Assembly: GCA_030041095.1 (NCBI GenBank)
Contig: JASHON010000103.1
Span: forward strand, 1 to 35,743
DNA: 35,743 nt
Source of the DNA: Terriglobia bacterium
GTDB taxonomy: Bacteria > Acidobacteriota > Terriglobia > UBA7540
Direction: 5' to 3'
The position numbers were made by a program, and so were the translations under genes. The notes below the pieces were generated by a model, which saw only the letters and a list, made by a program, of their open reading frames with translations, did no database searches and had not been told where the DNA came from. The first letter of the stretch is position 1. Each line of letters begins with the position of its first letter. Of the stretch, positions 1 to 35,743 are shown in pieces.

Positions 1-2
1 TC

Positions 3-794
3 AATGTGATTGGGGCCGACCCCGCGGGCTCGATTCTTTACGATTTTTTTCACCGGGGTGAGACGATCAAGGGCGAGCCGTATAAAGTGGAAGGGATTGG
101 CGAAGATTTCTTTCCCACCACGCTCGACTTCTCCGTCCTTGATGACGTTCGTCAAGTGAGTGACAGAGAATCATTTCTCTGGACCCGGCGGCTGGCGCGT
201 ATGGAGGGTATTTTCGCGGGTGGCTCTGCGGGAACAGCCTTGGCTGCCGCCGCGCAGTTGGCACCAAACCTTACCGAACGCCACTGTGTGGTCGTCTTCA
301 TCCCCGATACGGGGATGCGCTACCTCAGCAAGGTTTACAGCAACGAATGGATGCGCGACAATCGATATCTCGAATCCTCTGTGCCGTGGACCGCACGTGA
401 CATTCTGCAAGTTCGCGGAGGCATGGGGAAACGCCCTGAAATCGTAAAAGTATCGCCTGCCGACCCGGTTTCGAACGCCCTCGACCTTATGCAATCCCGC
501 GATTTCTCTCAGTTGCCCGTCTTTGACAAAGACGAGCCGGCCGGCGCCATCTACGAAGACGATATCTTAGGCCTGACCCTCGAAGGTAAAGACCTTCAAA
601 AAATCGTCGTGCGCGAAGTCATGAGCAGCCCGTTCCCCGTCGTTCAGCCCTCGGCTACAGTCGATCAGATTACCATGCACATCACGCGCGAATGCCCTGC
701 GGTGTTTGTCAACGAAGGCGATCGGCATTATGAAATCCTCACCAAGTACGACCTCCTGCACGCCGTGGCCCAACTTATGGCACTCCATCGGTAG
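3..794 (+). CDS. PLP-dependent cystathionine beta-synthase/cysteine synthase family protein with C-terminal CBS pair, 5'-truncated
   Basis: The reading frame is open from the window edge, so the N-terminus, including the PLP-binding lysine, is missing; 263 residues remain. The first ~115 residues match the C-terminal part of the fold II PLP enzyme domain: VIGADPAGS, YKVEGIGEDF and EGIFAGGSAG are typical of cystathionine beta-synthases and O-acetylserine sulfhydrylases, and the PDTGMRYLSKVYSNEWM segment is typical of bacterial CBS-type enzymes. Residues ~135-260 form two CBS motifs (PADPVSNALDLMQSRDFSQLPV and a second beginning VREVMSSPFPVV), usually an adenosyl-ligand sensing module. The enzyme would act in cytosolic sulfur amino acid metabolism, joining serine or an activated serine with homocysteine or sulfide. 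Which substrate is used cannot be told from this fragment. It converges with the next gene, 87 bases away. Confidence 0.85.
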   Translation, partial: NVIGADPAGSILYDFFHRGETIKGEPYKVEGIGEDFFPTTLDFSVLDDVRQVSDRESFLWTRRLARMEGIFAGGSAGTALAAAAQLAPNLTERHCVVVFIPDTGMRYLSKVYSNEWMRDNRYLESSVPWTARDILQVRGGMGKRPEIVKVSPADPVSNALDLMQSRDFSQLPVFDKDEPAGAIYEDDILGLTLEGKDLQKIVVREVMSSPFPVVQPSATVDQITMHITRECPAVFVNEGDRHYEILTKYDLLHAVAQLMALHR

Positions 795-881
795 CGGCGA
801 GGCCGTTGCCGAAGAAACCGCACCTTCTTGCTGAGCGAATCATCGCGTTGGATCGAGTTACAACGCACACGCCCGGATTTT

Positions 882-1862
882 CTACTCGTGGCTTGATGTT
901 CCCATATCCGGCGGGGCCGAAGAAAGCGAAACCGAAGGAGGTAGATTGCTTGTTCCAGTCGTTGGCCCGCCATTGCCTGAATTCGAAGAAGTAGCAACCC
1001 GCGCCATCTGCTGCTTGGGCGCGCTGACGTAACCGTGGACATGGTTCTTGCTAATCCTGTTCACCACCAATTGCAGCGGCACCGGGCTTCGATCCATCTC
1101 GAAACTGACCGGCTCGTAGAGGTCCACATTTTTTTTGATCAGTTTCTGATCATCCACCAACAGGATCATGTTGTAGTTTTGATGCTTGGCATTGGTGTGC
1201 CGCAGTTCCAGGCTGATTGGGCCTGCCCTCTGAAAGCGCTTGGACTTTTGCAGATCGAACTCATAATAATCGCGCTCGCCCAACCGCTCGAGCGCCACCA
1301 ATTGTTGGTGGTTGTGAGCAATTGCCCCGCTCAGGCCGTTGATGGAATTTGCCTGGTCCGCCAAGCTGGATTGCAGGCTGGCGCGCGCATTCGTCAAATC
1401 TTGCTTGGTGGAGGCGATCTCGATCCCTTGCTCTGTAAGCTGCTTCTGTATTTTCTTCCCCCATTCCGGCACGGCCGGCTTCTGCGGCCGGTAGGCTAGC
1501 CTTCGTGCAAAGTGGCGCCGGAGCCGAGGCTTGAGCACCGGAGCTGGCTTGACTGGTGCGGGAGCGGGAGCCGGGGGATTCTTCTCAAGAGCAGCGAGCT
1601 TGGTCTTCAAAGCCGTCAGTTGGTTCTGTGCTTCCGTCAGCTCCGTGCCGAGTTGGGTATTTGCCTCCGTCAACCGACTCATGCCGCGGGTTTCATGAGC
1701 GGCGTATCCTAAGCCGACCAGTACCACGGCGATGAGCACGGCCGCGCATACTAACAACCCTTGATTCACGCGGGTACCTGCTGCCCTACGGTCTTCGGGC
1801 GCCTCTATTTCAGGCTCACTTCCGTGAGGATTTGAGTTGAAACGGTCATTCTGGTCTGTCAT
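882..1862 (-). CDS. Membrane-anchored coiled-coil protein of unknown function
   Basis: Function not recognised. The 326-residue protein starts at an ATG (1860-1862) preceded by a strong GAGGAGG site about 8 bases upstream; a longer open frame to 2102 runs into the neighbouring gene and is not used. Visible order: a charged cytoplasmic-type N-terminus (1-30), one hydrophobic segment (~34-54, LLVCAAVLIAVVLVGLGYAA), a heptad-like coiled coil (~60-93), a Pro/Ala-rich linker (~95-115), a basic stretch with paired Arg, a second helical region rich in Gln/Ser (~135-195), then a beta-like domain (~200-285; YYEFDLQKSKRFQRAGPISLEL) and a low-complexity Ser/Gly/Pro tail. The topology suggests an inner-membrane anchor with an extracytoplasmic domain. 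It lies 152 bases downstream of the DUF92 gene on the same strand, so co-transcription is possible. Confidence 0.75.
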   Translation of the reverse strand: MTDQNDRFNSNPHGSEPEIEAPEDRRAAGTRVNQGLLVCAAVLIAVVLVGLGYAAHETRGMSRLTEANTQLGTELTEAQNQLTALKTKLAALEKNPPAPAPAPVKPAPVLKPRLRRHFARRLAYRPQKPAVPEWGKKIQKQLTEQGIEIASTKQDLTNARASLQSSLADQANSINGLSGAIAHNHQQLVALERLGERDYYEFDLQKSKRFQRAGPISLELRHTNAKHQNYNMILLVDDQKLIKKNVDLYEPVSFEMDRSPVPLQLVVNRISKNHVHGYVSAPKQQMARVATSSNSGNGGPTTGTSNLPPSVSLSSAPPDMGTSSHE

Positions 1863-2014
1863 AGTCCCACACCTCCTCGCGCGGGAATTGAGCAAACGAA
1901 TGGCCAAACCATGATTTGCTAAGCCCTTACGGAGCATAAGGTTACAGTAAAACTGGGGCAGGGATTTGACGCGCGATCCTGGAGAGTTTTCATTCTTCAC
2001 GCAAAAATTACGCT

Positions 2015-3400
2015 TCAACGCAACGCGGCGATCAGTGCGATGGCGCCGGCGAGGCTGGTACCGGCAAAGTTGACGATGCCGTTGGTCACCAAGCCGCGGC
2101 ACTCGAGCGTCGCTCCCAGAAAGCTATCGACCAGATTGCCTATGAATGCCGCGGCCAGGGCTACCACGGCCAACCAGCCTGAGACAATGCCCAATACATA
2201 GGCCGCGGCCAGAATCAGCATGGACGCGCCAAAGCCCGCGACCGTGCCCGCCAGAGATATCGCTCCATCCTCACCTGCGGCAACCGGCTTAAAGCTTGTG
2301 ATCAGCCAGGCCTTCGAGGAAAGCCACTTACCAATCTCGCTCGAAACTGTGTCGCCGGCGGCCTCCGCAAGTGTTGCAACGAAAGCTGCGAGAAAGGCAG
2401 ATTGATACGGTGTAGTGATGACCAGGAACGAAAAGAAAGCCGCTGGAAGAAGGTTGGCTACGGCTTCTCGCCAGGTCCGCGCGCCGGCACGTCGCTCGGC
2501 AATGCTCCGCGCTCTCTTGCTCGCGTATCCCAACCTCGTGCATCCCGAGCCAAAGATGAAAAAAACGAGCAGGATCAGGAAGCTCTTGTATCCGAAGCCC
2601 ATGTAGATGGCAACCCCAAGGAAAAACCCCGCTATGGCGCCAGAGCGCGAAACCTGATGCAGAGCCAGCGCGAGCAGGGCGAACGCCAGATTCACTCCAA
2701 CGGCCAGGACCACTCGAATGCCCAAAAAAGGCAAGTTCTCGTAAAAGGACGTGCGGCTTATAAGGCCAGCGCAAAAGATGAAAGACGCGCTCGCCAACGG
2801 CACTGTGACTCTGGAATCGAGGCGGATGGGTACATGCTGCATCCCGGCGCCGACCAGAGCGCCAGCCAGGCAAATTAGCAATGTTCTTCCGGACGGTTCC
2901 GACGAGGTAGTCCAAAGCAGCAAGAACCACGCACCTGGCGCGCCAAATACGACGAAGCTGCAGAAGCTTAGCCAGGACTTGGACGAGTTGAATGGAAGAC
3001 GCTTGCCTCCCCATCGACTTCTCCCCAACGTTTCCGCGGCGCAGGCCATGCCGCCACCCAGTGCCGTCAAGCCCCAGGCGGCTGCTACGATGGGGAGGTA
3101 TCGATGGAATGCGAGCGTCAGAACGAAAAGAGTGGCGGCGAAAAAGACTGCTCCAGAATTATTGTGAAACAAGTCTCGCCCGCCACCGCCCACGGCTTGG
3201 GCGCTGTTTAGCAGTTGGGGAAGAACGTAGCGGCAAATGAGAAGCAGCAGGATGCAAAGTCCGGCAGTTTCGAGCCAACTGAGACAATAGAGAAGAAAAG
3301 CAGGCAACAGTAGGGTAATCTGCAAAATCCAGGGATTAAGGCTGAATGCCAGCTTCTGAGCCGGGAAGTCTGCCGGTGTTAGTTGTGGGGCGTCCATCAT
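2015..3400 (-). CDS. DUF92 (TMEM19/VTE6-like) integral membrane protein with N-terminal membrane extension
   Basis: About 461 residues, nearly all hydrophobic, with roughly a dozen possible membrane segments. The C-terminal half carries DUF92 family signatures: AEAAGDTVSSEIGK, GEDGAISLAGTVAGFGAS and GNLVDSFLGATLE. Members of this family include the plant phytyl-phosphate kinase VTE6, and relatives are CTP-dependent polyprenol kinases, so a lipid-alcohol or isoprenoid phosphate kinase role is possible but unproven. The N-terminal ~200 residues are a further polytopic region that may be a dolichol-kinase or CTP-transferase-like domain; I cannot confirm this by eye. Two adjacent ATG codons (3400 and 3397) are the best starts, though the ribosome site is weak; the frame is open to 3715 without recognisable coding character. 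It lies between the TPR gene and the coiled-coil gene on the same strand. Confidence 0.8.
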   Translation of the reverse strand: MMDAPQLTPADFPAQKLAFSLNPWILQITLLLPAFLLYCLSWLETAGLCILLLLICRYVLPQLLNSAQAVGGGGRDLFHNNSGAVFFAATLFVLTLAFHRYLPIVAAAWGLTALGGGMACAAETLGRSRWGGKRLPFNSSKSWLSFCSFVVFGAPGAWFLLLWTTSSEPSGRTLLICLAGALVGAGMQHVPIRLDSRVTVPLASASFIFCAGLISRTSFYENLPFLGIRVVLAVGVNLAFALLALALHQVSRSGAIAGFFLGVAIYMGFGYKSFLILLVFFIFGSGCTRLGYASKRARSIAERRAGARTWREAVANLLPAAFFSFLVITTPYQSAFLAAFVATLAEAAGDTVSSEIGKWLSSKAWLITSFKPVAAGEDGAISLAGTVAGFGASMLILAAAYVLGIVSGWLAVVALAAAFIGNLVDSFLGATLECRGLVTNGIVNFAGTSLAGAIALIAALR

Positions 3401-3751
3401 GAAACTGGAAAAGGTACGTATCCGGCCAATTTTACAAGATATGCGGCCACCAACCCAATGTGCCCTGCCATCATCGACATTTTGAGCGAGGCGGGATGAT
3501 TGGCGGCCCACCCCTCGATCGAGGGGAATCCGCGCGTAGCTGGCAGGCAGCAGGGATTCCCCAAACTGCCATTGGTGCTTAAAGCTCGAATGCGCAGGAA
3601 CACTCCCGGCGCCATTACGATCGAAGGGAGGGCAAAATAGGGAGCCGGGCATTCGCGCGGCTGTTTCCGCGCCGAAAAAATCCATGTCTTCCGGCGCACG
3701 AAGGCCAGTAAACACGAGCAGAGCTAAGCATGAGTTAAGGATGACGGAGGG
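3401..3751. other. Gap between TPR gene and DUF92 gene
   Basis: About 350 bases with no gene I can support. The DUF92 frame stays open leftward-strand up to 3715, but the added residues (many Arg, Ser and Pro, no membrane character) do not look like part of that family, so I treat it as untranslated. No clear promoter, terminator or RNA was recognised. Confidence 0.4.
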
Positions 3752-4792
3752 TTATGGGTCTTTCTGCAACCTGTCGAGTGCCTGGCGGGCGTCTGTCCGG
3801 CTGGGGTCGATCCGCAAGACCACTTGATACTCTTGCATTGCCAATTCCCGGTTGCCTTTCTGTTCGTAAAGCTTTCCCAACCAATTGACCGCATCCGCGC
3901 GCGATGGGAAGTCGTGCGGGAGGGGCGGTCCGTCGACGTAGGTCTTCAGGTCGTGCTGCGCGTTCGCGAGGTTTGTCCCGGTGAGAACGTCCCAGACGCC
4001 ACGATAATAAGCGAGCCGGCGGTCTTTTCCATCGACGACAGCGGCGCCGTCGATGGCACGTTCGAGCGCCAGGGTATTGCCCTTAGCGATGAAGAAATCC
4101 GCTGCTTCAAAGTAAGGTCCCACGCGCGCCGGCTTTTCGTCCAGCACTTGGCGATAGCATGCGGCTTCCATGGCAGGATTACCGGCAGCTTCGGCCAACC
4201 GGGCCTTCGCGAGCTGTCCTTCTATGGGGTCCAGGCGCGCGATCGCGTCTGCCTGGGCGCGCGCCTTCAGCTTGCTTCCGCCAAGAAACCACGGGGCGTC
4301 CAGATCGTATTCCAAAAGCGCCCGGCGGGCTGATATATTCCCAGGCGCCAGATCAACCGCCTTCTTGAACTCGCGGCGGGTCTTCAAGGCAAGAGCTGGG
4401 CTACGCTCCTCATTGGCTTCCCTACCCATCATACGGCCAAGCCACAAGTGGTTTTTCGCATTTCCTGGCTCCAGTTTTACAGCCTCCCCTGCATGAGAGA
4501 CGGCGGCTTGATAGTCACCCAGTTGATCGTCGCACCGAGCTAATAGCAATTCTGCGGGAGCGTTGGCGGGAGACTGGCGGAGTAATCCTTCGAGGATTGT
4601 CCGCGACTGCTGGTAGTTTCCGGCGCGAAATTCAGCGATTGCGGCGTCATAGGCTTTGGGCTGCCCCGCGGCTGTCGCTTGCGCCACCAGGATGAATACG
4701 GCCCATGTCACAGCCATCGCTCGCACCGTCGTTTGTCTTGCCCGCCTTAGTACGATGGGCAACGAAGGTTTGTCATCGTCGAATACTTTCAC
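3752..4792 (-). CDS. Secreted or membrane-tethered tetratricopeptide repeat protein
   Basis: About 346 residues from a GTG at 4792 that has GAGGA seven bases upstream; an ATG at 4717 is an alternative giving a shorter signal peptide, and the frame is open to 4885. The hydrophobic segment MAVTWAVFILVAQATAAG looks like a signal peptide or anchor, so the protein likely works in the periplasm. It is followed by TPR-like helical pairs: FRAGNYQQSRTILEGLLRQ, then LLARCDDQLGDYQAAVSHAGEAVKLEPGN, a middle region with less regular repeats, and a final unit containing LGKLYEQKGNRELAMQEYQVVLRIDPS. TPRs mediate protein contacts; no catalytic motif is present and the partner is unknown. Acidobacterial genomes commonly encode such proteins. 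It is the first gene of a possible leftward group with the DUF92 gene. Confidence 0.75.
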   Translation of the reverse strand: MKVFDDDKPSLPIVLRRARQTTVRAMAVTWAVFILVAQATAAGQPKAYDAAIAEFRAGNYQQSRTILEGLLRQSPANAPAELLLARCDDQLGDYQAAVSHAGEAVKLEPGNAKNHLWLGRMMGREANEERSPALALKTRREFKKAVDLAPGNISARRALLEYDLDAPWFLGGSKLKARAQADAIARLDPIEGQLAKARLAEAAGNPAMEAACYRQVLDEKPARVGPYFEAADFFIAKGNTLALERAIDGAAVVDGKDRRLAYYRGVWDVLTGTNLANAQHDLKTYVDGPPLPHDFPSRADAVNWLGKLYEQKGNRELAMQEYQVVLRIDPSRTDARQALDRLQKDP

Positions 4793-5030
4793 TTTCCGAT
4801 CCTCTATCCTCGTCTCCAGTAGTATCGAACAGGCCGTCTCACGGGTCCTCCAAAGTATATCGTCAGGACACAGAGACGGCTTCACACCGCCTTATGACGG
4901 CGCCAAAGCACCGTTACAGAGCCATCGTTCAGTTGCGCGTGGGACTAGAAGGGGTGACTTCCAGGCGGGCCTTCCTGCGTCCGTGCCGGCAAACTGTCAA
5001 AACCAAATTGTAACACGTCTTCTTGGATGC

Positions 5031-5492
5031 TTAAAACGCTCGATCAGTATCAAGCAGAATCGTCACCGGGCCGTCGTTGACGGATTCCACCTGCATCATG
5101 GCCTGGAACCGCCCGGATTGAAAGAGAATGCCTTGGGGCACGGCCAGTAAGCGCAATTCTTCGACGAATCGATCGTAGAGCGGCTCGGCCGCAGCGGGAG
5201 GGGCGGCGGCGATAAAGCTGGGACGGCGCCCCCGGCGAACGTCGCCGAAGAGCGTAAATTGAGACACACACAGTATGCCGCCGCCGGCTTCGACTATCGA
5301 ACGATTCATCCTCCCGTTTTCGTCGTTCAAAATGCGGAGCGTCACGACCTTTTCGGCAAGCCGGCGGCAGGATTCGGCGGAGTCATTCAATCCAATTCCG
5401 ACGAGCACCAGCAGGCCTGGACCGATCCGGCCCAGCAGTCTGTCTCCACTGCGGACTTCCGCTCGCGTCACGCGTTGGATGACGGCGCGCAT
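5031..5492 (-). CDS. dtd: D-aminoacyl-tRNA deacylase
   Basis: The 153-residue protein is the full usual length of DTD. It removes D-amino acids (and glycine mis-attached to tRNA-Ala) from charged tRNAs in the cytosol. Both family signatures are present: SQFTLFGD (77-84) followed by RRGRRPSF, and the cross-subunit GPVT motif (141-144) that supplies the Gly-cisPro chiral filter. It begins with the typical MRAVIQRVTRAEV; the ATG at 5492 is chosen because homologues start there, although the frame extends upstream to 5612. It diverges from the efflux adaptor gene with 134 bases between the starts. Confidence 0.95.
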   Translation of the reverse strand: MRAVIQRVTRAEVRSGDRLLGRIGPGLLVLVGIGLNDSAESCRRLAEKVVTLRILNDENGRMNRSIVEAGGGILCVSQFTLFGDVRRGRRPSFIAAAPPAAAEPLYDRFVEELRLLAVPQGILFQSGRFQAMMQVESVNDGPVTILLDTDRAF

Positions 5493-5626
5493 ACAAGGCA
5501 AATAACCAGCGCTGTAACCTGAATCCTGGAGAAATACGTTACATCTAAAGGTTGACAAGCGTCTGATAGTTGAACGAGGCTTGATTGTATAGGGAAGCAT
5601 TGCTGCCCGCAATTCACGGGAGAGTT

Positions 5627-6775
5627 ATGTGCAATCAACGAAGGTGGCGGAGCAAGCTCCGCAGTGTGGATACCGTCATTGTCATCACACTGCTTGCGGC
5701 TTTGGCGTTTCTGGCTTCATGTTCCGGAACTCCCGGCGAGGGAGATGCGCTCAAGCCACAAGTCCGGCCCGCCGTTCCGGTGCTCATCGGTAAGGTCATC
5801 GAGAAAACGATTCCCGTGGAAATCAATGTCATCGGCAGCGGCGAAGCTTACCAAACGGTTTCCGTGAAATCGCTGGTTCAAGGTGAAGTACAACACGCTT
5901 ATTTCCGGCCGGGTCAATTTGTGCGGAAGGGGCAACTGCTCTTTACCATCGATCCCCAGCCTTTCGAGGCTTCGCTTGAGCAGTCCCAGGCCCAGCTCGC
6001 CAAGGATAAGGCGGTGCTCCAATATGCCGTGAGCCAGAACCAGCGGTACGCGGCGCTTTACAAAGAAGGAATCGTTTCGCCCGATCAGTACGATCAATAT
6101 CATTCCACTGCAGCTTCAGACGAGGCTGCCGTGCGCGCCGACACCGCTAACATCAAGACGGCAGAGCTGCAACTCGGATATTGCACCATTCGGTCACCGG
6201 TCGATGGAATGACCGGCGCTCTCGACGTCGACCCAGGCAATCTGGTTAAAGTCAATGATGTAGCGATGGTGGTGATCAACCAGATCATGCCGATCTATGT
6301 GGATTTTTCGGTTCCTCAACAGTACCTGGGTGAGATTCAATTAGAGCGGTCCCGCGGTCCGTTGCGAGCTGAAGCGGTGATTCCGCATCAGCCGGATCGG
6401 CCGGAATGGGGCACGCTCGTGTTTATCAATAACACGGTCGACACCACAACGGGCACGCTCTTGCTAAAGGGGTTATTTCCAAACACTGACCACCTTCTCT
6501 GGCCCGGCCAATTCGTTAACGTAACGCTGCGGCTTTCGGAGGTGGCACATGCCGTGGTTGCTCCATCCACGGCTGTAGTGGAAGGCCAGAACGGAACCCT
6601 CGTTTACGTTATGAAACCGAATGATACCGTCATGCCGGTCCCCGTCAAGACCGGCAGGGTGGTTCAGGACTACACGGAAATCACAAAAGGTCTTTCGCCC
6701 GGCGAAACGGTAGTGACGGACGGCCAGCTTATGCTCTATCCTGGCGCGAAAGTAGTGGCGAAGTCCGGGCTGTAG
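5627..6775 (+). CDS. RND efflux membrane fusion protein (periplasmic adaptor lipoprotein, MdtA/AcrA type)
   Basis: The 382-residue protein starts at the ATG with GGGAGAG just upstream. Its N-terminus has a hydrophobic segment ending in the lipobox LASC (Cys ~32), so it should be lipidated and anchored facing the periplasm. Domains follow the family order: a biotinyl/lipoyl half-domain (SVKSLVQGEVQHAYFRPGQFVRKGQLLFTID), an alpha-hairpin (QSQAQLAKDKAVLQYA ... ADTANIKTAELQLGYCTIRSPVDGMTG), a beta-barrel and a membrane-proximal domain (LSPGETVVTDGQLMLYPGAKV). It links the inner membrane pump encoded next to an outer membrane channel. No channel gene is adjacent, so a TolC-like protein from elsewhere is presumably used. 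It forms an operon with the RND pump, 69 bases downstream. Confidence 0.93.
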   Translation: MCNQRRWRSKLRSVDTVIVITLLAALAFLASCSGTPGEGDALKPQVRPAVPVLIGKVIEKTIPVEINVIGSGEAYQTVSVKSLVQGEVQHAYFRPGQFVRKGQLLFTIDPQPFEASLEQSQAQLAKDKAVLQYAVSQNQRYAALYKEGIVSPDQYDQYHSTAASDEAAVRADTANIKTAELQLGYCTIRSPVDGMTGALDVDPGNLVKVNDVAMVVINQIMPIYVDFSVPQQYLGEIQLERSRGPLRAEAVIPHQPDRPEWGTLVFINNTVDTTTGTLLLKGLFPNTDHLLWPGQFVNVTLRLSEVAHAVVAPSTAVVEGQNGTLVYVMKPNDTVMPVPVKTGRVVQDYTEITKGLSPGETVVTDGQLMLYPGAKVVAKSGL

Positions 6776-6844
6776 CGCCAAGACCGCCTGGCACGTGCCG
6801 GCAACGCCGCCAGCAGGCGGAGGTTAGCGGGCCGGGAAGTTTTT

Positions 6845-9800
6845 ATGAACCTTTCTGAAATCTTCATCCGCCGACCCGTGATGACGACGCTGATCATGTT
6901 CGGCATCGTCATCTTTGGCGTCTTTGCGTATCGGGTGTTGCCCGTCAGCGACCTTCCCAGCGTTGATTACCCGACGATCCAGGTTATGGCTTCATTGCCC
7001 GGCGCGAGTCCGGAAACGATGGCGTCCGCCGTTGCAACGCCCCTGGAGCGCCAATTCTCTACGATCCAGGGTCTCGATTCGATGACCTCGGCCAGTTCGC
7101 TGGGCAACACTTCGATCACACTGCAATTCACCTTGAGCCGGAACATCGACGCCGCGGCCCAGGACGTTCAGGCCATGATCACGGCAGCCAGCGGCCAGCT
7201 TCCCACGGGCATGCCGAGCCCGCCGACTTTCGCCAAAGTCAATCCGGCCGAGCAGCCGGTCATCTATATCGCGGTCTATTCAGACACGCTCCCGGTCTGG
7301 CAAGTGGACGAATATGCGGAAACGCTGATGGCGGAGCGCATTTCAATGGTCAGCGGCGTAGCTCAGGTGCAGGTTTACGGCGCCAGGAAATATGCGGTCC
7401 GCATTCAGCTCGACCCGAAAAAACTGGCCGCGTGGGGCGTTGGCCTGGACCAGGTTGCTACCGCGGTCGAGAACGCGAACGTGAATCTGCCTGTCGGCCA
7501 GCTCAATGGGGCTCACAAGGCTTTCACAGTCGAAGCCACTGGGCAGCTTATGAAAGCTGCCGAGTATCGCCCGCTCATTGTGGCTTATCGGAACGGCGCG
7601 CCCGTGCGGCTCGATCAGCTTGGCCAAGTGATCGACGGCGTTCAGGAAGATAAAGTTACTAATTGGTTTAACGGCCACGAGGCGATGGTTATGGCCGTGC
7701 AACGCCAACCCGGGACCAACACGGTTGAAGTCGTGAAGGCTGTACGCAAGCTGCTTCCACAATTCGAGCAAGAGATTCCCCCGTCCATCCATTTGAGCAT
7801 TCTTGCCGACCGCGCCCAAGATATTCAAGCGTCAATCCACGATGTGAAATTCACGTTGATGTTGGCCATTGCCTTGGTGGTCCTGGTTATTTTCCTGTTT
7901 CTGCGCAACGTTTCCGCCACCGTGATTCCCAGCCTTGCCTTGCCGATGGCTATTATCGGCACGTTCTCGTTGATGTACCTGCTGGGCTACACCATAGACA
8001 ACCTATCGATGATGGCCCTGGTACTCTCGGTAGGCTTTGTCGTCGACGACGCTATCGTTGTGCTTGAGAATATCGCCCGGCACGTAGAAATGGGTCAAGG
8101 CGTATGGGAAGCGTCGCTCGACGGAACCCGGGAGATCAGTTTCACCATTCTTTCCATGACGCTGTCGCTGGCCGCAGTCTTCATTCCCGTTCTTTTTATG
8201 AGCGGAATGATCGGGCGGCTGCTGCACGAGTTTGCCGTGGTCATCATGGTGGCAATCCTGGTTTCGGGCTTTGTTTCGCTCACTCTGACGCCAATGCTCT
8301 GCAGCCGGTTCATCCGGTCATCGCACGGTCAGAGCCACGGTGCGCTTTACAACGCAGGCGAGACAGCGTGGAACTCGGTAGCACAAGTCTACGAGTGGAG
8401 TTTGAAGAAGGTTCTGAACCACCGATTGGCGACCCTGTTTGGCTCGTTCGTACTGATCGCGGTTTCGGCTTACCTTTTCATGATCATCCCCAAGGGGTTC
8501 TTGCCGAGCGAAGATTCAGGGAACATTATCGGTTTCACTCTGGCAGCCCAGGGGATTTCCTTCGACTCGATGAAGGCACATCAGCAGGCGGTAGCCGCTC
8601 TCTGCGCGAAGAACCCGAACGTTGAGTCCATGATGTCGTTTTCAGGAGTAGGAGGGCCGAGTCCCGGAGGCAATGGCGGCCTTATCTTTATGCATTTGAA
8701 GTCGCACCCTGAAAGGAAGCTGACAACAGATCAGGTGATTGCACAGTTGCGGCCGATGCTGTTTTCAGTTCCCGGCATCGTGACGTTTCTGGAGAACCCA
8801 CCTCCCATTCAAGTGGGCGGACAGCTCACGCGCGGCCTTTATCAATTCACACTCGAGAGCCCTGATACGAATGAGCTCTACCATGAGGCAGCGGTTTTCG
8901 AGCAGCAAGCGGCGCGGCTTCCCGGCCTCGTGGATGTGAATTCGGACTTGCAAATGGCGAATCCGCAAGCGAACGTCGTCATCGACCGCAATGAAGCGGC
9001 AACCCTCGGCATCACACCCCGGCAAATTGAGACCGCCTTGAGCATAGCTTTCGGCGACAATCAGATTTCCACGATCTACGCGCCGGAGGATGAGTATTGG
9101 GTGGTTGCCGAGCTCTTGCCTAAATACCAAAGCAGTCCGGCCGATCTCTCGCAATTATACGTTACGTCGTCTAACGGTAACCTGGCGCCATTGAGCGCCG
9201 TGGCGCATGTCGATGAAGACCTTGGTCCGCTTTCGGTAAATCATACAGGGCAGCTTCCTTCCGTTACCATTTCCTTCAACCTGAAACCCAGGGTCTCGCT
9301 CGGTACGGCGGTCAATGAGGTTCAAGATCTTGCCCACAACGTCATTCCTGCGAGCGTCGTGACGAGTTTTCAAGGCGCAGCGCAGGCGTTCGAACAATCA
9401 TTGAAGAGCATGGGGATTTTGCTGGTTATCACGGTCCTCGTTATTTACATCCTCTTGGGAGTGCTCTACGAAAGTTTCATCCATCCGGTTACGATTCTTT
9501 CCGGATTGCCGGCAGCGGGCTTAGGAGCGCTATGGTGCCTGATGCTTTTTAAGATGGATTTGGATCTCTATGGCTTCGTGGGCCTGATCATGCTCATCGG
9601 CATCGTGAAAAAGAACGCCATCATGATGATTGATTTCGCACTCGATGCTGAGCGAAGGGAAGGCAAGAACCCTCACGACGCGATTTTCCAGGGTTGCCTT
9701 ATCAGATTTCGTCCCATCATGATGACGACCGTGGCCGCCTTCATGGGAACACTTCCCATCGCACTCGCCTACGGGGCAGGGGGCAAAGCCCGGCAACCGC

Positions 9801-9973
9801 TCGGCGTAGCCGTGGTGGGCGGATTGGTGATTTCGCAACTGATTACGCTATACATCACGCCAGTCTATTATACTTATCTGGATTCTTTCCAGAACTGGGT
9901 AGGCAGGTTCTTCAGGCGACATCAGGCCGAGCCGGTGGAAGCCGTGCAACCTTCGCCCGTTGCGCAGGCGTAA
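6845..9973 (+). CDS. RND multidrug efflux inner-membrane transporter (HAE1 family, MdtB/MdtC-like)
   Basis: The 1042-residue length is standard for proton-driven RND pumps. It opens with MNLSEIFIRRPVMTTLIMFGIVIFG, the conserved first membrane helix, followed by LPVSDLPSVDYPTIQV and the porter domain. The TM4 segment SVGFVVDDAIVVLENIARH holds the paired aspartates of the proton relay, and the second half repeats the layout (LIMLIGIVKKNAIMMIDFAL). The sequence GNTSITLQFTLSRNIDAAAQDVQAMI is typical of MdtB/MdtC and related pumps. Substrates are likely drugs, bile-type detergents or secondary metabolites, which cannot be decided by sequence. A ribosome site GGGAAG precedes the ATG, and the gene is co-oriented with the adaptor. 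Only one RND subunit is encoded here, unlike the MdtBC pair of enterobacteria. Confidence 0.95.
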   Translation: MNLSEIFIRRPVMTTLIMFGIVIFGVFAYRVLPVSDLPSVDYPTIQVMASLPGASPETMASAVATPLERQFSTIQGLDSMTSASSLGNTSITLQFTLSRNIDAAAQDVQAMITAASGQLPTGMPSPPTFAKVNPAEQPVIYIAVYSDTLPVWQVDEYAETLMAERISMVSGVAQVQVYGARKYAVRIQLDPKKLAAWGVGLDQVATAVENANVNLPVGQLNGAHKAFTVEATGQLMKAAEYRPLIVAYRNGAPVRLDQLGQVIDGVQEDKVTNWFNGHEAMVMAVQRQPGTNTVEVVKAVRKLLPQFEQEIPPSIHLSILADRAQDIQASIHDVKFTLMLAIALVVLVIFLFLRNVSATVIPSLALPMAIIGTFSLMYLLGYTIDNLSMMALVLSVGFVVDDAIVVLENIARHVEMGQGVWEASLDGTREISFTILSMTLSLAAVFIPVLFMSGMIGRLLHEFAVVIMVAILVSGFVSLTLTPMLCSRFIRSSHGQSHGALYNAGETAWNSVAQVYEWSLKKVLNHRLATLFGSFVLIAVSAYLFMIIPKGFLPSEDSGNIIGFTLAAQGISFDSMKAHQQAVAALCAKNPNVESMMSFSGVGGPSPGGNGGLIFMHLKSHPERKLTTDQVIAQLRPMLFSVPGIVTFLENPPPIQVGGQLTRGLYQFTLESPDTNELYHEAAVFEQQAARLPGLVDVNSDLQMANPQANVVIDRNEAATLGITPRQIETALSIAFGDNQISTIYAPEDEYWVVAELLPKYQSSPADLSQLYVTSSNGNLAPLSAVAHVDEDLGPLSVNHTGQLPSVTISFNLKPRVSLGTAVNEVQDLAHNVIPASVVTSFQGAAQAFEQSLKSMGILLVITVLVIYILLGVLYESFIHPVTILSGLPAAGLGALWCLMLFKMDLDLYGFVGLIMLIGIVKKNAIMMIDFALDAERREGKNPHDAIFQGCLIRFRPIMMTTVAAFMGTLPIALAYGAGGKARQPLGVAVVGGLVISQLITLYITPVYYTYLDSFQNWVGRFFRRHQAEPVEAVQPSPVAQA

Positions 9974-9990
9974 TTGAACTGAGGCAACCG

Positions 9991-10239
9991 ATGGTGATTG
10001 AGGAAGCGGTGGAAATCCGAACAGAGGATGGAGTGGCAGAAGGCTATCTCTACTATTTCGGCCATGCCGTTGAAGATCGCAGCATGCCACAGGAAGCGAT
10101 CGATGGCCTGAATAAGGCGCTGGCAAAATGGAATGGCCGGTACGAGAGCGAAGTCTTCGAAGGGGCTCATCACGGCTGGACCGTTCCGGATAGCCCCTCC
10201 TACCACTCCACCCAAGCCGAGCACGCCCGGAAGATTTGA
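9991..10239 (+). pseudogene. Dienelactone hydrolase remnant with large internal deletion
   Basis: The 82-codon frame starts at an ATG with GAGG upstream. Residues 1-20 (MVIEEAVEIRTEDGVAEGYL) match the N-terminus of dienelactone hydrolase family proteins, while residues ~22-80 (FGHAVEDRSMPQEAIDGLNK ... RYESEVFEGAHHGWTVPDSP) match their C-terminus. The central ~150 residues, including the nucleophile elbow with the catalytic Cys/Ser, are absent; the Asp- and His-bearing motifs remain. The join falls at a Leu-Tyr-Tyr/Phe stretch that is similar on both sides in intact relatives, suggesting deletion between short repeats. The end is also damaged: the frame stops at 10239, and another frame just after it (10222 to ~10275, EDLTLSHRLFNESS) resembles the usual tail, suggesting a frameshift. 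It cannot encode an active hydrolase. Family match is by eye. Confidence 0.75.
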
Positions 10240-10379
10240 CTCTCTCGCACCGCCTCTTCAATGAAAGCTCATCATTACCGGTCCCTGGATCGGTCATCTT
10301 GCGCCCATCTTGAAGAGGCCCTGAACGAAGCGAAGTTCGTCAGTTTCACGGGCTCGATCACAGATCCTGGAAAGCTTGG

Positions 10380-10841
10380 TCACCGCTTGGGCTTCCATTT
10401 TTCGAAGAACGCCAGAAAACTTGAAGGATTCATCGCACGCGCGTTCTCAAACTCGCCCTGTTTCTGCGCGACCAGCAACTTCCCACGTGAGTTCAGAACC
10501 GCCAGCGCCGGGATGCCCTTGTGCAGGGGAATGCCATATTTCGCGGCCAGATCGAGGTTGCGGTCATACCGACCGACGCTGATGTGCACCACCTCGTAAT
10601 TCCTGGCGATGACGCCTGCCAACTGGCCCCGGTGCATCTGCGCGTCGAGGACGTGGCAGTCCAGACACCAGTTAGCGCCGAAATCGAGGATGACGTTCTT
10701 ATGCTCGGCCGAAGCCTTGCGAAGAGCCGCGGAGACAAGTTGTCGAGCATTGGCATGATCGTCGTAGATCTGGCGCACGGCAGCTCTTCCGGCCACCGCG
10801 CATCCCAAGATCACAAGCATCGCCATCGTTCCTTTTCTCAT
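10380..10841 (-). CDS. Exported thioredoxin-like protein
   Basis: The 153-residue protein starts at the ATG at 10841, placed well behind a GAGGTGA ribosome site; an in-frame GTG three codons earlier would be too close. The N-terminus MRKGTMAMLVILGCAVAGRA is a signal peptide, so the protein should be periplasmic. The thioredoxin-like core contains GANWCLDCH with the CxxC pair at Cys59 and Cys62, and a cis-Pro region at KGIPALAVLNSRGKLLV. It resembles the DsbD C-terminal/thioredoxin_7 group, which reduces or exchanges disulfides outside the cytosol. It lies 215 bases downstream of the PQQ dehydrogenase gene, whose heme-binding CxxCH cysteines must be reduced for heme attachment; a link is only inferred. 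Confidence 0.85.
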   Translation of the reverse strand: MRKGTMAMLVILGCAVAGRAAVRQIYDDHANARQLVSAALRKASAEHKNVILDFGANWCLDCHVLDAQMHRGQLAGVIARNYEVVHISVGRYDRNLDLAAKYGIPLHKGIPALAVLNSRGKLLVAQKQGEFENARAMNPSSFLAFFEKWKPKR

Positions 10842-11056
10842 ATCATTCACCTCAGACGTTGATCCTCGCCACCCGTGGCATCATATCACGCTTCAATCCT
10901 CGCCCGGGATCATAGGTCCCGGCGTGGTTGAGTACGGCATACAAACAGGGCGCCGCTGGCGTCCGTCAAGCACCGCTTCACGACTTGGGAAAGAGCTTCT
11001 GCAAGCGAAGAAGTTTCGGTCGTCCCGTTCCAACCACGGATCCGGAAGATGGCAGG

Positions 11057-13219
11057 TTATCGAGGAAGAGAGAAAGCCACGTAGACTCCGCCTCGCGGTG
11101 CGCCCAAGGCATTTTTCGGTCCGCCGGCAGCAATCACCACGTATTGGCGTCCATTCACTTCGTAGGTTGCGGGGGTCGCATCGCCGGAGAATGGGAGCGT
11201 CGCTTCCCATAGCAATTTTCCAGTGGAGGAGTCGAAAGCGCGGAACTTGTTGTCAAAGCTCGTCGCTCCAATGAACAGCAGCCCTCCTGCAGTCACAATC
11301 GGCCCGCCGTAATTCTCAGTCCCGGTGTTTCTCATCCTCTCTCGGGCCAGCTTGGGATACTCGCCGAGGGGAATCTTCCACAGATACTTCCCGGTATTCA
11401 GATCGATGGCATTCAATGTGCCCCAGGGCGGCGCAACGGCGGGGTAACCTTGCGGATCCAGAAACCGGTTATAACCGGTGAAGAGATACGCTCTTGTTTC
11501 TCTCACCGCTGGAGACTCGGAGCTCTGGATAGTCCCATTTTCCCCATTAACGAGGTACCGGACCAGAGCGGATCGCTGATTGTGTGAAAGACTTGAGAAA
11601 CTCGGCATTCGGCCGCGTCCCAAGCGAATGATTTTCCTGATTTCCCTCGCGGTTAGGTGATTCCCGATGTGGAGAAGCGATGGATATGCTGGCGGCGATC
11701 CCGCTAGATTGACACCGTGACAAAGGCTGCAGCGGCTCAAATAAAGCGCTCGCGCCGTTCCCGCCTGGCTCTGATTCCTGGCTAACTCTCCGGTCCAGGC
11801 GATATCATTCGAGTTCACGTAAAGGACACCCGTTTTCGGATCGACGGCCGGGCCTCCCCATTCCGCTCCACCGTCGAAGCCTGGAAAGAGGACGGTCGGC
11901 CTGCCCACGCGGAAAGGGACGAACTGCCCGTCACTGATAAAGTTCTTGAACTGCTTCTCAGCCCATTGGTGAGCTGCGGGAGTACGGTCCGTGAGCATGG
12001 CTGCTGTGAGAAACTGGCGCGCATAAGGGGCGGGCATGGCCGGCAACGGTTGCTCTCGGGCAGCAAGCTCCCCCGGCACTGTGCTGGACGGATATTCGCG
12101 ATATTCAATTGGAAAGAGCGGCCGTCCATTGAGCCGATTGAAAAGGTAGACAAAGCCCTGCTTCGTGGTTTGAGCAACGGCATCGATCGCTCTCCCGTGG
12201 CTATCGACGGTTAAGAGCTCCGGAGGTGCAGGAAAGTCCCGGTCCCAAAGATCGTGCCGGACGCCCTGAAAATACCAAATCAGCTTGCCGGTTTCCGCGT
12301 TCAATGCAAGGAGGCAGTCCGCGAAGAGATCATTTCCGTGCTCGTTAGGCTTATAGAAATCCGGCGAGACGGAGCCGGTGGGAACATAGAGGACGCCTCG
12401 GTGCGCGTCGAGTGCCATTCCCGCCCAGTTATTGGCCGCACCCGCATATTTCCAGGCATTCTTGGGCCAGCTATCATAGCCAAATTCGCCGGGATGTGGA
12501 ATTGTGTGGAACGACCAACGCAGCTTTCCGGTTCGAACGTCGTAGGCGCGAATATCCCCGGGCGCGCACGGCAAGGTTTCCGGCTCCATGCCGCCGACGA
12601 TCAGCAAATCCTTGTAAACTGTCGCAGGACTGGTCAACGCGATGATGACCGAAGCAGGATCTCGGCCGAGATTCCTGCGAAGGTCGATGCGGCCGTCGGT
12701 TCCAAAGGTTCGAATAGGCCGGCCTGTATCCGCATTGAGCGCGTAAACAAAGTTCATGATGCCGACGAAGACGCGTTTGTCTGCCCCGCTGCCCCAATAC
12801 GCCAAGCCGCGGTCCGGTTGGGTGCCTGGGATTCCGGAATCGAATCTCCAGATGAGCTTCCCAGTCGCAGCGTTGAGCGCAAATACCTTCTGCGATGGCG
12901 AGAGTCCGTAAAGCACTCCGTTGATGATGAGAGGCGTCGTCTCGAGGCCATAGGATCCGTTTTCGCCGGTCTCGTAAGTCCAGGCAACTTTAAGTTCGTG
13001 AACGCTCGACCGGTTAATCTGGGCGAGCGGAGAATAGTGATCCTGGGCAAGCCCTCCGCCGTACTCCCAGTCCGTTCCGGCTTCGCCGTTGCTAACGATG
13101 CGACGCGGGGCATGCGCCGAGATCTGCTTCGAGCGCGGGTTGCCAAAGCAAAATACGAGAATCGCCAGAAAAGCAACGCCGAACATCACGAACAACTTGA
13201 GGCCAACAATCGATTTCAT
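11057..13219 (-). CDS. PQQ-dependent dehydrogenase (glucose dehydrogenase-like beta-propeller) with inserted cytochrome c domain
   Basis: About 720 residues from the ATG at 13219; an ATG three codons upstream is possible. A hydrophobic N-terminal segment (LKLFVMFGVAFLAILVFCF) exports or anchors it. The propeller begins WEYGGGLAQDHYSPLAQINR and shows repeated tryptophan-docking blades (GKLIWRFDSG, GKLRWSFHT, GKLIWYFQGV, GKYLWKIPLG, GKLLWEATLP). The sequence FQGVRHDLWDRDFPAPPEL is typical of membrane-type PQQ glucose dehydrogenases. Between blades, residues ~480-560 form a c-type cytochrome with CSLCH (497-501) and the likely axial Met538 in GRMPSF. It should oxidise a sugar or alcohol in the periplasm and pass electrons through its own heme. 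The substrate is not predictable. No pqq synthesis genes are in the window. Confidence 0.9.
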   Translation of the reverse strand: MKSIVGLKLFVMFGVAFLAILVFCFGNPRSKQISAHAPRRIVSNGEAGTDWEYGGGLAQDHYSPLAQINRSSVHELKVAWTYETGENGSYGLETTPLIINGVLYGLSPSQKVFALNAATGKLIWRFDSGIPGTQPDRGLAYWGSGADKRVFVGIMNFVYALNADTGRPIRTFGTDGRIDLRRNLGRDPASVIIALTSPATVYKDLLIVGGMEPETLPCAPGDIRAYDVRTGKLRWSFHTIPHPGEFGYDSWPKNAWKYAGAANNWAGMALDAHRGVLYVPTGSVSPDFYKPNEHGNDLFADCLLALNAETGKLIWYFQGVRHDLWDRDFPAPPELLTVDSHGRAIDAVAQTTKQGFVYLFNRLNGRPLFPIEYREYPSSTVPGELAAREQPLPAMPAPYARQFLTAAMLTDRTPAAHQWAEKQFKNFISDGQFVPFRVGRPTVLFPGFDGGAEWGGPAVDPKTGVLYVNSNDIAWTGELARNQSQAGTARALYLSRCSLCHGVNLAGSPPAYPSLLHIGNHLTAREIRKIIRLGRGRMPSFSSLSHNQRSALVRYLVNGENGTIQSSESPAVRETRAYLFTGYNRFLDPQGYPAVAPPWGTLNAIDLNTGKYLWKIPLGEYPKLARERMRNTGTENYGGPIVTAGGLLFIGATSFDNKFRAFDSSTGKLLWEATLPFSGDATPATYEVNGRQYVVIAAGGPKNALGAPRGGVYVAFSLPR

Positions 13220-13458
13220 AGCTCTCATCCCGCGTAGTGACTTGCTAGCTTCTTCTGTCTTGCCACACGCTTTGTCCACAAACATGAGCACCGGTGTGAG
13301 CTTCGCAATTGTACTCCCTGTCTGAGCGCCTCATCTCTTCCAACCTGGAGGACAATCACAAACCTCCTGGTGGCCGCGATGTGCGGCCAGCCTGTCGCTT
13401 TTATTGGCTGGGTCGAACGAGAGGGATAGAATTCAAAAGCCCCATGCAGCGAGAGGTT

Positions 13459-14211
13459 TCAATCCAGCCACATACCGCCGTTCACTTCAACGGTTTCGCC
13501 GGTCATGTAACGCGCTGCCGGCGAGGCGAGGAAAACAATCACGTCCGCAACTTCTTCGGAGGTTCCTGCGCGCGCCATAGGGATGGAAGCCACCATTTTA
13601 TCCATAAGGGCAGGAGGGCTATACCGTTCGTGATAGGGTGTTGCAATTACACCAGGATTGATGCCGTTTACGCGGATTCCGTACTGGGCAAGCTCTTTTG
13701 CAAGCGATTTGGTGTAAGCGATCAGCCCACCTTTGGCCGCCGCGTAAACGCCCGCGCCCGGTCCGCCGCCGTTACGGCCCGAAATTGAACTGACGTTTAC
13801 AATCGCGCCGCTCTTGCGCTCCGCCATATGCTTCCAGACCGCCTGGGCGCATAAGTAAACGCTCTTGAGATTTACCGCCATCACCTTCTCCCAATAATCT
13901 TCCGTAATTTCCGGCAGGTTGCGGCGCGCCAGCAGATCGCCTGCGTTGTTGACCAGGATGTCGATGCGCCCCAACTTGGCGAGCGTCGTCTCAACCATCC
14001 GCTTGACGTCGGCGCTGATCGTGACATCGGCCTTCACGGTCAGCGCTTCGCTTCCGAGTTTTCTGAGAGATTGGGCGACGATTTCGGCTCCCGCTTCGTT
14101 CTTCAGATAATTCACGGCAACCGCTGCTCCTTCCCGGGCGAAAGCCGCTGCTGTGGCCGCTCCAATGCCGCTGGAAGCGCCAGTGATGAGTACGACCTGG
14201 CCCTTGAACAT
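13459..14211 (-). CDS. Short-chain dehydrogenase/reductase, FabG-like
   Basis: The 250-residue enzyme starts at an ATG eight bases behind a strong GGAGGAGG site; the longer frame to 14298 has no comparable site. It is a classical SDR: the cofactor motif TGASSGIG (10-17), NNAG (88-91), Asn114, Ser141/142, and the catalytic YxxxK with Tyr156 and Lys160. The end, MTGETVEVNGGMWLD, is typical of FabG and glucose dehydrogenase-like members. It reduces or oxidises a hydroxyl/keto substrate with NAD(P); the absence of an acidic residue directly after beta-2 (VNYLKN) favours NADP. The substrate is unknown. It lies 97 bases downstream of thiC on the same strand and may be co-transcribed, though it has no known role in thiamine synthesis. 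Confidence 0.9.
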   Translation of the reverse strand: MFKGQVVLITGASSGIGAATAAAFAREGAAVAVNYLKNEAGAEIVAQSLRKLGSEALTVKADVTISADVKRMVETTLAKLGRIDILVNNAGDLLARRNLPEITEDYWEKVMAVNLKSVYLCAQAVWKHMAERKSGAIVNVSSISGRNGGGPGAGVYAAAKGGLIAYTKSLAKELAQYGIRVNGINPGVIATPYHERYSPPALMDKMVASIPMARAGTSEEVADVIVFLASPAARYMTGETVEVNGGMWLD

Positions 14212-14308
14212 GAGATGCGCCTCCTCCAATAGAATCGGATCAATCTGTGGGTCCAATGCAAACGTGGCGTCGGTGAGCAACGTGTGGGCCAGATTCAACG
14301 ACCGAACC

Positions 14309-15742
<1,434 letters not shown>

Positions 15743-15893
15743 TTACAACCACGCCTGGACGCGAGCAAGGAAGCAGCCTCGAGCAGTTTCTACGGCCAGC
15801 CTCGAGCACCGTCCTTTCGATCCGCTCGATTGCGATCACCCTTCGCAAACGCCATCAGCTAACCATCGCCGATGAAGCAGCGTCTCTCGTCGG

Positions 15894-16523
15894 CTAATGC
15901 GTCCGCTGTTCGTAGTTCGGTACCGCGGCCGCGGCGCGCGTGGACTTCTCGACGACCCGGTCGAGAACTTCCAGGAACTTAGCGAGCCACGCGGGATGCG
16001 CTGGCCAGGCGGGCGCCGTAACCAAGTTGCGATCGACGTGTGCCTCCGTCATCTGAAGGTTAACGTAGGTTCCACCCGCCGCATCCACTTCCGGCCCGAC
16101 AGCGGGATAGGCGCTGATGGATCGTCCCTTAAGCACTTTTGCCGCCGCGAGCACTTGAGCGCCGTGGCAAATTGCGGCCACCGGCTTTTCAGCCGCAAAG
16201 AAGTGCCGGACGATTTCGAGCACTCGCGGATTGAGCCGGAGGTACTCCGGCGCCCGGCCTCCCGGGATCACCAGGCCATCGTAAGTTTCAGTCTTCACCT
16301 CGCCGAAATTCGCATTCAGGGCAAAGTTATGGCCGCGCTTTTCGCTGTAAGTCTGATCGCCCTCGAAGTCGTGAATCGCCGTCCTGACGGTGTCTCCGGC
16401 TTTCTTTCCTGGACACACGGTATCGACGGTGTGGCCGGCCATTTGCAATGCCTGAAAGGGTACCATCGCTTCGTAATCCTCAACGTAGTCGCCGACAAGC
16501 ATCAACAATTTTTTCCCTGCCAT
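15894..16523 (-). CDS. DJ-1/PfpI family protein
   Basis: The 209-residue protein starts at the ATG at 16523 behind AAAGGAGA; six more in-frame codons upstream are not needed. It has the DJ-1/PfpI glutamine-amidotransferase-like fold: [21 protein letters not shown] at the N-terminus (with the family's conserved Glu), [13 protein letters not shown], and the nucleophile elbow AICHGAQVL with Cys119. Members act as proteases, deglycases, chaperones or isonitrile hydratases, and the precise activity cannot be read from sequence. The overall pattern, including [19 protein letters not shown], is like the larger PfpI-related subgroup often annotated as ThiJ/PfpI. It is 190 bases upstream of thiC on the same strand and diverges from the NUDIX gene. 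Confidence 0.9.
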
Positions 16524-16638
16524 CTTCGCTCTCCTTTCCAACTCTGATTATAAGTGAGATTCAGAGCCGGCAGGCGGCGATGCTCCGCCTGGAGTGAAAC
16601 CCCAAAGTGTGAAAGAATCCGAACGGGGGTTTTCCGCG

Positions 16639-17166
16639 ATGCGGGTGCTGAGCTCAAAGAGCGTTTACAAGGGTAAGATCATTGACGTCAGCGTCGATGA
16701 CGTCATCGAGCCGAAAGGTGTCCGCACTCGGCGCGAGGTTGTGCGTCACGGAGGCTCGGTTGTCGTCCTTGCGCGAGTCGGGAAGGGCAAAGTCCTGCTC
16801 GTGCGCCAGTTCCGCTACGCTGCGGGACGATCGCTCTGGGAACTCGTAGCCGGAGGCATCGAGCCCGGTGAGCGCCCTGCCCGCGCCGCGGCCAGAGAGC
16901 TACGGGAGGAAACTGGTTATCGCGCTGCCACCTTGAAACCGGTTTTCCAGTTTTACCCCAGTCCAGGAATCCTGTCGGAAAAGATGGTTCTGTTCGAGGC
17001 AATGAAACTCCGGGAAGGACCTACCGACCCGGACTCCGATGAGCGGATTGAAACCCGCGCGTTTAGCCTTCAGGATCTGAAGGGGTTGGTTTGCGGCCGT
17101 AAGATTCAGGACGGAAAAACGCTGATCGGCCTTTTGTGGCTTTTCGGTCATAGCATGATGTCCTGA
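16639..17166 (+). CDS. NUDIX hydrolase, ADP-ribose pyrophosphatase type
   Basis: About 175 residues from the ATG at 16639; upstream GTG codons at 16594 and 16609 are alternatives because the ribosome site (GGGGG, nine bases upstream) is only moderate. The complete NUDIX box is present as GGIEPGERPARAAARELREETGY, spelled G-x5-E-x7-R-E-x2-E-E-x-G with all metal-binding glutamates. The N-terminal part (VYKGKIIDVSVDDV ... VVRHGGSVVVLARV) and the preceding VLLVRQFRYAAGRSLWELVAGG are characteristic of ADP-ribose pyrophosphatases (NudF-like), which split ADP-ribose into AMP and ribose 5-phosphate. It is 21 bases upstream of cbiM and may be transcribed with the transporter genes, without an obvious functional tie. 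Confidence 0.92.
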   Translation: MRVLSSKSVYKGKIIDVSVDDVIEPKGVRTRREVVRHGGSVVVLARVGKGKVLLVRQFRYAAGRSLWELVAGGIEPGERPARAAARELREETGYRAATLKPVFQFYPSPGILSEKMVLFEAMKLREGPTDPDSDERIETRAFSLQDLKGLVCGRKIQDGKTLIGLLWLFGHSMMS

Positions 17167-17187
17167 ATCCGTGTTACCAATCAACTG

Positions 17188-18288
17188 ATGCACATCCCCG
17201 ACGGCTACCTCAGCCCCTCCACCTGCGCAACACTCTACGCCGCCTCGGCGCCGTTTTGGTATGTCTCGCTTAAGCGCGTGAAGAAGCAGCTCAGCAGCCG
17301 GCTGGTTCCGCTGCTGTCCGTCTTCGCTGCCCTATCCTTCGTGATCATGATGTTCAACGTACCCTTGCCTGGCGGTACTACAGGCCACGCCGTCGGCATG
17401 GGCATCGCGACGATTGTCCTGGGACCTTGGGCATCGATACTCGCTCTTTCAGCCGCCATCTTCATTCAGGCGCTGTTCTTCGGCGACGGAGGCATCACCA
17501 CGTTCGGAGCAAACTGTTTCAACATGGCAATTGTGGGCTCGCTGGCCGCTTTTGTCATTTATCGCATCGTCGCGGGCCACTGCGCGCTAACGGCACGGCG
17601 CCGCGTACTCGCGGGGGCAATGGCAGGCTATCTGGCCATCAATACGTCGGCGCTCTGCGCCGCGGTTGAGCTGGGCATCCAACCGCTCTTATTCAGGACG
17701 GCCGCTGGAGCGCCTCTCTACGCCCCCTATCCTCTCCATATCGCTGTTCCGGCGATGCTGATCGGCCACCTCACGTTTGCTGGTGTTGCTGAACTGGTGC
17801 TGACGGGTGGCCTGGTGGCCTACTTGCAGAAATCGAATCCGCAACTGCTCAGGCGAACTGCGCCCGGTTCGCTTCTGGGAGGGGAGCGCGAGCCCACCGC
17901 AGAGCCTGCCGGTTGGAAGGCAGCACGGCCGTTGGGGCTGCTCGTTGCATTGCTCCTGGTGCTTACGCCGCTGGGGATTCTTGCCGGCGGCAAGGCTTGG
18001 GGAGAATGGACGGCAAGAGACTTTTCCAACCCCACCATGCGCCAGCAGATTGCGAAAGCTTCCAGCGACGCGCCGCCTCCAACGCACGCTCCCGGCGGGC
18101 TTGCCCGGCTTTCCACTTTCTGGACGGCTCCTTTCGCCCGCTATGCTCCTCCCGGTGTCGGCAGCCGCGCGTTTGGCTATGTGCTCAGTGGAATGTTTGG
18201 GGCAGGCGTCATCATCTTACTGTCGCTAATCGTCGCGTGGCTCGCGGAGCGGTTCCGAAGATGGCGGACCGATGGACGGCCGGCCTAG
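17188..18288 (+). CDS. cbiM: Cobalt/nickel ECF transporter substrate-binding membrane component CbiM with C-terminal CbiN-like region
   Basis: The 366-residue protein begins exactly with MHIPDG, the N-terminal metal-coordinating signature of CbiM/NikM, where the free amino terminus and His2 bind the metal. Multiple membrane helices follow, including VMMFNVPLPGG-type and FGDGGITTFGANCFNMAIVG segments conserved in the family. After ~215 residues a soluble linker leads to another membrane helix (LGLLVALLLVLTPLGILAGG), an AWGEW motif, and a final helix (FGAGVIILLSLIVAWL). This tail resembles the CbiN/PDGLE domain that stimulates the transporter, so the two components appear fused. It supplies Co2+ or Ni2+ uptake. 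It is followed by cbiQ and cbiO. The ribosome site is weak. Confidence 0.93.
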   Translation: MHIPDGYLSPSTCATLYAASAPFWYVSLKRVKKQLSSRLVPLLSVFAALSFVIMMFNVPLPGGTTGHAVGMGIATIVLGPWASILALSAAIFIQALFFGDGGITTFGANCFNMAIVGSLAAFVIYRIVAGHCALTARRRVLAGAMAGYLAINTSALCAAVELGIQPLLFRTAAGAPLYAPYPLHIAVPAMLIGHLTFAGVAELVLTGGLVAYLQKSNPQLLRRTAPGSLLGGEREPTAEPAGWKAARPLGLLVALLLVLTPLGILAGGKAWGEWTARDFSNPTMRQQIAKASSDAPPPTHAPGGLARLSTFWTAPFARYAPPGVGSRAFGYVLSGMFGAGVIILLSLIVAWLAERFRRWRTDGRPA

Positions 18289-18419
18289 AAATCCGGCAGA
18301 AAAGCTCGTTGAGGTAACTCATGCCGGGCGAAGCGCCCAGGCATCTGAGGTATGGAGTTGATCCGGAAATTTTTCGTCGCCGTTTAGGATGACGGCCCAG
18401 TGCTTTTGACAACCGATAT

Positions 18420-19238
18420 ATGCGCACGCGAAGTCTTATCGAACGAACGGCGGAAAGATTGGTTGCAGCCATGGAGCACGCGTTCTTCGCGGAAGAGTTG
18501 GCGCGTGCGGACGGGCTATTGCAACGAATGGACGCGAGAGTGAAGACTGCCGGCATGCTTTCGCTGGTGATTGCAGTCGCTGTAACTCACCGGCTTTGGG
18601 TGATTTTTCTACTCTGGTGTGTGGCTGTGGCGCTGGCGGTTGCGTCCCGCGTACCTTGGAAGTTGTTGGCCAGGCGCGTCTGGATCGCAGTTCTGGGATT
18701 CACCGGACTCATTGCTTTGCCCGCGCCGTTTCTGACGCCGGGCCGGCAGGTAGCCCGGCTTCCCATCCTGCATTGGAGCGTTACGGCGCAGGGCCTCACA
18801 GCCGCTTCATTTTTGATCGGTCGCGTTGAAGCTGCTGCGACTCTGGCGGTGCTGCTCGTTCTATCAACACCATGGAGCCACGTTCTGAAAGCGCTGCGCG
18901 CTCTGAGCGTGCCGGCCGTCGTAATTGTAATACTCGGAACAACCGTCCGCTACATCTTCCTTCTGCTTCGCACCGCGCATGAAATGTTCGAATCACGGCG
19001 GAGCCGAATGGTGGGGGAACTCGATGGGCCGGAACGCCGGAGAATGGTGGCTGCGTCCGGCGGTGTTCTCATTTCGAAAAGCTTTCATCTGAGCTCAGAG
19101 GTTTACGAGGCGATGCAATCTCGGGGGTTCAGAGGCGATGTATTCCTGGTAGACGATTTTCGAGCAAACGGGATCGATTGGATCGCCCTTGCTTTTTTCC
19201 TATCGCTGGCCGTTACCGCAATCTGGGTGGGACGATGA
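18420..19238 (+). CDS. cbiQ: Energy-coupling factor transporter transmembrane (T) component CbiQ
   Basis: The 272-residue membrane protein has the CbiQ layout: an N-terminal amphipathic part with LLQRMDARVKTAGMLSLVIAV (the usual 'DPR-K' region), four to five membrane helices, and the cytoplasmic coupling segment with the charged pair of helices ending in the T-component signature AMQSRGFRG. ESRRSR upstream of this is the first Arg-rich coupling motif. It couples ATP hydrolysis by CbiO to metal passage through CbiM. The start is uncertain: ATG at 18420 gives an N-terminal extension, and ATG at 18471 (MEHAFFAEELARADG) is the more usual beginning. Neither has a strong ribosome site. Its stop codon overlaps the cbiO start as ATGA. 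Confidence 0.92.
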   Translation: MRTRSLIERTAERLVAAMEHAFFAEELARADGLLQRMDARVKTAGMLSLVIAVAVTHRLWVIFLLWCVAVALAVASRVPWKLLARRVWIAVLGFTGLIALPAPFLTPGRQVARLPILHWSVTAQGLTAASFLIGRVEAAATLAVLLVLSTPWSHVLKALRALSVPAVVIVILGTTVRYIFLLLRTAHEMFESRRSRMVGELDGPERRRMVAASGGVLISKSFHLSSEVYEAMQSRGFRGDVFLVDDFRANGIDWIALAFFLSLAVTAIWVGR

Positions 19239-20065
19239 ATCCGGTTGACACCATGCTGGAAACGGCTGTTCCTGTTTTCGACATCGTTAAGGTCAGCTAT
19301 CGCTACCACCACGTCACGGCGCTCGATGGCTTAACCCTGAAGATCCAGCCAGGAATACGTTACGCGGTGCTGGGCGCCAATGGCTCCGGCAAGTCAACAC
19401 TATTGCGCATTCTGGATGGCCTCTGCTCTCCGGATCGCGGCAACATCACGTTTTCCGGCCAGCCGCTCACTTCGGAGCGGCTGGAAGACGACGGCTTCGC
19501 CTTTGAATTCCGGCGCAAAGTCGGGCTGGTGTTTCAGAATCCCGACGTTCAGCTTTTCTCGGCTTCGGTGTTTGACGAAATCGCCTTCGGCCCGTTGCAG
19601 CTTCGCTGGCCGCGGCCGCGGATTCTCGAGCGGGTTGCCGAAACGCTGGAAATGATGGAGCTGGCTCACCTCAAGGACCGCTCGCCACACGAGCTCTCGA
19701 GCGGCGAAAAGAAACGCGTGGCCCTCGCTTCCGTGCTCGTCCTCAATCCCGAAGTGTTGCTGCTGGACGAGCCCACGGCCGGTCTCGATCCTAAAAGTGA
19801 GAGCCGGATGATTGATTTCCTGGTCACCTGGAAAGGCAGCGGAAAAACGATTGTCACAGCCACTCACGATATGGATATTGTGGAAGACGTTGCGGATCGC
19901 TGCGTTGTCCTGGAAAATGGCCACGTGGCCGCTGAAGGCTCGCCTTCTGCGATGCTGGCGGATACAGTTCTGCTTGAGCGCGTGCGAATGCTCCATTGCC
20001 ATCGCCACGTCCATCCCTCAGGCGAAGTCCACTCGCACCCACACCTTCATCGCCATCAGCATTGA
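19235..20065 (+). CDS. cbiO: Cobalt/nickel ECF transporter ATPase CbiO with histidine-rich C-terminus
   Basis: The 276-residue ABC ATPase starts at the ATG overlapping the cbiQ stop, indicating translational coupling. It carries Walker A GANGSGKST (47-55), Q-loop VFQNPDVQLFSASVFDEIAFGP, which is diagnostic for ECF ATPases, the signature LSSGEKKRVA, Walker B VLLLDEPTAGLD and the switch histidine in ATHDMDIV. It powers metal uptake with CbiM and CbiQ at the inner membrane. The last 23 residues contain ten histidines in HxH spacing, plus one Cys, a likely metal-binding tail that could store, sense or chaperone cobalt or nickel. Such tails occur in some metal transport ATPases; a regulatory role is inference. 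Confidence 0.95.
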   Translation: MNPVDTMLETAVPVFDIVKVSYRYHHVTALDGLTLKIQPGIRYAVLGANGSGKSTLLRILDGLCSPDRGNITFSGQPLTSERLEDDGFAFEFRRKVGLVFQNPDVQLFSASVFDEIAFGPLQLRWPRPRILERVAETLEMMELAHLKDRSPHELSSGEKKRVALASVLVLNPEVLLLDEPTAGLDPKSESRMIDFLVTWKGSGKTIVTATHDMDIVEDVADRCVVLENGHVAAEGSPSAMLADTVLLERVRMLHCHRHVHPSGEVHSHPHLHRHQH

Positions 20066-20078
20066 CGGTCTCCTGGCT

Positions 20079-20153
20079 TGGTAGCGCTACCGGGAATCGA
20101 ACCCGGGTTTTGAGATTGAGAATCTCACGTCCTAACCCCTAGACGATAGCGCC
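20079..20153 (-). tRNA. tRNA-Glu (anticodon CUC)
   Basis: Read on the minus strand the 75 bases fold as a complete cloverleaf. The acceptor is GGCGCTA pairing with TAGCGCT, with a G-U pair at position 1:72, discriminator A and an encoded CCA. The D arm is GTCTAGGGGTTAGGAC, typical of tRNA-Glu, the anticodon stem is TGAGA/TCTCA with loop TTCTCAA giving anticodon CUC, and the T arm is CCGGG-TTCGATT-CCCGG. It reads GAG glutamate codons. The G1-U72 pair is slightly unusual, since a G-C pair is typical. Encoded CCA means no strict need for nucleotidyltransferase addition. Confidence 0.95.
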
Positions 20154-20534
20154 GGATTTGGAAGGAGCGACAAACGACGGCAGGATTCAAGATTACTATT
20201 TCTGGCGGTAATCGGGCAAGAAGGTGTTCGAGCCTTCGTTCTCCCTGGTCTGTTGCTTGGCAGCCATGGCCGAAGGTTTCTTCCCGGTCGCGGGCCAGAC
20301 GCCGCTGGCAGAGCGACAGGATACTCTCCTGCAGGTGCCAGGCAGTTTCTCATCTGAGGGAAAGCCCCACTGTCAACTGACTTCCGAAGAGAGCTTAGCC
20401 CACCGTGAATACGTTGTTCAGAGGAAGCCAGAAGTACCCGGGCTTTGAGTGACTTGAAGCGCGGAACAAAATCATCCTGTTGCTCGGGAACGGCCTTTGC
20501 AAAACCGCAGCCTTGAAGTGTAAGATCGCAGTTT
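20154..20534. other. Gap between tRNA-Glu and mqnE
   Basis: About 380 bases without a gene I can recognise. Open frames on either strand lack family features and are Pro/Ser/Arg-rich as in non-coding GC-rich DNA. The segment must hold promoters for the leftward tRNA and the rightward mqnE, but I see no convincing -35/-10 pair. Confidence 0.4.
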
Positions 20535-21680
20535 ATGACGTTGCGGCCGCCCAATTTTCATATTGAAGATCCTGCCCTCATGCCCATCGCCGAAAAGGTG
20601 GCGGCGAATGAACGCCTGACGTTCGAAGATGGCGTCTCGCTCTATCGATCGAACGATTTACTCGCGGTCGGCTACCTCGCGCATGACGTTCGTGAAAAAC
20701 TGCACGGAAATCGGACGTATTTCAACGTCAACCGCCATATCAATCCCACAAACGTGTGTGTTGCAAGCTGCCGGCTGTGCGCCTTTGGGCGAAAAGCTGA
20801 GGCCGAAGGCGCTTACACGATGGCCCTGGAGGAGGCATTCCGAACGGCGGGCCAGGGTTGGAGCGAGGCTGTTACAGAATTTCACATCGTCGGTGGACTT
20901 CATCCTGACCTGCCGTTTTCCTATTATGTCGATTTGGTGCGCGGGCTCAGGGAGCGTTTTCCGACCGTGCATCTTAAGGCCTTTACGGCAGTTGAGATTG
21001 CCTATTATTCTCAAATCTCGCGCTTGAGTTATCGTGAAGTGCTGGAAGCTCTCAAGGAAGCTGGGCTCGGATCGATTTCCGGCGGAGGCGCAGAGATTTT
21101 TGCCCCCGCAACGCGGCGCAGGATTTGCGACCACAAAATCGGAGCGCATGCCTGGCTGCGCGTGCACCGGACGGCTCACGAGCTGGGTCTGCATTCCACG
21201 GCGACCATGCTTTACGGCCACGTTGAAACCGACGAAGACCGCGTGGACCATCTGCTGCAGCTCCGCGGTCTGCAGGACCAAACGCACGGTTTTATGACGT
21301 TCATTCCTCTCAAATTTCATCCCGCCAATACGGAGCTTGGCAAGGAAATTGAATACCGGGAAACTACAGGCTTTGACGATTTGAAGGCCATTGCCGTGGC
21401 TCGCCTGCTCCTCGATAACTTTCCTCATATCAAGGCGTATTGGATCATGATGACGCCGCGAGTGGCGCAAGTGGCATTGCGCTTTGGAGCGGATGATCTT
21501 GACGGCACCGTGGTTGAGGAGAAGATTTATCATGACGCCGGAGCCGCTACGCCGCTGGGATTGACCCGGCCGCAACTCGTGCGGCTCATCCGGGAAGCCG
21601 GCCTCGAGCCCGTCGAGCGCGATACGCTCTATCGCCCCGTCCAGCGAACACCACATTCCGCGACCGTCCAAGTTGGGTAA
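20535..21680 (+). CDS. mqnE: Aminofutalosine synthase
   Basis: This radical SAM enzyme joins SAM-derived adenosyl radical chemistry with 3-(1-carboxyvinyloxy)benzoate to give aminofutalosine, an early step of the futalosine menaquinone pathway. The 381-residue protein has the CxxxCxxC cluster site at Cys75, Cys79 and Cys82 in HINPTNVCVASCRLCAFGR, which is the MqnE form. Also typical are FHIVGGLHPDLPFSYYVDL, LKAFTAVEI, GLGSISGGGAEIF, and the region KAYWIMMTPRVAQVALRFGADDLDGTVVEEKI near the C-terminus. MqnC is a related radical SAM enzyme; the SGGGAEIF context and overall length favour MqnE. No other menaquinone genes lie in the window. It implies respiration with menaquinone made by the alternative pathway. 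Confidence 0.94.
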   Translation: MTLRPPNFHIEDPALMPIAEKVAANERLTFEDGVSLYRSNDLLAVGYLAHDVREKLHGNRTYFNVNRHINPTNVCVASCRLCAFGRKAEAEGAYTMALEEAFRTAGQGWSEAVTEFHIVGGLHPDLPFSYYVDLVRGLRERFPTVHLKAFTAVEIAYYSQISRLSYREVLEALKEAGLGSISGGGAEIFAPATRRRICDHKIGAHAWLRVHRTAHELGLHSTATMLYGHVETDEDRVDHLLQLRGLQDQTHGFMTFIPLKFHPANTELGKEIEYRETTGFDDLKAIAVARLLLDNFPHIKAYWIMMTPRVAQVALRFGADDLDGTVVEEKIYHDAGAATPLGLTRPQLVRLIREAGLEPVERDTLYRPVQRTPHSATVQVG

Positions 21681-21706
21681 CGCTGCTTGCGTCTGCCGTC
21701 CGCGAA

Positions 21707-22894
21707 TTATTGCCGCATCGCCACAACCTTCCTGCAAATGCGGATGAGGCGTGCGTGCGGGATCTCTTGGCCGGCGCCCAGCATGACGATCTCACCCACG
21801 CGAAAGCTGCTGTAATACCAACGCGCCAGAAGGCTCAGATGCTCCGAAGGCGGCAGCGGCCGTGGTGGGTTGATGGCTGTCTTGGCCGCGAGAGGCACGG
21901 GTAGGGGTTGGACTGCACCCTTGCAAGGGTCTGAAGCGCCGCCAAGTGGCGCAAGCAGTTGCTGAATTTGCTGGTCCAGCGGTACAGGATTCGAGACGTT
22001 CTCTTCCAGGCCTAAAATGGCCGGCCCGTAAAGCCGGCCGGCGTTGACCAGAAAAAACGCGATACTTTTCTCCTGCGCGCCGGGTAAGACGAGGACGGCA
22101 TTCAAGCTCGAGATTTCCCGAACCAAGGCCGGGCGCTCCCGAATGACGTCATTTGCTTTTTCGAGCCGGCGATGCGCCTGCGCTGCCTGCTCGAATTCGA
22201 GCTGCGCTGAGGCGCATTCCCGGTCCGCCTCAAGCTCCCGGATTAAGGAGGAGCCTTCCGAATCGAGGAAGGCGACCACGCGCTTCAATTCCTGCTGATA
22301 CTCTTCATCCGTGCATCCCTCGAAGCATGGCGCGAGACACATCTTCATTTGTGAGTACATGCAGCCGGGATGGGACGGATGGGGATTGAGGTCGGGTGTG
22401 CAGCGGCGGATTTTATAAAGATCGAGGAAGTCCGCTGTAAAGCGTTCGGCCGCCGAGGCAGAAGGGAAGGGGCCGTAATAGAGCGAGCCGTCATCTGCCA
22501 GACGGCTTGTCGGGTAACAGCGGGGGAAGCGGTTTTTGAGCTTGATCTTCACTAGAGCCGGAGGCCGCAAGCGGAGCCGCCGGCGAAGCTGTCGCGGATA
22601 ATAGCGCCGGTTAAGCTGATACATCAACCACTGTGTCTCGAATGCGGAGCCGGTGGGCTGAAATTCGATGCGCTGGGCGAAGGAGCGCAAATTCAGACGC
22701 CGGGAGCGCTCTGCCGGCGCTTGGAGCAAGCGCGCGAGCCGATGGCGCAAGTTGCGTGTGGCGCTGAGATAAGGTTGCTCTTGGGCCACCGGCTCGCGCT
22801 CGGCGAACAAGGCAAATACGGCGGGGCATGGGGGGAATGGCTCAAAGTCCGTCTCCTTGCCGGCATCGAATGGAAGTGAGAATTGCAACGCCAT
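21707..22894 (-). CDS. UvrC-like protein lacking the RNase H endonuclease half
   Basis: About 395 residues from the ATG at 22894, chosen because the region upstream contains a hairpin repeat and does not look coding, although the frame continues to 23143. Residues ~10-60 align with a GIY-YIG domain but are degenerate: PAVFALF replaces the GVY segment and PYLSATRNLRHRLARLL replaces YVGKAKNLRKRL; an Arg and a Tyr are retained. Then comes FETQWLMYQLNRRYYPR with the conserved glutamate, the UvrC central region RFPRCYPTSRLADDGSLYYGPFPSA, the cysteine cluster HPGCMYSQMKMCLAPCFEGC, and a UVR-like helical segment (ASAQLEFEQAAQAHRRLEKANDVI). The C-terminal RNase H-like and helix-hairpin-helix domains of UvrC are missing. 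It resembles a Cho- or DinG-exonuclease-associated-type nuclease; activity is unknown. Confidence 0.85.
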   Translation of the reverse strand: MALQFSLPFDAGKETDFEPFPPCPAVFALFAEREPVAQEQPYLSATRNLRHRLARLLQAPAERSRRLNLRSFAQRIEFQPTGSAFETQWLMYQLNRRYYPRQLRRRLRLRPPALVKIKLKNRFPRCYPTSRLADDGSLYYGPFPSASAAERFTADFLDLYKIRRCTPDLNPHPSHPGCMYSQMKMCLAPCFEGCTDEEYQQELKRVVAFLDSEGSSLIRELEADRECASAQLEFEQAAQAHRRLEKANDVIRERPALVREISSLNAVLVLPGAQEKSIAFFLVNAGRLYGPAILGLEENVSNPVPLDQQIQQLLAPLGGASDPCKGAVQPLPVPLAAKTAINPPRPLPPSEHLSLLARWYYSSFRVGEIVMLGAGQEIPHARLIRICRKVVAMRQ

Positions 22895-22920
22895 CTCAAC
22901 CAGACTAGCACTACTGAAAG

Positions 22921-22945
22921 TAGAGCCGGCATCTTGCCGGCAATC
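22921..22945. repeat. GCCGGC-atctt-GCCGGC hairpin repeat upstream of the UvrC-like start
   Basis: A 6-base perfect inverted repeat (22925-22930 and 22936-22941) flanks a five-base loop. It sits just upstream of the chosen start of the UvrC-like gene. Copies of this kind of short GC hairpin are, to my recollection, scattered between genes of some acidobacteria and planctomycetes; that needs a genome search. It supports the view that the longer N-terminal reading frame is not translated. Confidence 0.45.
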
Positions 22946-23184
22946 GCCGTTCTCCGGAGTTTCTACATTTCCCAAGTCGGCAGGCGCCACCGGCGCATTG
23001 CAAAGACAGCGAAAGCCGCGGCTGCGTCGAAATCGCATGCGCAGCCATTGATCCCGAGGTCCTGAGGTCCAAGCCGGCGCCGACGACGCTTGGTCAGATG
23101 GGCCAACCGGCATATGATGAAAGACGTTGTCACTCGCGGCCATGATATGGGTATCGATGGCGGAGAGGTTTGCGAGGATTCTGA

Positions 23185-24591
23185 ATGAGCACAGACTTTC
23201 TCAAGTGGCTGGACGAACAGCAGGGCAGGACATATGAGCTGCACGCACGGCACATCAACCCGATTTTCGTCAAAATGCTGCAGACCATCGGCTTCGACAA
23301 GCAATTTGTGAGGGGACAAGGGTGTTATCTCTACGACGCTGGCGGCAATCGCTACCTGGATATGCTGACGGGCTGGGGCGTTTTTGCTTTGGGTAGAAAC
23401 CATCCGAAAGTGCGATCGGTGCTCGAAGCGGTGTTATCGCGCGAGCTGCCCAACCTGGTTCGTATGGACTGCTCATTACTCGCCGGGCTGGTTGCCGAAA
23501 AGCTCACGAGCCGTACGGCGCCCCACAAGGGCCAATCTCTAACCCGCGTATTTTTTTGCAACTCAGGCGCCGAAAGCGTTGAGGCTGCGATCAAATTCGC
23601 GCGTTGCTTCACGGCAAAGCAGCGGATTCTCTACTGCGATCATGCCTTTCACGGCCTTACAGTGGGATCGCTCTCGCTGAATGGCGCCGGATTCTTTCGC
23701 GAGCGCTTCGGCGACCTGATGCCCTGGACCGAGTCGGTCCCGTTCAATGACCTCGCCGCGCTTGAGCGGGCACTGGCCCGAAAGGACGTTGCCGCCTTCT
23801 TTGTTGAGACCGTCCAGGGGAAGAGCTGCGACGTCGCATGCGATGGATATCTCGAAGAAGCACAGAAATTGTGTCGCAGGGCAGGGGCTTTGCTGGTTGC
23901 AGATGAGGTTCAGTGTGGGATAGGCCGAACCGGGCGATGGTTCGCTTATCAGCACTGGCCCAATGTTGAGCCTGATATCGTCTGCGTCGCCAAGGCGCTG
24001 TCCGGAGGCTACGTACCCGTGGGCGCCGTTGTTACCACTCCCGGGATCATGGACGCCGTTTTCAATACGATGGAGCGCTGCGTCATCCACTCGAACACTT
24101 TTGGCCAGAACGACCTCGCCATGGCCGCGGCGCTGGCCACTCTAACGGTCATGGAAGAGGATGGCATTGTGGAGAACGCTGAGACCCTTGGAACGTACGC
24201 GATCCGGCAATTAGAAAACATCACGCGCGATTGCCCGTTTGCCGGTGAGGTGAGGGGCAAGGGGCTGATGTTCGGTATCGACTTCAAGCGGCCGGAGAAT
24301 TCCCTCAAACTCCAGGCGGCATGGGATGCGCTGCACGCGCTGAACTTCGCGATTTTCGGGCAGATGGTTATCGTGCCTCTCATGCAGGAGCACCGCATCC
24401 TCGCACAGGTTGCCGGGTATCATACAGAAGTAATCAAATTTCTCCCACCCCTCAACATTACGAAGCAGGACCTTGACTGGTTTCTTTCGGCAATGCAGCA
24501 AGTGCTCCAGAATACTCTTCGTGTTCCAGGCGCTGCCTGGGATACGGTGATGAGCCTTGCCAAAGGGGCCAGCCGGGCATACCTGCGCTGA
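23185..24591 (+). CDS. Class III aminotransferase (acetylornithine/ornithine-type fold), PLP-dependent
   Basis: The 468-residue enzyme starts at ATG behind GAGGAT. Family hallmarks are VRGQGCYLYDAGGNRYLDMLTGWGVFALGRNHP, the cofactor-binding CNSGAESVEAAIKFAR and DHAFHGLTVGSLS, the aspartate in LLVADEVQCGIGRTG, and the Schiff-base Lys270 in VAKALSGGYVPVGA. It moves an amino group between an omega-amine or amino acid and a keto acid in the cytosol. The N-terminal block (DFLKWLDEQQGRTYELHARHINP) and the preserved length suggest a specific subgroup of unknown substrate, not argD itself. It is read away from the UvrC-like gene; 290 bases separate the two starts. Confidence 0.88.
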   Translation: MSTDFLKWLDEQQGRTYELHARHINPIFVKMLQTIGFDKQFVRGQGCYLYDAGGNRYLDMLTGWGVFALGRNHPKVRSVLEAVLSRELPNLVRMDCSLLAGLVAEKLTSRTAPHKGQSLTRVFFCNSGAESVEAAIKFARCFTAKQRILYCDHAFHGLTVGSLSLNGAGFFRERFGDLMPWTESVPFNDLAALERALARKDVAAFFVETVQGKSCDVACDGYLEEAQKLCRRAGALLVADEVQCGIGRTGRWFAYQHWPNVEPDIVCVAKALSGGYVPVGAVVTTPGIMDAVFNTMERCVIHSNTFGQNDLAMAAALATLTVMEEDGIVENAETLGTYAIRQLENITRDCPFAGEVRGKGLMFGIDFKRPENSLKLQAAWDALHALNFAIFGQMVIVPLMQEHRILAQVAGYHTEVIKFLPPLNITKQDLDWFLSAMQQVLQNTLRVPGAAWDTVMSLAKGASRAYLR

Positions 24592-24598
24592 TCTGGAA

Positions 24599-24635
24599 GC
24601 TGCTTCCGGGCGCAGAGCTCCGCCCGGCACGCAGC
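24599..24635 (+). terminator. Hairpin after the aminotransferase gene, possible terminator
   Basis: The bases form an inner stem CCGGGCG/CGCCCGG with a short loop and an outer GCTGC/GCAGC stem, beginning eight bases after the stop codon. There is no T-run after it, so it may act in 3'-end stabilisation or with Rho instead of as an intrinsic terminator. Confidence 0.4.
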
Positions 24636-25053
24636 AAAGACACACTAATCATAATTTCTCGACCTGAGACCCTCTCTGCGAACGCGGCTCCTCCCTCAGT
24701 TCCGAGTCTCGCGTGACCCGTAGGTCGCAGCGGCTCAGGTTCTCGATAAACGCGAATCTGAACCTGATCAATTTACTCAAAAAGCATGGCTTACGGAAGC
24801 TCAAAATGGCCAACCTGAGCAACTTAGTTTAAGACAAAGGATCGCGTTTGGTACCGAAATATCTTTTTGAAAAAAGGAAGATTAACGGCATCTAATGTAT
24901 GGTGAACCCGAATAGGCTGACAAGTTAATGAAAAAAAACAACTTAACACTATAGCGCCTGATAATTAACTGAAAATAAATGAGATATCGTGATTTATACC
25001 GTGTCTTCCGGCCATTGAACAAATAGGCTTTAGGATGCCATCAGCCAATGCCT

Positions 25054-25142
25054 GGGTGGGGCACACATGGGGCCGCCTGTTGCCATGTGTGCGATCCTGA
25101 AGGCTCGCATACATCGCAAAGTGCGCGATGTATGCGCCACCC
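25054..25142. repeat. Two adjacent perfect hairpins enclosed by an outer stem (three-way junction)
   Basis: Hairpin one has 10-base perfect arms (25061-25070 and 25083-25092, GCACACATGG/CCATGTGTGC) with a 12-base loop. Hairpin two has 12-base perfect arms (25106-25117 and 25125-25136, CGCATACATCGC/GCGATGTATGCG) with a 7-base loop. A 6-base outer pairing GGGTGG (25054-25059) with CCACCC (25137-25142) would close both. The pattern is compatible with a structured RNA or a small non-autonomous repeat element. It is not near any recognised transposase. Confidence 0.6.
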
Positions 25143-25392
25143 GCGATGCAACCAACCACCGTCTGCAAACCACTGATTAATTACCACTTGCACTTGTCGC
25201 CCAGGTGGCGCAGAAACTTGCTGAATCACGATGCGGGCATAGGCGGCCATTGGGAGAGCGGGTGGCGCCGCTTTGTCGAAGCGTCAAGCAAACAGTAAAG
25301 CCCGGCGGATGTTATTATATTAACGTAGGGCTCTGTCTGCTCAATTCAGGCTCAGCTAGGCGCAGGGAAGGCTCGAATACCGGCCTCTGTGC

Positions 25393-28300
25393 TTGGCCGG
25401 GAAGCTGGCGGCCTCAGAGCACGTCGAGTTTCTCAGATTCAGCCGATCATCACATCAAGCGAGGTGTACCTTCAGCTTCATCACAGATCAGCATCAAAAG
25501 CAGCTTCATCATCTTGAAGACCTCCTGCGCGAGCGCATCGCCATCATCGACGGTGCGATGGGCACGATGATTCAGGCCCGCAAGCTCACCGAAGAGGATT
25601 ATCGCGGCAAGGAATTTGCCGGCCACGGCCGCCCGCTCCGGCTGTGCAATGACGTTCTCAACTTGACGCAGCCGCAGATGGTCGAAGCGATTCACGGCCA
25701 GTATCTCGAAGCCGGCGCGGATATCATCGAAACCAACACATTTAACTCAAACGCGATCTCCATGAGGGAGTACTCGCTCGAGAGCCGCGTCTACGATCTG
25801 AACGTTGCCGGTGCGCGTGCGGCGCGACGCGCCGTCGAGCGTGAAACGGGCCGTTCCAGCCGTCACTGTTTCGTGGCCGGCTCGATCGGTCCCACCAGCC
25901 GGACGGCCTCTGCCTCGCAAGATCTGGCGAGTCCCGCGTCGCGCGCCGTCACCTTCGATCAATTGCGTGAAGCCTATCGGGAACAGGCCCGCGGCCTGGT
26001 TGACGGCGGGGTCGACGTGCTCCTGGTAGAAACCATTTTCGATACGCTCAACGCCAAAGCGGCCTTATTCGCGATAGACGAATTATTCGAAAAGACGGCT
26101 CACCGCATCCCCGTGATGGTTTCTGTCACCATCGTTGACCAGAGCGGGAGGACGCTCTCCGGCCAAACCCTCGAAGCATTCTGGATTTCCATCGACCGTG
26201 CCAGCCTGTTCAGCGTGGGCATCAACTGCTCGCTCGGCCCCAAGCAGATGAGGCCGTACGTCGAGGAACTTTCCGGTCTCGCTCCCATTTACGTTTCCTG
26301 CTATCCGAACGCCGGGCTGCCGAACGCCTTCGGAGGGTTCGACGAATCGCCGGAAAGCATGTCCGCTGACCTCAAGGACTTTGCGGCAAATGGCTGGGTA
26401 AACTTTGTGGGCGGCTGCTGTGGAACAACACCGGCTCACATCCGGGCTTTTGCCGAGGCGGTGCGCGGTCTGGCTCCGCGTCGCCCGCCCCGCCCCGCGT
26501 CACTTTCCCGCTTCAGCGGACTCGAGCCGATGGTGATGCGCCCTGATTCGAATTTTGTCAACATTGGCGAGCGCACGAACGTGACGGGCTCGCCTAAGTT
26601 CGCCCGGCTCATCAAGACGGGAAACTACGAAGAGGCGCTGGGCGTTGCGCGGCAGCAGGTGGAGGGTGGCGCCCAGATTCTCGACGTGAACATGGACGAA
26701 GCCATGCTCGACAGCGAGCAGGCCATCATCACCTTCTTGAACTATCTTGCGTCCGAGCCGGATATCGCGCGCGTTCCCATTATGCTTGATAGCTCCAAGT
26801 GGAGCGTCATTGAAGCCGGGCTGAAGTGTATTCAAGGCAAAGGCATCGTTAATTCCATTAGCTTGAAAGAGGGCGAAGAGAGCTTTAAGGAGCGTGCCCG
26901 GCTGGTCCGGCGCTATGGCGCCAGCATGGTCGTGATGGCGTTTGACGAGCAAGGCCAAGCGGATAACGTGGAGCGCAAGGTTTCGATCTCGTCACGGGCT
27001 TACCGGATTCTCACCGAGGATGTGGGCGTTCCGGCCACGGACATCATCTTTGATCCGAACATCTTCACCGTCGGCACAGGAATTGAAGAGCACAACAACT
27101 ATGCCATCGATTTCATCGAGGCAACACGCCGGATTAAGGCTACGCTGCCCGGCTGCAAGGTCAGCGGAGGAGTCAGCAATATTTCGTTTTCTTTCCGAGG
27201 GAACAACACCGTCCGCGAGGCGATGCATTCGGCGTTCCTCTACCATGCCATTCGCGCAGGCATGGATATGGGCATTGTCAATGCCGGCCAACTCGCCATC
27301 TACGAGGAGGTCCCTCGCGAGCTGCGCCATCGCGTCGAGGATGTGTTGCTCAATCGCCGGCCGGACGCGACGGAGCGCCTGCTGGCTTTTGCCGACTCGG
27401 TGCAGCCGCGCGACAAAGCCGAGGCACAGGAAGAAGCATGGCGGCGAGAGCCGGTGGAAGAGAGACTGAAACACGCGCTGGTGAAAGGCATTGTCGATTT
27501 CATCGATGCGGATACGGAAGAGGCGCTGCAGAAATTCGGCAAGCCGCTCGCCGTGATCGAGGGTCCACTGATGGACGGCATGAACGTTGTGGGCGACCTG
27601 TTCGGATCGGGGAAGATGTTTCTGCCGCAGGTGGTGAAGAGCGCCCGCGTGATGAAGAAGGCTGTTGCCTGGCTGCTGCCCTATATGGAAGCGGAGAAGA
27701 GAGCTAACGGAGGTCACAAAGCGGAGGCGCGCATCGTCATGGCCACGGTGAAGGGCGACGTGCACGATATTGGTAAGAACATCGTGGGGGTCGTGCTCGG
27801 CTGCAACAATTATGAGGTCATCGATTTGGGTGTTATGACGCCGTGCGAAAAGATCCTTAAGGCGGCCCGCGACGCGGAGGCCGATATGATCGGTCTCAGC
27901 GGCTTGATTACTCCCTCACTCGACGAAATGATCCACGTGGCGAAGGAAATGGAGCGCGAGCAGTTCAGGGTACCCCTCCTCATCGGTGGAGCAACGACGA
28001 GCAAAATCCATACCGCGGTGAAGATTGCGCCTGCTTATTCTTCTCCTGTCGTCCACGTCCAGGACGCCTCGCGCGCGGTCGGGGTGGTCAGCCGGCTGAA
28101 GAGTTCGGAGATGCGACTCGCGTTCATAGAAGATAACCGGCGCGAACAGGACAAACTACGCCAGATTCATCGCCCGCATGCCCAGGCCTTGGTGAGCCTG
28201 GAGGAAGCGCGTCGGCGAAAGCCCGTCTTCGACTGGACAAAGTCACCGCCCGCGCGGCCGTCTTTCCTGGGCACGCGGGTTTACGACCCGGCGCCGCTCG

Positions 28301-29166
28301 CGGACATTGTTCCTTACATTGATTGGACGCCGTTCTTCCACGCCTGGGAGCTTCGCGGAACTTATCCGAAGATTTTCGATTCCGCGGAGGTCGGCCCCAA
28401 AGCGCGTGAGCTTTTCGATGATGCTCAGCGCCTGCTGGCGAGAATTGTGGAGCAAGAGCGGCTTACGGCGCGCGGAGTGATGGGATTTTTTCCCGCCAAT
28501 AGCGCGGGAGACGACATCGAGATTTACGCGGACGAATCCCGGTCGCGGGTGGCCGGCGTTTTCTGCACCCTCCGCCAACAGATGGAAAAGGCTGAGAGGC
28601 ATGGCAACCTTGCGCTGTCGGATTTCATCGCTCCGCAGGAAACGGGCGTTCGGGATTTCCTCGGTGCATTCGCAGTGACAGCAGGGCTGAACGCGGAATC
28701 GCTGGTGGCGGAGTTTGAGAGCGATCATGACGATTACAACGCCATCATGGTGAAAGCATTGGCAGACCGCTTGGCGGAAGCGCTGGCCGAGTTGTTACAC
28801 CGGTGCGCCCGGAAGGCCTGGGGCTACGGCAATGAGGAAAACCTGAGCTATGACGATCTCATCCACGAGCGGTACCGCGGCATCCGGCCAGCGCCCGGCT
28901 ACCCTGCGTATCCCGATCACACGGAAAAGAAGTTGCTATTTGACCTGCTTCGAGCGGAAGAAACGACGGGCATTCATCTTACCGAAAGCTTTGCCATGCT
29001 GCCTGCAGCGTCCGTTTGCGGACTCTATTTTTCCCACCCCGACTCCCGCTATTTTGCTGTGGGCAAGATCGGCCGCGACCAGGTGCTGGATTATCACCGG
29101 CGCAAAGGGATGGACTTGCAGACCGTGGAGCGCTGGCTGGCTCCGGCTTTGGATTATGAGCCTTGA
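25393..29166 (+). CDS. metH: Cobalamin-dependent methionine synthase
   Basis: The four-module enzyme (1257 codons) methylates homocysteine using methylcobalamin and methyltetrahydrofolate. The homocysteine domain has [11 protein letters not shown], and zinc-ligand cysteines at Cys279 (INCSLG) and Cys342/343 (GGCCGTTP). The pterin domain follows at ~380-640 ([29 protein letters not shown]). The cobalamin module (~680-920) carries GDVHDIGKN with the cobalt-ligand His791, and [16 protein letters not shown]. The C-terminal activation domain has [15 protein letters not shown] and [15 protein letters not shown]. Everything downstream of ~residue 35 fits; the start does not. There is no in-frame ATG or GTG before the conserved IIDGAMG. 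The TTG at 25393 lies inside a GC hairpin, with no ribosome site. The N-terminus is therefore uncertain and homology would start near residues 30-40 (codon ATC at 25480). Confidence 0.95.
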
Positions 29167-29518
29167 AGCGGCACCACACGCTTGCTGATCGCTGACCACT
29201 GATATCTGACGGCTCGTGAAAGGAAGGAGGAAGTGGATAACTTGGTTGCCCTAAGCGCTACCCACCTCCCCAGGTAGTCATAAGTGTTGGTTACTTGTGT
29301 AGACGCGCGAGCGGCAGGAAAGGTTGCAACTTTTTTGGGATCGGGTAAAACCCTCAGCAGGGGCTAATGGTTCTGCAGTAGGCGGGAACAGCCCCGGAAC
29401 TTCCATGTCTGAGCAAATAATACAAAAAAGCCCTGAGACAAGGCCTCATAACTCTTTCCCTAGCCTCCCAAGCGTGGCGAGGAGAGCAAGTAGCTCATGC
29501 TCACACGGAGAGTGAAAC
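29167..29518 (+). other. Leader/intergenic region before glmS with a stable stem
   Basis: About 350 bases between metH and glmS. The clearest element is a stem GGGGCT(29360-29365)/AGCCCC(29390-29395) continued inside by GTTC(29370-29373)/GAAC(29386-29389) after a four-base bulge, with a 12-base loop. Shorter pairings flank it, and a palindromic TTGCAA followed by a T-run lies upstream. It does not match the glmS ribozyme core. It may be an untranslated leader of glmS; no known riboswitch was recognised. Confidence 0.3.
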
Positions 29519-31342
29519 ATGTGCGGCATCGTGGCGTATGTAGGTGGACAGACAGCGCGGGGAATTCTGATTGAAGGTCTGAAGCGGCTGGAATATCGGG
29601 GATACGATTCGAGCGGCATCGCCATTCTCAATGACCGTCCATACCTGGCTAAGGCCGTGGGGAAAGTTGCCTGTATCGAAGAGCGCGTGGAGGCTGACCG
29701 GCCTGAGGGGACGATCGGGATCGCGCATACTCGCTGGGCTACGCATGGCAAGCCCACGGAACCCAATGCCCATCCGCACACGGATTGTTCCGGCAAAATC
29801 TTTCTCGCCCATAACGGAATCATCGAGAATTATCAGCGCCTGAAAAAGACTCTTTCCGATGCCGGACACCGGTTCCGCACGGAGACGGACACGGAGGTGC
29901 TCAGCCACCTCATCGAGAGTTATTATTCCGGCAATCTCGAGGCTGCCATCCAGCGCGCCTTGCAGGATGTGCAGGGTACCTACGGCATTGCGGTCATTCA
30001 CTCATCCCACCCGCAAGAAGTCGTCGTGGCGCGCCGCGGCAGTCCCATCGTGCTGGGAATCGGGAAAGATGAATCGCTTGCCGCTTCGGACGTTTCCGCG
30101 CTGGCGCGGCGCACGGATCAAGTGGTTTATCTGGAGGACAACGAAATTGCGCGACTCGAGCCGGGCCGATTCTTCATCAAGACGCTCGATAACCGCGCCA
30201 TCCGGCGCGAAACGCAGTCGCTCGAAACATCTCCTGAAGCCATGGATCTTGGCTCTTATCCGCATTTCATGCTGAAGGAAATTTTCGAGCAGCCGGAAGC
30301 TGTGGAAAATGCGTTGCGCGGGCGCTTGAACCATTCCGAAGGAGTCGCGAAGCTGGGTGGCCTGGAATCCGTGACGGAACGCCTGGAGAAGGCTCGGCAC
30401 CTGATCATTGTAAGTTGCGGCACTTCTTATTACGCCGGCCTTTATGCGCGATATGCTTTTGAGACGCTGACCGATCTGACCGTGGAAACTGAGCTGGCCT
30501 CGGAGTTTCGCTATCGCAAGCTGAACATTCGGGAGAATACCGTCGTTCTGGCCATCAGCCAATCCGGCGAAACGGCGGATACACTGGCGGCGCTGCGCGA
30601 GGCAAAGAGGAAAGGCGCGCTGGTACTGGGATTAGTGAACGTGGTGGGAAGCACGATCGCGCGCGAAACCCATGCCGGTGTTTACTCACACGCCGGGATT
30701 GAGGTGGGAGTGGCATCGACGAAGTCGTTCATCTCACAATTGACCATTCTCCTGTTGATGGCGCTGCTCGTGGGGCGAGGCCGCGATCTTTCGTATGAAG
30801 AAGGCGAGAAGTTGCTACGCGGCCTCGAAGAGGTCCCCGGCCAGATTCGAGAAATCCTCGTCCAGTCCGAGCGCCTGCGCGAGCTTGCCCAGGCCTATTG
30901 CCTCAATTCTCATTTCCTGTATATCGGCCGCAAATATCAATATCCCGTGGCGCTGGAGGGTGCGCTCAAGCTTAAGGAGATTTCCTACATTCACGCGGAG
31001 GGCTACGCCGCCGGCGAAATGAAGCACGGGCCCATTGCCCTGATCGATCCATCGTTTCCCACGATCGCTCTCGCGCCGGAGGATAGCTCCTACCAGAAGA
31101 TGGTCTCTAACATTCAGGAAATCCGGGCACGCGAAGGACCCGTGCTGGCCCTCACAACGCGAGGCAACACGCGGCTTGCGCCGCTCGTGAGCCATGTGGT
31201 GGAGGTCCCGGCCAATCACAGCATCCTGATGCCGCTGCTTACCGTGGTGCCGTTGCAGCTCTTTGCCTACCACTCTGCGGTGCTGCGCGGCTGTGACGTC
31301 GACAAGCCCCGCAACCTTGCCAAAAGCGTCACGGTAGAATAG
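29519..31342 (+). CDS. glmS: Glutamine-fructose-6-phosphate aminotransferase (isomerizing)
   Basis: The 607-residue length is exactly that of GlmS. It makes glucosamine 6-phosphate from fructose 6-phosphate and glutamine, feeding peptidoglycan and lipopolysaccharide. The N-terminal glutaminase domain begins MCGIVAYVGG, with Cys2 exposed after removal of Met1, and EYRGYDSSGIA and IGIAHTRWATHG follow. Two SIS isomerase domains follow, with IIVSCGTSYYAGLYARY, AISQSGETADTLAALREAK, GVASTKSFISQL, ALKLKEISYIHAEGYAAGEMKHGPIALID and the C-terminus DVDKPRNLAKSVTVE. GGAGAG precedes the ATG. It is preceded by a possibly structured leader and converges with an SDR gene. The mechanism-based assignment is secure. 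Confidence 0.98.
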   Translation: MCGIVAYVGGQTARGILIEGLKRLEYRGYDSSGIAILNDRPYLAKAVGKVACIEERVEADRPEGTIGIAHTRWATHGKPTEPNAHPHTDCSGKIFLAHNGIIENYQRLKKTLSDAGHRFRTETDTEVLSHLIESYYSGNLEAAIQRALQDVQGTYGIAVIHSSHPQEVVVARRGSPIVLGIGKDESLAASDVSALARRTDQVVYLEDNEIARLEPGRFFIKTLDNRAIRRETQSLETSPEAMDLGSYPHFMLKEIFEQPEAVENALRGRLNHSEGVAKLGGLESVTERLEKARHLIIVSCGTSYYAGLYARYAFETLTDLTVETELASEFRYRKLNIRENTVVLAISQSGETADTLAALREAKRKGALVLGLVNVVGSTIARETHAGVYSHAGIEVGVASTKSFISQLTILLLMALLVGRGRDLSYEEGEKLLRGLEEVPGQIREILVQSERLRELAQAYCLNSHFLYIGRKYQYPVALEGALKLKEISYIHAEGYAAGEMKHGPIALIDPSFPTIALAPEDSSYQKMVSNIQEIRAREGPVLALTTRGNTRLAPLVSHVVEVPANHSILMPLLTVVPLQLFAYHSAVLRGCDVDKPRNLAKSVTVE

Positions 31343-31438
31343 CGAGCCGCGGGTGGTGAACTCCGAGTACCGGCCGGTAAGCGATACCCCGTCATGCGCT
31401 ACCTGCGGCCGGTTGGTGTGAATTCGGCCCTCCGCCCG

Positions 31439-32236
31439 TCATGGGTCACTGAGCGTTTCGCCCGCTCCGACACCCAGCGCCATCATTCCTCCGTCCACGG
31501 CCAGAATCTCCCCGGTGACGAAGCTGGCGCTGTCAGAGGCCAGGAAAATGGCTGCTCCTTTCAGTTCTTCAAGGTTTCCAAAGCGGCCGAGCGGCGTGCG
31601 CGAAAGAATGGACGATTTGCGGCGCGGATCGTAGATGATCGCGCGGTTCAGCGGCGTCTCAAAGTAGCCGGGTGCGATCGCGTTCACGGCAATGTGGTAG
31701 GGCGCCCATTCGCAGGCTAAGGCGCGCGTGAGCATGGCGATTGCCCCTTTGCTCGCGCAATAGGCCCCCACTTCGTGAAGGCTCAGGAAGGAAGCCACGG
31801 AAGCGATGTTGATGATCCGGCCGTAGCCCTGGTTCCACATGACGCGGCCTGCGATTTGGCACGCGAGCCACGTCCCGTTCAGGTTCACGCTCAGGATCCG
31901 ATTCCAGGTTTCATCGTCGAGATCGAGTGACGGCACTCGTTGCGTCGTACCGGCCGAATTCACGAGGATATCGATGCGCCCAAAATCGCGCACCATGGCG
32001 CTGACGGCCCGATCCACATCCTCGCGGTGAGTGACGTCCGCCGTTATTTCCAGCGTCTCACGCCCTAGCGACCGAATTTCCGCGCCTGTCTTTTCAACTT
32101 CGTCAGCTCGCCGGCTCACCGCAACCACGTTCGCGCCAGCTTCGGCCAGCCCGTGAGCGATGGCTCTTCCAACGCCACTCGTTCCTCCAAAAACCAGCGC
32201 CTGTTTTCCCTCCAGGCTCAGTCCGTGGAACGCCAC
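31439..32236 (-). CDS. Short-chain dehydrogenase/reductase (gluconate 5-dehydrogenase/KduD-like)
   Basis: The 265-residue SDR starts at a GTG with GAGGTGA about seven bases upstream. It shows FGGTSGVG (16-23) in place of the usual TGxxxGIG, NSAG (93-96) in place of NNAG, Ser146, and catalytic Tyr159 with Lys163 (GAYCASKGA). The pattern VNLNGTWLACQIAG and LGRFGNLEELKGAAIFLASDSASFVTGEILAVDGG resembles gluconate 5-dehydrogenase and 2-deoxy-D-gluconate 3-dehydrogenase, which act on sugar acids with NAD(P). Substrate is unproven. The C-terminal tail after DGG is a little longer than usual. It converges with glmS and is not obviously in an operon. Confidence 0.88.
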   Translation of the reverse strand: MAFHGLSLEGKQALVFGGTSGVGRAIAHGLAEAGANVVAVSRRADEVEKTGAEIRSLGRETLEITADVTHREDVDRAVSAMVRDFGRIDILVNSAGTTQRVPSLDLDDETWNRILSVNLNGTWLACQIAGRVMWNQGYGRIINIASVASFLSLHEVGAYCASKGAIAMLTRALACEWAPYHIAVNAIAPGYFETPLNRAIIYDPRRKSSILSRTPLGRFGNLEELKGAAIFLASDSASFVTGEILAVDGGMMALGVGAGETLSDP

Positions 32237-32552
32237 TTCTCATCACCTCGCGCCGGGCTCGACATCAGGCGAGCATCCTACACTGTGCAAAAACCAAAGG
32301 CAAGGCCGCCATTTTCCATTGCCTCCATTTTCAATGGGGTGCTCTCGAAGAGTCGGGCCGGCTTAGCGAAGCGGAATTGATTCAACCCGCTTTTCGAGCA
32401 TGGCTCCAGGCTGGAGCGTGCTTTCGAGCTCCCAGAACAGTGCGATAATGCGGTCATGGGCATGCGGCGAGCGGGAAAGACGAAGCGTTGCGGCGACGGC
32501 GGGGCCCATGACAGCCAACGAGGCAAACTTCTTGACGAACCAGGAATCGTGA
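32237..32552. other. Gap between the second SDR and the TPR gene
   Basis: A divergent gap of 316 bases that must carry both promoters. A small inverted repeat CCATTG/CAATGG (32316-32321 and 32332-32337) lies within it; it could be an operator or a chance hairpin. No gene or RNA is recognised, and no good promoter motif stands out. Confidence 0.35.
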
Positions 32553-34076
32553 ATGGACTCTAGCCGTCAACCTCAATCTGCCGGACCCGATCAAGTGTGG
32601 CAGCAGAGCATTCGCGCGGCAAAGCGCGCGTCTGAGCGCGCCCAATATTTTGAAGCAGTGCGCGAGTACGTGGCGGCTGCTGAGGCGGCGCGCTCGTTTG
32701 AACCTGGCGACCCCCGGCTTGCTGCCACTCTGAATTCTCTGGGTGATGCGCTCCGGGCACAAGGCAAATTCGATGACAGCGAGCGGGTATTCCTGAGCGT
32801 GCTCGCGCAAGTTCAGAACGCGCCGTCTCGCAATCGCGAGCAACTTGCACGCGTTCACAACAGCCTTGGCGCTCTCTACGCCGCACAGGAGAAGTGGGAG
32901 CAGGCTGAGGAGCAATACCGGCATGCGCTCGAAGTGGGCAGGGAATCCGGAGGGAATAATGATCCTTCCTCGACGGTGGCGCTGAACAATCTCGCGATGC
33001 TCTATAAATTTCAGAGCAGGTTCGCGGAAGCCATGCCTCTTTTTCAAGATGCCTTGCGAATCTGGCTGAAGGCGCTCGGACCTCAGCATCCGCTCGTCGC
33101 TACGGCGCTAAACAATATGGGCGCGATCTTTTGCGCCCTGGGGAAATATGCGGACGCGGAGCCTTTGTTCCGGAGGTCTCTGGCCATCAAGGAGGAAGGT
33201 TTAGGAACTGACCATCCGGAAGTTGCGGCGGTTCTTAACAACCTTGCCGAATGCTGTACGGCCGGCCAGCGATACGAAGAGGCAAGACAGCTTTACGAAC
33301 GCGTTCTGGCGATTGATGAAGTTGCCCTTGGGTCCGAACACCAGGACGTTGCAACTGATTTGAGCTTGCTGGGATCAACGTGTGAAGCAGCGCGCGATTG
33401 GGATGGCGCCGGGCGCTATTATGAACGCGCGCTGGCCATCCGTGAAAAAACGCTTGGCTCCGATCATCCGCTCACCGCTAAAATACGCGCGCGTTTGGAG
33501 AATTTGGCTGATGACGTGGGCCGCAGCCACAACTCCGCTGCTCGCATCCCTCTTGCCCGTCCGGCGCGGGGGAGTGAGCGCCAGGTGAGGGCTTCGCAGG
33601 AGGACTCCGTCTCTTATCATCCGCAGCCTTTAGTGCAAAAAACTAACGCCAGTAGTGAGAGGACTGCGGCCGGCGCCATGATCCCTATCTATATGGATGA
33701 GCTGGATGCGGCCTTGGCGAAGGAAAGCCCTCAAGCCCGCGCGGAAGAATGCGAGCGGGAGGGAAAGTTGGCGGAAGCTGAAAAGCTCTATCGAGAGGCT
33801 CTTTCGGCCTCAGAGCTTCACCAGGAATCCAGCGGGCTTTCCCGCGGTGCGGCGCTTAACAATCTTGGTCTCATATGCGAAGCACAGGGAAAGCGGGCGG
33901 AAGCGCTTCGGCTGCTCCAACAGTCGCTCGCCTTCTGGCTTGCTCGCCTTGGACAGAACCATCCCTGCGTTTCCACGACACTTAACAACCTCGCAGCTCT
34001 TTGCTCGGAGTTGGAGCGCCACGGCGACGCCGCAGCGCTTTACAGCCGGTCACGAAGTCTCCGGCGCGACGGCTGA
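32553..34076 (+). CDS. Kinesin-light-chain-type tetratricopeptide repeat protein
   Basis: The 507-residue protein starts at ATG behind AGGAATCGTGA. It has no signal peptide or membrane segment, so it is probably cytosolic. Residues ~55-310 form six or so 42-residue TPR_10/12 repeats: LNSLGDALRAQGKFDDSERVF, VHNSLGALYAAQEKWEQAEEQYRHALEV, LNNLAMLYKFQSRFAEAMPLFQDAL, LNNMGAIFCALGKYADAEPLF, LNNLAECCTAGQRYEEARQLYERVLAI and a further GRYYERALAIREKTLGSDHP. A Ser/Pro-rich linker (~320-395) separates them from two more repeats (ALNNLGLICEAQGKRAEALRLL, LNNLAALCSELERHGDAAALY) at the C-terminus. This repeat class often serves as a protein-binding scaffold; no enzymatic domain is fused. It converges with the HtrA gene. 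Function unknown. Confidence 0.8.
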   Translation: MDSSRQPQSAGPDQVWQQSIRAAKRASERAQYFEAVREYVAAAEAARSFEPGDPRLAATLNSLGDALRAQGKFDDSERVFLSVLAQVQNAPSRNREQLARVHNSLGALYAAQEKWEQAEEQYRHALEVGRESGGNNDPSSTVALNNLAMLYKFQSRFAEAMPLFQDALRIWLKALGPQHPLVATALNNMGAIFCALGKYADAEPLFRRSLAIKEEGLGTDHPEVAAVLNNLAECCTAGQRYEEARQLYERVLAIDEVALGSEHQDVATDLSLLGSTCEAARDWDGAGRYYERALAIREKTLGSDHPLTAKIRARLENLADDVGRSHNSAARIPLARPARGSERQVRASQEDSVSYHPQPLVQKTNASSERTAAGAMIPIYMDELDAALAKESPQARAEECEREGKLAEAEKLYREALSASELHQESSGLSRGAALNNLGLICEAQGKRAEALRLLQQSLAFWLARLGQNHPCVSTTLNNLAALCSELERHGDAAALYSRSRSLRRDG

Positions 34077-34092
34077 AACCTCCGAAGAGCAA

Positions 34093-34140
34093 CCGGAGCC
34101 GGGAGCGGCAGGACCCCAAAGCGTAGACACTGCGCTCCCG
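34093..34140. terminator. Inverted repeat between convergent genes, possible bidirectional terminator
   Basis: GGGAGCG (34101-34107) pairs with CGCTCCC (34133-34139) around a 25-base loop, and a smaller CTCCG/CGGAG hairpin lies immediately before it. The repeat lies between the stops of the TPR gene and the HtrA gene. There is no T-run in either direction, so termination is uncertain. Confidence 0.3.
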
Positions 34141-34169
34141 CAGGCCGATCAGCCATTCAGCCATCGCCG

Positions 34170-35693
34170 TCACTGCCCGTTATCGCCTGTCGAAATGACA
34201 ATGTACATGGGCTCGCCCTGATGGATCACCCGCAACAGCGTCCGCTGATCGTGCGCCGTCTCCGATGCCATCCGATTGAAGTCCGTCACGTTGCGGACAG
34301 AATGGTGATCGATGCTCATGATGACGTCGCCCTGGCCCAATGCGTTTGCGGCCGGGCTACTGGGGTCCACTTGCGTCACCACAACTCCAGAAACGTCCGA
34401 CGGGATTCCCAACTGTTGTCGGAAGTTTGAGGTGAGGTTTGCTACGCTAACCCCGGCCAACGGTCCGCTCGAAACCTGGCCGACGCCCGAGTTGAGACTT
34501 AAATTAGCGGGACGTGTGCCGAGAGTGACCTGAAGGGTCATGTGCTTGCCATTCCGAATAATGCCCAACGTCACGGTCGTGCCAGGATCGGCATCCATCA
34601 CATCTGCCGTCAACTCATTAGAGCCTCGCACCGGCTCGCCGTTGAACGTGCGAATGACATCACCGTTCTTTAGCCCTGCTTTTGCTGCCGGGCCGCCGGA
34701 TTCGACGTTCTGGATCAGCGCCCCATTAGTATCCGGCACACCAAATTCCTTGGCCAGCGGTCCGCTCAGTGGGCTTACGTTCGCCCCCAGATATCCACGA
34801 GTCACCTTGCCGGTTTTGATCAGGTCGTCCGCGATATGCTGCGCTGTGTTGATTGGAATGGCAAAGCCGATACCAATGGACGTGCCTTGCCCGCCAGGTC
34901 CGGAGTTACCGCCAAGGATCCAGGTGGGAATGCCGATCAATTGCCCGCGTACGTTGACGAGCGCGCCGCCGGAGTTGCCTGGATTAATGGCCGCGTCGGT
35001 TTGGATGAAGTCCTCCGGGTAACTGTTGTTCCCAACGGCGTACGCACGGCCCATGGCGCTGACGATTCCTTTGGTCATCGTGAAAAGCTGCTCATAGGGA
35101 TTTCCAAAAGCCATCACCATGTCCCCAACGTGCACGTTGGCGGAATTACCCAGGACGATCGTGGGCAGGTCGTGAGCGTCTATTTTCACCACGGCTACAT
35201 CCGATCTCGGATCGGCGCCTACAACCCTTCCAGTGAACATGCGTCCGTCGTGAAGAGTCACTTGAATGGTCTTACCGTGTGCGACCACGTGGTTATTGGT
35301 TAAAATGTATCCATCCGGCGAAATAATGTCGCCGCTGCCGAGGTATTTTTCTTTTTCCTGCTGGCCGGGAAGGCCCGGAAGCATGTTTCCGAAGAATTGC
35401 CGGAAAAATGGGTCCATGCCAAACGGTGATTGCTGAACGTTGATCACCTGAGTCGTTTCAATAGCCACGACAGTCGGCAAAACGGCGTCTGCGATCCGCT
35501 CGTAAGCCTGATTCTCGCGTTCGAGCGACTGAATGTCCGGACCGTCCAAACCGTTGCCACTGGCCAGGACAAAGGGATCCGTCTGATGATCGAAATGCAG
35601 GATTAACGAAAACGCCAGGAGAAGAATGCCGATGCAGGTGAGACTGAGGCCCAGCAGATTCTCCTTCAAGAACCTTTTTTTATTTTCACGCAT
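34170..35693 (-). CDS. HtrA/DegP-family serine protease with two PDZ domains
   Basis: The 507-residue protein starts at ATG behind GAGGAG; the frame extends a further 12 codons upstream. An N-terminal hydrophobic segment (LLGLSLTCIGILLLAFSLILHF) exports or anchors it at the inner membrane, facing the periplasm. The trypsin-like domain has the full triad: His135 in NNHVV, Asp165 in RSDVAVVKI, Ser241 in GNSGGALVN, with the oxyanion region at AINPGNSGG. Two PDZ domains follow (~295-390, GYLGANVSPLSG, and ~405-500, GVSVANLTSNFRQQLGIPSDVSGVVV). It degrades misfolded periplasmic proteins and may act as a chaperone, usually under stress. It is the last gene in the window; sequence upstream of the start ends at the window edge. 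Confidence 0.95.
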   Translation of the reverse strand: MRENKKRFLKENLLGLSLTCIGILLLAFSLILHFDHQTDPFVLASGNGLDGPDIQSLERENQAYERIADAVLPTVVAIETTQVINVQQSPFGMDPFFRQFFGNMLPGLPGQQEKEKYLGSGDIISPDGYILTNNHVVAHGKTIQVTLHDGRMFTGRVVGADPRSDVAVVKIDAHDLPTIVLGNSANVHVGDMVMAFGNPYEQLFTMTKGIVSAMGRAYAVGNNSYPEDFIQTDAAINPGNSGGALVNVRGQLIGIPTWILGGNSGPGGQGTSIGIGFAIPINTAQHIADDLIKTGKVTRGYLGANVSPLSGPLAKEFGVPDTNGALIQNVESGGPAAKAGLKNGDVIRTFNGEPVRGSNELTADVMDADPGTTVTLGIIRNGKHMTLQVTLGTRPANLSLNSGVGQVSSGPLAGVSVANLTSNFRQQLGIPSDVSGVVVTQVDPSSPAANALGQGDVIMSIDHHSVRNVTDFNRMASETAHDQRTLLRVIHQGEPMYIVISTGDNGQ

Positions 35694-35743
35694 GAGATTT
35701 CTCCTCTTTTGCAGCCCTCTTCGCTCCACAAACCTTTAGACGG

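Follow-up and report, generated by a model that had tools for sequence, protein, structure and literature searches.

Two perfect hairpins bracketed by complementary bases lie ahead of the methionine synthase gene metH in the stretch of Terriglobia DNA analyzed here (35,743 bases, hereafter the window), and they raise the question of what kind of element they form. The sequence-only reading had offered three candidates: a structured RNA, a cis element for metH, and the remnant of a small mobile repeat. Our comparisons place the hairpins in a new family of REP/REPIN repeats, a known kind, and not among control elements of metH. The 89-bp element is very probably a REPIN (BIME unit), two inverted REP palindromes with their heads outward, spread by a REP-associated tyrosine transposase (RAYT) as in the studied systems.

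Architecture and fold of the element

We place the element at 25054-25142 on the plus strand, where its ends match the family boundary described below. It consists of unit A (25054-25100, plus strand) and unit B (25099-25142, minus strand), which are alike and score 50.9 and 59.0 bits with R1, our covariance model of the repeat unit, which both match by construction as training units. Unit A opens with the head GGGTGG (25054-25059, plus strand), which includes a guide-like tetranucleotide, GTGG, and continues with a plus-strand stem-loop (25061-25092) of 10 bp and a loop of 12, its arms being GCACACATGG (25061-25070) and CCATGTGTGC (25083-25092). A 13-base spacer (25093-25105) leads to the stem-loop of unit B on the minus strand (25106-25136; 12 bp, loop 7; arms 25106-25117 and 25125-25136) and to the head of unit B (25137-25142, minus strand), which reads CCACCC on the plus strand. 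The first description of the locus, in which perfect stems of 10 and 12 bases lie 13 bases apart between GGGTGG and CCACCC, proved exact in coordinates and pairings. It had also held that random sequence rarely gives such a structure, and this was borne out. Of the three perfect hairpins of at least 10 bp (loop 3-15) in the window, two are the element's own; dinucleotide shuffles of the window (n = 30) averaged 0.47 such hairpins with a maximum of 2, and 0 of 30 had two within 40 bases of each other.

According to passages of PMC6006769, a REP carries the tetranucleotide GTAG or GTGG 0-2 nt before the foot of a hairpin. Here GTGG stands 0-1 nt before the stem, and both stems fall within the fully paired 7-20 nt expected of a REP, with loops (12 and 7) that exceed the 2-5 nt given there for short hairpins. 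The two units are inverted and able to form a hairpin, which is the arrangement that characterizes a REPIN or BIME.

The segment 25048-25148 is unusually stable when folded as RNA (z = -3.95 on the plus strand, -3.81 on the minus strand) or as DNA (z = -3.74), and 0 of 200 shuffles equaled it in each case. The Y-shaped fold first proposed stood as the minimum-energy fold of the DNA but not as that of the RNA, for which a single long hairpin pairing units A and B is more stable (-50.3 versus -46.6 kcal/mol). Covariation favors the separate hairpins of the Y. When 11 hand-chosen doublets from four genomes were aligned across the whole A-B element, the separate hairpins had a covariation score of 0.143, against 0.081 in shuffled alignments (0 of 500 as high), whereas the long hairpin, rejected as the conserved fold, had 0.098 against 0.080, a value reached by 23 of 500 shuffles.

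A dispersed family with covarying stems

A DNA query spanning 25040-25160 found diverged copies elsewhere in the genome that carries the window (4.88 Mb in 207 contigs): 24 matches up to an expect score of 10, six of them below 1e-8 besides the window itself. The copies showed one palindrome to be the repeat unit, with GGGTGGCGCA as its constant head and TGCG as its foot; the window element combines two of these, inverted. A pattern search gave 76 hits, some of them by chance (the reversed control gave 29). From 30 printed head matches we hand-picked 19 units with a visible hairpin as a first alignment, and R1 was built from these. In the same genome R1 yields 36 hits at E ≤ 1, which include six inverted doublets (C87, two on C125, C155, C6 and C67) and some hairpins counted on both strands. 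At E ≤ 0.01 at least 25 units remain, of which 19 are the training set and match by construction and six are additional. In a crude count against open reading frames, 8, 4 and 2 of 22 units in this genome lie inside frames of at least 120, 150 and 200 amino acids, which cover 71, 61 and 52% of the surrounding DNA. Like REPs, then, the units occur in many dispersed copies per genome, mostly outside long open reading frames.

The search for further copies, which the first reading had proposed as a check, succeeded in relatives as well. With R1 at E ≤ 0.01, 24 of 41 genomes have hits (this genome and 23 of 40 relatives); the other 17, of 1.7-6.9 Mb, have none. Counts reach at least 97 in a genome of the same genus (G001) and at least 114, the highest, in one from another family of the class (G040), and since only the best 150 candidates were scored per genome these copy numbers may be low. 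The A-B doublet arrangement recurs in three other genomes. Across 116 placed units the head is conserved at 91-97% per base (91-93% for the GTGG tetranucleotide), a figure helped by the fact that the model used to find units includes the head. C occupies position -1 in 71% of units, and positions beyond -3 are near random. The edge of the element at the head is thus sharp, with similarity stopping there.

Several lines of evidence indicate that the stems covary, as the first reading had asked to be checked. In the alignment of 19 units, 88.9% of stem cells are paired and the covariation score is 0.246, against 0.107 in shuffled alignments (0 of 500 as high); the count of pairs changed on both sides is less clear, being reached by 57 of 500 shuffles. 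A larger alignment, of 133 R1 hits from 72 sources (112 distinct) fitted to the R1 structure, has 96.1% of cells paired and shows 146 double changes where shuffles average 40.3, with 0 of 500 equaling it.

These results bear directly on the proposal that the element is a cis-acting RNA or regulatory DNA of metH that folds in the leader. It lies about 370-460 bases before the stretch scanned for metH (25513-29166, plus strand; the true start may differ), which matches NCBIfam TIGR02082 at 1703 bits, and its fold is stable. Were it part of metH control it should recur there, but of 11 relatives examined (from 18 with a match at the metH start; 1345-1500 bases upstream in each) none has a convincing unit, a single R1 hit of 12.6 bits (E 0.46) in L207 being disregarded, while copies occur at many unrelated places. 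No terminator-like site was found at the element. We regard control of metH as extremely improbable and have abandoned the idea. The suggestion of a structured RNA is unsupported as such: at Rfam gathering scores the only match in the window is a tRNA, the element reaching none, and although the fold is conserved, the studied action of this family is that of folded single-stranded DNA. It was the third candidate, a small mobile repeat, that was supported, through dispersed copies, sharp ends, covarying stems and an association with RAYT genes in relatives.

The upstream neighbor (23185-24591, plus strand) is a class III aminotransferase-like gene, for which none of the 25 listed models, out of 69 matched, reaches its cut-off. 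We found no empty site that would correspond to the window copy; in G001 the matches to the aminotransferase gene and to metH lie on different contigs, and none of the three stretches compared has a match to window positions 24579-25503. Phage records searched in distant mode gave no match.

RAYT genes in relatives and in the host genome

A REP-type transposase most likely dispersed the element, and the likely driver is a RAYT of the type modeled by NCBIfam NF047646. Of 60 Y1 transposase matches in six relatives we examined 30 loci, and 9 of these have an R1 hit; in some of them the gene is flanked by two units that are inverted relative to each other. The result is a "REPtron" of about 680 bp, a RAYT between two such REPs. 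In L111 a plus-strand unit (1402-1442), the gene (1468-2019) and a minus-strand unit (2044-2084) follow one another, and in L123 the units lie at 1405-1448 (plus) and 2014-2057 (minus); L144, L216, L217 and L219 are further examples of RAYT genes bracketed by inverted REPs. All four of these loci that were scanned pass the NF047646 cut-off of 80 bits, L111 (protein P0002) with 105.6 bits, L123 (P0001) with 85.1 bits, and L144 and L216; besides P0001 and P0002, six proteins of this type pass it. P0002 resembles solved Y1 transposases, including TnpArep 4er8 (E 4.2e-05). REPs beside intact RAYTs share the head of the family, and their stems are often unlike those of units A and B. These loci, with the dispersed copies, covarying stem and sharp ends described above, establish the family and the inverted placement of related REPs about RAYT genes.

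The association is strongest for genes of the P0002 type. R1 hits at E ≤ 0.1 occur in 10 of the 15 best P0002-match loci, one per genome (some weak, at 18-20 bits) and in 3 of 15 weaker P0002-match loci. Of six named loci, which come from three Acidobacteria MAGs, five have an R1 hit, three of these on both sides of the gene; taken alone, this hints that the organism of the window is of that phylum. Among 30 of 36 NF047646 loci, 8 have an R1 hit at E ≤ 0.1, mostly weak; the strongest, in L286, adjoins a broken gene of the P0002 type that was also encountered as L155.

By analogy with studied REP/RAYT systems, the palindromes would fold when their strand is single-stranded, for example in replication. 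A RAYT of the HUH/Y1 superfamily would then bind the hairpin and the GTGG guide, cut at the ends and insert a copy elsewhere, and the window copy would have landed in this way between the aminotransferase gene and metH.

A likely cognate RAYT was found in relatives; the genome that carries the window has fragments of the P0002 type and another RAYT type. It has eight Y1_Tnp matches, and a search with P0002 gave five, all fragments. On C111 a unit (36.9 bits) abuts the broken end of the RAYT fragment, and on C115 a weak one (20.9 bits, E 0.53) lies about 40 bases upstream of the fragment in the left-end orientation; both are in the orientation expected of a REPtron, and the other three fragments show no clear fit to this geometry. 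We infer that a P0002-type RAYT moved the window copy and that the copy has become inert, since this genome yielded only fragments of such a gene. Unless another RAYT acts on it in trans, it is probably a fossil. A passage of PMC6006769 remarks on genomes that have REPs and lack the RAYT gene, and this genome is consistent with that.

The presence of a P0002-type RAYT is a poor guide to how many REPs a genome has. In the REP-rich genomes G001, G016, G018, G020 and G032 the same kind of P0002 search found no full-length gene, and G019, which has a P0002-type gene, gave no R1 hit at E ≤ 0.01. Those REP-rich genomes lend some weight to the view that another transposase moved the units, such as the IS200-like gene of the P0003 type on C133 or the multi-copy RAYT of L012-L015. 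Downstream of the C133 gene there is a unit of 43.5 bits, one of those used to train R1, and L012, the only one of the four scanned, passes the RAYT cut-off (110.8 bits against NF047646). Yet only 4 of 30 P0003-type loci have an R1 hit, an association so weak that we rejected the C133 gene as main driver, and L012-L015 have no R1 hit save one of 13.6 bits in L014, their genes being flanked in L012-L014 by a different palindrome. We consider it unlikely that a transposase such as these, and not a P0002-type RAYT, moved the units.

Two other palindromes in this genome deserve description in their own right. The one that flanks the RAYT genes of L012-L014 belongs to a second, larger family, ATCAGGGCATGACTTCAGTCATGCC (e.g. 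L012:2039-2058, L012:2195-2214 and L013:1365-1384), with 203 matches when as many as 3 mismatches are allowed (102 on the forward strand and 101 on the reverse; reversed control 0), of which a few may be one place counted on both strands; none lies in the window. L012-L015 are 83-93% alike, and together with this palindrome they are a second REP/RAYT system, perhaps still active. On C133, two near-identical perfect 10-bp hairpins, CGCGGACCTC...GAGGTCCGCG (L011:1229-1255 and 2186-2212), flank the P0003-type transposase gene and are perhaps its own end structures.

REPtron copies and the origin of REPINs

In three relatives, whose genomes are drafts in many contigs, two to three REPtron copies per genome are alike (89-95% identical) over about the length of the REPtron only. 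In G023, L111 and L117 are 89% identical over 1399-2084; in the MAG DBS2-1.bin74, L214, L215 and L216 are 93-95% identical over 656-678 bp; and two G009 copies are 92% identical over 712 bp, R1 detecting only the left unit there, weakly (18.0 bits). For L111/L117 and for the pairs among L214, L215 and L216, homology stops at the right end 0-6 bases past the unit. At the left end L111 and L117 begin to match 3 bases ahead of the head, as do L214 and L218, a fourth copy from DBS2-1.bin74 that is truncated by its contig end. L214 differs in its stem and L215 has a damaged head, so that among L214, L215 and L216 homology begins only within the left unit. The two other genomes in the genus of G023 yielded no empty site for the L111 REPtron. 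A segment of about 114 bp that begins 2 bases past the end of this REPtron (L111:2086-2199, G023:C64) is 97-98% identical at three other places in the same genome.

Internally deleted copies bridge REPtron and REPIN. Two from G009 (L222 on G009:C287, L223 on G009:C251) agree at 94% over 389 bp and lie in different surroundings, the pattern that would be expected of a non-autonomous mobile element, and shorter ones in G010 and G023 measure 210-299 bp head to head. The unit-length copies suggest that the REPtrons of these genomes move as units. Passages of PMC6006769 state that REPtrons do not appear to do so, and PMC8049555, in the part consulted, describes RAYTs as single-copy and vertically inherited; the multi-copy REPtrons suggest an exception to this picture.

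Gene conversion between REPs could also explain unit-length REPtron copies. More broadly, recombination or gene conversion among repeats already present might have dispersed copies of the family, with no transposition at all. Dispersed repeats do recombine, and homology that ends in repeats would fit conversion tracts; such exchange nonetheless leaves unexplained both the first dispersal and the sharp head ends in unrelated flanks, and as an account of the spread we find it very improbable. Transposition by a RAYT remains our preferred reading. We are evenly divided on a further proposal, that the REPtron (REP-RAYT-inverted REP, about 680 bp) is mobile and autonomous in this bacterial group, transposing as one unit and spawning internally deleted, non-autonomous copies. 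The 89-bp window REPIN would then be an end point of shrinkage, and the system a living intermediate between an IS200-type insertion sequence and the domesticated RAYT/REPIN.

For comparison, the REPINs or BIMEs of Pseudomonas fluorescens SBW25 and E. coli, as described in parts of PMC3116915 and PMC8266576, are likewise inverted REP doublets that are extragenic, have compensatory changes and are associated with a RAYT. The present family differs in that GTGG stands within a GGGTGG head, 13 bases separate the stems, and the nearest named RAYT hosts of the group are Acidobacteria MAGs. Known REPtrons likewise combine an NF047646 RAYT with inverted flanking REPs, whereas here each of three genomes has two to three unit-length copies as well as internally deleted versions. 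With IS200/IS605 elements the family shares the Y1 transposase superfamily, subterminal hairpins (passages of PMC6006769) and element-length copies. Unlike those elements, it has end palindromes that are also dispersed on their own, and for P0001 and P0002 the RAYT model outscores the IS200 model, which both match below its cut-off. The class 3 TnpA-Y1 of Solibacter usitatus, also acidobacterial, has three related genes and about 600 repeats and is described in the relevant passages of PMC6006769 as a possible intermediate between classes; its foot is given there as CnGA and its Y motif as Y----Q, whereas here we find GTGG and, by eye in P0002, YMHNNP. We also consulted PMC3733652. Among the titles and abstract openings listed for RAYT or "repetitive extragenic palindromic" with Acidobacteria, we recognized no description of this family.

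The family adds a GTGG-head REP/REPIN to a poorly studied group. Its members form a natural series, from the full REPtron through the internally deleted REPtron and the REPIN to the single REP, and this series makes the origin of REPINs, and the question of whether RAYTs move themselves, testable.
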